Positions 1 through 64,000 of a stretch of 64,000 nucleotides of DNA are shown here, piece by piece; position 1 is the first letter of the stretch; each line of letters starts with the position of its first letter. A program made the position numbers and the translations under genes. Below the pieces are notes generated by a model, which worked only from the letters and a program-made list of their open reading frames with translations, had not been told where the DNA came from and did no database searches. Origin of the DNA: Alphaproteobacteria bacterium (GTDB taxonomy: Bacteria; Pseudomonadota; Alphaproteobacteria; Rhodobacterales; Rhodobacteraceae). The stretch covers positions 1-64,000 of the forward strand of contig JAUHYC010000012.1 of assembly GCA_030426685.1 (NCBI GenBank). Reading direction: 5' to 3'.

Positions 1-435
1 TACTATTTCTGCCGTCCGGCGGATGAGCAGGCGCGGTGGTTCATCCGCAACGTCCCCAGAGGGGCCGATCTGCCGCATGTGCTCGACATGGAATGGACGC
101 CACATTCCAGAACCTGCACCATCCGCCCCGATGGCCGCACCATCCGGGCCGAGGCGAAACGGTTCCTCGATATCCTCGAACGCCATTATGGCCGCCGCCC
201 GATCGTCTACACGACCGTGGATTTCTATCACGATACCGATATCGGGCGCCTGCCCAAGACCGATTTCTGGCTGCGCTCGGTCGCCGGTCATCCGCGCAAC
301 GTCTATCCGCGGGCCATCTGGCGGTTCTGGCAATATACCGGCACCGGACTGGTGCCCGGCGTTCAGGGCAAGGTGGACATCAACACCTTCAACGGCGCGC
401 CCGAGATCTGGGCGCGCTGGAAGGCGGGCAACTAG
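1..435 (+). CDS. GH25-family lysozyme-like protein, 5'-truncated by window edge
   Basis: Frame 1 is open from base 1 (YYFCRPADEQARWFIRNV...HVLDMEW...FWQYTGTGLVPGVQGKVDINTFNG); the DMEW and FWQYT...VDIN motifs are typical of GH25. Confidence 0.85.
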   Translation, partial: YYFCRPADEQARWFIRNVPRGADLPHVLDMEWTPHSRTCTIRPDGRTIRAEAKRFLDILERHYGRRPIVYTTVDFYHDTDIGRLPKTDFWLRSVAGHPRNVYPRAIWRFWQYTGTGLVPGVQGKVDINTFNGAPEIWARWKAGN

Positions 436-1235
436 TCCTCGGCCTTTGACTTGCGGTATTGATCCCACAGATCGGGCCGCCGCTCGCGGGTGATCCGTTC
501 AGACATTTCGTGGCGCCACTTCGCGATGCGGCCATGGTGGCCCGACATCAGAATCTCCGGGATCGGGCGGCCCTTCCATTCGGCGGGGCGGGTGTATTGC
601 GGGTGCTCCAACAGACCCGAGGCAAAGCTCTCCTCTTCGGCTGAGGCCTGATTGCCCAGCACGCCGGGGATCAGCCGCACCGTGGCATCAATCAGCGCCT
701 GCGCTGCAATCTCACCACCGGTCATGACGAAATCGCCCAAACTGACCTCCTGCACGCCGTAATGTTCCAGCACGCGCTCATCAACGCCCTCAAAACGGCC
801 ACACAGCAGGGTCATGCCATCGCAACGCGCCAGATTCTGCATCATCTGCTGATCCATCCGTCGCCCGCGCGGGCTGAGGTAGATCAGCGGCCAGTTGCCC
901 TGGATACCGGCCATCGTGTGCTCGATCGCGTCGCCCAGCACGTCAGCCCGCAGCACCATGCCCGCGCCACCGCCAGCTGGCGTGTCATCCACGTTGCGAT
1001 GTTTGGTGATCCCGAACTGGCGCAGATCGACGGTTTCCAACTGCCACAGCCCGTCCTGCAGGGCCTTTCCGGTCAGGCTCTCACCCAGAACACCGGGGAA
1101 GGCAGAGGGGAACAGGGTGATGACCTTCGCCTTCCACACGCCATGGAGATCGGGTGTCGGCGTCATCAACTCGCGCGGTTTCAGGGTCGGGCGGATCGCC
1201 TTGCGGCCATGGGATTTTGCGGACTTCTCAGTCAT
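432..1235 (-). CDS. trmD: tRNA (guanine-N1)-methyltransferase TrmD
   Basis: VITLFPSAFPGVLGESLTGKAL, GGGAGMVLRADV, LLCGRFEGVDERVLEHYGVQEVSLGDFVMTGGE: TrmD knot motifs. Confidence 0.97.
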   Translation of the reverse strand: MTEKSAKSHGRKAIRPTLKPRELMTPTPDLHGVWKAKVITLFPSAFPGVLGESLTGKALQDGLWQLETVDLRQFGITKHRNVDDTPAGGGAGMVLRADVLGDAIEHTMAGIQGNWPLIYLSPRGRRMDQQMMQNLARCDGMTLLCGRFEGVDERVLEHYGVQEVSLGDFVMTGGEIAAQALIDATVRLIPGVLGNQASAEEESFASGLLEHPQYTRPAEWKGRPIPEILMSGHHGRIAKWRHEMSERITRERRPDLWDQYRKSKAED

Positions 1236-2047
1236 GGGGTGCCGATCAGGTCAGTTTGAACGCTGTGAACAAGTGCCGCCTTTTGATCGATCAGCGCGGA
1301 ATCGTCCAGAGCAGAGCGGTTCATCTCGAGCATCCGGGCCAGGATTTCGTCAGGCAGCCCGGTATTGGTGCGCGTCGGTCCAACCAGTTTAGCAGTCTCG
1401 TCAGCGGGCAGGTCCAGAAAATCGGCAAAGGGTGATCCGGGGCCAAACGGGCGCGTCCGCAGATCCTCAAGCCATTGGCTGCGCACCTGAACCGTGGGCA
1501 GGCGGCCCCTAATCTCTTCCGCGACGGATTGCGGAGAGGCGACCGGAGCCAAGCGCTCGCGGAAGGCTTCGAACCCCTGCACCAGCCGCGTGCGCTGCAG
1601 GTCATGCGCCCAGAGGCTGCGTAGCCAGCTTTCACGTTGGCGCAGGGACAGGTAAAGTGTGATCTGAACCTCGTCGCGCGCAAACCGTTCGCGGATCAGG
1701 TCGACCAGACAGAGGGCCAAATCAGGTGCGGCCTCATAGCCGACAGCGATATTGCGGCTGGGACGCAGGCCCGAGAAATTCTCTTCGCTCAGCACCAGCC
1801 CCCGATGTCGGCCAAAATCGAGCGATTTCAGGAATCGCCGCATCTGGCCGCTGAAATCGCTCATCGTGCCTGGGGTGCCATATACAGAATAGCGCGTTGC
1901 GGCTTCGGACAAGCCGGATTTGCGCGTGCGGTAAGGCAGCACCAGCGCATGGTGCGGCCAGATCAGCGCGCGGTTTTCAAACAGAAAAGACTGTGCCGCC
2001 GTTGTTCCGGTTTTGTGCAGACCCAGATGCAGCAGCACGCGGCGCAT
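1232..2047 (-). CDS. sulfotransferase-like protein
   Basis: N-terminal LHLGLHKTGTTAAQSFL matches a PAPS-binding (5'-PSB) loop; start overlaps the rimM stop. Confidence 0.65.
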   Translation of the reverse strand: MRRVLLHLGLHKTGTTAAQSFLFENRALIWPHHALVLPYRTRKSGLSEAATRYSVYGTPGTMSDFSGQMRRFLKSLDFGRHRGLVLSEENFSGLRPSRNIAVGYEAAPDLALCLVDLIRERFARDEVQITLYLSLRQRESWLRSLWAHDLQRTRLVQGFEAFRERLAPVASPQSVAEEIRGRLPTVQVRSQWLEDLRTRPFGPGSPFADFLDLPADETAKLVGPTRTNTGLPDEILARMLEMNRSALDDSALIDQKAALVHSVQTDLIGTP

Positions 2048-2559
2048 TACAGCAGGCCTTCGGGCGGGTCGGCGATGATGCGGCCTTTGTCCAGATCAAC
2101 GGTCGGCACGGCCTCCAGCGTGAAGGGTAGCAGGACGGTGGATTTTAACCCCGGCCCGTGTATTTCCAGCAAATCCGCCGCGCCGTGGTTCTGAACCGAC
2201 TTCACCCGGCCCAGCAGGGTGCCGCCGGTGTCATAGACCTCAAGCCCGATCAGGTCGGTGTGGTAAAACTCATCATCCGGCAGCGAGGGCAGCTGATCCC
2301 GGCGGGCGTAGAGGCGCAAGCCATTGATCGCATCCGCCTGTTCCTTGGTTTCAATCCCGCCCAGCCGCGCGGCAAATCCGTTTTTGATCGGGCGGGTCAG
2401 GACCACTGGATAGCGCTCTTTGCCGGTCTCATCGGTCAGGGGTGAATAGCCCTCGATATCCTCGGGGACGGCGCAGAAGCTTTTCAGCCGCACTTCGCCG
2501 CGTACCCCATACGAGCCCGCGATGCTGCCGACGCAGATCAGATCACTCATTTCGACCAT
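2047..2559 (-). CDS. rimM: 16S rRNA processing protein RimM
   Basis: [21 protein letters not shown]... and PRC-barrel C-terminus; neighbours trmD and rpsP. Confidence 0.96.
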
Positions 2560-2689
2560 CCGTCACACATAACCCGTCCCGCCAATGCCCGATCACCTCG
2601 CACGCCTCGCGCTGGTTCGAGCGTTCGAAGAATACGCCCACAATAAAGGCGATCACCAGCAGGATGGGAAGCCGTAACAATCCGAACAT
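2543..2689 (-). CDS. small single-TM membrane protein (about 48 aa)
   Basis: [48 protein letters not shown]; lies between bluB and rimM, same strand. Confidence 0.6.
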
Positions 2690-2693
2690 CGTC

Positions 2694-3329
2694 CTAACGT
2701 ACCTCCACGGGCAGGGTCGTGCCGCGGCTTTCCCAGCCGACCTGCTCCAGTTCGGGGGTGTCTGACAGCTCTTCCGGCCAGCCAACGCAGAAATAGCCGA
2801 TCAGCCGCCAGGTGCCGGGGACGCCCAGATCGCGCGCCATGCGGTCCGGATCCAGAATCGAGACCCAGCCCAGCCCCAGCCCCTCGACCCGTAAGGCCAG
2901 CCAGAACAAGGTAACAGCCGAGACCACCGAATAACGCCGCATCTCGGGCATGGTGCCCGCGCCCAGACCTTGCCCCTTGTCGGTGGCGTCATCGCAGAAC
3001 ACAGCCAGCTGCACCGGGGCTTCTTTCATCCCGGACAGTTTCAACTGGCTGTAAAGCTGCGCCTTTTCACCGGAATACCCGCTCAGCGCCTGTTCGTTTT
3101 CGGCTTGGAAATTCTTCAATGCCGCATCACGCGCGGCCTTGCTTTCGACGCGGATCACGCGCCAGGGTTCGCTGAGCCCCACCGAAGGGGCCAGACGAAA
3201 CACGTCGAGGCAGCGCGTCAGCACTGCCTCGTCCACAGGGTCGGTGCGGAACCGGCGCACATCGCGCCGGAGCCGCATCAACAGATCGAACTGCGTGCGA
3301 AAATCGTCGGTGAAAGCCTGATCCTGCAC
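2694..3329 (-). CDS. bluB: 5,6-dimethylbenzimidazole synthase BluB
   Basis: Nitroreductase fold: LRRDVRRFRTDPVDEAVLTRCLDVFRLAPSVGLSEPWRVIRV... typical of BluB. Confidence 0.9.
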   Translation of the reverse strand: MQDQAFTDDFRTQFDLLMRLRRDVRRFRTDPVDEAVLTRCLDVFRLAPSVGLSEPWRVIRVESKAARDAALKNFQAENEQALSGYSGEKAQLYSQLKLSGMKEAPVQLAVFCDDATDKGQGLGAGTMPEMRRYSVVSAVTLFWLALRVEGLGLGWVSILDPDRMARDLGVPGTWRLIGYFCVGWPEELSDTPELEQVGWESRGTTLPVEVR

Positions 3330-3341
3330 GCGCCCGCCTGC

Positions 3342-3731
3342 TTATTCTTCTGCAGCCGCTTCTTCAGCCGGTGCAGCAGCTGCTTCGGCAGCTTCAGCAG
3401 CCTTTGCAGCTTTCTCTTCCGCGCGTTCCTGAGCTTTCTTGCCCGGGGTACCCTTGTTGGGGTTGTTGCGCTCGGCCTTGTCGCGGGTGCCAGCAGCTTC
3501 CAGCATACGTGCGATCCGGTCGGTGGGCTGGGCGCCCTGATCCAGCCAGTACTGGATGCGCTCCATGTCCATTTTCACGCGCTCTTCGCTGTCTTTCGGC
3601 AGCAGCGGGTTGTAGGTGCCCAGTTTCTCGATGAAACGACCATCGCGGGGCATGCGGCTGTCAGCAGCCACGATGCGATAGAAGGGACGCTTTTTCGAGC
3701 CGCCGCGGGCGAGACGAATTTTCATTGCCAT
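3342..3731 (-). CDS. rpsP: 30S ribosomal protein S16
   Basis: [44 protein letters not shown] plus Ala/Glu-rich C-terminal tail; ORF-track start 9 codons upstream is less likely. Confidence 0.98.
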
Positions 3732-3777
3732 GGTGGTATCTCCTTTAAATGGCATCACGCCGAAGGCGTGTCTTTTG

Positions 3778-3803
3778 GGGTGCCGGGCTGAAGCCCGGCC
3801 TAC
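3778..3803 (-). repeat. palindromic intergenic repeat, copy A
   Basis: Minus strand GTAGGCCGGGCTTCAGCCCGGCACCC; identical to 33047-33072; contains TAG stop of the chorismate mutase gene. Confidence 0.85.
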
Positions 3804-4096
3804 TTCTGGTGTTTCCTGTGGTGTCGGATGACTTCCTGAATAATGAAGTTCAGGAAAGCCTTGGCGAAATCGGGGTCCAGATCGGCCTCTTGCGCCAGGT
3901 CTTCTAACCGTGCGATCTGCGCCGCTTCGCGCGAGGGATCGGACGGGGGAAGGTCGTGTGCCGCCTTGAGCTTGCCAACAGCCTGCGTGTGCTTGAACCG
4001 CTCGCCCAGCGTGTAGACAAGGATCGCGTCCAGCCGGTCAATGCTTTCGCGATGATCCTTGAGCAGCGCGGCAGCCTGTGTCACGGGATTGGTCAT
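3800..4096 (-). CDS. AroQ-type chorismate mutase
   Basis: [47 protein letters not shown]: AroQ chorismate mutase pattern. Confidence 0.88.
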
Positions 4097-4632
4097 TGGC
4101 CGGTCCTTTCGGTGGTCAAGTCGATCTGCGGGTGGCGCCAGATCTGTGCGCTTTGTCCCAATAGCTCGGCGTTCTCCAGCTCCAGTGTCGCACCAAGCCG
4201 TTCAGCCAAAGCGCGCGAGCGGTCATTGGCATGGGCGATGTATGAGATCACCCCGTTCAGCCCCTGATACCGCGCCGCATAATCGCGCGCAGCTGCCGCG
4301 GCCTCAAAGCCCAGACCTTTGCCTTCGGCCTCAGCCATCAGGGTCCAGCCCAGCTCGGGCTCGGCCCAGCCTGGCACGTCGATGATTCCGGCCCATCCCA
4401 CGAATGCGCCACTGGATTTCTCGGTCAGGTGCCACAGGCCATAGCCCCGCAACGCCCAATGACCCAGCCGGTTCGACAGAGAGCTCCAGCTTTCAAGCGC
4501 ATCCTTGGGGCCGCCCACCATATGACTGCGCTCGGTCGCGAAGAATTCCGTCATCGCAGGCAGATCGTCCAGATGCGGTGCGCGCAGGATAAGGCGCTCG
4601 GTCTCGACGGTGGGGATGGTGAATGAGGTCAT
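4093..4632 (-). CDS. GNAT family N-acetyltransferase (RimJ/RimL-like), tandem copy 1
   Basis: VETERLILRAPHLDDLPAM...GWTLMAEAEGKGLGFEAA: GNAT motif A. Confidence 0.9.
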   Translation of the reverse strand: MTSFTIPTVETERLILRAPHLDDLPAMTEFFATERSHMVGGPKDALESWSSLSNRLGHWALRGYGLWHLTEKSSGAFVGWAGIIDVPGWAEPELGWTLMAEAEGKGLGFEAAAAARDYAARYQGLNGVISYIAHANDRSRALAERLGATLELENAELLGQSAQIWRHPQIDLTTERTGQ

Positions 4633-5180
4633 GCGTAGGCCTCCACACCACCATTGACCAGATCGCAGGGGGCCGGGTGCCGCCAGACCTGCATCGTTCC
4701 AAATGCCGGATGTTCGAAGATGTAGTCGAAACAGGCGCCCAGCCGTTCAGCCACGGCTTTGCTGCCCAGATTGTCCGGATCGATCAGCGAGATTGCGGTT
4801 TCCCAGCCCAGCACATCATAAGCATGCGCGCGTGCAGCCAATGCCGCTTCGGTCGCATAGCCCTTTCCGGTGGCATGGTTCATCAGGGTCCAGCCAATTT
4901 CGGGCTCGGGCCAGCTGTGAGGGTTCCACAAGCCAACATGGCCTACATAGGTGCCGGTGTCTTTTTCCTCGACACCCCAGAAGCCATATCCCCGCATCGC
5001 CCAGTGACCCAACAGCATGGCAACGGCGCGCCATGTCTCATCCGGGCGTTTTGGGCCGCCGACGAATTTCGAGGCGTCGCTGGCAAAGAACTCTGCCTCT
5101 GCCTCAAAATCGGCTTCGCAGGGTGCCCGCATGATCAGGCGTTCGGTTTCGAGGGTCGGTATGGCCAGGGCAAGTGTCAT
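4629..5180 (-). CDS. GNAT family N-acetyltransferase, tandem copy 2
   Basis: LETERLIMRAPCEADFEA...EIGWTLMNHATGKGYATEAA; similar throughout to the neighbouring ORF. Confidence 0.9.
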   Translation of the reverse strand: MTLALAIPTLETERLIMRAPCEADFEAEAEFFASDASKFVGGPKRPDETWRAVAMLLGHWAMRGYGFWGVEEKDTGTYVGHVGLWNPHSWPEPEIGWTLMNHATGKGYATEAALAARAHAYDVLGWETAISLIDPDNLGSKAVAERLGACFDYIFEHPAFGTMQVWRHPAPCDLVNGGVEAYA

Positions 5181-5734
5181 GCCTGCACCTCGCCGTACCG
5201 CCAGACATGCTGGTCCGGACCAAAGGCGCTTTCGGCAACGACGTCGCGCGTTGCACCCAGACGCTGAGCCAGCGCGTTCGAACGCGTGTTGGAGTGCGAA
5301 ACATAGCTAACAAACCGGCCGGGTCCGAGCAGATCGAACCCGAAATCACGCACTGCGCTACACGCCTCGGTCGCGTAACCCTGCAGGCGGTGCTCGGCGT
5401 GGAACATATAGCCAAGCTCGGGCTCGTGATCGTCCCATTCGAGGCCCAGAATGACGAAGCCAACGACCTGATCGTCGCCTTTTAGCGAGACCGTGAACAG
5501 GCCATGACCATGCAATAGCCAGCCCGAGGTGTAGTAAGAAAACTCAGTCCAAGCTTCCTGCTCGGTATCGCCAAAGCTGTCCTTGCAGATCGAGGTCCAA
5601 ACCGGCAGGTCGTCCAGAGTGGGCGCACGCAGAACCAGCCGCCGGGTCTGAATGACCGGCAGGGCCGCGCGATACTGCGCTGCTGCCATCGCCGCCTTTC
5701 CGGACGGGGGCTGGGTGCAGCGTGCTGGTGTCAC
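5177..5734 (-). CDS. GNAT family N-acetyltransferase, tandem copy 3
   Basis: IQTRRLVLRAPTLDDLPVW...ELGYMFHAEHRLQGYATEAC; start may be internal (about 5692). Confidence 0.88.
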   Translation of the reverse strand: MTPARCTQPPSGKAAMAAAQYRAALPVIQTRRLVLRAPTLDDLPVWTSICKDSFGDTEQEAWTEFSYYTSGWLLHGHGLFTVSLKGDDQVVGFVILGLEWDDHEPELGYMFHAEHRLQGYATEACSAVRDFGFDLLGPGRFVSYVSHSNTRSNALAQRLGATRDVVAESAFGPDQHVWRYGEVQA

Positions 5735-7239
5735 TTTTTCTTTCCAAACCCGCTCAGCCCCGGGGGCAAGCCCATGCCACCGCCCAAACCGGGCAGGCCG
5801 CCGGGCATTTTGCCACCCATCGCCTTGGCCGCCTGTTCCAGCGCCTTGGGGTCCATGCCTGCGGCCATTTCCTCGGGGCTGGGGCCGCCCTTGCCGAACA
5901 TGCCCTTCATGGCCTGTTTCAGCATCTTGCCTTTGCCCATCTTGCCCATCTTTTTCATCATGTCCGACATCTGTCGGTGCATCTTGAGCAGCTTGTTGAG
6001 GTCGCTGACTTCCATCCCGGAACCGGCGGCAATCCGTTTTTTACGGCTCGCCTGCAGCAGCTGCGGATTGGCGCGTTCGCGTTTGGTCATCGACTGGATC
6101 ATGGCGATCTGCTGGCGCAGGATCTTGTCGTCCAGACCGGCCTGATCCATCTGCTTGGCCATCTTGTTCATGCCGGGCATCATGCCCATCATGCCCTGCA
6201 TGCCGCCCATCTGGATCATCTGCTCCAGCTGCATTTTCAGGTCGTTCATATTGAACTGACCTTTGACCATGCGCTTCATCATGCGCTCGGTCTGTTCCAT
6301 CTCCATCGTTTCCTGGGCCTTTTCGACCAGGGCAACAATGTCGCCCATGCCCAGAATACGACCGGCAATCCGGTCCGGTTCGAAGGTTTCGAGCGCATCC
6401 ATCTTCTCGCCCAGACCGACAAAGCGGATCGGCTTGCCGGTGACCGCGCGCATCGACAGTGCCGCACCGCCACGGCCGTCACCGTCCATCCGGGTCAGAA
6501 CCACGCCCGAGATGCCGACCTTGGCGTCGAACTCTTCGGCCACCTCAACAGCGACCTGACCAGTCAGGCCATCGACCACCAGCAGGGTTTCGCGCGGATC
6601 AACCGCGTTGCGAACCTGCTCGACCTCGTCCATCAGGACTTCGTCGATATGTAGACGGCCCGCGGTGTCGAGCATATAGACGTCATAACCACCCAGCGTC
6701 GCCTGCTGCTTGGCGCGTTTGGCGATGTCGACGGGCTTCTGGCCGGGAACGATCGGCAGCGTATCGACGCCAACCTGCGTGCCCAGAACCGCCAGCTGAT
6801 CCATCGCCGCCGGGCGATAGACGTCGAGCGAGGCCATCAGGACCTTTTTGCCCTCTTTCTCTTTCAGACGTTTGGCGAGCTTACCGGTGGTGGTCGTCTT
6901 ACCCGAGCCTTGCAAGCCGACCATCAGGATCGGGGCAGGCGGGTTGTCGATCTTCAGCTTACCGGGGTCTTCCTCGCCACGCAGGGTATCGACCAGCGCG
7001 TCATGCACGATCTTGACGACCTGCTGGCCGGGCGTGATCGACTTGGTCACCGCCTGGCCGGTCGCCTGTTCCTGTACCTTTTTGACGAAGGCGCGCGCCA
7101 CCGGCAGCGAGACGTCTGCCTCAAGCAGGGCAACCCGAACCTCGCGCAGCGCGGTTTTGACGTCTTCCTCGGACAGCGCGCCTTGTTTGGTCAGCCGATC
7201 AAAGACGCCGGAAAGGCGTTCGGATAGATTTTCAAACAT
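5731..7239 (-). CDS. ffh: signal recognition particle protein Ffh (SRP54)
   Basis: GLQGSGKTTTTGKLA, DTAGRLHID, Met-rich M domain (MGGMQGMMGMMPGMNKMAKQ). Confidence 0.99.
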   Translation of the reverse strand: MFENLSERLSGVFDRLTKQGALSEEDVKTALREVRVALLEADVSLPVARAFVKKVQEQATGQAVTKSITPGQQVVKIVHDALVDTLRGEEDPGKLKIDNPPAPILMVGLQGSGKTTTTGKLAKRLKEKEGKKVLMASLDVYRPAAMDQLAVLGTQVGVDTLPIVPGQKPVDIAKRAKQQATLGGYDVYMLDTAGRLHIDEVLMDEVEQVRNAVDPRETLLVVDGLTGQVAVEVAEEFDAKVGISGVVLTRMDGDGRGGAALSMRAVTGKPIRFVGLGEKMDALETFEPDRIAGRILGMGDIVALVEKAQETMEMEQTERMMKRMVKGQFNMNDLKMQLEQMIQMGGMQGMMGMMPGMNKMAKQMDQAGLDDKILRQQIAMIQSMTKRERANPQLLQASRKKRIAAGSGMEVSDLNKLLKMHRQMSDMMKKMGKMGKGKMLKQAMKGMFGKGGPSPEEMAAGMDPKALEQAAKAMGGKMPGGLPGLGGGMGLPPGLSGFGKKK

Positions 7240-7263
7240 GCCTTCGGCCTCCTTAGCCGGTTT

Positions 7264-7390
7264 TCATTTGGCGCCCCTTAGATAGGGGCAGGCGGGTCAA
7301 TGCACAAACGCCCCCACGGGCGAAACTCGCTGGTGGGGGGCGATCCCTGAACGACTCAAGGGACCGGAAGATCATACGCTTCCGGATGTT
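7264..7390 (-). other. cluster of four consecutive inverted repeats upstream of ffh (possible terminator, leader or sRNA)
   Basis: Hairpins read directly at 7364-7385, 7344-7363, 7309-7342 and 7273-7289. Confidence 0.45.
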
Positions 7391-7399
7391 TGCCGCGAT

Positions 7400-7918
7400 T
7401 TAGGCTGATTGGCTGGCAGAGTCAACCTTACGCGCAGGAAGCCAGTCATTGATGACATCGACCATGCGGTGCGATCCATGCCCACTGACATACGCCTCGA
7501 CAATCGGGTGTCGTCCCGCACTCATGCCTTTATCCAGCACCAATACAGGGCGGTGCATCTTCGATGTGCCCTTGTCGCTGGTCGAGGTGGTGGTCTCGAT
7601 CTCGGCATGAGACAGGTTCGACAGCTTGTGTTCCACGGTGTCGTACCCAAAGACCGATTGCCGACGGATAAGGATGCTGTTGGTCGGGCGGTCCAGAATG
7701 ACCTGCACGCGGCGGACAAAAGCGCAGAACGCGCCAAAGCCCAGCCCGCCGCCAAACAAGGCAAAGAGGATGCCGAACCAGATATTCTCGCCGCCTTCAC
7801 TGATCATGAACAGCCCTGCACCAACAAATGCCAGAATGAAGAAAACCAGCATGATGCCGATGAACCAGGGCGTATCGGACAGGATCAGTTGGTTCGGTGT
7901 GTTGCGCGTGACTTTCAT
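7400..7918 (-). CDS. hypothetical two-TM membrane protein
   Basis: WFIGIMLVFFILAFVGAGLFMI...IWFGILFALFGGGLGFGAFCAF hydrophobic segments. Confidence 0.75.
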   Translation of the reverse strand: MKVTRNTPNQLILSDTPWFIGIMLVFFILAFVGAGLFMISEGGENIWFGILFALFGGGLGFGAFCAFVRRVQVILDRPTNSILIRRQSVFGYDTVEHKLSNLSHAEIETTTSTSDKGTSKMHRPVLVLDKGMSAGRHPIVEAYVSGHGSHRMVDVINDWLPARKVDSASQSA

Positions 7919-8006
7919 GGCGGCACGCTAGCATTGAATTGAAATCCTGTCCCGACTTGAAATTGCGTCCGTGTTAAGCGATGAGCGCGCCAGACAGGAG
8001 GTTCCC

Positions 8007-8537
8007 ATGGACGCATCATCCGCCTTTCAGGACACATTGCCGCTCAGCTCTGATGCGCTTCTGGCGCAGTTGGACGACTGGGGCCTGAGCTATCGTTTGC
8101 ACAGCCACATCCCGCTGCGCACGGTCGAGGATGCCAAGGTGGTCGAGGATCAGTTCATGGTTCCGGGCGAAAACGCTCTGCGGCTCAAGAACCTGTATCT
8201 GAGGGACAAGAAAAAGCGAAACTACCTCGTAACACTGGAACAAAGCCGCGAGATTGACCTCAAGGCGCTGGGCACTGAGCTGGGGATTGGCAACCTGTCC
8301 TTTGGATCGGCGGATCGGCTGTTTCAGAATCTCGGCATTCGGCCCGGTGCGGTCAGCCCGCTGGCGATGATCAACGGGGTTGAGAACAACGTTAAGTTCT
8401 TTATGGACGCAGCCGCACAGCAGGCCGATGTCATCAACATGCATCCTTTGGTCAATGACCGGACCGTTGCAATGCCGCGCACCGATCTGATGGCGTTCTT
8501 TGCCAAGGTCGGATGCGAAGTGACCTGGCTGCCCTGA
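8007..8537 (+). CDS. YbaK/prolyl-tRNA editing (ProX/PrdX-like) deacylase
   Basis: MDASSAFQ...LRLKNLYLRDKKKRNYLVTLEQSREIDLKALGTELG: PrdX pattern; AGGAGG upstream of ATG 8007. Confidence 0.87.
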   Translation: MDASSAFQDTLPLSSDALLAQLDDWGLSYRLHSHIPLRTVEDAKVVEDQFMVPGENALRLKNLYLRDKKKRNYLVTLEQSREIDLKALGTELGIGNLSFGSADRLFQNLGIRPGAVSPLAMINGVENNVKFFMDAAAQQADVINMHPLVNDRTVAMPRTDLMAFFAKVGCEVTWLP

Positions 8538-9278
8538 TCAGCCTTCAAGGGCCTTTGCCAGCGCGGCAGCCACATGCGCGGCAGAGGGGTTGACGAACAG
8601 ATGTCCGTCAGCCTCGAACACCGGATCGTCGAGATGATCTGGAAACGCCAGAGGCAACTCGGTGCAGGCCAGCAGGATCGCAGTTCCGGGGGTGGCGTGA
8701 CGATTGCAGAACGCCAGCAGGCGAGCGCGTGCCGTCCCGGACGCACCGCCGTAAAAATCGCTGTCGATCATGGCCTGCATCTCGGCAATCTCGGGCCCGG
8801 GCAGGCGCTTGTTTGCAGCAACGCCGTCTTCGGCCAACCGATCGGCATAGTTGCTGGCCTGCATGGTGACGGTGGTGCCCAGAACCAGCGCCTGCGACGC
8901 CCCGGTTGAGGCGGTCACCTTCGCGGTTGCATCGAATATGCTGAGAATCGGCATCGATACGCCTCGGCGGATCGCGTGCAATCGGGCGTGGGGCGTGTTG
9001 GAGGCGATGATGCCAAAGTCACAACCCGCGCGCTCCAGCGTCAGCAAGGCCGCGCGGAACACTGCGTCAAAACCGGCCCAGCTTTCCTCATCTCCGGCCA
9101 CGCCGCGCAAGGCACGAGTTCTGGCCTGCGTGACCGACTCGATCGTCATGGGCGGGACCGGCAGAGGCGATCCATGGCCCCGGTCCGAGAAATGCCGCCC
9201 TGCGCCTTCTGCGATGGCGCGGTAGTAATCGACCGTAGAGGCCCAGCCGACACCACCCAGAATTCCGATCTTCTTCAT
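8538..9278 (-). CDS. aspartate/glutamate racemase family protein
   Basis: MKKIGILGGVGWASTVDYYR..., IIASNTPHARLH, ILLACTELPL. Confidence 0.9.
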   Translation of the reverse strand: MKKIGILGGVGWASTVDYYRAIAEGAGRHFSDRGHGSPLPVPPMTIESVTQARTRALRGVAGDEESWAGFDAVFRAALLTLERAGCDFGIIASNTPHARLHAIRRGVSMPILSIFDATAKVTASTGASQALVLGTTVTMQASNYADRLAEDGVAANKRLPGPEIAEMQAMIDSDFYGGASGTARARLLAFCNRHATPGTAILLACTELPLAFPDHLDDPVFEADGHLFVNPSAAHVAAALAKALEG

Positions 9279-9346
9279 GTGAAGCGCCCAATCTGTTGAC
9301 CCGTTCGGGACCAGACTGGACGTTTCCACGGAAAATGGCCAGCAGA

Positions 9347-9928
9347 TCAGGCCGCCAGTTTTTCCACCGCACCGCGCGCCTTTGACAGGGCCGCCTCAGC
9401 GTCCAGTGCCATCTGGTCGGCGGCGATGACGTCGACGTCCTGGATACCGATAAAGCCCAGAATGTGGCGGGCGTAATTGGTGGCGAAGTCGATCTCGGAG
9501 CCCACCTGGGTTCCACCCGACGCGATGGCCAACACGGCGCGCTTGCCCTCCAGCAGGCCTTTGGGGCCGTCCTCGGAATAGGCAAAGGTCACACCTGCGC
9601 GGGCCACCAGATCGATCCAGGCCTTGAAGGCGGCGGGAACCGAGAAGTTGTAGATTGGCAGACCAATGACGATGGTGTCAGCCTTTTGCAGTTCGGATAC
9701 CAGCTCGTCCGACAGTGCCAGCAGGTCCTGTTGCACAGCGTCGCGCTGATCGGCGGGGGTGAAGTTGGCGTTGATCCAGCCTTCGGTCAGCAGGGGCAGG
9801 GGCGTTGCCAGATCACGACGGATGATGCGCCCGGCGTTCAGGTGGCGCACGACCCGGTCCGACAGGTCGCGTGAGGCCGATCCCGTGCGGCGGGCCGAAG
9901 CGTCGATGTGCAGGATGGTTTTGGTCAT
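9347..9928 (-). CDS. azoR: FMN-dependent NADH-azoreductase
   Basis: ILHIDASARRTGSASRDLSDRVV..., IVIGLPIYNFSVPAAFKAWIDLVARAGVTFAY. Confidence 0.93.
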   Translation of the reverse strand: MTKTILHIDASARRTGSASRDLSDRVVRHLNAGRIIRRDLATPLPLLTEGWINANFTPADQRDAVQQDLLALSDELVSELQKADTIVIGLPIYNFSVPAAFKAWIDLVARAGVTFAYSEDGPKGLLEGKRAVLAIASGGTQVGSEIDFATNYARHILGFIGIQDVDVIAADQMALDAEAALSKARGAVEKLAA

Positions 9929-10048
9929 CTCGGAGTGTCCTTTGTAGAGGAGTTGTCTTCTGTCGCCCGAATATGATCATTGCGTTTCTGAACAAAACAC
10001 GGATATATCAACAAGTACTGTTGGAATTTGCACACTGGATCGAATGCA

Positions 10049-10927
10049 ATGGACAATTGGGACGAGGTCAGAACCGCTTATCAGGTGGCGCGCATGGGAA
10101 CGGTCAGCGGCGCGGCCGAGGTGCTGGGCGTGCACCACGCCACCGTCATCCGCCATATCGACGCGATCGAGGCCCGGCTGGGCGTCAAGCTGTTCCAGCG
10201 CCATGCACGCGGGTACACCCCTACCGAAGCCGGAGAGGATCTGCTGCGCGTGGCGCAGGCGACCGAGGATCAGTTCAATCAACTGGTCGGCCGGATGAAA
10301 GGGCGCGGCGATGATGTCTCGGGTGAGCTGGTGGTGACCTCGCTGGCCTCGCTCGCTCCGCTGATCGTGCCGACGCTGAGCGCGTTTCAGCAGACCCATC
10401 CGGGGCTGATCGTCCGCTATCTGACCGGCGACCGGCTGTTCCGCCTGGAATATGGCGAGGCGCATGTGGCCATCCGTGCCGGGGCCGTGCCGGATCAGCC
10501 GGATAATGTCGTGCAGCCGTTCATTCCGCAAGAGATCGGGCTGTTCGCCAGCAAGAGCTATGTCGCCCGTCACGGCACACCCTCGGGGGTGGCGGATTTC
10601 CCCAATCACCAATTCATCGGCAATGACGACGAAAACAGCCGCGCGCCGTTCTCACGCTGGCTGCGTGCCAATGCGCCGGAGCAGGCGATCACCTTCCGTT
10701 GCACCAACAATTTCTGCATGCGCGAGGCGGTTCTGGCCGGGGCAGGCATCGGTTTCATGGCGCGATGGGAGGCCGCGAACGATCCCGAACTCGTTGAGGT
10801 GATGGAGCCTGTGCCTGAATGGTCCGGCAAACTGTGGCTGGTGACCCATGTCGATCTGCATCGGACCACCAAGGTACAGTCCTTTCTGTCTTTCCTGAAA
10901 GAGCAGTCCAAAGGCTGGCTGCCATGA
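10049..10927 (+). CDS. LysR-family transcriptional regulator
   Basis: MDNWDEVRTAYQVARMGTVSGAAEVLGVHHATVIRHIDAIEARLGVKLFQRHARGYTPTEAG: LysR HTH. Confidence 0.94.
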   Translation: MDNWDEVRTAYQVARMGTVSGAAEVLGVHHATVIRHIDAIEARLGVKLFQRHARGYTPTEAGEDLLRVAQATEDQFNQLVGRMKGRGDDVSGELVVTSLASLAPLIVPTLSAFQQTHPGLIVRYLTGDRLFRLEYGEAHVAIRAGAVPDQPDNVVQPFIPQEIGLFASKSYVARHGTPSGVADFPNHQFIGNDDENSRAPFSRWLRANAPEQAITFRCTNNFCMREAVLAGAGIGFMARWEAANDPELVEVMEPVPEWSGKLWLVTHVDLHRTTKVQSFLSFLKEQSKGWLP

Positions 10928-11835
10928 GCGCACAGGCCCGCGGCCACCTGGCGATGCTGACATTCTCGGCGCTGGTGGCGGGCAGCTTCTCACTGGGCTC
11001 AATGGCGGCGAACGAGATTGCACCTTCCGCGATCACCGCCGCGCGGTTTCTGATTGCGGCCGTGATCATCGGGATCGCAGCGCTCGCCACGACTGGCATT
11101 TCACGCAGTGCGGCGCGGGCACCCTGGCGCTATCTGGTGCTGGGCGGGCTGTTTGGTACCTATTTCGTTTTGATGTTCTACGGCCTCAAGACCGCACCGC
11201 CGGTCAGTGCTGCTGCGGTTTTCACGCTGACCCCGGTCATGTCTGCTGTGGCCGGGTGGGTGCTGCTGCGCCAGATTACCACTCCGCGCATGGCGCTGGC
11301 CCTGTCGGTCGGTGCGCTCGGCGCGCTCTGGGTGATCTTCCGGGCCGATTGGCAGGCCTTTCAGGCGTTCGAAATCGGCGGAGGTGAGATCATCTATTTT
11401 TGGGGCTGCGTCGCCCACGCCGTCTATACCCCGATGGTGCGACGGCTGAACCGGGGTGAACCTGCGGTGGTGTTCACCTTTGGCATGCTGCTGGCGGGGT
11501 GTCTGATCCTGACACTCTGGGGCTGGTCCGATATCCGGGCAACCGACTGGGCAAACCTGCCGGGTATCGTCTGGCTGACCCTGCTCTATATCTCGATTTT
11601 TGCCACCGCCGCCAGCTTTGTGCTGGTCCAGTTTGCCGCCCTGCACCTGCCTGCCGCCAAGGTGATGGCCTATACCTACCTGACGCCCAGCTGGGTGATC
11701 CTGTGGGAAATCGCCCTGGGACGGCCCGCCCCAACGGCGCTGGTGCTGGTCGGCGCAGCGCTGACCGCCGTGGCGTTGCTGCTGTTGCTGAAAGGTGAGA
11801 ACGCACGAGCTGAAAACCCCGTAACGCCGACCTGA
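10924..11835 (+). CDS. EamA/DMT-family transporter
   Basis: ATGA overlap with LysR stop; MSAQARGHLAMLTFSALVAGSFSLGSMAANEIAPSAITAARFLIAAVI..., about 10 TMs. Confidence 0.9.
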   Translation: MSAQARGHLAMLTFSALVAGSFSLGSMAANEIAPSAITAARFLIAAVIIGIAALATTGISRSAARAPWRYLVLGGLFGTYFVLMFYGLKTAPPVSAAAVFTLTPVMSAVAGWVLLRQITTPRMALALSVGALGALWVIFRADWQAFQAFEIGGGEIIYFWGCVAHAVYTPMVRRLNRGEPAVVFTFGMLLAGCLILTLWGWSDIRATDWANLPGIVWLTLLYISIFATAASFVLVQFAALHLPAAKVMAYTYLTPSWVILWEIALGRPAPTALVLVGAALTAVALLLLLKGENARAENPVTPT

Positions 11836-11859
11836 CCCTGCCGTCCCGCTGGCCGTGCC

Positions 11860-11901
11860 ATGAGGTAGATCAAGGCCTGAACATGCCGGTTTCTCTATGC
11901 T
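11860..11901 (+). promoter_or_regulatory. candidate FNR/FnrL-type site (ATGAG-gtag-ATCAA) plus -10 TATGCT
   Basis: 8/10 match to TTGAT-N4-ATCAA at 11860-11873; -10-like TATGCT at 11896-11901. Confidence 0.5.
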
Positions 11902-11923
11902 TTACAGCAAGGAGGACTACGCC

Positions 11924-12322
11924 ATGTTCAATCACATCATGATCCCCGTTGATCGCGACCTGCCGCCCGAAACGCACAAAGCTGCGGAGGTGGCCGCTGC
12001 GATCTCCAAATGGCAGAACGCCAAGATCACGGTCGTCAGCGTAACCGGGTCGCAGTCCAGCACACCGGTTCATACCGAGGAATTGCAGGCCTTTCTCGAT
12101 CAACTGTCCAGTGCAAGCGGTTCGGATGTTGCGGCGAAGAATATCCATTCGGTGGATGTTGCGGTCGAAATGGATGGCGATCTGACCCGTGCCGCTGATG
12201 AGATCGGCGCGGATCTGATTGTTGTCGGCACCCATGCGCCGCGGATCACAGACTATATCTTTTCCAGCCATGCGGGATATTTGGCCAAACATGCCACGAT
12301 GTCGGTCTTTGTGGTGCGCTGA
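11924..12322 (+). CDS. universal stress protein (UspA family)
   Basis: MFNHIMIPVDRDLPPETHKAAEVAAAISKWQNAKITVVSV...ADLIVVGTHAPRITDYIFSSHAGYLAKHATMSVFVVR; AAGGAGG upstream. Confidence 0.94.
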   Translation: MFNHIMIPVDRDLPPETHKAAEVAAAISKWQNAKITVVSVTGSQSSTPVHTEELQAFLDQLSSASGSDVAAKNIHSVDVAVEMDGDLTRAADEIGADLIVVGTHAPRITDYIFSSHAGYLAKHATMSVFVVR

Positions 12323-12325
12323 CGA

Positions 12326-12658
12326 TCAGCGCTCGTCCGAGGGCAGCTCAATTTCCAGAAACCGCTCGAATGCATCCAGATTGACCGGTTCGAACTGCCC
12401 GAACCCCTGCATCCAGACTGAGGCTGCCCGCAGCGCGTCAGGCTCCAGCTTGCACCACTTCACCCGCCCACGCTTTTCCTGACTGATCAGCCCGGCACGG
12501 GTCAGAATGACCAGATGTTTCGAGATCGCCGCCAGCGACATCTCGAACGGTTCCGCTACATCCGTCACGGCCATGTCATCCTCCAGCAGCATCGCCAGGA
12601 TGGCGCGGCGCGTCGGGTCGGCAAGGGCCGCAAAAACGGTATCGAGATCGTTGGACAT
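12326..12658 (-). CDS. ArsR-family transcriptional regulator
   Basis: VFAALADPTRRAILAMLLEDDMAVTDVAEPFEMSLAAISKHLVILTRAGLI. Confidence 0.94.
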   Translation of the reverse strand: MSNDLDTVFAALADPTRRAILAMLLEDDMAVTDVAEPFEMSLAAISKHLVILTRAGLISQEKRGRVKWCKLEPDALRAASVWMQGFGQFEPVNLDAFERFLEIELPSDER

Positions 12659-12740
12659 GCGTCCTTCCTAAAGCGCAAGAACCGGTTTGACAATTTTGAC
12701 CATACCGGCACGGTGCCCCTAGCTATCGGGAAGGGCTTAC

Positions 12741-13652
12741 ATGGCACTGAAGTATTGGCTGGTAATATTCATTCTGGGCATCGGCTGGGGCATGTCCTTC
12801 ATGTTCAACGCCATATTGCTGCGCGAACTTGGCCCGCTTTCGGTGTCGATGGGGCGTGTCGCGTTCGGCGCGCTGGGCTGCTGGATCTATGTGCTGGGCG
12901 CGCGCCTGCCGGTGCGGTTGACGGCGCGACGCGCGATCGGGTTGCTCGGCTTCGGTGCGCTCAGCTATGCCGCGCCCTTTGCGTTTTATGCGCTGGGGCA
13001 GCAGCATATCGCGTCAGGCGTGGCAGGGATCGCCAACGCCACCACACCGGCCTTCGCTGTCATAGTCTCACACTATTGGCCGGACAGCGAGCGTGCCACC
13101 GTCCTGAAATCTCTTGGCGTTGTCTGCGGTTTCACGGGGATCGTCCTGCTGTCGCTGCCGGTATTGAACGCCGGGGACACCTCCGAGTTCTGGGCCATCC
13201 TGCTGACCCTCTGCGCCCCCATCTGTTACGCCTTCTCGGTCAATATCGCGCGCGCTTTCCGCGACATGCAGCCCGTTGTCCTGGCGGCGCTGGCGCTGAC
13301 CGGAGCGACGCTGGCCATCGCGCCGCTGGCACTGTGGCAGGAAGGGATGCCGGTGATCACCAGGACCGAGACATGGGCCTCGCTGATGATGATCGGGTTT
13401 GTGCTGACCTCGGCAGCGTTCATCGCGTTCTACTGGCTGCTGCCCAAGGTCGGCCCCACCAACATCTCGACCGTCACGCTGATTGCGCCGGTTTCGGCAC
13501 TGGTGCTCGGGACATGGGTGTTGAACGAGACGTTGCTGCCCGAACACCTGTTGGGAATGGCAGCCATCTTTGCCGGTCTGTTGCTGATCGACGGGCGGCC
13601 TGTCAGGTGGTCGCGGCAAAAGCTGCGGGGCAAAGATCAACCAAAAGGTTGA
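12741..13652 (+). CDS. EamA/DMT-family transporter
   Basis: 10-TM EamA repeat pattern (GIGWGMSFMFNAILLRELGPLSVSMGRVAFGAL...). Confidence 0.9.
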   Translation: MALKYWLVIFILGIGWGMSFMFNAILLRELGPLSVSMGRVAFGALGCWIYVLGARLPVRLTARRAIGLLGFGALSYAAPFAFYALGQQHIASGVAGIANATTPAFAVIVSHYWPDSERATVLKSLGVVCGFTGIVLLSLPVLNAGDTSEFWAILLTLCAPICYAFSVNIARAFRDMQPVVLAALALTGATLAIAPLALWQEGMPVITRTETWASLMMIGFVLTSAAFIAFYWLLPKVGPTNISTVTLIAPVSALVLGTWVLNETLLPEHLLGMAAIFAGLLLIDGRPVRWSRQKLRGKDQPKG

Positions 13653-13836
13653 ATATGCGGAATCCGGTCATTTGCACAGTACCACATGATCGCGGCCCAT
13701 CTCGGTTCGCGAGTGCTCGCGGTTTAATAGAGTAAAAACAAAGCTTTAACCTGCGTCGTTTCGGGCGCGCAACAGCGTTGACTCTGCGCCTTTCCCCCCT
13801 TAGCACCATGCCCAAGACTGTGCGAGGGAAACGCCC

Positions 13837-14169
13837 GTGACCGATGATGACCAAAAGCAGCGTATGGCGCAGCTGGAGGCCAAGATCGAGGCGGCGAAAA
13901 AGGCCAAGGCGCCGAAGCCTCGCGCGGATGCTGACATATCCGGGGGCGAACTTGCCTGGAGGATGGTCATCGAAATGGTATCCGGTCTGGGGATCGGATT
14001 TGGCATCGGATACGGGCTGGACAGCCTGCTCGGGACGATCCCGATCTTTCTGGTGCTGTTTACATTGCTGGGCCTCGTCGCGGGCGTGAAGGTTATGCTC
14101 CGCAGCGCGAAAGAGGTCCAAGAGAAACAAGCGGCTGCTGAGGCGGCCGAGAAGGACGAGAGGGACTGA
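13837..14169 (+). CDS. atpI: ATP synthase protein I (AtpI)
   Basis: AtpI/AtpR-like [47 protein letters not shown] upstream of atpB. Confidence 0.93.
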
Positions 14170-14171
14170 AC

Positions 14172-14930
14172 GTGGCGACCGAGACCACCGCAGCAGAAGG
14201 CAGCAGCCTGGTTTTCCATCCGATGGACCAGTTCATCGTCAAGCCGTTGTTCGGCGACGGTGCGATTGCATGGTACACGCCCACCAACGTGACCCTGTGG
14301 CTGTTTCTGGCCATCCTCGCGATCATTGGCCTGCTGGTGCTGAGCACCTCGAAGCGCGCCATTGTTCCGACCCGCATGCAGTCGATCGCGGAACTGGCCT
14401 ATGGCTTCATCTACAAGATGCTGGAAGACATCTGCGGCAAGGAAGGCGTCAAGTTCTTCCCCTATGTCATGACCCTGTTCATGTTCATCGTCAGCGCGAA
14501 CTTCCTGGGCCTGATCCCGACCTCGTTCACCACCACATCGCATTTCGCCGTGACCATCCCGTTGGCGCTGGCCGTGTTCCTGACCGTGACCATTCTGGGT
14601 TTCGTCAAGAACGGCGCCGGGTTCCTGGGCCTGTTCTGGGTCTCCAGCGCGCCGCTGGCGCTGCGCCCGATCCTGGCGATCATCGAGCTGATCTCGTACT
14701 TCGTGCGCCCGGTCAGCCACTCCATTCGTCTTGCCGGTAACGTCATGGCAGGCCACGCGGTTATCAAGGTGTTCGCAGGCTTCGCCGCGATTGCCGCGAT
14801 CTCACCGGTGTCGGTTCTGGCGATCACCGCAATGTACGGTCTTGAGGTCCTGGTGGCCTTCATTCAGGCCTACGTATTCACCATTCTGACCTGTGTTTAT
14901 CTGAAAGATGCTCTGCATCCGTCGCACTAA
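14172..14930 (+). CDS. atpB: F0F1 ATP synthase subunit a
   Basis: [13 protein letters not shown]..., [27 protein letters not shown]. Confidence 0.98.
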
Positions 14931-14978
14931 GGTCCGAACACCCAACATCGAAACTTCCAATTCGTAAGGAGATACATC

Positions 14979-15203
14979 ATGGAAGGCGATCTCGCACACA
15001 TCGGCGCAGGCCTGGCAGCAATCGGTTCCGGCGCAGCCGCAATCGGGGTGGGCAACGTTGCAGGCAACTTCCTGGCCGGCGCCCTGCGCAACCCTTCGGC
15101 GGCTGCTTCGCAGACCGCGACCCTGTTTATCGGTATCGCATTTGCAGAAGCCCTGGGGATCTTCGCATTCCTGGTCTCGCTGCTGCTGATGTTCGCCGTC
15201 TAA
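14979..15203 (+). CDS. atpE: F0F1 ATP synthase subunit c
   Basis: [65 protein letters not shown]. Confidence 0.98.
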
Positions 15204-15289
15204 TCTGCGGAACCTGATCCTTACGCGCAGGTGGGCCCAAGCCATAGCGGCCCACCTGTTGTAAAGACAACGTTCCGACGGAGGACATC

Positions 15290-15841
15290 ATGGCGACTGA
15301 ACCCATTAGCGAAGAAGTAGTTGGCACATGCGTCGACTCGCATGGCTCTGCCATCGGGATGCCGCAGCTCTGCTTCGATTGGTTCCCCAACCAGATTTTC
15401 TGGCTGGTCATTACGCTGGTCGTCATCTTTCTGGTCCTGTCCCGCGTGGCCTTGCCCCGCATCGCGGCAATCCTGGCCGAGCGCAAAGGGACCATTACAA
15501 ATGACCTGGCTGCGGCCGAAGATCTGAAGGCCAAGGCGGTCGAGGCCGAAGAGGCCTATAACAAGGCGCTGGCCGATGCCCGGTCTGAGGCACAGCGTAT
15601 CGCAGCGGAAGCCCGCGCCGAAATCCAGTCTGGTCTGGATGACGCGATTGCCAAAGCTGACGCGGAAATCGCTGCAAAGGCGGCTGAATCGGAAAAGGCG
15701 ATTGCCGAGATCCGTGCCGGCGCGCTGGAAAGCATTCAAGTGGTTGCCAAGGATACGGCGGCTGAACTGGTCACAGCCCTGGGCGGCGAGGCGGATGCCA
15801 AAGCCATCGACAGTGCAGTAGACGCGCAGACGAAAGGATAA
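15290..15841 (+). CDS. atpF': F0F1 ATP synthase subunit b'
   Basis: TM plus coiled coil ahead of atpF; alphaproteobacterial b'/b pair. Confidence 0.93.
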
Positions 15842-15846
15842 GTGAC

Positions 15847-16407
15847 ATGCGGAACACTCTTGCCCTTATCCTGACCGTTGGTGCCGCCAGCCCCGCGCTG
15901 GCTGCAAGCGGACCGTTCTTCTCGCTTGGCAACACCGACTTTGTCGTCCTGCTGGGCTTCATCGTCTTTATCGCGGTCCTGTTCTACTTCAAGGTTCCCG
16001 GTCTGATCGGTGGTGCGCTGGACAATCGCGCCGCAGGCATTCAGGCCGAACTGGACGAAGCCCGTGCTCTGCATGAAGAAGCCCGCAGCCTGCTGGCCTC
16101 GTACGAGCGCAAGCAGCGCGAAGTTCAGGGTCAGGCCGATGCCATCGTGGCAGCGGCCAAGGAAGACGCAGCCCTGGCGGCCGAGCAGGCCAAGGCAGAT
16201 CTGGAAACCTCCATCGCCCGCCGCCTGGCCGCTGCGCAGGATCAGATTGCATCGGCTGAGGCTTCGGCTGTGAAGGAAGTCCGCGATCAAGCCATCACTG
16301 TTGCTGTTTCGGCAGCAAACGCCGTGCTGGCCAAGCAGATGACCGCCGCTCAAGCGAACAAGCTGATCGATGCCGCCATCGCCGATGTTGGTGAAAAGCT
16401 GCACTGA
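15847..16407 (+). CDS. atpF: F0F1 ATP synthase subunit b
   Basis: FIVFIAVLFYFKVPGLIGGALDNRAAGIQAELDEARALHEEARSLLASYERK. Confidence 0.95.
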   Translation: MRNTLALILTVGAASPALAASGPFFSLGNTDFVVLLGFIVFIAVLFYFKVPGLIGGALDNRAAGIQAELDEARALHEEARSLLASYERKQREVQGQADAIVAAAKEDAALAAEQAKADLETSIARRLAAAQDQIASAEASAVKEVRDQAITVAVSAANAVLAKQMTAAQANKLIDAAIADVGEKLH

Positions 16408-16426
16408 TCGCCCGGAGCATATGATT

Positions 16427-16462
16427 TGAAAAACCCGAGGGTCTCAGGCCTTCGGGTTTTTT
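16427..16462 (+). terminator. Rho-independent terminator of the atp F0 operon
   Basis: AAACCCGAGGgtctcaggCCTTCGGGTTTTTT: stem followed by T run. Confidence 0.85.
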
Positions 16463-16485
16463 CGTTTACGCGTTGAGGGGATCGG

Positions 16486-17256
16486 TCAGACCTCGCCCGT
16501 CTCGTGCTTCAACCGCTGCTGCGCAATCTCTTCGTTGCGCAGGGCTTTCTGCTGATCGGCCATGCAGCTTTTGACAAAGTTCAGGTGATCTTCGACCGCC
16601 TGCCGCGCGCCTTTGGGGTCGCGGTCCTGTAAGGCGGCGTTGATCGCGCGGTGTTGATCCAGAATGGCATCTCGGGTCATACGCTGCTGAAACATGATCT
16701 GGCGGTTGTAGAACACGCCCTGCCGCAGCAGATCGAACATCGACCGCATCATGTGCAGCATCACCACGTTATGGCTGGCCTCGATGATCGCCATGTGGAA
16801 CTCGGCATCCAGATGCGCCTCTTCCTCGGCGGCGTTGCGGGCATGGGCGTCCTCCATCTTGTCGAGGATTGCCTGCACCACTTTCAGATCACTGTCCGAT
16901 CCCATCCGCGCGGCGCGCTCGGCCGCCAGCCCCTCCATGTCGCGGCGGAACGAGAGGTAGTCGAACACCGCCTCGTCATGATTGCCGAACAACCGGATCA
17001 GGGCGGGCGAGAAGGCCGAACCCAAAACCTCGGCCACATAGATGCCCGATCCGGCCTTGGCGGTCAGCAACCCCTGGCCCTGCAGGTCCGAGATTGCCTC
17101 GCGCAGCGAGGGGCGCGACACGCCCATGCGTTCGGCCAGCTCCCGTTCCGAGGGCAGGCGTTCGCCGGGACGCAGAATACCGCGCAGGATCAGCAGTTCG
17201 ATCTGGCGCACCACGGCCAGAGACAGTTTTTCGGTTTGAACTTTTTGAAAGGGCAT
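16486..17256 (-). CDS. FadR/PdhR-subfamily GntR regulator
   Basis: LRPGERLPSERELAERMGVSRPSLREAISDLQGQGLLTAKAGSGIYVAE: GntR wHTH with FCD-type C-terminus. Confidence 0.94.
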   Translation of the reverse strand: MPFQKVQTEKLSLAVVRQIELLILRGILRPGERLPSERELAERMGVSRPSLREAISDLQGQGLLTAKAGSGIYVAEVLGSAFSPALIRLFGNHDEAVFDYLSFRRDMEGLAAERAARMGSDSDLKVVQAILDKMEDAHARNAAEEEAHLDAEFHMAIIEASHNVVMLHMMRSMFDLLRQGVFYNRQIMFQQRMTRDAILDQHRAINAALQDRDPKGARQAVEDHLNFVKSCMADQQKALRNEEIAQQRLKHETGEV

Positions 17257-17274
17257 CTGGCTAACACTTGAAAT

Positions 17275-17293
17275 TGGTCAACTTACCTGACCA
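17275..17293. promoter_or_regulatory. candidate GntR operator TGGTCA-N7-TGACCA
   Basis: Perfect 6-bp inverted repeat 19 bp upstream of the regulator ATG. Confidence 0.6.
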
Positions 17294-17409
17294 CATATAA
17301 CGGCGCTGTTCAAGCCGCTCACAGAGGTTGAAACATTAGGTCAGAATTATTGACACAAGAGACGCTTCGCCTAATCTGCGGCGCAAGGGGCAGAGGAGGC
17401 CCCGCTGAG

Positions 17410-18603
17410 ATGGATCAGCTCTACGCCACCCGAACCGCCCGGATGAAGGCATCCGAAATCCGCGAATTGCTGAAACTGCTGGGCGAGCCCGGGATCATTT
17501 CGTTTGCGGGCGGTATTCCCGATCCGGCGCTTTTCCCGGCTGAAGACTTCGCTGCGGCTTTTAAAAATGCGCTTGGCCCGGATCAACAGGCGCAGGCGTT
17601 GCAATATTCGGTCAGCGAAGGCTATGCACCGCTGCGTGAATGGTTGGCCGAACATATGCGCGGGATTGGTGTGGATTGCCATATCGACAACATCCTGATC
17701 ACCTCGGGCTCGCAGCAGGCGCTCGACTATCTGGGCAAGCTGTTCCTGTCACCGAGGGACGCCGCGCTGGTCGGGTGGCCCACGTATCTGGGGGCGATCA
17801 ACGCCTTTCACGCCTACGAGCCGCGCTTTGGCAAGCTCAGTATCAACGGCAATCGCGGCGCCGAGGAATACCGCGAGGCCGCTGCAGGCAGCCCGATCAA
17901 GTTCGCCTATCTGTCGGCTGACTTCGCCAACCCGACAGGGGAAACGGTGGACCTGCGGGGCAGGGAGGCCCTGCTGGATCTGGCCGAGGAACTGGACTGC
18001 GCCGTGATCGAGGATGGGGCCTATCAGGCGCTGCGCTATGACGGCGATCCGATCCCGCCGATCCTTGCGCATGAAACTGCGCGCAAGGGATCGATCGAGA
18101 CCTGCCGGACGATCTATTGCGGCAGCTTCTCGAAAACCCTGTCGCCCGGATTGCGTGTCGGCTGGGTGGTGGCCGCCAAACCGGTCATCTCACAAATGGT
18201 TCTGTTGAAACAGGCCGCTGATCTGCATTCAGCCACAATCAATCAGATGGCGGTGCATCAGGTCGCGCAGAATTGTTTCGAGGCGCATGTTCAGAAGTTG
18301 CGGATGGTCTACTCGGCCCGTCGCGATGCCATGCTGGATGCGCTGGCCGCGCATATGCCGGATGGCGTTGAATGGACCCGCCCGGAGGGTGGGATGTTCA
18401 TCTGGCTCACACTGCCCAAAGGCATGGATGGCGCCGACCTGCTGGCGCGGTCGCTTGAGACGGTCAGGCTGGCCTTTGTGCCGGGCCGGGCGTTCTTCCC
18501 CGACGGGTCCGGCGCCAACACGATCCGGCTGAGCTTTTCCAATTCGGATGAGGATACCATTCGAGAAGGTATCCGCCGCCTCGGAGAAGTGCTGCGCGCC
18601 TGA
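17410..18603 (+). CDS. PLP-dependent aminotransferase (class I/II, 2-aminoadipate aminotransferase-like)
   Basis: IISFAGGIPDPALFPAEDFAAAF..., TSGSQQALDYLGKLF, YCGSFSKTLSPGLRVGW (PLP Lys). Confidence 0.92.
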   Translation: MDQLYATRTARMKASEIRELLKLLGEPGIISFAGGIPDPALFPAEDFAAAFKNALGPDQQAQALQYSVSEGYAPLREWLAEHMRGIGVDCHIDNILITSGSQQALDYLGKLFLSPRDAALVGWPTYLGAINAFHAYEPRFGKLSINGNRGAEEYREAAAGSPIKFAYLSADFANPTGETVDLRGREALLDLAEELDCAVIEDGAYQALRYDGDPIPPILAHETARKGSIETCRTIYCGSFSKTLSPGLRVGWVVAAKPVISQMVLLKQAADLHSATINQMAVHQVAQNCFEAHVQKLRMVYSARRDAMLDALAAHMPDGVEWTRPEGGMFIWLTLPKGMDGADLLARSLETVRLAFVPGRAFFPDGSGANTIRLSFSNSDEDTIREGIRRLGEVLRA

Positions 18604-18647
18604 TCCGGGAAAGGTTTCGTTAACCAAATTGCGGCAAGTAATGCGGT

Positions 18648-19043
18648 ATGATCCGCCTGCTTGCCATCTTGTTGCTGGCCGCCTGCTCGGGTGGCACGCC
18701 CTATTTCCGCGATCAACCCGCCACCCGTGTCTCGGTGAATGGCAGCGTCTTTGATGTGCGCGTCCGCAACGAACTGGCCGAGGCGGTGCGCGTGAACCCT
18801 CAATACGCCCCGCGCCTCGGTCCGATCCGCGACCGGGCTGCGCTTGCCATGGCGCAGGTTTCGGGTTGTCCGCTTCTGGACATATTGGGCGATGCAGCGA
18901 TCACCGTGGGTGTGCTGGGCTGTGATCGCGAGCTTGGGGAAAAGCTGATTTTCGATGCGCTCATGATGCGCTCTTATGAATGTGTCAATTACGGCTATTC
19001 GGGTGGCTACGGATATCAAGTCTTTGAATGCACGCCGTACTGA
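18648..19043 (+). CDS. hypothetical lipoprotein
   Basis: MIRLLAILLLAACSGGTP: lipobox. Confidence 0.75.
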   Translation: MIRLLAILLLAACSGGTPYFRDQPATRVSVNGSVFDVRVRNELAEAVRVNPQYAPRLGPIRDRAALAMAQVSGCPLLDILGDAAITVGVLGCDRELGEKLIFDALMMRSYECVNYGYSGGYGYQVFECTPY

Positions 19044-19078
19044 TATACGCGAAACCCTGCGTAGTTCTGCCAAGATAT

Positions 19079-19087
19079 TGTGGATAA
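19079..19087 (-). promoter_or_regulatory. perfect DnaA box (TTATCCACA) upstream of smc
   Basis: Plus strand reads TGTGGATAA at 19079-19087. Confidence 0.55.
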
Positions 19088-19184
19088 CTCGGCCAAACAT
19101 CCCATATCCTGCGCATACACGTTGACACCTCCCCCATCCGTTGCGCAGACTTCTTACCCAGAGGAATCATACCAAGAGCAGCCA

Positions 19185-22100
19185 TTGCGTTTCAGCAAAC
19201 TCAAACTGACCGGCTTCAAAAGCTTCGTGGACCCGACCGATCTGATCATCGCGGACGGGCTGACCGGTGTGGTGGGGCCCAATGGCTGCGGCAAGTCCAA
19301 CCTGCTGGAAGCGCTGCGCTGGGTGATGGGTGAAAACCGTCCCAAATCCATGCGCGGTGGGGCCATGGAGGATGTGATTTTTGCCGGTGCCGCCACCCGG
19401 CCCGCACGCAACTTTGCCGAAGTGGTCCTGACCATGGACAACTCGGAACGGCTCGCGCCTTCGGGCTTCAACGACAGCGATCAGCTCGAGATTGTCCGCC
19501 GCATCACCCGCGACGTGGGCAGCGCCTACAAAACCAATGGCAAGGACGTGCGCGCCCGCGATGTGCAGATGCTGTTCGCCGACGCCTCGACCGGCGCGCA
19601 TTCGCCTGCGCTGGTGGGGCAGAACCGCATTGCCGAGCTGATCAACGCCAAACCCCGCGCCCGCCGTCGCATCCTTGAAGAAGCCGCCGGGATCTCTGGC
19701 CTGTATCAGCGTCGGCATGAGGCCGAGTTGAAGTTGAAAGGCACCGAGGCCAACCTGACCCGCGTCGATGACGTGCTGGAACAACTGGGCGGTCAACTGG
19801 CGCAATTGGCCCGTCAGGCCCGTCAGGCGGCGCGCTACCGCGAGATCGGCGAACAGTTGCGCCAAGCCGAAGGGATGCTGCTCTATCGCCGCTGGAAAGA
19901 GGCTGACATGGCCCGTCAGGCGGCAGAAGAGAAACTGCGCGACCGGATCACCGAAGCCTCGCGCGCCGAGGCTGAGGCGCGTCAGGCTGCAGCCAGGCGC
20001 GCCGAGATCGAGGAAACCCTGCCACCCCTGCGCGAGGAAGAGGCCATCGCCGCAGCCGTCCTGCAACGCCAGCAGGTGCAGCGCGATCAGCTTACCGATC
20101 AGGAAACCCGCGCGCGTCAGACCATTGAGACCCTGACCAACCGCATCCAGCAACTCGCCAACGATATCGAGCGTGAGACCGGCCTGAACCGCGACGCGGG
20201 CGAGATGATCGAGCGGCTGGAATGGGAAGCGCGCGAATTGACCAAGGCCGCCGAGGGCCATGACGAAAAGGTGGCCGAGGCCGCTGAAATCGCCCGCGAG
20301 GCCGCGTCGGTCCTGCAGGACCGCGAGGATCACCTCTCGCAGGAGACCGAAGACATGGCTCGTCTGGTCGCCCGCCACCAATCGGCGCAGCGGCTGGTTG
20401 AAGACAGCCGCAAGACGCTGGCCCGGTCCGAGGGCGAAGAGGAGAAGGCCCGCGCCGCCGTGGATGAGGCGCGCAACGCTCTGACCCGGGCGAGCGAGGC
20501 GTTCGAGACGGCGCAAGAGGGCGAAGAAGAGGCGCGCGAAGCCGCTGAGGCTGCCGAAGAAGCGCTGGCCGCTGCGGATGAGCTGCGCAACGACACGCAA
20601 GCACGCGAAGCCGAGGCCCGGGCGAAGCGATCCGAAGCCGAAGGGGAACTGGGTGCGATCCGGGCGGAAACCACCGCTCTGGCCAAGCTGGTCGAGCGTG
20701 ACACAGCCGAAGGCGGACAGGTCCTGGACCTGTTGCGCGTGGCTTCCGGTTACGAGAAAGCTTTGGGCGCGGCACTCGCCGACGATCTGCGCGCGCCCTT
20801 GGTCGAGGGTGATGGCCCGTCGGGCTGGGTGCAGGTGGCGGGATACGATTCAGATCAACCTCTGCCCGAAGGGGCCGAACCGCTGGCGCTGCATGTGTCG
20901 GGGCCAGATCGCCTCAGCCGCCGCATCGCGCAGATCGGTCTGGTCGATGCGGATCAGGGCGGGCGCTTGCAGGCGGCGTTGAAACCGGGCCAGCGGCTGG
21001 TCTCGCGCTCGGGCGATCTGTGGCGCTGGGACGGATTCCGCGCCTGGGCCGAAGATGCGCCAAGCGCAGCCGCCCTGCGGCTGGAACAGCTGAACAAGCT
21101 GGAAGCGCTGAAACAGCAACTGGCGCAGGTTGAGGCGCAGGCCGAAGGCGCGCGTGCTGCGCATGAGGCGCTGTCGCAGCAACTGGCCGACGTCACCGAA
21201 GCCGACCGCCGCGCCCGCGAAGCCCGTCGCGCCGCCGATCAGCGCATGGCCGAAACCGCCCGCGCGCTCAGCCGGGCTGAGGCGGATCGCAATCTGGCGC
21301 AAGGCAAGCTGGAGACGCTGACGCTGGCCGTGGATCGCCACAAGGAAGACGCCATGGCCGCGCGTGCCCTGCTGCGCGAGGCCGAGGGCGCGCTGACCGG
21401 GCTGGGCAATCTCGACAGCGCCCGCGCGCAGGTCGAGGATATCAAACAGACCGTTGAGGCGGCGCGGATCACCATGCTCACCCACCGCTCAACCCATGAC
21501 GAATTGCGCCGCGAGGGCGATACGCGCACCCGGCGCAGCCAGGAGGTGACCAAGGACCTCAGCGGCTGGAAACACCGTCTGGAAACCGCCGAGAAACGGA
21601 TCTCGGAACTGGCCGAACGCAAGGAAAGCTCGGAAGAGGAACTGACCGAAGCCATGGCCACCCCCGGCGAAATCGCCGAGGCGCGCGAGGAGTTGAACGA
21701 GCTGATCGAAACCGCCGAGGCTCGCCGCGCCGAGGCCGCCGACAAGCTGGCCGAGGCCGAGACAGCGCAACGCGAGGTCGTGCTGGCGGAACGCGAGGCG
21801 GAACGCATCGCCTCGGAAGCCCGCGAAACCCGCGCGGCGGCTGAGGCACGGTGCGATGCGGCCAAGGAAAGCGTTGTGGCGGCGGCCGAGCGGATTGCCG
21901 AGGATCAGCAACTGACGCCGAACCAGTTGCTGAACCAGCTCGACACCAACCCCGATCAGATGCCCGCTGCCGACGCTCTGGAAGCCGAGGTCAACCGCCA
22001 CAAGCGTCAACGCGACGCGATGGGCGCGGTGAACCTGCGGGCCGAAGAGGACAGTAAGGACGTTCAGGAAGAATTCGACACGCTGAACGGTGAAAAGGCC

Positions 22101-22640
22101 GATTTGGAAGAGGCGATCAAGGCGCTGCGCAGCGGCATCGCCAGCCTCAACCGCGAAGGCCGCGAACGCCTGCTGACAGCCTTTGAACAGGTGAATTCGA
22201 ACTTCGCCATGCTGTTCAAGCACCTGTTTGGCGGCGGTGAGGCCAATCTGGTCATGGTCGAAAGCGATGACCCGCTGGATGCCGGGCTCGAGATCATGTG
22301 CCAGCCGCCGGGCAAAAAGCTCTCGACCCTCAGCCTGCTGTCGGGCGGCGAACAGACCCTGACGGCGACCGCGCTGATCTTTGGCGTCTTCCTCGCCAAC
22401 CCGGCCCCGATCTGCGTTTTGGACGAGGTTGACGCCCCACTGGACGACGCCAACGTCACCCGCTTCTGCGACCTGCTGGACGAGATGTGCCGCCAGACCG
22501 ATACGCGCTTCCTGATCATCACCCACCACGCGGTGACCATGGCGCGGATGGATCGTCTGTTCGGCGTGACCATGCAGGAACAGGGCGTCAGTCAGTTGGT
22601 CTCGGTCGATCTGAAGAAGGCCGAACAGATGGTCGCCTGA
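19185..22640 (+). CDS. smc: chromosome segregation protein SMC
   Basis: LRFSKLKLTGFKSFVDPTDL (TTG start likely), VVGPNGCGKSNLLEALRWVMGE Walker A, LSGGEQTLTATALIFGVFLANPAPICVLDEVDAPLDDANV. Confidence 0.97.
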   Translation: MRFSKLKLTGFKSFVDPTDLIIADGLTGVVGPNGCGKSNLLEALRWVMGENRPKSMRGGAMEDVIFAGAATRPARNFAEVVLTMDNSERLAPSGFNDSDQLEIVRRITRDVGSAYKTNGKDVRARDVQMLFADASTGAHSPALVGQNRIAELINAKPRARRRILEEAAGISGLYQRRHEAELKLKGTEANLTRVDDVLEQLGGQLAQLARQARQAARYREIGEQLRQAEGMLLYRRWKEADMARQAAEEKLRDRITEASRAEAEARQAAARRAEIEETLPPLREEEAIAAAVLQRQQVQRDQLTDQETRARQTIETLTNRIQQLANDIERETGLNRDAGEMIERLEWEARELTKAAEGHDEKVAEAAEIAREAASVLQDREDHLSQETEDMARLVARHQSAQRLVEDSRKTLARSEGEEEKARAAVDEARNALTRASEAFETAQEGEEEAREAAEAAEEALAAADELRNDTQAREAEARAKRSEAEGELGAIRAETTALAKLVERDTAEGGQVLDLLRVASGYEKALGAALADDLRAPLVEGDGPSGWVQVAGYDSDQPLPEGAEPLALHVSGPDRLSRRIAQIGLVDADQGGRLQAALKPGQRLVSRSGDLWRWDGFRAWAEDAPSAAALRLEQLNKLEALKQQLAQVEAQAEGARAAHEALSQQLADVTEADRRAREARRAADQRMAETARALSRAEADRNLAQGKLETLTLAVDRHKEDAMAARALLREAEGALTGLGNLDSARAQVEDIKQTVEAARITMLTHRSTHDELRREGDTRTRRSQEVTKDLSGWKHRLETAEKRISELAERKESSEEELTEAMATPGEIAEAREELNELIETAEARRAEAADKLAEAETAQREVVLAEREAERIASEARETRAAAEARCDAAKESVVAAAERIAEDQQLTPNQLLNQLDTNPDQMPAADALEAEVNRHKRQRDAMGAVNLRAEEDSKDVQEEFDTLNGEKADLEEAIKALRSGIASLNREGRERLLTAFEQVNSNFAMLFKHLFGGGEANLVMVESDDPLDAGLEIMCQPPGKKLSTLSLLSGGEQTLTATALIFGVFLANPAPICVLDEVDAPLDDANVTRFCDLLDEMCRQTDTRFLIITHHAVTMARMDRLFGVTMQEQGVSQLVSVDLKKAEQMVA

Positions 22641-22705
22641 TCCCTGTGAAACTACAAAAATTGGGTGATTCATGCTAAGATCTCTCTATTTTAAGGAGAG
22701 TTTTC

Positions 22706-23479
22706 ATGAACGTAACGCTCAAAGATGCGGTGTCGGCGGCAACTGTTGTGGTTTCCCTTGTCGCACTGTTTTTTTCGACGCAGGCCAAACAGAAAGCGCA
22801 GGAACTGAACGAGGCCGTATTTCGGGCCGAAACAACGGCGCGACTGCTGAAGGAAGTGCACGACAATACGGTTCAGACCGTAGGCCAAAGCGAAGCGGAA
22901 CGGCTGGCGAGCTGTCTTTACGCAGGCAGCCTCGCCAAGGCCGAAGAGGCGGTCGTCAGGGATGAAAATATGCGGCTCGTTGGCCAGTTGTTCCTGCAAC
23001 AGGTTCAGTCGGAACTGCTGCCCCGAACCTGCGTGGTCCGAACGGTTGAGGCATTGCAGGCCGCCGAAAGCTCGGCGCCACCCGAAGTTCTGCAGGGTGC
23101 TGAGCCAACTGTTCCCGCCGATAGCGGCGGAGGCAATCGCGATATCGGCGAATATCATGCGTTGATCGCATCTTACAGCACCAACGCAAACGGCTGCCAG
23201 GCGGCCAAGCGCGATGTCGCTGAATTTGCCCGGCTCCTGACCGGGCAGGGGCTGCAGGGATGGGACGTATACGTTGCCCGGACGGTAAAATCCGACAGCT
23301 ATGCCGTGACGGTTGATGTGGGTGACGATCTGGACAAGGCCAAATGGATCTCGGGGGTCATTCGCAGTGTTGCGCCGCAATCGGCGGACGGAAAAACCGG
23401 TCACGATTCCTTTGTCCAGACCAATCGCGACTGGTATGTCGACCCCAACTGCCAGAAAACCATGCAGATACAGGGCTAG
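22706..23479 (+). CDS. hypothetical protein with N-terminal TM segment
   Basis: Good SD (AAGGAG) upstream; AATVVVSLVALFFST TM; no family recognised. Confidence 0.75.
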   Translation: MNVTLKDAVSAATVVVSLVALFFSTQAKQKAQELNEAVFRAETTARLLKEVHDNTVQTVGQSEAERLASCLYAGSLAKAEEAVVRDENMRLVGQLFLQQVQSELLPRTCVVRTVEALQAAESSAPPEVLQGAEPTVPADSGGGNRDIGEYHALIASYSTNANGCQAAKRDVAEFARLLTGQGLQGWDVYVARTVKSDSYAVTVDVGDDLDKAKWISGVIRSVAPQSADGKTGHDSFVQTNRDWYVDPNCQKTMQIQG

Positions 23480-23582
23480 GTCAGGCCCGTTCAGGCAACG
23501 CCCGTAAGGCCAGCCAATGAGGTCGGCTACGCTCACTGCAACGTGACGCGCCTTTTGCGCAGCACCGGGATAGGGTGTCAGC

Positions 23583-23942
23583 ATGACCCGCTTTCTGATC
23601 CTCGCCTTGCTGGCCGCAACGCCTGCCACAGCCGCCGAATGGGCCACCAAACCCGGCGACGTGCCGTTGTCACCTGAAGAGCTTGACGCTTTGGCGGGCC
23701 AGACGCTGACCTTCTACGATGACGGGAAATCCAGATACTCTGCCGGTGGGGCGTATTCCTATACCTACTCCGCAGCCAATGGCGGCGGCACCGCCTATGG
23801 CTCGTATCACATCGCCGAGGATGGCAGCATTTGCGTCGCCTATCGCAACGGGTTCAGCCGATGCGACCTGTATGTCCACAGCGGGACGCGGCTGATCCTG
23901 ATTGACGAAAAAGGCAACCGCTATCCGGTGCGTTCGGATTAA
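23583..23942 (+). CDS. hypothetical secreted protein
   Basis: MTRFLILALLAATPATAAEW signal peptide. Confidence 0.7.
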   Translation: MTRFLILALLAATPATAAEWATKPGDVPLSPEELDALAGQTLTFYDDGKSRYSAGGAYSYTYSAANGGGTAYGSYHIAEDGSICVAYRNGFSRCDLYVHSGTRLILIDEKGNRYPVRSD

Positions 23943-23971
23943 GAGGGCAACGCAGCGGTGAATGACCTGCG

Positions 23972-24265
23972 CTACTCAACCAGTTCATAATGGCGAATTG
24001 AGCGGGATTCGACCAGCTCGGCTTCGGCCGGATCAATATGCGGGCTCTGATAGTCGTCGCCGACAAATGCCTTGAGAGCATCCAGGCTGTCCCAGATCAT
24101 CACAAAGCTGAATTCCCGGGGTGACTCAGCCCTCGGCGCACCCGGCAGAACCTGAACGATACCTTTGGTCGATTTCATCAGGGGTATCGCCGTTTCATGA
24201 AAGAACGTGCCAAATTCTTTTTCTTTGCCCGGTCGCACAACGACCTGGAAAATTCTCATGATCAT
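23972..24265 (-). CDS. antibiotic biosynthesis monooxygenase-like (ABM fold) protein
   Basis: MIMRIFQVVVRPGKEKEFGTFFHETAIPLMKSTKGIVQVLPG...FSFVMIWDSLDALKAFVG. Confidence 0.75.
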   Translation of the reverse strand: MIMRIFQVVVRPGKEKEFGTFFHETAIPLMKSTKGIVQVLPGAPRAESPREFSFVMIWDSLDALKAFVGDDYQSPHIDPAEAELVESRSIRHYELVE

Positions 24266-24402
24266 GCATCCATCCTCCGATCAGTACGGTTTCCGGGTGT
24301 AAGACTGCCTCCGATGGCGTAGCCTAGCACAAACTTTGGCGAATGGCTGCGTGGCTGCCGCGCATGCTCTCACGCCCTGGACTAAGCGAAGGAGGTGCTG
24401 GA

Positions 24403-24795
24403 GTGACGGATGCGCTTGAGGGAGGCTGCAAATGCGGTCAGATCCGGTACAAGGGAACACGCGCTGATGTTCCCATGTTCCGCTGTCACTGTCGCGATTG
24501 CCAACAGCTCACCGGTACGGGCCACGCCGATATGGTGCCTTTGCGTGCCGAGAGCTTTATGATCAGCGCCGGATGCAAAACCTATGAGATGACCGGCGGG
24601 TCCGGCCGGTCGACATTTAGCGGTTTCTGCCCGAATTGCGGATCCCAGATCACGCGCAGAAGCGAACGCATGAGCGACAGGATCTACGTGCATGCCGCAT
24701 CGCTGGATGACCCGACCTGCTACGTTCCGGTCAAATCCATCTATGGTGATGCGGCGCAGCCCTGGGACGACGCCGTGATCCGGCAAGGCGGCTGA
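24403..24795 (+). CDS. GFA-family (glutathione-dependent formaldehyde-activating-like) protein
   Basis: GGCKCGQIRYKG, CHCRDCQQLTG, CPNCGSQI zinc ligands; GTG start preceded by AAGGAGG. Confidence 0.9.
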   Translation: MTDALEGGCKCGQIRYKGTRADVPMFRCHCRDCQQLTGTGHADMVPLRAESFMISAGCKTYEMTGGSGRSTFSGFCPNCGSQITRRSERMSDRIYVHAASLDDPTCYVPVKSIYGDAAQPWDDAVIRQGG

Positions 24796-24806
24796 GGGTC
24801 AGCCCC

Positions 24807-25970
24807 TTACAAACGCCCCAACAGCTCTGCTGTCGGCCACGCATCCGCAGGCAGGCCCAGCCGCGCCTGTTCGGCCTGCACAGCCGCCCGCGTACCGGCC
24901 CCCAGAATGCCGTCGATCTTGCCCACATCATACCCGCGTGCCTGCAGCTTGGTTTGCAACTGCTTCATCTGCGCCCCCGACAGCCCGGGTGCCGGATTGC
25001 CAGCGTTATAAATCTGGCCACCCTCCAGCCTTGTGCCGAAATAGGCAGCGGTCAGCACATAGACAAAGCTCTGGTTCCATTCGAAATAGACATCGAAATT
25101 CGGATAGGCCAGAAATGCCGGCCCCTTGTGCCCCTGCGGCAGGATCAGCGAGGCGGGCAGGTCGGCCAGCGACCCGCTGCGCGCCTCAACGCCCATCGCC
25201 CGCCAGTCCGCGACAGAGCGCGGCTTGCCGGGCCCTGACAGGGACCAGTCCATCTGCGCGGGCACGGTGACCTCCTGCAGCCATGGCTGGCCCGGTTGCC
25301 AGCCCAGATGCGACAACATCTTGCCCCCCGACATCAGCGCATCCGGGGCCGAGGTTTTCAGTGACACCTTGCCATCGCCATCGGCGTCGACACCATTGAC
25401 CAGTATGTCGCGCGGCAGCATCTGCACCATGCCGATCTCGCCTGCCCAGGCTCCGGTCGTGCGCTTGGGGTCGAAATTGCCGCGCCCGTACAGCTCGATC
25501 GCAGCGAAGATCTGTGGCCGGAACAGCTCGGGGCGGCGGCAGTCATGGGCCAGCGTCACCAGCGCGTTGCGGGTGTTAAAATCGCCCTGAAAGGCACCGT
25601 AATCGGTTTCGAACGCCCAAAAGGCCAGCAGCACACCGCGCGAAACACCGTATTCCGCCTCGATCCGGTCAAACACCGCATCGTATTTGCGCGCCATCGC
25701 CTGACCGCGCTCGATCCGGTTCTGCGAAATCAGGTGGCGCGAGAAGTCGATGAACGGTTTCTGGAACACACCCTGCGCGCGGTCGGCCTTTAGCACTGCC
25801 CCGTCCTGCTGCACCCCCTTGAAGAACGCGTTCACCGTGGTTTTGTCGAACCCTTGCTGAATCGCCTCGGCCTTCAGCCCCTTCACGAATGAATTGAACC
25901 CGCCGCCGCATTGGGCAAAAGCGGGTGAGGTCATCAAAGCGGCGGCAACGAGGCCAGAGAGTAAACGCAT
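24807..25970 (-). CDS. lytic murein transglycosylase with C-terminal peptidoglycan-binding domain
   Basis: ISQNRIERGQAMARKYDAVFDRIEAEYGVSRGVLLAFWAFETDYGAFQGDFN: MltB-type; C-terminal LQTKLQARGYDVGKIDGILGAGTRAAVQ. Confidence 0.92.
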   Translation of the reverse strand: MRLLSGLVAAALMTSPAFAQCGGGFNSFVKGLKAEAIQQGFDKTTVNAFFKGVQQDGAVLKADRAQGVFQKPFIDFSRHLISQNRIERGQAMARKYDAVFDRIEAEYGVSRGVLLAFWAFETDYGAFQGDFNTRNALVTLAHDCRRPELFRPQIFAAIELYGRGNFDPKRTTGAWAGEIGMVQMLPRDILVNGVDADGDGKVSLKTSAPDALMSGGKMLSHLGWQPGQPWLQEVTVPAQMDWSLSGPGKPRSVADWRAMGVEARSGSLADLPASLILPQGHKGPAFLAYPNFDVYFEWNQSFVYVLTAAYFGTRLEGGQIYNAGNPAPGLSGAQMKQLQTKLQARGYDVGKIDGILGAGTRAAVQAEQARLGLPADAWPTAELLGRL

Positions 25971-25982
25971 GCAACAGGTCCG

Positions 25983-26903
25983 TCAGAAGATAAATTCAAT
26001 CCCAACCCACACTGACACGAGGCCAAGCGCAAGCCCCCAAACCCGCCAGAGCATGTCACATGCGCGGAAAACCTCTGACGCGCCGATCTCGCGCGGGGCA
26101 TCACCGTTGACCCAGGCCAGCTCTCGCATTTGCCCGTCATAGCTGCGCGGCCCGGCCAGCGCCACGTTCAGCGCCCGTGCCATCGCCGCCTCGGGCCAAC
26201 CTGCATTGGGCGAGACATGGTGGCGGGCATCCGCCACCATCTCGCCCCACCGCGCCCACTGGCCGGACAGGGCGACGATCAGGACAAAGGTCAGCCGGGC
26301 CGGGATCAGGTTCAGCACATCATCCAGCCGCGCGGCGGCCCAGCCGAAGGCGCGGTATTTCTCGTTGCGGTACCCGATCATGCTGTCGGCGGTGTTGACG
26401 GCCTTGTAGATCAACAGCCCCGGCAGACCTGCGACCAGAAACCAGAAGGCCGGGGCGATCACTCCGTCGCTGAGGTTCTCGGCGGCGCTTTCGATGGCAG
26501 ACCGGGCCACCTGCGCCACGGTCATGTCCCGCGTGTCGCGCGACACGATCATGGCGACCTGCACCCGCCCGTCTGGCAGAGACTTTTGCAGCCCGTCACC
26601 CACGGCGCGCACATGCTCCACCAGCGATTTCTGTGCCAGCAGGATCGCGCAGACCACAATCTCGACCAAAGGCCCCGGCAGCGCCAGCACCCGGCCCAGT
26701 GCACAGGCCCCCAGCACGAGCAGCAAAACCACGACGATCCCCTTGATCCGCTGGTGCGGTCCCCGATTCAGATGTTTGTCGAGCCAGCCGATCACCGTAC
26801 CGATCATCACCGCCGGATGGCGGATGCGCGACCACAGCCAGCCCGGCTCACCCAACGCGGCGTCCAGACACAGTGCGCAGACCAGAAGAAAGGCGGTGCT
26901 CAC
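25983..26903 (-). CDS. cbiB: adenosylcobinamide-phosphate synthase CbiB/CobD
   Basis: [53 protein letters not shown] start inferred at 26903. Confidence 0.93.
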
Positions 26904-27865
26904 AGCGCCGCCTCGAGCCGCGCCCAACCATGCGCGGGTGGTAGTCCGAGGCGCAAAAAAGTCTTTGAGTAGGGGAAAATGCGGCTCCAGATATGCGCGC
27001 GGGCCAGCCGGTCCTGCCACGCGGCGGCGTCATCCACCTCATAGAGACGGTACAGGCTGGTGCCACCGGCGATCTGCGCCCCCTTGGCGGTTACAAGCTG
27101 ATCCAGCCGCTCTGCTTCGCTGGCCAGCCGCACTCGGGTTGTTTCGGCCCATAGGGTGTCATCCAACGCCTGCGCCCCGATCCGCAGGGCAGGGCCGGAA
27201 ACGGCCCACGGCCCCGTCAGGTCATTCAACTGTGCGATCAGGTCCGGATGCCCGATGGCAAAGCCCAGCCGCAGACCGGCCAGCCCCCAGAATTTGCCGA
27301 AGCTCTTCAGCACAACCACGCCGGGCCGTTCGGCGAGATGAATCAACGTGGCTTCGGGCGTGACATCGCAGAAACTCTCGTCGATCACGGTCAGCGGGGC
27401 ATCGGCATCCGCCGCATCCCAGAGCCGCCCGTCGGGATTGTTGGGATGCACGATCACGCGCGCCTCGGCGGGTCCAGCCTCCTGCACCTGCCAGCCCTGC
27501 GCGGCGAACGCAGCGGCATGTTCGTTATAGGTGGGCAGGGTGATCTGCACCCGGCCTGCTGCCGCCAGTGCGGGAATACGTGCGATCACGGCCGAGGCCC
27601 CGGGGGCGGGTAGAATACCGGCACCGCCCGGCACGTTCCAGAACCCCCGCGCTGCGTCCGAGAGGCGTTCAAACGCGCCGTGATCGGGAAGTTCCATCCA
27701 GTCCGAAGGGAGCAGGCCGGCTACCTCGTAGGGGTGCGGGTTGATTCCGGTCGACAGGTCGATCCAGTCGCTCCGCACGCCGCCATAGCGTGCCATGGCC
27801 CGGTCCAGCCCACCACCGTGATCGCGCGCGCCCTGCGGGTTCAATCTGTCATCCTGCCTAACCAT
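26900..27865 (-). CDS. cobC: threonine-phosphate decarboxylase (CobC/CobD-type PLP enzyme)
   Basis: [18 protein letters not shown]..., [32 protein letters not shown]; overlaps cbiB. Confidence 0.92.
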
Positions 27866-27961
27866 CTGCCCCTGCCGGAATCGCCATATTGCGCCGTTTC
27901 AAGCGGATTTTCGCCGTTCATACAAGCGAATCCGCCCGTTCATGGCCCTGTGCGGGCGCTG

Positions 27962-27976
27962 TTAACACTTTGTTAA
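27962..27976. promoter_or_regulatory. CtrA-type box TTAA-N7-TTAA
   Basis: TTAACACTTTGTTAA read directly, 72 bp upstream of the receiver ORF. Confidence 0.55.
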
Positions 27977-28047
27977 GGAAATCGCGTGATCACGGACAAC
28001 AGGGGTCGGCACCTACTCACCCATATCACGTGCCGAGGTTGTTGCAA

Positions 28048-28410
28048 ATGAAAGTACTGATTGTTGAGAGTAACCCCGATCTTGGTCGGGTCTGGCAGCG
28101 GCATCTGCAAAGGCAGGGGGCCGAGGTTACGCTGGTCGAAACGCAGGAGGCCGCAATACTGGCCCTCTACGGGACAGATTTTGATATCATCGTGTTGGAT
28201 CTGGTGCTGGAAAGCGGCAGCGCGCTGGCGGTGGCCGATTTCGCCAGCTATCGCCGGCCCGAGGCGCGGGTGATCTTTGTCACCAACACCACATTTTTCT
28301 CGGACGGGTCGATCTTTGCCCACAGCGCCAATGCCTGCGCCTATGTGCAAAGTTCAACCCCGCCCGAGGATCTAGCGGCGATGGTGGAACATTACGCCGC
28401 CGGGCGCTGA
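28048..28410 (+). CDS. single-domain response regulator (receiver) protein
   Basis: MKVLIVESNPDLGRVWQRHLQRQGAEVTLV...IIVLDLVLESG...VIFVTNTT; phosphoacceptor Asp present, usual KP replaced. Confidence 0.87.
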   Translation: MKVLIVESNPDLGRVWQRHLQRQGAEVTLVETQEAAILALYGTDFDIIVLDLVLESGSALAVADFASYRRPEARVIFVTNTTFFSDGSIFAHSANACAYVQSSTPPEDLAAMVEHYAAGR

Positions 28411-29384
28411 TCCCGCCCATGTGGTTCTGAGTAATCCAGCACCGGGTTCACCGGAATGATCCGGTGCGGATTGATGCTGTCGTGGCTGTAGTGATAGTGG
28501 CGCACGATGTGGTTGATGTTCACCGTCTCGGCCACGCCCGGCCACTGATACAGCTCACGCGTATAGGCCCAAAGGTTCGGGTAATCGATCAGCCGGTGCC
28601 GGTTGCATTTGAAATGCAGGTGATAGACAGGGTCGAACCGGATCAGCGTGGTGAACAGCCGCCAGTCGGCTTCGGTCACACGGTCGCCCATCAGGTAGCG
28701 GTTGTGGGCCAGACGCTCTTCAAGCCAGTCGAGCGTATCAAACAGCGGACCAACGGCGGCATCATAGGCTTCTTGCGAGGTCGCGAAACCGGATTTGTAG
28801 ACACCATTGTTGACGTTGGAATAGATGCGCGTGTTGACCTCTTCGATCGCGTCCCGCATCGCCTCGGGCCAGTAGTCGTCGGTATTACCAGTGATCCCGT
28901 TGAAGGCCGAGTTGAACATGCGGATGATTTCCGAACTCTCATTCGACACGATGGTCTTTTCCACCTTGTCCCACAGGATCGGCACGGTGACGCGCCCCGA
29001 GTATTTGGGATCGGCGCGTGTATAGATTTGATAGGCGAAATCCGACCCGAACAGTTTGTCCCCGGTCGCGCCGTGTTCATCCCTCTCAAAGGTCCAACCT
29101 TTGTCCAGCATGTCGGGATGCACCACCGAGACCGAAATGTGATCGCTCAGCCCCTTCAACTCACGAAAGATCAGCGTTCGATGCGCCCAGGGGCAGGCAT
29201 AGCTGACATACAGGTGGTAGCGCCCGCTTTCCGCCTCGAACCCACCACGGCCAGAAGGACCTGGTGCGCCATCCGGCGTGATCCAGTTACGAAACTGCGC
29301 GGCCGAGCGTTTGAACGCCCCGCCAGAAGATTTGGTATCATACCAGGTGTCGTGCCATTTACCTTCGACAAGCAGGCCCATCAT
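28392..29384 (-). CDS. glutathionyl-hydroquinone reductase / GST omega-like (YqjG/ECM4 family)
   Basis: YHLYVSYACPWAHRTLIFRELKGL...: CPWAHR motif; C-terminal RFDPVYHLHFKCNRHRLIDYPNLWAYTRELYQWPGVAETVN. Confidence 0.93.
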   Translation of the reverse strand: MMGLLVEGKWHDTWYDTKSSGGAFKRSAAQFRNWITPDGAPGPSGRGGFEAESGRYHLYVSYACPWAHRTLIFRELKGLSDHISVSVVHPDMLDKGWTFERDEHGATGDKLFGSDFAYQIYTRADPKYSGRVTVPILWDKVEKTIVSNESSEIIRMFNSAFNGITGNTDDYWPEAMRDAIEEVNTRIYSNVNNGVYKSGFATSQEAYDAAVGPLFDTLDWLEERLAHNRYLMGDRVTEADWRLFTTLIRFDPVYHLHFKCNRHRLIDYPNLWAYTRELYQWPGVAETVNINHIVRHYHYSHDSINPHRIIPVNPVLDYSEPHGRDQRPAA

Positions 29385-29591
29385 CTATCCTCCGCGTTGC
29401 GATTGCGACAAAGATAGGGGTTTGCGCGGCCGGTTCCTATTTCCTCCTACGCGCATCAGGCCTGCGGCGATGCACAGTAATGGCGGGATATCCGCGCAAC
29501 ATATCGCAAAAGCGCCGAGCTCTGTGACACGGTTCACTGGATTTTTACACAAGCTGAGTCAGAATAGAGAGTGTTAAGGGGGGAATTTGTT

Positions 29592-29945
29592 ATGAGTACC
29601 TATGTTTCTAAGGAAATTCGCGCCGAATTGGATGCGGCCCGAATCGCCACCCTGAAAAGATCCAGCCGTTTGCGGGTGGAGGTGGGTGACAATTCCTACA
29701 AGATCCTCACATTGTGGAAAGACGGGTTCACGGTCGAGGCCGAAACCACGCCCCGTCTGCGCGGGCTGGTCGATATCTATGACGGAGCCAACCATATGTA
29801 CCAATGCCTCATCATCGCCGATGAGGAAGCAGCGGGTGAGATGCGCTATGAGTTCAAGCGCAACACCGTGGCCGCCGACAAGGCTCCGTTGGATTTCTAC
29901 CGCGACCCGGATGCACCGATTGCGTTGCTTGAATCCCGCGACTGA
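29592..29945 (+). CDS. hypothetical protein, possibly degenerate PilZ-like
   Basis: MSTYVSKEIRAELDAARIATLKRSSRLRVEVGDNSYKILTLWKDGFTVEAE; RxxxR-like start but no clear DxSxxG. Confidence 0.7.
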   Translation: MSTYVSKEIRAELDAARIATLKRSSRLRVEVGDNSYKILTLWKDGFTVEAETTPRLRGLVDIYDGANHMYQCLIIADEEAAGEMRYEFKRNTVAADKAPLDFYRDPDAPIALLESRD

Positions 29946-30044
29946 CACGCGCAACTCTTGAGCCATGGTGCCAAGGCCCTGCTGCGGCCTCGGTATTACG
30001 CAATCATTGGGGCCACAAGATTCTCAAGCATCGGGCCGCACAGT

Positions 30045-30743
30045 TCAGTCGGGGGCTGTCAGGGTCAGGCGCACGGGGGCCAGCCCATCTATGCCCCCTT
30101 CGATTTGGTCTCCGGCGACCACAGGTCCGACCCCGGCGGGTGTTCCGGTCAGGATCAGATCGCCGGGGCGCAAATGATAGAAACCCGACAGATGGCAGAT
30201 CAGTTCATCGATCTTCCAGACCAGCTCTGACAAGGTGGCGTCCTGTTTCACCTGCCCATTGACGCTTAGATAGATGCGCTTGTCATCCGTTGGGCTCCAG
30301 TGATCGGCGCGGGTCAGTGCGGCGAAGACCGCGCCGCTTTCCACATCCTTGCCCAGATCCCAGGGGCGCTGTTTGTTGCGCTCGCGGATCTGCAGGTCGC
30401 GGCGCGTCATGTCCAGCGCGCATGCATAGCCAAAAATCGCCGCGTGGGCCTGCGCAGCCGTGGCATGGAAAACCGGCTTGCCGATCGCAACGGCCAGTTC
30501 CACTTCGTGATGATAATCCTCGGTGCCCGCCGGATAAGGCACATCTGCTCCGGTCAAAATCGCGTTGGGCGCGGATTTGGTGAAGTAGAATGGTGTCAGG
30601 CGATCCACCTCATGCCCCATTTCGGCAGCATGGGCGGCATAGTTGCGGCCCACGCAGAAAATCCGCCCGATCGGATAGGTCGCCTGTTCCCCCAGTACCG
30701 GGATGCCCGGGATCTCCGAAAGCGCAAAAAGATGGTTGGGCAT
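30045..30743 (-). CDS. fumarylacetoacetate hydrolase family protein (fumarylpyruvate hydrolase-like)
   Basis: RIFCVGRNYAAHAAEMGHEV..., DYHHEVELAVAIGKP, DLILTGTPAGVGPV. Confidence 0.93.
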   Translation of the reverse strand: MPNHLFALSEIPGIPVLGEQATYPIGRIFCVGRNYAAHAAEMGHEVDRLTPFYFTKSAPNAILTGADVPYPAGTEDYHHEVELAVAIGKPVFHATAAQAHAAIFGYACALDMTRRDLQIRERNKQRPWDLGKDVESGAVFAALTRADHWSPTDDKRIYLSVNGQVKQDATLSELVWKIDELICHLSGFYHLRPGDLILTGTPAGVGPVVAGDQIEGGIDGLAPVRLTLTAPD

Positions 30744-30773
30744 GACGTAGCTCCGTTCGTTCTCAGGCCGGGC

Positions 30774-31946
30774 TTATTGCAAATCGCCAAAGGCGGCCTT
30801 CAACCGGGCGCAAGCTTCTTCCACCCGCGCACGTTGGGTGGCCAGATTGAACCGTTCAAAGGTTTCCCCGCCCGACCCGAAACCGGGGCCCGAGGATGTC
30901 GCGATCCGCGCGTCTTCGCGCAGACGACGGACAAACTCTTCGTGGCTCATCCCGGTACCCGAAAAATCGACCCAGGCCAGATAGGTCGCCTGCAGCGGCA
31001 TCGACCACAGGCCCGGAATCTCGGCAATGGCCGTATCAAACACCTTCCGGTTGGCATCCAGATGGGCGACCTGTTCATCGACCCATTTCGCCCCTTCCGG
31101 TGAATAGGCAGCGGTGATCATCGCCACCCCCAGGGCGCTGGGGTCATAATCCAGCGTCGCCAGCCGGTGCCGCATTTCAGCGCGCAGTTTCGGATCCGGG
31201 ATGATCAAATTGCCCGTCCGCTGCCCGGCGATGTTGAACGTTTTCGACGCCGCGGTCAGCGTCACGGTCCACGGCCGCGCATCGGGGGCGGCCACATCCA
31301 TAGGCACAAAGGTTTTGCCTGAATAGACCAGATCATGGTGGATCTCATCCGTTACCAGGATCAGTCCGTTGCGTTCGGCAAACGTCGCCACCGCACGCAA
31401 CTCCTCCGGCGCCCAGACCCGGCCCGAGGGGTTCTGCGGCGAGCACCACAGCAACAGCTTTTCCGATCCGTCCAGCCGCGATTGTGCATCGTCCAGATCG
31501 ATGCCATAGCTGTCGCCCTCACGTACCAGCGGGCACTCCACAACGCGGCGGCCTGCTTTGTTCACCTTATGCGCAAACTCATGGTAAACGGGCGTGAAGA
31601 TCACCACGCCATCATCGGGCTCGCTCCAGACATCCAGACACAGCGCAATCGCATTGCCCAACCCTTGCGAGGTCAGAATCCAATCGGTGTCGATCTCCCA
31701 GTTGTGGCGGGTCCTCATCCACCACTGAATCGCGTTCAGATAAGCCGGGTGCATCCACGAATAGCCAAACACGCCATGATCGGCAGCCTTGCGCACCGCT
31801 TCGATCACGCAGGGGGCGGTGGCATAGTCGGAATCAGCCGTCCACATGGCCAGCCCATCCTCGGGCGAGACGCCGTATAGGCGCTCCATCTTGTCCCATT
31901 TTGAAGAGTTGGTGCCCCGGCGATCGATCAGGTCGTTGAAAGTCAT
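30774..31946 (-). CDS. PatB/MalY-type aminotransferase (cystathionine beta-lyase-like)
   Basis: MTFNDLIDRRGTNSSKWDKMERLYGVSPEDGLAMWTADSDYATAP...LTAASKTFNIAGQRTGNLIIP. Confidence 0.93.
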   Translation of the reverse strand: MTFNDLIDRRGTNSSKWDKMERLYGVSPEDGLAMWTADSDYATAPCVIEAVRKAADHGVFGYSWMHPAYLNAIQWWMRTRHNWEIDTDWILTSQGLGNAIALCLDVWSEPDDGVVIFTPVYHEFAHKVNKAGRRVVECPLVREGDSYGIDLDDAQSRLDGSEKLLLWCSPQNPSGRVWAPEELRAVATFAERNGLILVTDEIHHDLVYSGKTFVPMDVAAPDARPWTVTLTAASKTFNIAGQRTGNLIIPDPKLRAEMRHRLATLDYDPSALGVAMITAAYSPEGAKWVDEQVAHLDANRKVFDTAIAEIPGLWSMPLQATYLAWVDFSGTGMSHEEFVRRLREDARIATSSGPGFGSGGETFERFNLATQRARVEEACARLKAAFGDLQ

Positions 31947-32040
31947 GTCATCTCCATCTGTCGAGGCGAAAGCTAACCTCAAATCCGCCATGTGCAAGGG
32001 GGCCGTTGCGGTGGCGGGCGTGATGCCCTAAATCAGCCCC

Positions 32041-32559
32041 ATGAAACGCAATATCCTGATCCATCCCGATCCCCGCCTGAAAAAGGTCTGCGCGCCGGTG
32101 GCCGACATCTCCGACGATCTGCGCAAACTGGCCGATGACATGCTGGAGACGATGTATGACGCGCCCGGCATCGGCCTTGCCGCGCCGCAGATCGGTGTGC
32201 TGGATCGGCTGATCGTGGTGGATTGCGTCAAGGAAGAAGGTGAGGCCCCGCGCCCGCTGGTGATGTTCAACCCCGAGGTCATCGCATCGTCGGAGGAAAC
32301 CAGCGTCTACGAAGAAGGCTGCCTGTCGATCCCCGAGCAATATGCCGAGGTGACCCGCCCCAAAGTGGTTGACGTCACCTGGCTGGACCGTGACGGCAAT
32401 CTGCAGCAGGAAACCTTCGATGGGCTTTGGGCGACCTGCGTGCAGCACGAGATCGACCATCTGAACGGCAAGCTGTTCATCGACTACCTCAAACCGCTGA
32501 AACGCCAGATGATCACCCGCAAGATGCAAAAGCTGAAACGCGAACGGGCTCGCCTATGA
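32041..32559 (+). CDS. def: peptide deformylase (all catalytic motifs intact)
   Basis: GIGLAAPQIG, EEGCLSIPE, QHEIDHLNG. Confidence 0.97.
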   Translation: MKRNILIHPDPRLKKVCAPVADISDDLRKLADDMLETMYDAPGIGLAAPQIGVLDRLIVVDCVKEEGEAPRPLVMFNPEVIASSEETSVYEEGCLSIPEQYAEVTRPKVVDVTWLDRDGNLQQETFDGLWATCVQHEIDHLNGKLFIDYLKPLKRQMITRKMQKLKRERARL

Positions 32560-33050
32560 GCGTCCGCACTTGCTTGCCCTGGCCCGACAAACGCCTGCGG
32601 ACCAAGGCCGAGGACGTCACCGAGATCACTGACGACATCCGCGCCATCTGGGACGACATGATCGACACGATGGAGGCGATGCCGGGCGTCGGCCTCGCCG
32701 CGCCCCAGATCGGAGTGATGTTGCGGCTAGCCGTCGTGGATGGCTCCACCGAGCGGGGCCGCGCGGTGCGTCTGGCCAATCCCGAGATTCTGCACAGCTC
32801 GATCGAGCTGCGCGAGCATGACGAGGCCAGTCCGAACCTGCCTGGCGTTTCCGCCAAGGTGAAACGCCCCCGCGCGGTGACGGTGAAGTTCCTCAACGAA
32901 CAGGGCCAGATCGACCGCCGCGATTTCGTCGGGATCGAGGCCACCAGCGTACAGCACCAGATCGACCATCTGAACGGGCGGATGTATTTCGACCGCCTCA
33001 GCAAGGTCAGACGCGACATGCTGCTGCGCAAGGCGCGAAAATCCACGTAG
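32556..33050 (+). CDS. peptide deformylase-like paralog with degenerate active site
   Basis: GVGLAAPQIG retained; EGCLS replaced by EASPNLPG; HExxH replaced by HQIDH. Confidence 0.92.
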   Translation: MSVRTCLPWPDKRLRTKAEDVTEITDDIRAIWDDMIDTMEAMPGVGLAAPQIGVMLRLAVVDGSTERGRAVRLANPEILHSSIELREHDEASPNLPGVSAKVKRPRAVTVKFLNEQGQIDRRDFVGIEATSVQHQIDHLNGRMYFDRLSKVRRDMLLRKARKST

Positions 33051-33072
33051 GCCGGGCTTCAGCCCGGCACCC
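33047..33072 (+). repeat. palindromic intergenic repeat, copy B
   Basis: GTAGGCCGGGCTTCAGCCCGGCACCC; contains TAG stop of the def-like paralog. Confidence 0.85.
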
Positions 33073-33092
33073 ATCCAACCCCGGAGCCGACA

Positions 33093-34007
33093 ATGCGCAT
33101 AATCTTCATGGGAACCCCCGATTTCTCGGTCCCCGTCCTAAACGCACTCGTCGATGCCGGGCATGAGATCGCCGCCGTCTATTGCCAACCCCCACGCCCC
33201 GCTGGCCGAGGCAAGAAAGACCGCCCGACACCGGTGCACGCCCGCGCCGAGGCGTTGGGTCTCGAGGTGCGCCACCCGACCTCGCTGAAATCGTCCGAAG
33301 AACAAAACAAATTCGCGTCGCTGAACGCAGATATCGCCGTGGTCGTGGCCTATGGCCTGATCCTGCCGCAGCCCATACTGGATGCGCCCACCCATGGTTG
33401 CCTGAACATCCACGCCAGTCTGTTGCCGCGCTGGCGTGGCGCCGCGCCGATCCACCGCGCCATCATGGCAGGCGATGCGCAGACCGGCATCTGCATCATG
33501 CTGATGGAGGCCGGGCTCGACACCGGCCCTGTCCTGCTGCGTGAGGCCACCGATATCGGACCCGAAGAAACCACCGCCCAACTGCACGACCGGCTTTCGG
33601 ACATGGGGGCGGCGCTGATCGTCGAGGCACTGGCCAAACTGCCCAGCCTCACCCCCGATCCGCAACCCGAAGAGGGCGTCACCTACGCCGCCAAGATCGA
33701 CAAATCCGAGGCGCGCATAGATTGGTGCAACCCTGCCAGCGAGGTCGACAGAAAAATCCGCGGCCTCTCGCCATTCCCCGGCGCGTGGACCGAAATGGAA
33801 GGCGACCGCATCAAACTCCTCGCCTCACGGCTGGCCGAAGGGCAGGGCGCACCGGGCGAGGTGCTGGACGACCGCCTGACCGTGGCCTGCGGCGAAGGTG
33901 CGGTCGAACTGCTGCGCTTGCAAAGGGCTGGCAAAGGCGCGCAGGATAGGGAAACTTTTTTGCGGGGCTGGCCCATCCCGGTCGGCACCCGCCTGTCATC
34001 GGAGTAA
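33093..34007 (+). CDS. fmt: methionyl-tRNA formyltransferase
   Basis: [20 protein letters not shown]..., [27 protein letters not shown]. Confidence 0.98.
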
Positions 34008-34013
34008 AGTCAG

Positions 34014-34250
34014 ATGTTCATGATCCTGATGGGCACCGTCGTGATTGCCGGGATTGTGGGCTATCTGTCTGAACAGACCGGCTTTACCCATAACGGCTAT
34101 CTGCAATCGATCATCATCTGCGTTGGCGGGGCGTTCCTGTTTTATTTCCTCCGCATCATGTTCGGCATCAGCTTTGGTCCACCGGGTCTGGACGCGGTGC
34201 TGTCCTCCATCGGTGCGCTGATCATCGTGCCCACCCATTGGAGGAAATGA
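34014..34250 (+). CDS. small membrane protein, GlsB/YeaQ-like
   Basis: Hydrophobic 78 aa, in tandem with the next ORF. Confidence 0.7.
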   Translation: MFMILMGTVVIAGIVGYLSEQTGFTHNGYLQSIIICVGGAFLFYFLRIMFGISFGPPGLDAVLSSIGALIIVPTHWRK

Positions 34251-34251
34251 C

Positions 34252-34488
34252 ATGCCCATCATCGCCCTGATCGTCATCGGTGCTGCCGCCGGATTCCTCG
34301 CCACCCGCCTGATGCGGATCGAGGCGGATATTCCCACCACCATGCTGATCGGCATCGTCGGCGCGCTGGTGGGTGGGCTGATCCTGCGCACATTGATCAC
34401 CGTTATGGGCTGGCTTTCGGGCTTTGTCGGTGCCGTGCTGGGTGCGCTGCTGGTGATCTGGATCTGGCGGACTTATTTGAAGCGCTAG
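34252..34488 (+). CDS. GlsB/YeaQ/YmgE-family small membrane protein
   Basis: IIALIVIGAAAGFLATRLM...TMLIGIVGALVGGLILRTL...GAVLGALLVIWIWR. Confidence 0.75.
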   Translation: MPIIALIVIGAAAGFLATRLMRIEADIPTTMLIGIVGALVGGLILRTLITVMGWLSGFVGAVLGALLVIWIWRTYLKR

Positions 34489-34491
34489 AGG

Positions 34492-35094
34492 TTATCGCGC
34501 GTCACATTCAGCCATTGACCCTAACGCAGGCACCGCGCTTGTGGTCATATCATACTGATCCGCCTCGGCAGATGTCATCCAGTGCATCTCGTCCTCGGAT
34601 GCCGCATCCAGTGTGAACCAGTAGAAATCGGGATCAACGCCGATATCCTCGAAGTAATTCAGATAGCGGTCATGTTCGGGATGGTCCTCGGGCAGGTCTG
34701 CGGCGACAAACCCGCCGCCGCCCCAACTGTGGACACCGACACAGGCTCCGGGCTCAAGCACCCGTCGATTGCCCGCCAGAAACAGATCTGTCCCGCCGGA
34801 TGCGACCAGCCCGTCCGACGGCACAACCGTATCGAACCCCTTGCTGCGCACAACGCGGCTGAAGACGACATTTGCGTCGTCGTCGACAGAGCCTTCGATA
34901 TTCTGCAGAACCAGCGTTCTAGCCTCGGGGTTCTCGGCCGCGACGACCAGAAAGGACCGCAGCGTCGTGTCATCAATCGTGCCCCTTGCGATGATCTGAT
35001 CCCCATCCGCCTCAAAGGCGACGGGCGTGTACTGCTCGGCGCAGGCGGTCAGGAACGAAAGGCATAGAAGGGCGAAGGGTACACGATAGGACAT
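34492..35094 (-). CDS. hypothetical lipoprotein, possible ClpP-fold periplasmic protein (COG3904-like)
   Basis: Lipobox LLCLSFLTACAEQ; LVASGGTDLFLAGNRRVLEPGACVGVHSWGGGG. Confidence 0.65.
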   Translation of the reverse strand: MSYRVPFALLCLSFLTACAEQYTPVAFEADGDQIIARGTIDDTTLRSFLVVAAENPEARTLVLQNIEGSVDDDANVVFSRVVRSKGFDTVVPSDGLVASGGTDLFLAGNRRVLEPGACVGVHSWGGGGFVAADLPEDHPEHDRYLNYFEDIGVDPDFYWFTLDAASEDEMHWMTSAEADQYDMTTSAVPALGSMAECDAR

Positions 35095-35149
35095 CTGCAA
35101 TCTCACAATCTCTTGAAAACACGGTGATACCAGTCAGGATCCATCCCGT

Positions 35150-35773
35150 CTAGCGGCGTGGCGGGCGGGCCTTGTAAACCGGCAATTGCCAACCAAAAAC
35201 CAGCGACCCGGCCCGCAGCACCCAGCAGGTCAGCGCGCAGGCCCCCAGCGTCGGCAGCGCCTCGACCCCCAGCCGATCCAGCCCAACAGCGACCAGCGCC
35301 CCGGCAAAGGCGCAGGACACATACAGCTCGCCTTGTTTCAGAACCAGCGGCACCTCGTTGCAGACCACATCGCGCATCAACCCGCCCAGACAGCCGGTGG
35401 TCACGCCCATCAGCACGATGACAACACCCGTCTGCCCAAGCGACAGGGCCGCCCCCGTACCTGCGGCGGCGGCGATAGACAGGGCAAAACTGTCCAGCCA
35501 GATCAGCCAGTTATAGCGACTTTCTACCAAATGCGCGGTAAAGAACACCAGCACCGCCGCGCCGCAGGCAATCAGGATGTAGTCAGGCTGGCCGACCCAA
35601 AAGACAGGGTGCCGGTCCAGCAGCAGATCGCGTACCGTGCCGCCGCCCACCGCCGTCAGGCAGGCCATGAAGGCAATCCCCACCAGATCGAGCTGTGCCC
35701 GGCTGGCCACCAAGGCTCCGGTCAGTGCAAAGACCAGAACCGAGCCATAATCGAGCAGCGCCAGCCCGTTCAC
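35150..35773 (-). CDS. trimeric intracellular cation (TRIC) channel family / UPF0126 protein
   Basis: [61 protein letters not shown]. Confidence 0.93.
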
Positions 35774-36243
35774 GCCTGCGCCTTCTTGGGTTTGAACGGT
35801 GCCATGCCCGCGCGCGCCAGCTCATCCGCGCGCTCATTCTCGGGATGGCCTGCGTGGCCCTTGACCCATTCCCAGGTCACATCATGCCGCTGCGCGGCCT
35901 CATCCAGCCGCTGCCATAGATCGACATTCTTGACCGGCTTCTTGTTCGAGGTCTTCCAGCCGTTCCGCTTCCACCCGAAAATCCATCCCGTCACGCCGTT
36001 TTTCACATAGGCGCTGTCGGTGACGATGGTGATTTCCGAGGCACGCTCCAGCGCCTCAAGCGCGCTGATCGCGGCCAACAGCTCCATCCGGTTGTTGGTG
36101 GTCTCGGCCTCGCCGCCATTCAATTCGCGCTCTTTCAGAACGGTGTCCCCGTCCATCGCGCGCAGCAGCACGCCCCAGCCACCGGGGCCGGGATTGCCGG
36201 AACAGGCACCATCGGTATAGGCAAACAGATCAGGCATGGGCAA
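35770..36243 (-). CDS. rnhA: ribonuclease HI
   Basis: [21 protein letters not shown]..., [28 protein letters not shown]. Confidence 0.97.
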
Positions 36244-36817
36244 ACACCAGTATGAATCCGTCGTAAGACCCGGCCAGCCCCATGCCCATCCCCTGCACGG
36301 TGCGGTCGATGGTGAAGCCTGCGCTGGTCAGGGCGGCCTCGATCTCAGGCTGTGTGTAGTATGTATAGTAGCGGTCCAACGCGTCGCGATGTTCGCCCGT
36401 GCCCAGCTTCATTCCCAGAAACAACCGGCCCCCGGGTTTCAGTGCGGTGTGGATCGCGCTCAGATGGCGCGGGAAATCGGCGCGCGGCGCGTGCAGCAGG
36501 CAAAAACTGGCATAGACGCCGTCATACTGCGCCACTTCGGCGACGTCATCGAAGGTGCCCAGATGGGCGTCAACACCGTTGCTCCGCGCATGTTCGACAA
36601 AGGCAGGCGTGGCATCCAACGCCCGCACCTTCAGCCCTTGCCGCATCAGAAACGCGCTGTCCGATCCGGGGCCCGAGCCCAGATCCAGCACATATCCGCC
36701 TTCCCTGACGGCATCGACAAAGGCCTGACGCGCCTCGAGCTGCTCGGCGGGCAGGGGGATCTTCAGGTAATCCGCAACGCGCTCCGTGTAGGCCTTGATG
36801 GTCCGCTCATCACTCAC
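36230..36817 (-). CDS. class I SAM-dependent methyltransferase
   Basis: [39 protein letters not shown] start inferred. Confidence 0.9.
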
Positions 36818-37266
36818 AGGTAAACTCCCACAGCAAGACATGCCAGCACGACGGCGGTCAGCAGAAGGCGCAACCGCATCCACCAGACCGGGGTCAGCCG
36901 CCAGTAAGAGAACATGGCGTCCAGCAATAGCAAGCCCGCAAACCCATACATCAGGTTGGTCCCCGCAGTGACCGGGCCACCGCCGGTCGTGGAAAAGGCC
37001 CAAAGTACGGGCAGGACCGACAAGCTATAGCAGGCCGCCGCTTTGCTGCCCGAGGTTTTGGTGGCAAAGCCCCACAAAACGCCGGACATGAAACTCAGGA
37101 TCACCGAGCCATAAAACAGCTGAACATACGGCCCCACGAACCGCGACCCCAGCGCCTGTCGGCCCCAGTCGTTCAGATCACCGTTCAGATAGGTCAGTGC
37201 GCCCCAGACAAACGGGATCAGACCCGCCAGCCCGAGAAACAGAGGTGCGCGGGGGATGCCGCTCAT
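36814..37266 (-). CDS. DUF3429-family membrane protein
   Basis: [24 protein letters not shown]...[17 protein letters not shown]. Confidence 0.87.
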
Positions 37267-38213
37267 GCCGGTTCCCGCAGCACGCGCGGCACTTTGAACT
37301 CTACGTTTTCCACTGCGGTTTCGACCAGCTCGACCGTGACCTCGTAATGGCCGCGGAAGGCGTCGATCACCTCATTCACCAGCACCTCGGGGGCCGAGGC
37401 GCCCGCAGTGATCGCTACACTGGAAATCCCCTCCAGCGCGCGCCAGTCGATCTCGGTCGCGCGCTGCACCAACTGCGCGTAGTCGCAGCCCGCGCGCGCG
37501 GCCACCTCGACCAGACGGCGCGAATTTGATGAGTTCGGCGCGCCCACAACCAGCAAGGCATCGGATTTCGGCGCCACCTCTTTCACCGCTTCCTGCCGGT
37601 TGGTGGTGGCATAACAGATGTCTTCCTTATGCGGGCCAACGATAGCGGGAAAACGCGCCTGCAACGCGGCGATGATGTCCTTGGTGTCGTCAATGGACAG
37701 CGTGGTCTGCGTGACAAAAGCCAGTTTCTCAGGGTCGCGCACGGCGACCTGCGCCACATCCTCGACCGTTTCGACCAGCAGCACCTCACCCTCGGGCAAC
37801 TGCCCCATGGTGCCCACGGTTTCGGGGTGGCCCTTGTGGCCGATCATGATCATCTGCAGCCCGGCATCGGCATGGCGCTGCGCCTCGACATGGACCTTGG
37901 ACACCAGCGGGCAGGTGGCATCGACATAGATCATCTCGCGCCGCTCAGCCGTGGCAGGCACAGACTTCGGCACACCATGGGCAGAAAAAATCACCGGGCG
38001 GTCATCGGGGCATTCGTCCAGTTCCTCGACAAACACCGCACCTTTGGCGCGCAGCCCGTCGACGACGAATTTGTTGTGCACGATCTCATGGCGGACATAG
38101 ACCGGCGCGCCCCATTTCTGCAGGGCCATCTCCACGATCTTGATGGCGCGGTCCACGCCGGCACAGAACCCGCGCGGGGCGGCCAGATACAAAGTCAGGG
38201 GTGGCTTGGTCAT
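37263..38213 (-). CDS. ispH: 4-hydroxy-3-methylbut-2-enyl diphosphate reductase
   Basis: [64 protein letters not shown]. Confidence 0.98.
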
Positions 38214-38342
38214 GGGGCAATCTCCTTGCCCGCACACCTAGGTCTTTTCATTGCCATGGTCCAGACAGCAGAGCGTCATTTGCCTGACATGAATCACTGC
38301 TAGTCAAAGGGTATTTTCAGCACCTATCCCTTTACAATGCAG

Positions 38343-38371
38343 CGCGGCCAGGGCTTCTGGCCCTGGCCGCG
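38343..38371. terminator. perfect 12-bp stem hairpin, candidate bidirectional terminator
   Basis: CGCGGCCAGGGC-TTCTG-GCCCTGGCCGCG. Confidence 0.5.
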
Positions 38372-38433
38372 TGTATTCTTTCAGCAAACCCCCGTTGGTG
38401 AGTGAGTGGTGGGGTTTGGTATTCGGGGCTGGA

Positions 38434-39009
38434 TCAGTGCCCGCCTGCTGCCGCAACGCTGCGCGGCTCTACCGGCATCTCGCGTGGAGGGCGGCCGATC
38501 ACGTCGCGCAGGTCCTCCAGCTCAATGAAGTTGTCGGCCTGGCGGCGCAGCTCGTCCGAGATCATCGGCGGCTGGCTGCGGATGGTCGAGACAACCGACA
38601 CCCGTACGCCCTGACGTTGCAGGCTGGCAATCAGCGGGCGGAAATCCCCATCGCCCGAAAACAGCACGATATGATCAACGCGCGGTGCCAGTTCCATGGC
38701 ATCGACCGTCAGTTCGATATCCATGTTGCCCTTGACCTTCCGACGCCCCATGCTGTCGGTGTATTCCTTCGCCGGTTTGGTGACCATGGTGAAGCCGTTG
38801 TAATGCAGCCAGTCGACCAGAGGCCGGATCGGGGAATACTCGTCATTTTCCAGTAGCGCCGTGTAGTAGAAAGCTCTAAGCAGTTTGCCTCTGCGCATGA
38901 ATTCCTGACGCAGCAACTTGTAGTCGATGTCAAACCCCAGGGCTTTTGCGGCCGCATAAAGATTCGAGCCGTCGATGAACAGCGCTAGCCGTTCGTCTTT
39001 GTAAAACAT
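38434..39009 (-). CDS. NYN-domain (LabA/DUF88-like) protein
   Basis: ERLALFIDGSNLYAAAKALGFDIDYKLL...DHIVLFSGDGDFRPLIASLQRQGVRVSVVS. Confidence 0.93.
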   Translation of the reverse strand: MFYKDERLALFIDGSNLYAAAKALGFDIDYKLLRQEFMRRGKLLRAFYYTALLENDEYSPIRPLVDWLHYNGFTMVTKPAKEYTDSMGRRKVKGNMDIELTVDAMELAPRVDHIVLFSGDGDFRPLIASLQRQGVRVSVVSTIRSQPPMISDELRRQADNFIELEDLRDVIGRPPREMPVEPRSVAAAGGH

Positions 39010-39146
39010 AAAATGGTCCTTCCGGTATAAGCCACCGCACCGTGAGCTCCGTGAGTGTAAAGAAATTGGTCAGTGCAATGGTGACATTAAAATAGGCTTT
39101 TTGGCCTATATCGCAAGTATTCTCTGTTCCGAATGTGGGGTTCTAA

Positions 39147-39716
39147 GTGGTCAAATCCTTGTCAAAAGCAGTCATCGCGTTGGGCGCAAATCTCACTCTG
39201 AGAGATAAAGAGCCCAAGGTGACACTCGAGCAGTCTTTGCGCGCAATGATTGACGTTGGGTTAATGATTCGCGCCACAAGCCGTTTTTTTGCCACCCCCT
39301 GCTTTCCGGCGGGGGCAGGGCCGGATTACGTCAACGCCGCGGTATTGATCGAAACGGACCTCACGCCTCAGGCGGTTCTGGACCTGTTGCATCGTATCGA
39401 ACATGAGTTTGGCCGCGCCCGCGCGCAACGCTGGGGAATGCGCACACTTGATCTTGATCTGGTCTGCTGGGGCAATCTGGTACTGCCCGATCATGCCGAA
39501 TATCACTGGTGGTTGACCCTTCCGCCCGAAGATCAGGTCAAATCCGCACCGGATCAGTTGATTCTACCGCATCCCAGGCTGCAGGACCGTGCTTTTGTGC
39601 TGGTTCCGATGGCGGATGTGGCCCCCGATTGGCGCCATCCGGTGCTGGGTCAGAGCGTGACTCAGATGGTCGCGGAACTGCCGCCTGCGGATGTGGCCGC
39701 CGTCACGCCGCTCTGA
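39147..39716 (+). CDS. folK: 2-amino-4-hydroxy-6-hydroxymethyldihydropteridine pyrophosphokinase
   Basis: ALGANL..., RWGMRTLDLDLVCWG, LILPHPRLQDRAFVLVPMADVAPDW. Confidence 0.95.
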   Translation: MVKSLSKAVIALGANLTLRDKEPKVTLEQSLRAMIDVGLMIRATSRFFATPCFPAGAGPDYVNAAVLIETDLTPQAVLDLLHRIEHEFGRARAQRWGMRTLDLDLVCWGNLVLPDHAEYHWWLTLPPEDQVKSAPDQLILPHPRLQDRAFVLVPMADVAPDWRHPVLGQSVTQMVAELPPADVAAVTPL

Positions 39717-39810
39717 TCCTCGCATTTGCGGCATTTCCTGCTTGTCAAGGCGGGGATTCGCGCTTAGATAAACCCCTTCCTGCCACGGATTCATTTACGG
39801 AGAGCGCCCC

Positions 39811-40164
39811 ATGGCCCGCGTTACGGTCGAAGATTGTGTAGACAAGGTCCCGAACCGGTTCGAACTGGTGATGCTTGCAGCCCATCGGGCGCGCGAGATT
39901 TCCGCCGGCGCCGCGATCACCGTTGACCGCGACAACGACAAGAACCCTGTTGTTTCGCTCCGCGAGATTGCCGACGAAACCCAGGGCGCCGATGAGCTGC
40001 GCGAGCGCCTGATCGAGGCCAACCAGACCCAGATCGAGGTTGATGAGCCGGAAGAAGATCAGATGGCGTTGCTGATGGGCGCGGAATCGGACAAGCCTGC
40101 CGATGACGACATGTCCGAAGAAAAGCTCCTGCGCGCTCTGATGGAGGCTCAGGGCCAGGGGTAA
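39811..40164 (+). CDS. rpoZ: RNA polymerase omega subunit
   Basis: [34 protein letters not shown]. Confidence 0.98.
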
Positions 40165-40189
40165 CCCAAGCGACAAAGGTGCGGACCGG

Positions 40190-42322
40190 ATGATTTCTGC
40201 AGAAGACCTGATTGCGCTGGTCCGCAATTACAATCCCAAGACAAATGCCGAGCGCATCGCACGAGCCTACGAGTTCGGGATGCAGATGCACGAGGGGCAG
40301 TTTCGCCATTCCGGCGAGCCTTATTTTTCGCATCCCGTTGCCGTTGCTGCCATCCTGACCGAACAGCGTCTGGATGATGCGACCATCATCACGGCCCTGC
40401 TGCACGATACGATCGAAGATACCAAGGCCAATTACGGCAAGGTCTCGGAGTTGTTCGGCGATGAGGTCGCCAAACTGGTCGACGGCGTCACCAAGCTGAC
40501 CAATCTGCAACTGTCCAGCCGCGAGACCAAGCAGGCCGAAAACTTCCGCAAACTGTTCATGGCCATGTCCAAGGACCTGCGGGTCATTCTGGTCAAGCTG
40601 GCCGACCGTCTGCACAACATGCGCACGATCAAGGCGATGCGCCCCGAAAAGCAGGTGCAAAAAGCGCGCGAGACGATGGATATCTACGCGCCGCTTGCGG
40701 GCCGCATGGGGATGCAATGGATGCGCGAGGAACTGGAAGATCTCGCGTTCCGTGTCCTCAACCCCGAAGGCCGCCAGTCGATCATCCGCCGCTTCATCAC
40801 CCTGCAACGCGAAACCGGCGACGTGATCCACCGCATTACCGGTGACATGCGGCACGAGTTGGAAAAGGCCGGGATCGAGGCCGAGGTCTTTGGTCGCGCC
40901 AAGAAACCCTATTCGATCTGGCGCAAGATGCAGGAAAAGGATCAGGGCTTTTCCCGCCTCTCCGACATCTATGGTTTCCGCATCATCACCGGCTCCGAAG
41001 AGGATTGCTACCGCACGCTCGGCGCCATTCACCAGCGCTGGCGCGCGGTGCCGGGGCGGTTCAAGGACTATATCAGCCAGCCGAAATCGAACGGCTACCG
41101 CTCGATCCACACCACGGTTTCGGGGCGCGATGGCAAGCGGGTCGAGGTGCAGATCCGCACCCGCCAGATGCATGATGTGGCCGAAACCGGCGTCGCAGCG
41201 CATTGGTCCTATCGCGACGGCGTGCGCTCGGAAAACCCCTTTGCGGTAGACCCGGCCAAGTGGATCTCGAATCTCACCGAACAGTTCGACAGTGAAGAGG
41301 ATCACGAAGATTTCCTCGAAGCGGTCAAGCTTGAGATGTATTCCGACCAGGTGTTCTGCTTCACACCCAAGGGCGACGTGGTGAAACTGCCACGCGGGGC
41401 GACGCCGATCGATTTCGCCTATGCCATCCATACCCGCATCGGCCATGCCTGCGTGGGGGCCAAGGTGGACGGGATTCGGGTGCCGCTCTGGACGCGGCTC
41501 AAGAACGGTCAGTCGGTGGATATCATTCCTGCGGACGGCCAGATGCCACAGGTCTCATGGCTCGAGATTGCGGTCACCGGCAAGGCCCGCACCGCCATCC
41601 GCCGCGCCCTTCGCGAGGTCGACCGCGAACGCTTTATCAAGCTGGGCAGGGAGCTCGCCCGCGCCGGGTTCGAAAATGTCGGCCGCAAAGCCACCGACAA
41701 GGCGCTGGACACCGCCGCCAAGCACCTGCGCCTGAAGGACCGCGACGAGTTGCTGGCCCGTCTGGGCAGCGCCGAACTGACCGCGCATGAACTGGTTGAG
41801 GCCGTCTACCCCGAGCTGACCAAGGATGATGGCGATGCGATCTCGCCCCGCCGCGCGGTGATCGGGCTTGAGCCGGGGCAGAAATTCGACCGCGCGCCCT
41901 GCTGTCAGCCGCTGCCGGGCGAGCGTATCGTTGGCATCACCTATCGCGGCAAGGGCGTGGTGGTGCACGCCATCGATTGCGACCGCCTGTCCGAATATGA
42001 AGATGAGCCCGAGCGCTGGGTCGATCTGCACTGGCATTCCGGCACCCACCCGGCGGTCTACGGCGCCACGCTGGACATGACCATCGGCAATGATGCGGGT
42101 GTTCTGGGGCGCATCTGCACATTGATCGGCGAGAAAAAAGCCAATATCTCGAATCTGGAATTTGTTGATCGCAAACCGGATTTTTACCGCCTGATGATCA
42201 ATGTCGAACTGCGCGATCTTGAACAGTTGCATTCGCTGATGCTGATGCTCGAAGCTGAAAGTGATGTTGCGGCGGTGGAACGGTACCGGGAAAGCGCCAG
42301 AACCGCCGCCAAGGTCGGCTGA
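40190..42322 (+). CDS. rsh: bifunctional (p)ppGpp synthetase/hydrolase RSH
   Basis: YFSHPVAVAAIL, ALLHDTIEDT (HD motif intact), SDIYGFRII, YRSIHTTV, TGS and ACT domains. Confidence 0.97.
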   Translation: MISAEDLIALVRNYNPKTNAERIARAYEFGMQMHEGQFRHSGEPYFSHPVAVAAILTEQRLDDATIITALLHDTIEDTKANYGKVSELFGDEVAKLVDGVTKLTNLQLSSRETKQAENFRKLFMAMSKDLRVILVKLADRLHNMRTIKAMRPEKQVQKARETMDIYAPLAGRMGMQWMREELEDLAFRVLNPEGRQSIIRRFITLQRETGDVIHRITGDMRHELEKAGIEAEVFGRAKKPYSIWRKMQEKDQGFSRLSDIYGFRIITGSEEDCYRTLGAIHQRWRAVPGRFKDYISQPKSNGYRSIHTTVSGRDGKRVEVQIRTRQMHDVAETGVAAHWSYRDGVRSENPFAVDPAKWISNLTEQFDSEEDHEDFLEAVKLEMYSDQVFCFTPKGDVVKLPRGATPIDFAYAIHTRIGHACVGAKVDGIRVPLWTRLKNGQSVDIIPADGQMPQVSWLEIAVTGKARTAIRRALREVDRERFIKLGRELARAGFENVGRKATDKALDTAAKHLRLKDRDELLARLGSAELTAHELVEAVYPELTKDDGDAISPRRAVIGLEPGQKFDRAPCCQPLPGERIVGITYRGKGVVVHAIDCDRLSEYEDEPERWVDLHWHSGTHPAVYGATLDMTIGNDAGVLGRICTLIGEKKANISNLEFVDRKPDFYRLMINVELRDLEQLHSLMLMLEAESDVAAVERYRESARTAAKVG

Positions 42323-42338
42323 GAAAGGGTGATCAGGA

Positions 42339-43037
42339 GTGGTTTTCAAGCGCCGAGATCGCCGCTCGCCTGTCCAGATCGCGTCAGAGTTCGTCTATCC
42401 GCGCGGCGGCTGGACCCGCGCCTTTCACTACGTCAAACACCGGGTGCGTCGCCTGCCCGACAGTCCTGAACGCATCGCACGCGGCATCGGGGCCGGGGTG
42501 TTTGCCGCCTTCACCCCGTTCTATGGGATGCATTTCGTGGTGGCCGCCGTGCTGGCGCGGCTGACCAATGGCAACATTCTGGCCGCCCTCAGCGGCACCT
42601 TCTTCGGCAATCCGCTGACCTATGTGCCGATTGGCGTGATCAGCCTGCAAACCGGGCATTTCCTGCTGGGCACCCGCTTCCGCAAGGGGGATACCCACGG
42701 GCTGATGGGCAAATTCGCGGATGCAATGGGCGATCTCAAGGACAATTGCGTTGCCATCTTCACCGGGCGCGAGGCCGACTGGCACGGGCTCAGCCGGTTT
42801 TATGACGATGTGTTTTTTCCTTACATGGTCGGCGGCGTCATTCCCGGCATCGTCGCGGGTGTGATCTGCGGCTATCTCAGCCTGCCGCTGATCCGCACCT
42901 ATCAACAGCGCCGCCGCGCTCGCATCAAGGCGAAGTTCGAAGAAATCAAACGTTTGGCGCAAGCAGAGGCTGACGTTCCCGAAACAAAACCACTAGGCTC
43001 GACCTCAGGGACAATGAAGGATTCGAACGATGTCTGA
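42339..43037 (+). CDS. DUF2062-family membrane protein
   Basis: [52 protein letters not shown]. Confidence 0.9.
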
Positions 43038-43776
43038 CAACCATTTGCGTCTGGGTGTGAATATCGACCACGTGGCCACCATCCGCAACGCCCGCGGCGG
43101 GGCCTATCCCGATCCGATCCGCGCTGCAAAACTGGCCGAAGAGGCCGGGGCTGACGGTATCACCGCCCATCTGCGCGAAGACCGGCGCCATATCCTGGAT
43201 GCAGATATCGAAGGATTGATGGAAACGCTGTCTGTACCGCTCAACTTCGAGATGGCGGCGACCGACGAGATGCAGAAAATCGCCCTGCGCCATAAGCCGC
43301 ACGCCGTCTGCATCGTCCCCGAAAAGCGCGAAGAACGCACCACCGAAGGCGGGCTCGAAGTCGCGCGTGAGGAAAACAAGCTGGCCCATTTCATTGCGCC
43401 CCTGCGTGACGTGGGCTGCCGCGTGTCCATCTTCATCGCCGCCGATCAGCGCCAGATCGACGCCGCCCACCGCATCGGGGCCGAGGTGATCGAGCTGCAT
43501 ACCGGCGCCTATTGCGATTTCCACGCCGAGGGCAAACCGGAGGAGGCCGCGCGCGAGCTGGGCGCGCTGCGCGAAATGTCCGCCTATGCCCATTCGCTGG
43601 GCCTTGAGGTTCACGCGGGCCACGGCCTGACCTATGACACCGTGCAGCCCGTCGCCGCCTTCCCCGAAGTGCGCGAACTCAATATCGGCCACTTCCTGAT
43701 CGGCGAAGCGATCTTTCGCGGCCTCACCCCGGCGGTCCACGAAATGCGCCGCCTGATGGACGAGGCGCGGGGATGA
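43030..43776 (+). CDS. pdxJ: pyridoxine 5'-phosphate synthase
   Basis: [19 protein letters not shown]..., [29 protein letters not shown]. Confidence 0.98.
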
Positions 43777-44393
43777 TCGACCTCACCTCACTTGCTGTCA
43801 CGGCCCTTGCCTTCTTTATTGTCGCGGTTTCACCGGGTCCTGCAAATATATCTAACGCCGCAGTCGCCATGAGCTTTGGGCGCAAAACCAGCCTTGTATA
43901 CGGAGCAGGTTTGTCCAGCGGTCTAGTCTTCTGGGGTCTGGTTGCTGCCAGCGGGATGGGCGCGGTTTTGCAAAGCTCTCTTTACGTTCTGATGGTGCTT
44001 AAAGTGCTGGGCGGCCTCTACCTTCTTTGGCTGGCGTGGCAGTCGGGACGTTCTGCGCTGCAATCCGACGGCGCCAAGGTATCCGTCCCTGCCAAGGGCA
44101 AATGGTTTTGGCGTGGCCTGATCCTGAACCTCTCCAACCCGAAATCGGTGATCGCATGGATGGCGGCACTGTCGGTCGGCCTTGGTCCGGAGGATGGTTT
44201 GCTGTCTGTTGCAGCCGCGACCCTGATTTGCATCGCGGCAGGCTTTCTCAACAACTTCCTCTATTCGATGCTGTTCTCGGTCAGCGGCATGATGGCCGGA
44301 TACCGCAGATTCCGGCGCTGGATCGACGGAGTTGTCGCCGGGTTGTTCGCCATAGCGGGCCTCGGCCTGATAAGATCGGCCTTCGCACGATGA
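43773..44393 (+). CDS. LysE/RhtB-family translocator, copy 1
   Basis: [34 protein letters not shown]. Confidence 0.92.
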
Positions 44394-45013
44394 TCACCTC
44401 GGGCTTCATCGCGATCTGGTTCGCCTGGCTGATGGCCGGAGGATCTCCGGGCCCCGCCACGATGGGCATTGCCGGCACCGCGATGAACGAGGGCCGCACC
44501 GCTGGCCTGGCCTTTGCGCTGGGCATCTGTGCAGGCTCTGCCGCTTGGGGCATCGCCGCTGCATTGGGGCTGTCGGCCATCATGTTGGCCAATGTCTGGG
44601 TGTTCGAGGTGATCCGCTATATCGGCGTCGCCTATTTGGGTTGGCTGGCGTTCAAAGCCCTGCGCCGCGCCCTGTCTTCGGATGAGGTCGCATTGGGCAA
44701 GCCGGTCACCGGCTCGCTGGGCACGATTTTTGCCAAGGGCGCGGCCATCCACCTGACCAACCCCAAGGCGATCCTCAGCTGGGGGTCAATCTACGCCATC
44801 GCCGCCCCCAATGACGCCAGCCTTGCCATGCTGCTGGGCTATTTCGCGATGCTCTATGCGGGCTCGCTGCTGACCTTCCTCGGCTACGCCTTCCTGTTCT
44901 CCTCCGCCCGCATGGTGAACGCCTATCGCCGCGCCCGCCGCTGGTTCGATTTCGCCTTTGCCGGGTTCTTCGGCGTGGCCAGCTACAAGATTCTGACAGT
45001 GAGGTTATCATGA
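44390..45013 (+). CDS. LysE/RhtB-family translocator, copy 2
   Basis: [39 protein letters not shown] overlaps previous stop. Confidence 0.92.
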   Translation: MITSGFIAIWFAWLMAGGSPGPATMGIAGTAMNEGRTAGLAFALGICAGSAAWGIAAALGLSAIMLANVWVFEVIRYIGVAYLGWLAFKALRRALSSDEVALGKPVTGSLGTIFAKGAAIHLTNPKAILSWGSIYAIAAPNDASLAMLLGYFAMLYAGSLLTFLGYAFLFSSARMVNAYRRARRWFDFAFAGFFGVASYKILTVRLS

Positions 45014-45987
45014 GGGCCGTTTCCTATCGCAGCTTTGGGGCCGCATCCGATGTCCTTGAGCTTGTCGACCTGCCCACACCCGACCCCGCCCCGGGCGAGG
45101 TTCTAGTCCGCGTTCATGCCAGCGGCATCAACCCGTCCGACGTCAAGCTGCGCGGCGGTGCACGACCGGGCGCGGTGATGCAATACCCGGTGGTCATTCC
45201 CCATTCAGACGGGGCCGGAGTGATTGAGGCGGTGGGTGAGGGGGTCGACCCCGCCCGCGTGGGTCAGCGCGTCTGGATCTGGAATGGCCAATGGCAACGC
45301 GCCTTTGGCACGGCGGCGGAATACATTGCGCTGCCCTCCGATCAGGCCGTGTACCTGCCCGATACCACCAGCTTTGCCGAAGGCGCCTGCTTCGGCATCC
45401 CGGCGATGACCGCATGGTACGCGCTTTTTGCCGATGGCCCGATCACCGACCAGACCGTCCTTGTCACCGGCGGTGCGGGTACGGTCGGACGCTATGCCTG
45501 CCAGATGGCCGCTCTGGGCGGCGCGCGGGTGATCACCACCGTCAGTTCCGAGGAGAAAGCCGCGCATTCCGGCGCTTCCGATTGGATTAACTATCGCACC
45601 CAAGACGTGACCGACGCCGTGATGGACCTGACCGACGGCGCAGGCGTCGATCGTATTGTCGAGGTTGATTTCGCCGCCAATCAGGCCGCATCCCTGTCGC
45701 TGATCCGCCCGGGCGGCACCATCGCCAGCTATGCCTCGGCCTCACAAATGAAGCCCGAACTGGATTTCTATGGCTTCATGTTCAAAAACATCCACCTGCA
45801 TATGCTGATCGTCTACCAACTCGACGCCGCCGCCCGGCGCCGCGGCGAGGCACAACTGGGCCAGTGGCTGGAACAAGGCGCACTGTCCCACGCTGTCGTC
45901 CCCGGTGGAGCGCTGCAGGACGCAGCGAGCGCCCACCAGATGGTCGAGGCCGGGCAAAAGCTGGGCACTGTGGTGCTGGAGGTCTGA
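45010..45987 (+). CDS. NADPH:quinone oxidoreductase family (zeta-crystallin-like)
   Basis: [22 protein letters not shown]..., [31 protein letters not shown]. Confidence 0.94.
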
Positions 45988-45988
45988 G

Positions 45989-46408
45989 ATGATCCTCGGC
46001 ATCGGCACCGACCTCGCCAATATCGACCGCATCCAAGGCACGCTCGACCGGTTCGGCGACCGGTTCCGCAACCGTGTCTTCACCGAGATAGAGCAGCGCA
46101 AGGCCGAACGCCGCGCCGATACCGCAGGCACCTATGCCAAGCGCTGGGCCGCGAAAGAGGCGTGCTCGAAAGCCTTGGGCACCGGCCTGCGCATGGGCAT
46201 CGCGTGGAAAGACATGGCCGTGACCAACCTGCGCACCGGCCAACCCGTCATGCACGTGACTGGCTGGGCCGCCGAACGCCTCAAGGAAATGACCCCCGAA
46301 GGGCATGAGGCCATCATCCACGTCACCCTGACCGACGATCACCCCTGGGCGCAGGCCTTTGTGGTGATAGAGGCGCGCCCGCTTCACGAAGCACCCGCAC
46401 GGCCTTGA
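45989..46408 (+). CDS. acpS: holo-[acyl-carrier-protein] synthase
   Basis: [35 protein letters not shown]...[17 protein letters not shown]. Confidence 0.97.
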
Positions 46409-46467
46409 CTTGCCCCCAACACCCCCGCATGTAGCAGCCCAACCACGCATAGACTGGAGAGAGCAGT

Positions 46468-47304
46468 ATGGCCGAGGAAGCCAAATCCGGAAACGCCGTC
46501 TGGGAGACGATCAAAACCATCGTCTACGCCTTGCTGATCGCGGGCGTTTTCCGCACCCTGTTCTTTCAGCCGTTCTGGATTCCGTCGGGCTCGATGAAAC
46601 AGACCCTGCTGATCGGGGATTTCCTCTTCGTCAACAAGATGGTCTACGGCTATTCCTACGCTTCCTGCCCCAGCCTGATCATCCCCAGTGTCGGCCTGAA
46701 TATCGATGCCGAGGATATCTGCGGCTGGATGCAGGGCGACAACACCCGCCTTCTGGGCGGTGAGCCCGAGCGCGGCGATGTCATCGTCTTCCGCCATCCG
46801 GTCACGGGCCGCGACTATATCAAGCGCCTGATCGGAATGCCGGGGGATCGTATCCAGCTCCGCCAGGGTCAGATCATCCTGAACGGAACTGCGGTACCGC
46901 AACAACCCGATGGCGTGTTCACCGAAATCGCCGAACCGCAAGGCCCGCAACGCCTGCGCCCGCGCTGTTCAAACGGCCCCGTTGGTATTGGTGGCGAATG
47001 CGAAAAAAACCGCCTGATCGAAACCCTCCCCAACGGCGTTTCCTATGACGTGCTGAATATCGGCAATCAGGGCTCGGACAATACCGGCATCTACACGGTG
47101 CCCGAAGGCCATTATTTCTTCATGGGCGACAACCGCGACAATTCCGCCGACAGCCGCCTGCCGCAATCCGCCGGGGGTGTTGGCTTTGTGCCCTATGAAA
47201 ACCTGATCGGCCGCGCCGACCGGATCATGTTCTCGTCCGCTGGCCGGTCCATGCTGTTCTTCTGGACATGGCGCGGCGATCGCTTCTTCAAGGCGGTCAA
47301 TTGA
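46468..47304 (+). CDS. lepB: signal peptidase I
   Basis: [61 protein letters not shown]. Confidence 0.97.
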
Positions 47305-47981
47305 AGCTATCGGCTGACATAAAGGCGTTCCAGCAGCGGTTGGGGTATGAATTCTCTGACCCTGAACTGCTGGTGCGCGCGCTGACCCACGGCTCGGTCT
47401 CCTCGCCCACGCGCCCCGATAATCAGCGGCTCGAGTTTCTGGGTGACCGCGTGCTGGGCCTCGTCATGGCCACGGCACTGCTTGAGGCCGACAAGAAAGC
47501 CTCCGAAGGGCAACTGGCGCCGCGTTTCAACGCATTGGTGCGCAAAGAGGCCTGCGCCGATGTCGCCCGCCAGATCGATCTGGGCGCGGTGCTGAAACTG
47601 GGCCGGTCCGAGATGCTGTCGGGTGGCCGCCGCAAACAGGCCCTGCTGGGGGACGCAATGGAGGCCGTCATCGCCGCCATCTACCGCGATGCCGGGTTCG
47701 AAGCCGCCCGCGACGTGATCCTCGCCCTCTGGGGCGACCGCATCCACAAGGTCGAGGCCGACGCCCGCGACGCCAAAACCGCATTGCAGGAATGGGCGCA
47801 GGCGCGGGGCCAGAAACCGCCCGCTTATGTCGAGGTCAAACGCACCGGCCCCGACCACGCCCCGATCTTCACCATCGCCGCCCGCCTACAGGACGGTACC
47901 GAGGCGCAGGCCACTGCAGGTTCCAAGCGACAGGCTGAGCAGGCGGCCGCGAAGGCATTGCTGGACTCCCTGACACAATAG
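47301..47981 (+). CDS. rnc: ribonuclease III
   Basis: [31 protein letters not shown]..., [19 protein letters not shown]-terminal dsRBD; TTG start overlaps the lepB stop. Confidence 0.97.
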
Positions 47982-48017
47982 CCCACCCTCCAAAGCAGGA
48001 TCCGCTTTTCATCTGGC

Positions 48018-48083
48018 CATAAATATCTCGGGGGGTGTGGGGGGCTGGCCCCCCATACGGTCGGATTGGCGCAGCCAATTCGA
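48018..48083. repeat. bipartite intergenic hairpin element between rnc and the multicopper oxidase
   Basis: ATCTGGCCATAAATATCTCGGGGGGTGTGGGGGGCTGGCCCCCC plus CGGATTGGC-GCA-GCCAATTCG. Confidence 0.55.
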
Positions 48084-48089
48084 AACCTC

Positions 48090-49466
48090 TCAAACCACCC
48101 GAATGAACCCGGTCAGCCCGGTTTTCTGATGCTCGATCACATGGCAATGAAACGCCCAATCGCCGGGATTGTCCGCGACCAGAGCAATCTCGACCATCTC
48201 ATCCTTCAACAGCAGCATGGTATCCGTCACTAAAGGTGGCAGCCTGCGCAGGTTCGACTTGATTGGCACAAAGGCCAACCCATGCAGATGGATCGGATGC
48301 AGGTTGGGCGATTCATTCCGCAGCCGCAGAACATAGCTTTTGCCCCGCTCCAGCGTGGCCAGGGGCCCCACATTCTGTGCCGCATCACCGGGCCACGGCA
48401 TGCGATTGATTGACCAGAAATTATACCCCAGCGAGCCACAGAACCCGTTGTTCGGCGCGCCACCCTCGGGCGTCCAGCCAAAGACAAACTCATGCAGTTC
48501 GGCGCTGCTTAGATCGGGCCGGGCTATGGGGTTCCTGGTCAGCGGTTTCAGCTCACGCAAATCCCGCGCCACTGACGCACCAACCACCCGCAACCCGGCC
48601 ATGGACCGCAGCGGCTGACCGGGCAGCTTTGCCATCAGGTTCACGGCCTGGCCTTCGCCCTCCGGCATCCTCACCGCAAAATCGACTCGCTGGCCGGGGC
48701 CAAGCAGCAGCGGCGCCTCTGCGCTGGGTAACGGCACGACCACATCCACCGGATGGCCATCCCACGCAATGATCCGGGCCTCGGCAGTATCAAGGTTCAG
48801 CTTGTAAATCCGCGTCGTATCAGTGTTGACGACCCGCAACCGTACCAACCCTCCGGCGGCGTGATCGTAAACAGGACGTCGCCGCCAGTTCGCCGTGTGC
48901 ACATTGCCAAACGTCCCGGCCCGCGCCGCGCCGCGCGGCGTAAAGGCGGGCAGAAACGCGCCGTCCTCATCCAACCGGAAGTCACGCAGATTAATCACCT
49001 GCTCGCTGTCGAAACCGGGGTCTTCGGCCTCGGCAATCACCATGACCCCTGTCAACCCGTGGGCCATCTGCGCCATTGTCATGCAATGGGGATGGTACCA
49101 ATAGGTGCCCGCATCCGGAGGGGTGAATTCATAGTCGAACGCCTCACCTTCACCCATCGGCATCTGGGTCAGATAGGGCACCCCGTCCATCTTGTTGGCG
49201 ATCCGAAGCCCGTGCCAATGCATCGCCGTATAGTCGGGCAGGGTATTGCGCACCTTCAGCCGCATCTCCTCGCCCTGCGTGCCATAAAGAACCGGAGGTG
49301 GCGCGTTAGGGGACAGGCTGACCATGCCTTCGGTCACCTGATCGCGCAGGGCGAAGCTTGCGGGCTGGATCACCAGCTCTTGCGGCCCTGACGCCAGCCC
49401 AAGCCCACCCAGACCCATCGTACCTGCAGCAGCCCCGCTGCCCAAAAGAAACTCCCGACGTTTCAT
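48090..49466 (-). CDS. multicopper oxidase, Tat-exported
   Basis: MKRREFLLGSGAAAGTM (Tat-like), MHWHGLRI, YWYHPHCMTMAQMAHGLTG, HPIHLHGLAF, FHCHVIEHQKTGLTG. Confidence 0.95.
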   Translation of the reverse strand: MKRREFLLGSGAAAGTMGLGGLGLASGPQELVIQPASFALRDQVTEGMVSLSPNAPPPVLYGTQGEEMRLKVRNTLPDYTAMHWHGLRIANKMDGVPYLTQMPMGEGEAFDYEFTPPDAGTYWYHPHCMTMAQMAHGLTGVMVIAEAEDPGFDSEQVINLRDFRLDEDGAFLPAFTPRGAARAGTFGNVHTANWRRRPVYDHAAGGLVRLRVVNTDTTRIYKLNLDTAEARIIAWDGHPVDVVVPLPSAEAPLLLGPGQRVDFAVRMPEGEGQAVNLMAKLPGQPLRSMAGLRVVGASVARDLRELKPLTRNPIARPDLSSAELHEFVFGWTPEGGAPNNGFCGSLGYNFWSINRMPWPGDAAQNVGPLATLERGKSYVLRLRNESPNLHPIHLHGLAFVPIKSNLRRLPPLVTDTMLLLKDEMVEIALVADNPGDWAFHCHVIEHQKTGLTGFIRVV

Positions 49467-49624
49467 ATCTTGTCTCACTGAAAGGAGGATCGCCTGGCTG
49501 GGATTGGCGTGGCGCATCACGTTGGTGCCACCCCCGGCGCAGGGCCGCAATGCGACAAATCCCTCTGGCCCGTCCCGGCATTCTGCTATAGGGGTGCGCA
49601 CTTGCAACCAGGATCGCAGGACAC

Positions 49625-50533
49625 ATGAGCACACGCGCCGGATTTATCGCCCTGATCGGAGAGCCCAACGCGGGCAAATCCACCCTTCTGAACCGCATGG
49701 TCGGGGCCAAGGTCTCGATCGTGACGCACAAGGTGCAGACCACGCGCGCCCGCATTCGCGGCGTCGCGATGGAGGGTGACGCGCAGCTGGTGTTTGTGGA
49801 CACGCCGGGTCTGTTCAAACCCCGCCGCCGCCTGGACCGCGCCATGGTCGCCGCCGCCTGGGGCGGCGCTGCGGATGCCGATGTGGTCGTGCTGATGGTC
49901 GAGGCCCATCGCGGCATCACCGAAGGGGTCGAACGCATCCTCGAAGGCTTGGACGAGATCGGACAGGGCCGGACCATCGCGCTGGCGATCAACAAGATCG
50001 ACAAGGTGCCCTCCGAGAAACTGCTGGCGCTGACCAGCGATCTGAACGCCCGCTACCCTTTTGCCGAGACCTTCATGATCTCGGCCGAAAAAGGCCACGG
50101 CATCGACGACCTGCGCAAATGGCTCGCCTCGGAACTGCCCGAAGGTCCGTGGCTCTACCCCGAAGACCAGATCGCCGATCTGCCCCTGCGCATGATCGCC
50201 GCCGAGATGACGCGCGAGAAACTGACCCTGCGCCTGCATCAGGAACTGCCCTATCAGCTCACCGTCGAGACCGAGAACTGGGAAGAGCGCAAGGACGGCT
50301 CGGCCAAGATCGATCAGGTCATCTATGTCATGCGTGACGGCCACAAGGGCATCGTACTGGGCAAACGTGGCGAGACGATCAAGGCGGTCAGTCAGGCGGC
50401 GCGGGCGGAACTGGAAGAATTTCTCGACCGCAAGATCCACCTGTTCCTGCAGGTGAAAGTCCGGCCAAACTGGCTGGAAGAATCCGAGCGCTACTCGGAA
50501 ATGGGTCTGGATTTCAAAGACGGCAACGCATGA
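49625..50533 (+). CDS. era: GTPase Era
   Basis: ALIGEPNAGKSTLLNRMVGAKVSIVTHKVQTTRARI, FVDTPGLF, C-terminal KH domain. Confidence 0.98.
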   Translation: MSTRAGFIALIGEPNAGKSTLLNRMVGAKVSIVTHKVQTTRARIRGVAMEGDAQLVFVDTPGLFKPRRRLDRAMVAAAWGGAADADVVVLMVEAHRGITEGVERILEGLDEIGQGRTIALAINKIDKVPSEKLLALTSDLNARYPFAETFMISAEKGHGIDDLRKWLASELPEGPWLYPEDQIADLPLRMIAAEMTREKLTLRLHQELPYQLTVETENWEERKDGSAKIDQVIYVMRDGHKGIVLGKRGETIKAVSQAARAELEEFLDRKIHLFLQVKVRPNWLEESERYSEMGLDFKDGNA

Positions 50534-50588
50534 CGTCGGCCAAGAATTTTCGACGAAAATTCTCGCGCAGAACACAGAGGGCTGTGCC

Positions 50589-50918
50589 ATGACCCGGCTG
50601 ACGGCAGAATTCTGGGTCCACGCCTATCTGGCGCGGCTGCGGTTTCAGGATATCCCCGGTTTTGTCGTCACCCACGGGGACGACACCGCAGGCGCAGTTC
50701 TGGTCAAGCTCAACACGCTGGATGGTCAGGCTATCGCCTTCCAACGCAGTTTTGATCTGATGAGCGGCGATCGCAAATGGGTGGAGCTGTCCAGCGGTCC
50801 CGAGGCTGATGTGGATTCAGCCATCCAGCGCCAACGCAGCTTTGATCCCGACCTCTGGGTGATCGAGGTCGAGGACCGGCAGGGCCGGCATCTTCTGGGC
50901 GAAGAGGGGCTGGATTAG
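50589..50918 (+). CDS. DUF1491-family protein
   Basis: LTAEFWVHAYLARLRFQDIPGFVVTHGDDTAGAVLVKLN; near era and recO. Confidence 0.85.
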   Translation: MTRLTAEFWVHAYLARLRFQDIPGFVVTHGDDTAGAVLVKLNTLDGQAIAFQRSFDLMSGDRKWVELSSGPEADVDSAIQRQRSFDPDLWVIEVEDRQGRHLLGEEGLD

Positions 50919-51023
50919 CCCGCTGTTCAACGGGTCTTGGTCACTCGGGCCAAAGCGTTTACTTTATCCGCACAATGTCGGTGGGGACCGGCGTATCGTT
51001 CCTACAGATAACGGGGGCAGCTC

Positions 51024-51347
51024 GTGGCTGAGACACTCGCTGAAAAGCTGGAAAAATCGGACCTTGGTCACTGGATGCAGCGGTTTGAGGGCTTCATGGT
51101 CTTTATCGGCGTTGTCGGCCCCTTTGCCACGCTGCCGCAACTTATCAAGCTGTACTTCACGCATTCACAACACGCGACCGGCCAGTCCCTGCTGTCCTGG
51201 TCGCTTTATGCCGCGCTGTCGTTTTTGTGGTTCGCCTATGGGCTGGTGGTCGGCAAGCTGCCCATCTATGTGGGCAATGGCATCTCGATGGTGCTGAACA
51301 TTCTGATGGTTCTGGGCATCCTGATCCACGCCGGTATGACCTATTGA
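51024..51347 (+). CDS. SemiSWEET/PQ-loop family transporter
   Basis: GVVGPFATLPQLIKLYFTHSQHATGQSLLSWSLYAALSFLWFAYGL...MVLNILMVL; GTG start. Confidence 0.85.
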   Translation: MAETLAEKLEKSDLGHWMQRFEGFMVFIGVVGPFATLPQLIKLYFTHSQHATGQSLLSWSLYAALSFLWFAYGLVVGKLPIYVGNGISMVLNILMVLGILIHAGMTY

Positions 51348-51376
51348 CCAGCCGCCATGGTCAGGGTGCCAAGACC

Positions 51377-51682
51377 TCACCAACCGCCGCTTTTGAGCGT
51401 GACATCGTGCCCTGTGGTGGTCAAAGTCTCACCGGCGAATTGCTTCACTTTCGGCGCAAAGGCCTGAAAATAGGGTTGTGACTGCACATGGGCCAGGGTT
51501 TCGGCACTGTCCCAGCGGCCCCAGTGAAACCGGGTGACACCATCATCTGCCACAGCAACCTGATAGGTGAATTTTCCCGCCGCCTCCGGATCGCCGTCGA
51601 TGGCCTCGATAAACGTGCGGATGGCGGCCAGCCATTCGGCCTCGTCACCGTCATACCGGTATGAGATTGTGATGCCCCGCAT
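51377..51682 (-). CDS. antibiotic biosynthesis monooxygenase-like protein
   Basis: About 101 aa, small ABM-type sequence (VAVADDGVTRFHWGRWDSAETLAHVQSQPYFQAF). Confidence 0.65.
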   Translation of the reverse strand: MRGITISYRYDGDEAEWLAAIRTFIEAIDGDPEAAGKFTYQVAVADDGVTRFHWGRWDSAETLAHVQSQPYFQAFAPKVKQFAGETLTTTGHDVTLKSGGW

Positions 51683-51697
51683 AATCCCGCTCCCTGT

Positions 51698-51713
51698 TTA
51701 ACAATATTGTTAA
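51698..51713. promoter_or_regulatory. perfect 16-bp palindrome TTAACAATATTGTTAA
   Basis: Read directly; 15 bp upstream of ATG at 51682 (minus). Confidence 0.6.
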
Positions 51714-51806
51714 TTAACTGCAGGAATGCCCGCGAGTCAAGTTTTCGCGGTTGCGGCTGCCCCCTCTGCCGGGCCAATCTGGACATGAAAAACAGCATGA
51801 GGCCCC

Positions 51807-52533
51807 ATTGGACTGGCGTGATCACGGCATACTTCTGACCGCTCGCGGCCACGGTGAGACGGCGGCGATTATCGAGGTCTTTACCGAAGCCCATGGCCGC
51901 CATGCCGGTGTGGTGCGTGGTGGTGCCAGCCGCAAGATCGCACCCATTCTCCAGCCCGGCGCGCAGCTGGACGTGCTCTGGCGCGCGCGGCTTGAGGAGC
52001 ATCTGGGCACCTTTCAGGTCGAACCCCTGCGCTCGCGCGCTGCAGCGGCGTTTTCGGGGCGGCTGGCGCTGGCCGGGTTGAACGCGGTGGTGGCACTTCT
52101 GTCATTCAGCCTGCCCGAACGCGAACCGCATCCGGCGATCTACAAACAGACCGAGCAGTTGATGGACCTGCTGGGGCAGGATGAAATCTGGCCGCTGGCC
52201 TATCTGCGCTGGGAGCTTGCCCTGCTCGAAGAACTGGGATTCGGCCTTGACCTCTCGACCTGCGCGGTGACCGGAAAAACCGAGGGGTTGGTCTATGTCT
52301 CCCCCAAATCAGGCCGGGCGGTCAGCGCCGAAGGGGCCGGAGAATGGGCCGACAAGCTGCTGCCGCTGCCCCCCTGCCTGCGTGGTGAAGGCGCTGCCCC
52401 GGATGCCGAGATTGCCGATGCTCTGCGCACGACGGGCTATTTTCTGGAACATCATCTGGCCCCGTCTCTCGGCCACACACCGCCACCTGAAGCCCGCGCG
52501 CGGTTTGTGGCGCAATTCAGTCGGCGGCTTTGA
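51807..52533 (+). CDS. recO: DNA repair protein RecO
   Basis: [41 protein letters not shown]; start uncertain (TTG near 51807, or the ORF-track ATG at 51751). Confidence 0.93.
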
Positions 52534-52912
52534 ACACCATCTCGTGCCCATCCTCATCGCGCAGGATCAGCACGTCGCCCGAGACCTCGGATTGCGTCAT
52601 CGCCATGAGTGCGGCAAAATACATCCCCTCGGCTTCCAGCCCGGTACAGGCGGCGCGGGTCGCCGCCAGATCGGCGATCTCGAACCACGGATAGGGCGCG
52701 TTCAAGGTGCCGGTGTAGCTGTTGCAGGGGGCGTTGCCCTCGATCCGACCTTCTTCGGGAAAGCGTAAAAGGGCGCTTGCTTCAAAGGGCTGGCCATCAA
52801 TCTCCTGCAGCGCCCATGTCCGATCCGCCGCGCCATAGGCGGCAACGGATTCGTCCTTGTCGCATTGAAACAGCGCCAAGAGGGGCAGGATCAGGGCCAG
52901 ACGCATCATCAC
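52517..52912 (-). CDS. META-domain (HslJ-like) lipoprotein
   Basis: [53 protein letters not shown]. Confidence 0.83.
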
Positions 52913-52921
52913 AATGTCCTA

Positions 52922-53464
52922 TCAATAAGGGTTAACGCCAGTGATCAGCTCTTCCCGTACCTCAAGACGCGGTCGCCAGTTGTACTTGGTGTCCTCACGC
53001 ACCTGATCCCAGAACAGCACACCACTGTTGCGCCACGGGTCGAGGATGATGCCCTCGGACATCGGGTCTCCCTTGGCGCTGATCAGGGCTGAGTGATGAA
53101 TGATCCGGAACGCTGTCGGCGGGGATGTGACCCAATGCAGATCAAGCGTCTGGAAGTTCTCCTGCCGCAGGCGCGTGGTCATGGCTTGCGCCCAGTCGTT
53201 GCACAGACCACGCTCGCGAAATCCATTGTGGATCTTGGCGTTGTGAATGATCGCCGGATCGGTGACATTCCAATCCCGTTTGAGCTGGCTTGAATAGGAA
53301 TAAGAAATCTCGGCTGCCCGCCGCGCCTCGGCAGGGTCAACCCGGGGTCCGAGCTTCTGGATGGCCTGCGCCAGTTGGTCGACATCATTGGGGCCGCTAG
53401 TGGGGGCCATGGCACACCCGGCGAGGGCCAGACAGGTGGCCAGAATTGCGACGATGATTCTCAC
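52922..53464 (-). CDS. hypothetical lipoprotein, possible transglutaminase-like fold
   Basis: VRIIVAILATCLALAGCAMAP lipobox; GLCNDWAQ...HHSALI...ILDPW arrangement. Confidence 0.65.
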   Translation of the reverse strand: MRIIVAILATCLALAGCAMAPTSGPNDVDQLAQAIQKLGPRVDPAEARRAAEISYSYSSQLKRDWNVTDPAIIHNAKIHNGFRERGLCNDWAQAMTTRLRQENFQTLDLHWVTSPPTAFRIIHHSALISAKGDPMSEGIILDPWRNSGVLFWDQVREDTKYNWRPRLEVREELITGVNPY

Positions 53465-53624
53465 GCTCGAGTCTCCTCTGACCAACATGCAGGTCGGTTC
53501 TGTTTTCTGCCGTTTAACCGATTCCCGCGCGTGATCCGAGAGGGAAGTTACATACCCCGGACGGCAAATCAGAGTTGTACAACTCGGAAGATCCGGCTCT
53601 TTGGGCATGTACAACACGGAAGAC

Positions 53625-53652
53625 AAAGAAAACCCGGCGCTGGGCCGGGTCA
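53625..53652 (-). terminator. Rho-independent terminator after the acyl-CoA dehydrogenase gene
   Basis: Minus strand ACCCGGCCCAGCGCCGGGTTTTCTTT. Confidence 0.75.
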
Positions 53653-53680
53653 AGTTGGGGAAACTGCGACGGGCGGGGAT

Positions 53681-55372
53681 TTAACCCAGCAACCGCCGCG
53701 CGATGACCTGCGCCTGAATCTCTGCGGCACCCTCAAAAATGTTCAGGATACGCGCGTCACACAGCACGCGGCTGATCTTGTACTCCAATGCGAACCCGTT
53801 GCCGCCGTGAATCTGCAACCCGTTATCCGCCGCCGCCCAGGCCACCCGGGCGCCCAGCAGCTTGGCCATGCCGGCCTCAAGGTCACACCGCTGTCCGTGG
53901 TCTTTTTCCCATGCAGAATAATAGGTTAGCTGCCGTGCGATCATGATCTCGACCGCCATCATCGCCAGCTTGCCCGAGACACGCGGGAAGTTGATCAGGG
54001 ACTTTCCGAATTGTTTGCGGTCCTGCGCGTATTGCATGGCGATATCCAGCGCGCATTGCGCCACGCCGATGGCACGGGCGGCTGTCTGGATGCGCGCGCT
54101 CTCGAAGGTTTCCATCAACTGCTTGAAACCCTTACCTTCTTCGCCGCCCAGAAGGTTCTCTCCCTTCACCTCAAAACCGTCAAACCCCAGCTCATATTCC
54201 TTCATGCCGCGGTATCCCAACACCTCAATCTCGCCACCGGTCATGCCGGGGGTGGGGAAGGGATCGTTATCCGTACCGGGTGTCTTTTCGGCCAGAAACA
54301 TGGACAGGCCACGATGGTCGGTGCTGTCGGGATCGGTGCGCGCGAGCAGGGTCATCACATGGGTGCGCGCAGCATGCGTGATCCATGTTTTATTGCCTGT
54401 TATCTCATAGTTACCGTCTTCCCCCTTGACGGCCCGCGTACGCAGGCTGCCCAAATCCGAGCCGGTATTGGGCTCGGTAAACACCGCCGTCGGCAGGATC
54501 TCGGCACTGGCCAGCTTGGGCAGCCAGTTGGCCTTTTGCTCATCCGTGCCGCCCGCGATGATCAGCTCCGCCGCAATCTCGGACCGGGTGCCCAACGAGC
54601 CCACGCCGATATAACCGCGCGACAGTTCCTCGGACACCACGCACATCGAGGCTTTGGACAGGCCAAACCCACCAAACTCCTCGGGGATGGTCAGGCCGAA
54701 TACACCCATTTCAGCCAGTTCTTCGATGATCTCGATCGGGATCAACTCGTCTTTCAGATGCCAATCATGCGCATTTGGTTCAACCTTTTCAACGGCATAG
54801 CGGCGGAACTGGTCGCGGATCATCTCAAGCTCATCATCCAGACCCGACGTGCCGAACATGGTCGCCCCGGACTGATCCTGCATCAGCTCGACCAGACGGC
54901 TCCGCGCCGCTTGCGAGTTGGCCTGCGCCATCAGGGTCTGCACCTCGCTGCACTGGAACCCCGAAAGCGCGTCCCAGCCAAGGCCAAGGTCTTGCAAACG
55001 AACGGTTTCCCCTTGGTTCATCGGGATGCCGCCCGCGATCTGGTGCAGATATTCACCAAAGGCAATCTGATGCAGCAATTGCTCCATCTCACCGAATTTC
55101 CCCTCGGTCTGCAGTGCTTCGGCCCAGCGTTGCATCTGTTGCAGCGATTGGTGGTAGGTTGCCAGCCAGGCCAGACCATGGGCTGCCGTCTGATGTGCCT
55201 CGATCAGCGCGCCCGAGATACGCCCCTCACTTGTCACCATTGCGCGTACCGAGTCGCGTGCTTTGTTGAACACCGTCTCAACCGGGGGCAGGGCCGCAGC
55301 GGTGAGTGTCAGAAGATCAGGTAAAACCGCTGGCTGCGTCATGTTCGTCATATCCTGTCCGTCATGGGCCAT
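53681..55372 (-). CDS. mcd: acyl-CoA dehydrogenase with N-terminal extension, probable methylsuccinyl-CoA dehydrogenase
   Basis: 563 aa with a ~170-aa N-terminal extension; AVFTEPNTGSDLGSLRTRA, NKTWITHA, GKSLINFPRVSGKLAMMAVEIMIARQLTYYSA. Family certain; Mcd assignment from memory of the family. Confidence 0.7.
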   Translation of the reverse strand: MAHDGQDMTNMTQPAVLPDLLTLTAAALPPVETVFNKARDSVRAMVTSEGRISGALIEAHQTAAHGLAWLATYHQSLQQMQRWAEALQTEGKFGEMEQLLHQIAFGEYLHQIAGGIPMNQGETVRLQDLGLGWDALSGFQCSEVQTLMAQANSQAARSRLVELMQDQSGATMFGTSGLDDELEMIRDQFRRYAVEKVEPNAHDWHLKDELIPIEIIEELAEMGVFGLTIPEEFGGFGLSKASMCVVSEELSRGYIGVGSLGTRSEIAAELIIAGGTDEQKANWLPKLASAEILPTAVFTEPNTGSDLGSLRTRAVKGEDGNYEITGNKTWITHAARTHVMTLLARTDPDSTDHRGLSMFLAEKTPGTDNDPFPTPGMTGGEIEVLGYRGMKEYELGFDGFEVKGENLLGGEEGKGFKQLMETFESARIQTAARAIGVAQCALDIAMQYAQDRKQFGKSLINFPRVSGKLAMMAVEIMIARQLTYYSAWEKDHGQRCDLEAGMAKLLGARVAWAAADNGLQIHGGNGFALEYKISRVLCDARILNIFEGAAEIQAQVIARRLLG

Positions 55373-55409
55373 GAATCACGTCCTTTACTGGGTTGATTGG
55401 TCATACCAT

Positions 55410-55423
55410 GCTGCACGTGCAGC
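55410..55423. promoter_or_regulatory. 14-bp perfect palindrome GCTGCACGTGCAGC (CTGC-N4-GCAG, PhaR-type)
   Basis: Read directly, 37 bp upstream of the dehydrogenase ATG. Confidence 0.55.
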
Positions 55424-55515
55424 GCAACAAAAATACTTAAATAACCCTGAAAAAGTTCAAATATTGCCCGAACGTTTTGCGATGCAGAAAAATCTCGGGG
55501 TGATATGTAGGTCAG

Positions 55516-56280
55516 ATGGACTTGTTTTTGCTGATGTCCCCACAGGATTTCTACCTTGCCATTGTCGTTGCCTTCGTGGCGGGCTGGGTCAAGGGTATGG
55601 TCGGATTCGCGATGCCGATGGTGCTGGTGTCGGGGCTGAGCATGATGTTGTCACCCGAACTGGCTCTGGCTGGTCTGATCCTGCCCACGCTGGTGACCAA
55701 CAGTGTGCAGGCCCTGCGCGAGGGTATGCTGGCGGCAGTGACCTCGATCCGCAAGTTTCGGGTGTTTCTGGGGGTCGGGCTGATCTTCCTGCTCGCCAGC
55801 GCGCAGCTGATCAAGCTATTATCCCCAAATGCTTTTTTGCTGATTCTGGGTGCACCGGTCTCGTTTTTTGCTTTGATTCAGCTGCTAGGGTTGAAGCTGA
55901 CGCTGCAGGCGCAATCGTTCAGGGTTGAGGCGATCGTGGGTGCGGTTGCGGGGGCGATCGGAGGCATCTCGGGTGTCTGGGGACCGCCAACCGTGGCCTA
56001 TCTGACTGCGCTGAACACGCCGAAGAAGGATCAGATGCGGGTTCAGGGCGTGATTTATGGGCTCGGCGCCGTGGCGCTTGTGGTTGCGCATCTGGGCTCG
56101 GGCATTCTGCGGGCTGAAACGGCAATGTTTTCAGCGTTGCTGATTGTTCCGGCGCTGGCCGGAATGCGCGGTGGTCAATTTCTGCAGGACCGCATCGATC
56201 AGGCGCAGTTCCGCAAGCTCACGCTGCTGGTGTTGCTGATCGCCGGGCTGAATCTGCTCAGGCGTGGCTTAACCGGCTAG
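55516..56280 (+). CDS. TauE/SafE-family sulfite exporter-like permease
   Basis: AFVAGWVKGMVGFAMPMVLVSGLSMM...GAIGGISGVWGPPTVAYL. Confidence 0.9.
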   Translation: MDLFLLMSPQDFYLAIVVAFVAGWVKGMVGFAMPMVLVSGLSMMLSPELALAGLILPTLVTNSVQALREGMLAAVTSIRKFRVFLGVGLIFLLASAQLIKLLSPNAFLLILGAPVSFFALIQLLGLKLTLQAQSFRVEAIVGAVAGAIGGISGVWGPPTVAYLTALNTPKKDQMRVQGVIYGLGAVALVVAHLGSGILRAETAMFSALLIVPALAGMRGGQFLQDRIDQAQFRKLTLLVLLIAGLNLLRRGLTG

Positions 56281-56819
56281 CGGCGGCTTTCGGCGAAACG
56301 GAACGCAAAGTGCAACCCCAGCATCAGGAAGAACAGGCCCGAGATATCGCCGATCAGATAGGCGACATATTCGGCGGTCGCGCTGCCAAAGGCCAGATTG
56401 GTTAGGCCTGAAACAAGGACCGAGGTCACAACCCCAACCCCCATGATGCACAGCCAGCAAGGATTCCGGCCAGCGCGGGGGAACAGATCCCACCCCAGCG
56501 CTTTGCAGGCGTAGAACACCGCCGGGACGGTTGTGACCGCGATGGCGATGGCCAGCAATCGACTGGGCAGGAAGACATCTGCACCGCCGATCATGGAAAA
56601 GACGATGAAAACACCCGGCGACAGGGCGAATATGGCACGCCACCCCAATAGCCATGCTGACAGTACCCGCACCCCATGCGGCAGAAACAGCAGGCTGGCG
56701 TGGCTGGGATATTCTGGAAAGAACACGTTTTGCATGGGCATCAGCACCTCAAACGTGAGGAGCGATGCCGCCACATAGGCTGCAGACGCAAAAAAGGTGT
56801 CAGAGGCCCATCCTTGCAC
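56277..56819 (-). CDS. hypothetical membrane protein
   Basis: 180 aa with about five hydrophobic segments; convergent 4-bp overlap with the TauE gene. Confidence 0.7.
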   Translation of the reverse strand: MQGWASDTFFASAAYVAASLLTFEVLMPMQNVFFPEYPSHASLLFLPHGVRVLSAWLLGWRAIFALSPGVFIVFSMIGGADVFLPSRLLAIAIAVTTVPAVFYACKALGWDLFPRAGRNPCWLCIMGVGVVTSVLVSGLTNLAFGSATAEYVAYLIGDISGLFFLMLGLHFAFRFAESRR

Positions 56820-56851
56820 GGAGATCAGCCGTTTCCCATCAGGAGGAGATG

Positions 56852-57142
56852 CTACCGGGGCGCATGAACCACATACCGCCCACGATTGGCGCTGCCGCTT
56901 TGTGAAAGATAGCCTTTCTGCACCAGCGATTTCAGCGCCCGGAAGAATGTCGGGCGTGAGACGGTCCGAACCAGCGTATGTTCGATCAGGCCAAAGGTGC
57001 GCACCTCGCTGTCGGCTTTCGAAAGTTCCTCGGCGGCATAGTAGATGTCACGCTCGACCGGGGTCAGTTCTTCCAGACCCAGAGTGCGTTCCATGCTTTG
57101 CATCAGCTTGCGCAGTTCGGTGAGTTTTGAGATTTCGGTCAT
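56852..57142 (-). CDS. small winged-helix/MarR-like protein
   Basis: MTEISKLTELRKLMQSMERTLGLEELTPVERDIYYAAEEL...SRPTFFRALKSLVQKGYLSQSGSANRGRYVV. Confidence 0.75.
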   Translation of the reverse strand: MTEISKLTELRKLMQSMERTLGLEELTPVERDIYYAAEELSKADSEVRTFGLIEHTLVRTVSRPTFFRALKSLVQKGYLSQSGSANRGRYVVHAPR

Positions 57143-57464
57143 TGCCTACCTGTCTGTTTCCGCGTCAGACTGATGCGCTCCGAAAGGCCCAGGCCTTTGC
57201 AACTCATCAATCCAACACCCATCCCCATGTGGACTTAATCGTTACCTATGTTGAAGCGGACCAATGCGAAGGTGTGAGTATCATCGCCAAGCCGCGCCGT
57301 CATCTTTACGCAAGGACCTGGTTTGACAAATCGCGGGCCCCGTCGTTCTGATGATGGCATGGGATAGCGCAAGTTAACAACTCTCGCAATGCACTTGTCA
57401 GCCTGCCCGCAGTGCTGCCAACGTAACAAGAGCAGGAGAGGGGGCGTGGCAGCCCCCGCCCCGA

Positions 57465-59063
57465 TCAGCCGATGGCGACGGCTTTGATGTCTTCGTCGAT
57501 GAAGGGCAGATATTGCTCGAAGTTCTCGGCAAACATCTGCACCAGCTTTTCTGCCTGTTTGTCGAAGGCCGCCTGATCGTCCCAAGTGCGCCGCGGGTCC
57601 AGCAGCACTTCGGGCACACCGGGCACCGAGACCGGTACGTCAAAGCCAAAATTGGCATCCTTGCGGTATTCCGCATCCGCCAACGATCCATCTAGCGCGG
57701 CAGTCAGCAGGGCGCGTGTGGCCTTGATTGGCATCCGGCTTCCAACACCATAGGCACCGCCGGTCCAACCGGTGTTGACCAACCAGCAGGTTGCGCCGTG
57801 CTGGGCGATCTTGTCACGCAGCAGGTTGCCATAGGCCTCAGGGCGGCGCGGCATGAACGGTGCACCAAAGCAGGTCGAGAAGGTCGGCTGCGGTTCGGTG
57901 ACACCGCGCTCGGTCCCCGCAACCTTCGAGGTGAAGCCCGACAGGAAGTGGTACATTGCCTGCGCCGGTGTCAGCCGCGCGATGGGGGGCAGTACGCCGA
58001 ACGCATCGCAGGTCAGCATGATGATATTTTTGGGGTGTCCGCCCAAGGCTGATTTCGATGCGTTCGAGATGTATTCCAACGGATAGGCGCATCGCATGTT
58101 CGCAGTCAGCGAGTCGTCTTCGAAATCCAGTTCTTTGGTCTCAGGGTCAAAGACCATGTTCTCGATCACGGTGCCGAACTTGCTGGTTGTCGCGTAAATC
58201 TCGGGCTCGGCCTCGGCATTGAGGTTGATGGTCTTGGCATAACAGCCGCCTTCGAAATTGAAGGTGCCGCGATCCGACCAGCCATGTTCGTCATCGCCGA
58301 TCAGCACCCGCGCCGGATCTGCCGACAGGGTGGTTTTACCGGTGCCCGACAGACCAAAAAACACAGCAGTGTCGACCGGATTGCCGACGGCATGGTTGGC
58401 CGAGCAGTGCATCGGCATCACGCCTTTTTCAGGCAGCATGTAGTTCAGCAGGGTAAAGACGGATTTCTTGTTCTCACCCGCGTATTCGGTGCCGCCGATC
58501 AGGATCAGCTTACGGTCGAAGTTCAGCGCAATCACTGTCTCGCTGCGACAGTCATGCTTGGCCGGATCGGCCTTAAAGCTGGGGCAGTTGACGATAGTGA
58601 AGTCTGCGACGAACTCGTCCAGATCCTCGCGATCCGGGCGGCGCAGCAAGTGGCGGATGAACAGGTTGTGCCAGGCCAGCTCGGTCACCATCCGCACGTT
58701 GATCGAATAGCTGGGGTCGGCTCCGCCGACGAGGTCCTGAACAAAGTAATCGCGGCCTTTCATATGGGCCAGCATGTCTTCGTACAGAGCATCAAAGCCT
58801 TCGGGGCTCATGGCGGCGTTGTTTTCCCACCAGATGCTGTCGGCGACGCTGTCGGTCTTCACGACATGCTTGTCCTTGGGCGACCGGCCGGTGAATTTGC
58901 CGGTGGTGACCAGAAAGGCCCCGCCATTGCCGAGCGTGCCTTCGCCGCGCTTCAGCGCCTCTTCGATCAGCGCCGGCTCCATGTAGTTGTAATAGACATT
59001 GCCCAGACCCTCGATGCCCTGATCCTCGAGGCGGAATTGCGGGTTAACCCGTCCAGATGTCAT
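57465..59063 (-). CDS. pckA: phosphoenolpyruvate carboxykinase (ATP)
   Basis: [65 protein letters not shown]. Confidence 0.98.
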
Positions 59064-59195
59064 GTGTGTCTTCTCCTGTGGCGGCGCTTTGGCAGTTGGC
59101 CGGGTGCGCCATTGGGGCAGATGCCGGCAACAAACCAGCGGTCAGGCGGGTCTTATCACGGTCGTTCATGGCATGAACAGGCGGCTTTGCCGCAG

Positions 59196-59229
59196 TTAGC
59201 GCAACCAAGTAAAAGTTTAGCGCAACCAA
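59196..59229. promoter_or_regulatory. two TTAGCGCAACCAA direct repeats, 21-bp period
   Basis: Copies at 59196-59208 and 59217-59229 in the pckA-chvI intergenic region. Confidence 0.65.
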
Positions 59230-59250
59230 AGATATACTGCTGAAAATACG

Positions 59251-59282
59251 AGCCGTTTTCCGGGAAACGATACGGCTTTTTT
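59251..59282 (+). terminator. intrinsic terminator between pckA and chvI
   Basis: AGCCGTTTTCCGGGAAACGATACGGCTTTTTT. Confidence 0.7.
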
Positions 59283-59410
59283 GCCGCAACTCTGTGGCAA
59301 CAATCTCACGATTCGCAGATACAGTTTGATTCGCGGCCTTAAAAAAGCCAAAAATACCCTACTAATAAGCGGAATACCGCGTATGTGAGCAGGAACAAGG
59401 GGCGACCCCG

Positions 59411-60115
59411 ATGTCAAAGATTGCACTGGTGGATGATGACAGAAACATTCTGACATCCGTATCCATGACGCTTGAGGCCGAGGGCTTTGAGGTAGAAACA
59501 TATAACGATGGTCAGGCGGCGCTGGACGCGTTCAACAAGAAGCTGCCGGACATGGCCGTTTTGGATATCAAGATGCCGCGTATGGACGGCATGGACCTGC
59601 TGCAACGGCTGCGGCAGAAAACCCAGATGCCAGTCATTTTCCTGACCTCCAAGGATGATGAGATCGACGAAGTGCTGGGTCTGCGCATGGGTGCGGACGA
59701 CTACGTCAAGAAGCCCTTCTCGCAGCGCCTTCTGGTGGAACGCATCCGCGCGCTGCTGCGCCGCCAGGAAGCGGTCGAGGGCGATGCGGGCAGTGTCGCC
59801 ACCGGCGATACCAAAGTCATGGAACGCGGCGAGCTGCGGATGGACCCGCTGCGCCATGCGGTCAGCTGGAAGGGCAATGATGTCTCGCTGACCGTGACTG
59901 AATTCCTGCTGTTGCAGGCATTGGCGCAACGTCCGGGTTTTGTCAAAAGCCGCGATCAGTTGATGGATGTGGCCTATGACGATCAGGTCTATGTGGATGA
60001 CCGCACCATCGACAGCCACATCAAGCGCCTGCGCAAAAAAATGCGTGCCGCCGACCCCGAGTTCTCGGCGATTGAAACGCTATATGGTATTGGATACCGC
60101 TATAACGAAGAATAG
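59411..60115 (+). CDS. chvI: OmpR-family response regulator ChvI
   Basis: [39 protein letters not shown]..., [19 protein letters not shown]-terminal wHTH. Confidence 0.95.
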
Positions 60116-60147
60116 GCGCGGCCGTTTTTTGGGGGTCCAGAGGTCTC

Positions 60148-61857
60148 GTGCGCGATACTGAACACGCCAATCAAGTGCGCGACGCGGACGTCGTACTTGG
60201 GGATGACTGGGTCATTCCCCAAGATCCCGAATCTGCTGAACTGCGCGCCAAGCGATCAAGCCGCAACCTGTTCACGTTGCGCCATTCGCCTTTGGCGCGC
60301 CGGATTATCACATTCAACCTGATCGCGCTGGTCACTCTGGTGGCCGGGCTTCTTTACCTGGACGACACGCGCAAACAGCGGGTGCAGCAGACCGCGCGCA
60401 ATCTGGTCGGTGATGCGCAGCTGGTCAGCAACGTGTTCGAGACCCAGCTGCGCCAGCCAGCCCCCGGTGGTGCAACCGCGCTGGACGTGCGTGACACCCT
60501 CTCGGGCCTCAGCCTGCCCGAAGGCGGCGAGGTCTTTGTCTACGACCGCACAGGTACGCTGATTGGCTGGACGCGTGGGGCCTCAGCATCGGCTGATCTG
60601 CCCAGCCTGCTGCGCCAGAACTCGGACGGTGCAACAGGCAGTACACTGATCAGCGATGCGTTGAACGCGGTCTGGAACGGTATCTCGGCGATTTTCAGCG
60701 GCGCGTCGGGGCGCGAAGCCCCGACGCTTGCGCAGCGCGTGCAGGAGATGATTCCGCAAGCCCTGGACGGCGGAATGCAGGTACAGGCCGTGAAGGATGA
60801 TCTGGGGCAGACCGTGATTGTGGCGGTGGCACCGATTCTCTTGGAGGAGGCACCGGTAGGCGCGGTTGCCATGGCAGGCCCCGCCGGTGAGATCGATGCC
60901 CTTGCCCGCAAGGAACAGGAGCGCATCCTGCAGATGTTTGTCGTGGCGCTGCTGGTCTCGATCGGCCTGAGCCTTGTTCTGGCCTCGACCATCGCCAATC
61001 CGCTGGCCGATCTGGCCTCGGCTGCCGAGATGGGCAAGGACCGCGGGGCCGGTGTCAATCCAGGACGCATCCGCATTCCTGACCTCAGCGCACGGCCGGA
61101 TGAGATCGGCCGCCTCAGCCAGGCGCTGCGCGGCATGGTCACGGCGCTTTACAACCGCATTGATGCCAACGAACAATTCGCCGCTGACGTGGCGCATGAG
61201 ATCAAGAACCCGCTTGCCAGCCTGCAATCGGCCGTGGGCACCATGCGCATGGTCAAACGCGACGATCAGCGAGAAAAGCTGTTGGGCGTCATCGAACATG
61301 ACGTGCGGCGGCTGGACCGTCTGGTCAGCGACATCTCGAACGCGTCGCGACTGGATGCGGAATTGGTGAAAGAAGAAGAGCAGCCCTTTGACCTGCTCAA
61401 GCTGCTGAACAACATCGGCCAGTATCTGGGGGAGGAGGCCCGTTCCAAAGGGATCGACTACATCACCGATCTGCCCTCCGATCCCATCGTGATTAACGGG
61501 CTTGAGGCGCGTCTGGCCCAGGTCTTTGTCAACCTGATCACCAACGCCATATCCTTCTGCGAAGACAAGGATGCGATCCGCGTCTGGGTGCGCCGCCGCG
61601 ATAACCGGGTGCTCATCGTGGTCGAAGATACCGGCCCCGGCATACCCGATCAGGCGCTGACCAAGATTTTCAAGCGCTTCTATTCACAGCGCCCCGAAGA
61701 GCATTTCGGTAACAATTCCGGCCTCGGACTGGCGATCTCGAAGCAAATCGTCGAAGCCCATGGTGGCGTGATTTGGGCCGAGAACATCCGCCCGACCGAA
61801 ACCGACATCACCTCGGACCCGCTGGGCGCGCGGTTTGTGGTTGGGCTTCCCGTCTAG
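60148..61857 (+). CDS. chvG: sensor histidine kinase ChvG
   Basis: ADVAHEIKNPLASLQSAVGTMRMV H-box, HATPase motifs; GTG start; downstream of chvI. Confidence 0.95.
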   Translation: MRDTEHANQVRDADVVLGDDWVIPQDPESAELRAKRSSRNLFTLRHSPLARRIITFNLIALVTLVAGLLYLDDTRKQRVQQTARNLVGDAQLVSNVFETQLRQPAPGGATALDVRDTLSGLSLPEGGEVFVYDRTGTLIGWTRGASASADLPSLLRQNSDGATGSTLISDALNAVWNGISAIFSGASGREAPTLAQRVQEMIPQALDGGMQVQAVKDDLGQTVIVAVAPILLEEAPVGAVAMAGPAGEIDALARKEQERILQMFVVALLVSIGLSLVLASTIANPLADLASAAEMGKDRGAGVNPGRIRIPDLSARPDEIGRLSQALRGMVTALYNRIDANEQFAADVAHEIKNPLASLQSAVGTMRMVKRDDQREKLLGVIEHDVRRLDRLVSDISNASRLDAELVKEEEQPFDLLKLLNNIGQYLGEEARSKGIDYITDLPSDPIVINGLEARLAQVFVNLITNAISFCEDKDAIRVWVRRRDNRVLIVVEDTGPGIPDQALTKIFKRFYSQRPEEHFGNNSGLGLAISKQIVEAHGGVIWAENIRPTETDITSDPLGARFVVGLPV

Positions 61858-61860
61858 ATC

Positions 61861-62331
61861 ATGGGCGGGGACCCTCTTTCCGACATTGCGGAACAGGATG
61901 CGGCTTGTGTTCATGCCAGCTGCGTTGCAGTGCAGGGTGCCGGCGTGCTGATCACCGGGGTGTCTGGGGCCGGGAAATCGGCGCTGGCGCTGCAAATGAT
62001 GGCGCTGGGGGCGCAGTTCGTCGCGGATGACAGGGTTGCGCTTTCCACAAAGGGCGCGCAGGTGCTGGCAGACGCGGTGCCGCCGATCCGCGGGCTGATC
62101 GAAGCGCGGGGCATCGGCCTCTTGCGGGCCGAATCGATAGGGCCGGTGCCGCTTGCCTATGTGGTCGATCTGGACCAGAACGAACCGGCGAGACTGCCCG
62201 AACCGACCGAGGTCCGTGTGTTGAGGCAATCTGTTCCCTTGCTTCGCGCCGCAGCCGTACCCAATTTGAGTGCAGCATTGATGCAACTGTTGAAACTGGG
62301 GCGCGTTAGCCCGGAATGGCCGAATACATGA
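61861..62331 (+). CDS. hprK: HPr kinase/phosphorylase, short form
   Basis: VLITGVSGAGKSALALQMMALGAQFVADDRVAL; about 156 aa, N-terminal domain absent. Confidence 0.93.
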   Translation: MGGDPLSDIAEQDAACVHASCVAVQGAGVLITGVSGAGKSALALQMMALGAQFVADDRVALSTKGAQVLADAVPPIRGLIEARGIGLLRAESIGPVPLAYVVDLDQNEPARLPEPTEVRVLRQSVPLLRAAAVPNLSAALMQLLKLGRVSPEWPNT

Positions 62332-63209
62332 CTGAGCAGCGTCGCATCGTCCTGGTCACAGGACCGTCGGGTGCAGGTCGGTCCACCGCGATCCATGTGC
62401 TGGAAGACCTCGGGTTCGAAGCGATCGACAATCTTCCGATGGGTCTGCTGTCGCGGCTGTTGGACAGTTCGGAACCCAGCCGTCCGATGGCTCTGGGCAT
62501 CGATGTCCGCAATCGCGACTTTTCCACAATCGGCTTTATCGAACTGGCGGCCAAATTGGGCCGGATGGAACAGGTTGATCTGACAACCCTCTATCTGGAT
62601 TGCAGCGACGAGATCCTGTTGCGCCGTTTCTCCGAAACCCGCCGCCGCCATCCCGTGGCCACGGATGCCAGCCCGAAAACGGGTATTGAACAGGAAAAAG
62701 AACTGCTGGCCCCGATCCGCGAGACTGCGGATACACTGATCGACACGAGCCATTTGAACATTCATCAGCTGCGCGAAGAGGTCGAACGCTGGTTCGCCCC
62801 TGAAGGCGGGCGACATCTGGCGGTGTCGATCGAATCCTTCTCGTATAAACGCGGCCTGCCGCGCGGTCTGGATATGGTCTTTGATTGCCGCTTTCTGGCC
62901 AACCCCTATTGGCGGCCCGAATTGCGCTCTGCTGATGGTCGAAACGCCGATGTTGGGGCATATGTTCAATCCGATGCCAACTATGAAGCGTTCCTTAACC
63001 GGGTCGTCGATCTGTTGATCGAATTGCTTCCGGCTTTCCGCAAGGAAGGCAAAGCACATCTTTCGGTTGCGTTTGGCTGCACCGGTGGGCAGCATCGTTC
63101 GGTTGCAGTGGCGGAAGCGGTTGCAAAGGCCCTTGCAGAAGCAGGCCAGCAGGTGTCAATTAGGCACCGCGAGATGGAACGTCGTTCGTTGAATGTGAGG
63201 CCGGGTTGA
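62316..63209 (+). CDS. rapZ: RNase adapter RapZ family
   Basis: VLVTGPSGAGRSTAIHVLEDLGFEAIDNLPMGLL..., FGCTGGQHRSVAVAE. Confidence 0.96.
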   Translation: MAEYMTEQRRIVLVTGPSGAGRSTAIHVLEDLGFEAIDNLPMGLLSRLLDSSEPSRPMALGIDVRNRDFSTIGFIELAAKLGRMEQVDLTTLYLDCSDEILLRRFSETRRRHPVATDASPKTGIEQEKELLAPIRETADTLIDTSHLNIHQLREEVERWFAPEGGRHLAVSIESFSYKRGLPRGLDMVFDCRFLANPYWRPELRSADGRNADVGAYVQSDANYEAFLNRVVDLLIELLPAFRKEGKAHLSVAFGCTGGQHRSVAVAEAVAKALAEAGQQVSIRHREMERRSLNVRPG

Positions 63210-63598
63210 TCGGGATCGTTATCGTTGCACATGGCGGGTTGGCGCAGGAATACCTGGCCGCCACGCAGCATGTGGTTGGAAGGCAGCCTGGGCTTGTTGC
63301 TGTCCCGATCGAGGCTGACCACAATCGCGAGGAAAAACAGGCCGAAATCTGCCGCGCCGCCGACGAGGTCGATCAGGGTGATGGCGTTGTCGTCGTGACC
63401 GATCTGTTTGGCGGCAGCCCGTCGAATCTCAGCCTGCGTGCCTGCGCACCTCAGGATCGGCGAATCCTTTATGGTGCCAACCTGCCGATGCTGATCAAAC
63501 TGGCCAAAAGCCGCCACCTGCCCTTGGCCGAGGCGGTGCGCCTGGCGATGGAGGCTGGACGAAAATACATCAATGCGCAAAATGTGACGCTGGATTGA
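63206..63598 (+). CDS. PTS EIIA, mannose/fructose-type
   Basis: IGIVIVAHGGLAQEYL (active-site His), VVVVTDLFGGSPSNLSL; TTG start. Confidence 0.93.
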   Translation: MIGIVIVAHGGLAQEYLAATQHVVGRQPGLVAVPIEADHNREEKQAEICRAADEVDQGDGVVVVTDLFGGSPSNLSLRACAPQDRRILYGANLPMLIKLAKSRHLPLAEAVRLAMEAGRKYINAQNVTLD

Positions 63599-63614
63599 TA
63601 CCGGATAGATTCAT

Positions 63615-63884
63615 ATGACGACCAAAAGTTTGAAAATTATCAATGAAAAAGGCCTGCATGCCCGTGCCTCGGCCAAGTTGGTCGAAGTGGTCGAGGGCTT
63701 TGACGCCCGCGCCGAGGTATCGCGTGACGGACTTTCTGCTTCGGGCGATAGTATCATGGGCCTTTTGATGTTGGCAGCGTCGCGCGGAACCACTATTGAC
63801 GTCGAGACGTCCGGCCCGGATGCTGAGGCGTTGGCAGAAGCGTTGGAAACCCTGGTGAACGACAAGTTCGGCGAAGGGTTCTGA
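63615..63884 (+). CDS. ptsH: HPr phosphocarrier protein
   Basis: NEKGLHARASAKLVEVV (His15) and SASGDSIMGLLML (regulatory Ser). Confidence 0.96.
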   Translation: MTTKSLKIINEKGLHARASAKLVEVVEGFDARAEVSRDGLSASGDSIMGLLMLAASRGTTIDVETSGPDAEALAEALETLVNDKFGEGF

Positions 63885-63918
63885 CTGCCGCGACACCAAG
63901 GACGGAAAGACCAGGCAA

Positions 63919-64000
63919 TTGGCGGAAACCACGCACGATAGCAAGACAGGCCCAGTAGTAGACCACGACACCGATCAGGGTGAAATCTACGACCGCAGAA
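63919..64000 (+). CDS. 3'-truncated ORF, product unknown
   Basis: Open frame from TTG 63919 to window end (LAETTHDSKTGPVVDHDTDQGEIYDRR). Confidence 0.35.
   Translation, partial: MAETTHDSKTGPVVDHDTDQGEIYDRR

Follow-up and report, generated by a model that had tools for sequence, protein, structure and literature searches.

The window, a 64,000-nucleotide stretch of a Rhodobacteraceae draft genome (contig JAUHYC010000012.1), carries two overlapping peptide deformylase (PDF) genes followed by fmt. The features are listed below, with substitutions numbered as in E. coli PDF.

32041..32559, + strand: def1, canonical peptide deformylase (GIGLAAPQIG, EGCLSIP, QHEIDH)
32556..33050, + strand: def2, putative conserved pseudo-deformylase of 164 aa (ORF, PF01327, alignment, AF2 model)
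32556..32559, + strand: ATGA start/stop overlap of def1 and def2
32685..32714, + strand: def2 motif I, kept as GVGLAAPQIG, with Gly45 and Gln50 invariant
32823..32843, + strand: def2 motif II, EASPNLP (Cys90→Ser, Leu91→Pro, Ser92→Asn)
32952..32969, + strand: def2 motif III, QHQIDH (Glu133→Gln, both His kept)
33003..33044, + strand: def2 C-terminal helix (model residues 150-163), basic at the uL22/23S rRNA contact positions of E. coli PDF
33093..34007, + strand: fmt, methionyl-tRNA formyltransferase

The start of def2 (ATG at 32556) overlaps the def1 stop codon (32557-32559), and the gene ends with TAG at 33048-33050. A first-pass annotation, made from the letters of the window, had described def1 as canonical, with GIGLAAPQIG, EGCLS and QHEIDH, and def2 as an intact ORF overlapping def, placed before fmt and reading GVGLAAPQIG, EASPNLPG and HQIDH; all of these readings were confirmed. 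No promoter-like site was found inside the def1-def2-fmt operon, and terminator-like sites there were near the shuffle expectation, so that neither an internal promoter nor an internal terminator is supported. In a profile search of the 3.87-Mb draft genome, def1 and def2 were the only PF01327 genes, and def3, a third paralog present in relatives, was absent. The closest named relative is Ruegeria sp. ANG-R, whose Def2 is 98% identical.

The Def2 signature and its conservation

PDFs remove the formyl cap from newly made proteins. In these enzymes a Cys and two His residues bind the metal, the Glu of HExxH is the general base, and the backbone NH of Leu91, which a Pro would lack, helps to hold the formyl oxygen. 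Def2 shares 44% identity with Def1, and its PF01327 score of 141.9 bits (cut-off 22.8) makes it a member of the peptide deformylase superfamily. Motif I of active deformylases (GxGLAAxQ) is present in Def2, but the Cys of EGCLS and the Glu of HExxH are missing, the motif III codons being CAG CAC CAG ATC GAC CAT. Loss of the ligand Cys had already been proposed for def2; the alignment bears this out (C90S) and adds that the next residue is replaced (L91P) and that Cys129 is also Ser. The single Cys of the Def2 encoded in the window is residue 6. Type 3 PDFs are defined by substitutions in motifs I and II, and Def2, with motif I intact and motifs II and III altered, falls outside this type.

The family was surveyed in 298 Rhodobacteraceae genomes, nearly all one per genus. 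Deformylase matches were present in 290 of them, and a Def2 ortholog, assigned by score, in ∼250. From ∼260 loci every PDF ORF was taken and aligned to E. coli PDF, a reference sequence verified solely at its catalytic residues. Of the 166 distinct Def2 orthologs obtained, Gln133 and Pro91 were each found in 166/166 and Ser129 in 164/166. Position 90 was Ser in 165 orthologs, Pro in one and Cys in none, and position 92 was Asn in 155 and Cys in 11; Gly45, Gln50, Glu88, His132, His136 and Gly139 were invariant. The other PDFs (n = 294) had Cys90, Leu91 and Ser92 without exception and Glu133 in 293/294, the remaining case being a misread frame. No intermediate between Def2 and the canonical form was present in this sample (166 Def2, 294 other PDFs).

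The fixed Def2 codons showed common synonymous variants (Gln133: CAG 156, CAA 10; Pro91: CCG 83, CCC 65, CCA 15, CCT 3), hence selection acts on the protein sequence. Recurring with such variation in 166 distinct orthologs, the Def2 pattern is, as judged from the alignment, far beyond chance. Rare variants reading EAPPNLP or EASPCLP occur at loci L139:1498-1986 (+), L122:1498-1989 (-) and L134:1486-1986 (-). EAPPNLP (one ortholog) has a Pro at the ligand position, where all the others have Ser, and EASPCLP (11/166) has a Cys at position 92, two residues off the normal ligand Cys.

With a one-ratio codon model, omega was 0.06 for def2 and 0.06 for def1 (36 loci with both genes) and 0.13 for def3 (21 loci); these values are rough, because synonymous sites are deeply diverged. 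The eight catalytic-site positions change about as slowly in Def2 (mean site rate 0.084) as in Def1 (0.057), and 0/20000 random eight-position sets were as slow as the Def2 catalytic site. The stripped site thus stays frozen, implying that the pocket retains a role in ligand binding, metal binding or core structure. Among the listed def2 matches no internal stop was found, bar one fragmentary copy (G158). With its fold intact, its catalytic residues gone in all orthologs and purifying selection acting on it, Def2 has the properties of a conserved pseudoenzyme, and decay or sequencing error as the source of def2 is excluded by ortholog conservation.

The first-pass annotation had argued that Def2 is not expected to work as a normal deformylase, and that simple decay does not account for it. 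The former view is in line with the residue counts (Gln133 in 166/166, Cys90 in 0/166) as a prediction from sequence, and the latter is upheld by orthologs in ∼250 of the 298 genera and by an omega like that of def1. The comparison across Rhodobacteraceae that it proposed found the HQxDH and EASPNLP-like motifs conserved under purifying selection; the contrary outcome, orthologs with intact motifs and a lone decaying copy in this genome, was looked for and not found.

Gene order, Def3 and the origin of def2

Nearly all complete loci read def1-def2-fmt or def1-def3-def2-fmt, and in 125 of ∼176 loci there was a 4-nt overlap between def2 and the def gene upstream of it. The proposed def-def2-fmt operon stands for this genome, which has no def3, but many relatives have def1-def3-def2-fmt instead. 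In ∼15% of the genera the arrangement was def1-fmt without def2, so Def2 is not essential to the family. A parsimony count gave 26 changes in def2 presence, of which at least three are well supported, the count of 26 resting on a weak single-gene tree.

In many genera Def3 (GRGLAAPQ, EGCLSIP, QHE[FYL]DH) is encoded between the other two def genes, for example at loci L006:1986-2480 (-) and L032:995-1501 (+), with ∼40 others. Its active site is complete, and an AF2 model shows the C-terminal helix; the tail has a net charge of about -1, the basic ribosome-contact residues are gone, and the protein evolves faster than Def1 and Def2 (omega 0.13). The gene in the def3 position carries an in-frame stop at G137:C1:2863-3303, G058:C2:869502-869945 and G289:C2:618862-619302, and, def1 being intact there, def3 seems to decay in places. 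Co-occurrence of Def2 and Def3 (38/91 vs. 4/36, Fisher p = 8e-4) comprised only three phylogenetically independent pairs and is not claimed.

In an IQ-TREE mixture-model tree, whose bootstrap had not fully settled, Def2 was monophyletic (100/99) and Def3 was its sister clade (100/99), both lying inside the deformylases of the family (91/95). A class-wide scan of 385 genomes for QHQxDH deformylases outside the family gave motif matches only in proteins lacking deformylase motif I. In a phylum-wide scan (399 genomes), 25 of the 27 matches fell inside the family and no outside deformylase was found; the other two (f188; G839, G856) were rejected as deformylases, their contigs differing from those of the PF01327 matches. 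Phage records contained no def2 relative above 60% identity and viral contigs none, and the plasmid collection gave one match above 60% identity, on a 1.58-Mb replicon of Pseudorhodobacter turbinis. A mobile origin of def2 was rejected on these results from phage, viral and plasmid collections. A contig labelled Nocardioides marinus (JAHVJD010000009.1, L073) carries a Rhodobacteraceae def1-def2-fmt with an 87% identical Def2; the assembly is most likely mislabelled or contaminated.

Fold and ribosome-contact residues

An AF2 model of Def2, with 73 orthologs in the alignment, had a pLDDT of 95.8 and a pTM of 0.91. All top Foldseek matches of the model were PDFs; the best among solved structures were canonical PDFs, such as the E. 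coli PDF-actinonin complex (1lru), with a TM score of 0.93 and an rmsd of 1.3. In the model the tail forms an alpha-helix (150-163), as in type 1B PDFs.

The C-terminal helix of E. coli PDF contacts uL22 through L149, K150, R153 and K157, and 23S rRNA through K160 and R163 (cited in Lamberioux et al., 2025, PMC12690207), and PDF and MAP compete for the ribosome site (PMC8712518, PMC8185961). Def2 has Lys or Arg at positions 150 (92/92), 157 (92/92) and 160 (91/92); residue 153 is Met, which the Def1 of the family also has, and R163 is not kept. The net charge is +6 in the Def2 tail, and in the body it is -4 in Def2 vs. -13 in Def1; the median pI is 9.07 for Def2 and 5.32 for Def1. Def2 thus has the basic residues of a candidate ribosome-docking factor at the PDF/MAP site, docking itself being putative.

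Compared with E. coli Def, a canonical type 1B enzyme, Def2 has the same fold, motif I, both His of HxxxH, the basic C-terminal helix and the def-fmt linkage, but differs in Ser90, Pro91, Asn92, Ser129 and Gln133 and in its pI (9 vs. 5.2). The predicted properties of the three paralogs are: (i) Def1 complete; (ii) Def2 with docking charges and without catalytic residues; and (iii) Def3 with catalysis and without docking charges.

Possible roles of Def2

Def2 is very probably non-hydrolytic on formyl-Met, and the basic contact positions that it has kept would, among the three roles suggested by the first-pass annotation, favour a ribosome or nascent-chain role over changed chemistry. The best explanation, to which we give an even chance, makes Def2 a family-wide pseudo-deformylase; by docking at the ribosomal exit, by holding formyl-Met ends uncut, or by both, it would tune the access of Def1 and MAP. 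That Def2 sits at the PDF/MAP tunnel-exit site, where it would hold or screen N-termini that are still formylated and act on Def1 and MAP as a brake or timer, has an even chance or somewhat less. A version in which Def2, with its natural HQxxH, holds formyl-methionine at the exit as a non-catalytic regulator co-encoded with def and fmt, delaying or blocking deformylation of a subset of nascent chains, with Def3 as an off-ribosome deformylase, is rather unlikely.

The pseudo-deformylase reading would begin with the duplication of def early in Rhodobacteraceae ancestry, one product being the lineage from which Def2 and Def3 descend. Along the stem leading to Def2, the ligand Cys, the residue at the Leu91 position and the general-base Glu would all have been replaced, and the new residues then frozen. 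The C-terminal helix would dock Def2 beside the tunnel exit, at the uL22 site contested by Def1 and MAP, where Def2 would hold or screen formylated nascent N-termini uncut and so set the extent or timing of Def1 deformylation; co-expression with def1 and fmt would maintain cutting and non-cutting protein at a constant ratio. Engineered substrate-trap metalloproteases carry HExxH→HQxxH. The same Glu→Gln is natural in Def2, which has lost the Cys ligand and has Leu91→Pro as well. A ribosome-bound Def2 that does not cut would mean that a dedicated competitor regulates deformylation, and we know of no such step in bacterial protein maturation. Two caveats apply: the basic helix is common to Def1 and may be inherited rather than functional in Def2, and, both His being invariant, a metal could still be bound and some chemistry left. 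Deviations in the motifs do not always abolish PDF activity (PMC12690207).

Def2 might instead act away from the ribosome, as a regulatory or scaffolding subunit that forms the inactive half of a heteromer with Def1 or Fmt. Translational coupling, the fixed gene order and the adjacency of fmt would suit such a subunit; bacterial type 1B PDFs are generally monomeric, however, and Def1 is equally conserved in genomes without Def2 and so does not need it, which makes a heteromer unlikely. The TldD/E metalloprotease offers a precedent, as a known heterodimer of active and inactive paralogs (PMC5810440). The likeness of TldD/TldE to Def1/Def2, as co-encoded catalytic and non-catalytic paralogs, is a general analogy; the folds are unrelated, and a Def1/Def2 heteromer is hypothetical. 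Changed chemistry would rest on a site free of Cys, built from the two His and Ser90, Gln133 or Asn92, which might carry another metal and be suited to another substrate or to oxidative conditions. We consider this quite unlikely: motif III has no general base, Pro91 has no backbone NH and no new conserved acid has appeared at the site, although H132, H136, Q50, E88, S90, P91 and Q133 are fixed rather than drifting, the active-site Cys90 and Cys129 are both replaced, with one Cys (residue 6) left in the Def2 of the window, and unusual accessory PDFs have been speculated to use other cofactors in oxidative stress (PMC12690207).

A decoy that soaks up natural PDF inhibitors (hydroxamates, N-formyl-hydroxylamines) and spares Def1 would fit a pocket that is kept overall, the actinonin resistance that accessory PDFs can give and the PDF-inhibitor gene clusters of marine bacteria (PMC12690207). 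Binding of these inhibitors depends on the metal and the catalytic Glu, however, both compromised in Def2, and resistance PDFs are mobile and patchy, whereas def2 is family-wide, vertical and in a core operon; a decoy is very unlikely. A weak deformylase with unusual motifs has a similarly slight chance. In trypanosomes, type 3 PDFs whose motifs deviate have been reported to be active (cited in PMC12690207), and Def2 passes the cut-off of the equivalog model TIGR00079, but no ortholog has kept the ligand, the general base or Leu91, and a Def1 with intact motifs adjoins Def2. Absence of def2 from ∼15% of the genera, with its few well-supported independent changes in presence, could point to a decaying or relic duplicate; the low omega, the invariant site and the lack of internal stops outside the fragmentary copy refute this as a general explanation and leave it almost no chance.

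Of the Rhodobacterales reference species, 98.1% have clustered PDF genes, 62.5% of that group carry three copies, and the rationale for clustered def genes was called "elusive" (Lamberioux et al., 2025, PMC12690207). This is the same cluster as def1-(def3)-def2-fmt; uniform catalytic stripping of one member and loss of docking charges in another are not described in the sections of that paper that were searched. Staphylococcus aureus and Streptococcus pneumoniae are known to have accessory PDFs of type 3 that are inactive (Margolis 2000, 2001, as cited in PMC12690207). Like them, Def2 is a motif-inactivated accessory paralog beside an active copy; unlike them, it is changed in motifs II and III rather than I and II, and its signature is clade-wide, fixed and in a def-fmt operon. 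Literature outside subscription sources gave nothing relevant on pseudoenzyme or E133Q deformylases. Inactive accessory deformylases were thus already known, and the clade-wide, operon-locked HQxxH form under strong purifying selection is, as far as this literature shows, new. The two- and three-gene def clusters reported in 2025 would now split into three roles, which makes the open question directly testable.

The analysis also raises an annotation issue. Def2 passes the NCBIfam equivalog TIGR00079 (128.5 vs. a cut-off of 103.95 bits), and the subfamily model NF001159 is likewise above its cut-off, so automatic annotation would label Def2 an active peptide deformylase.
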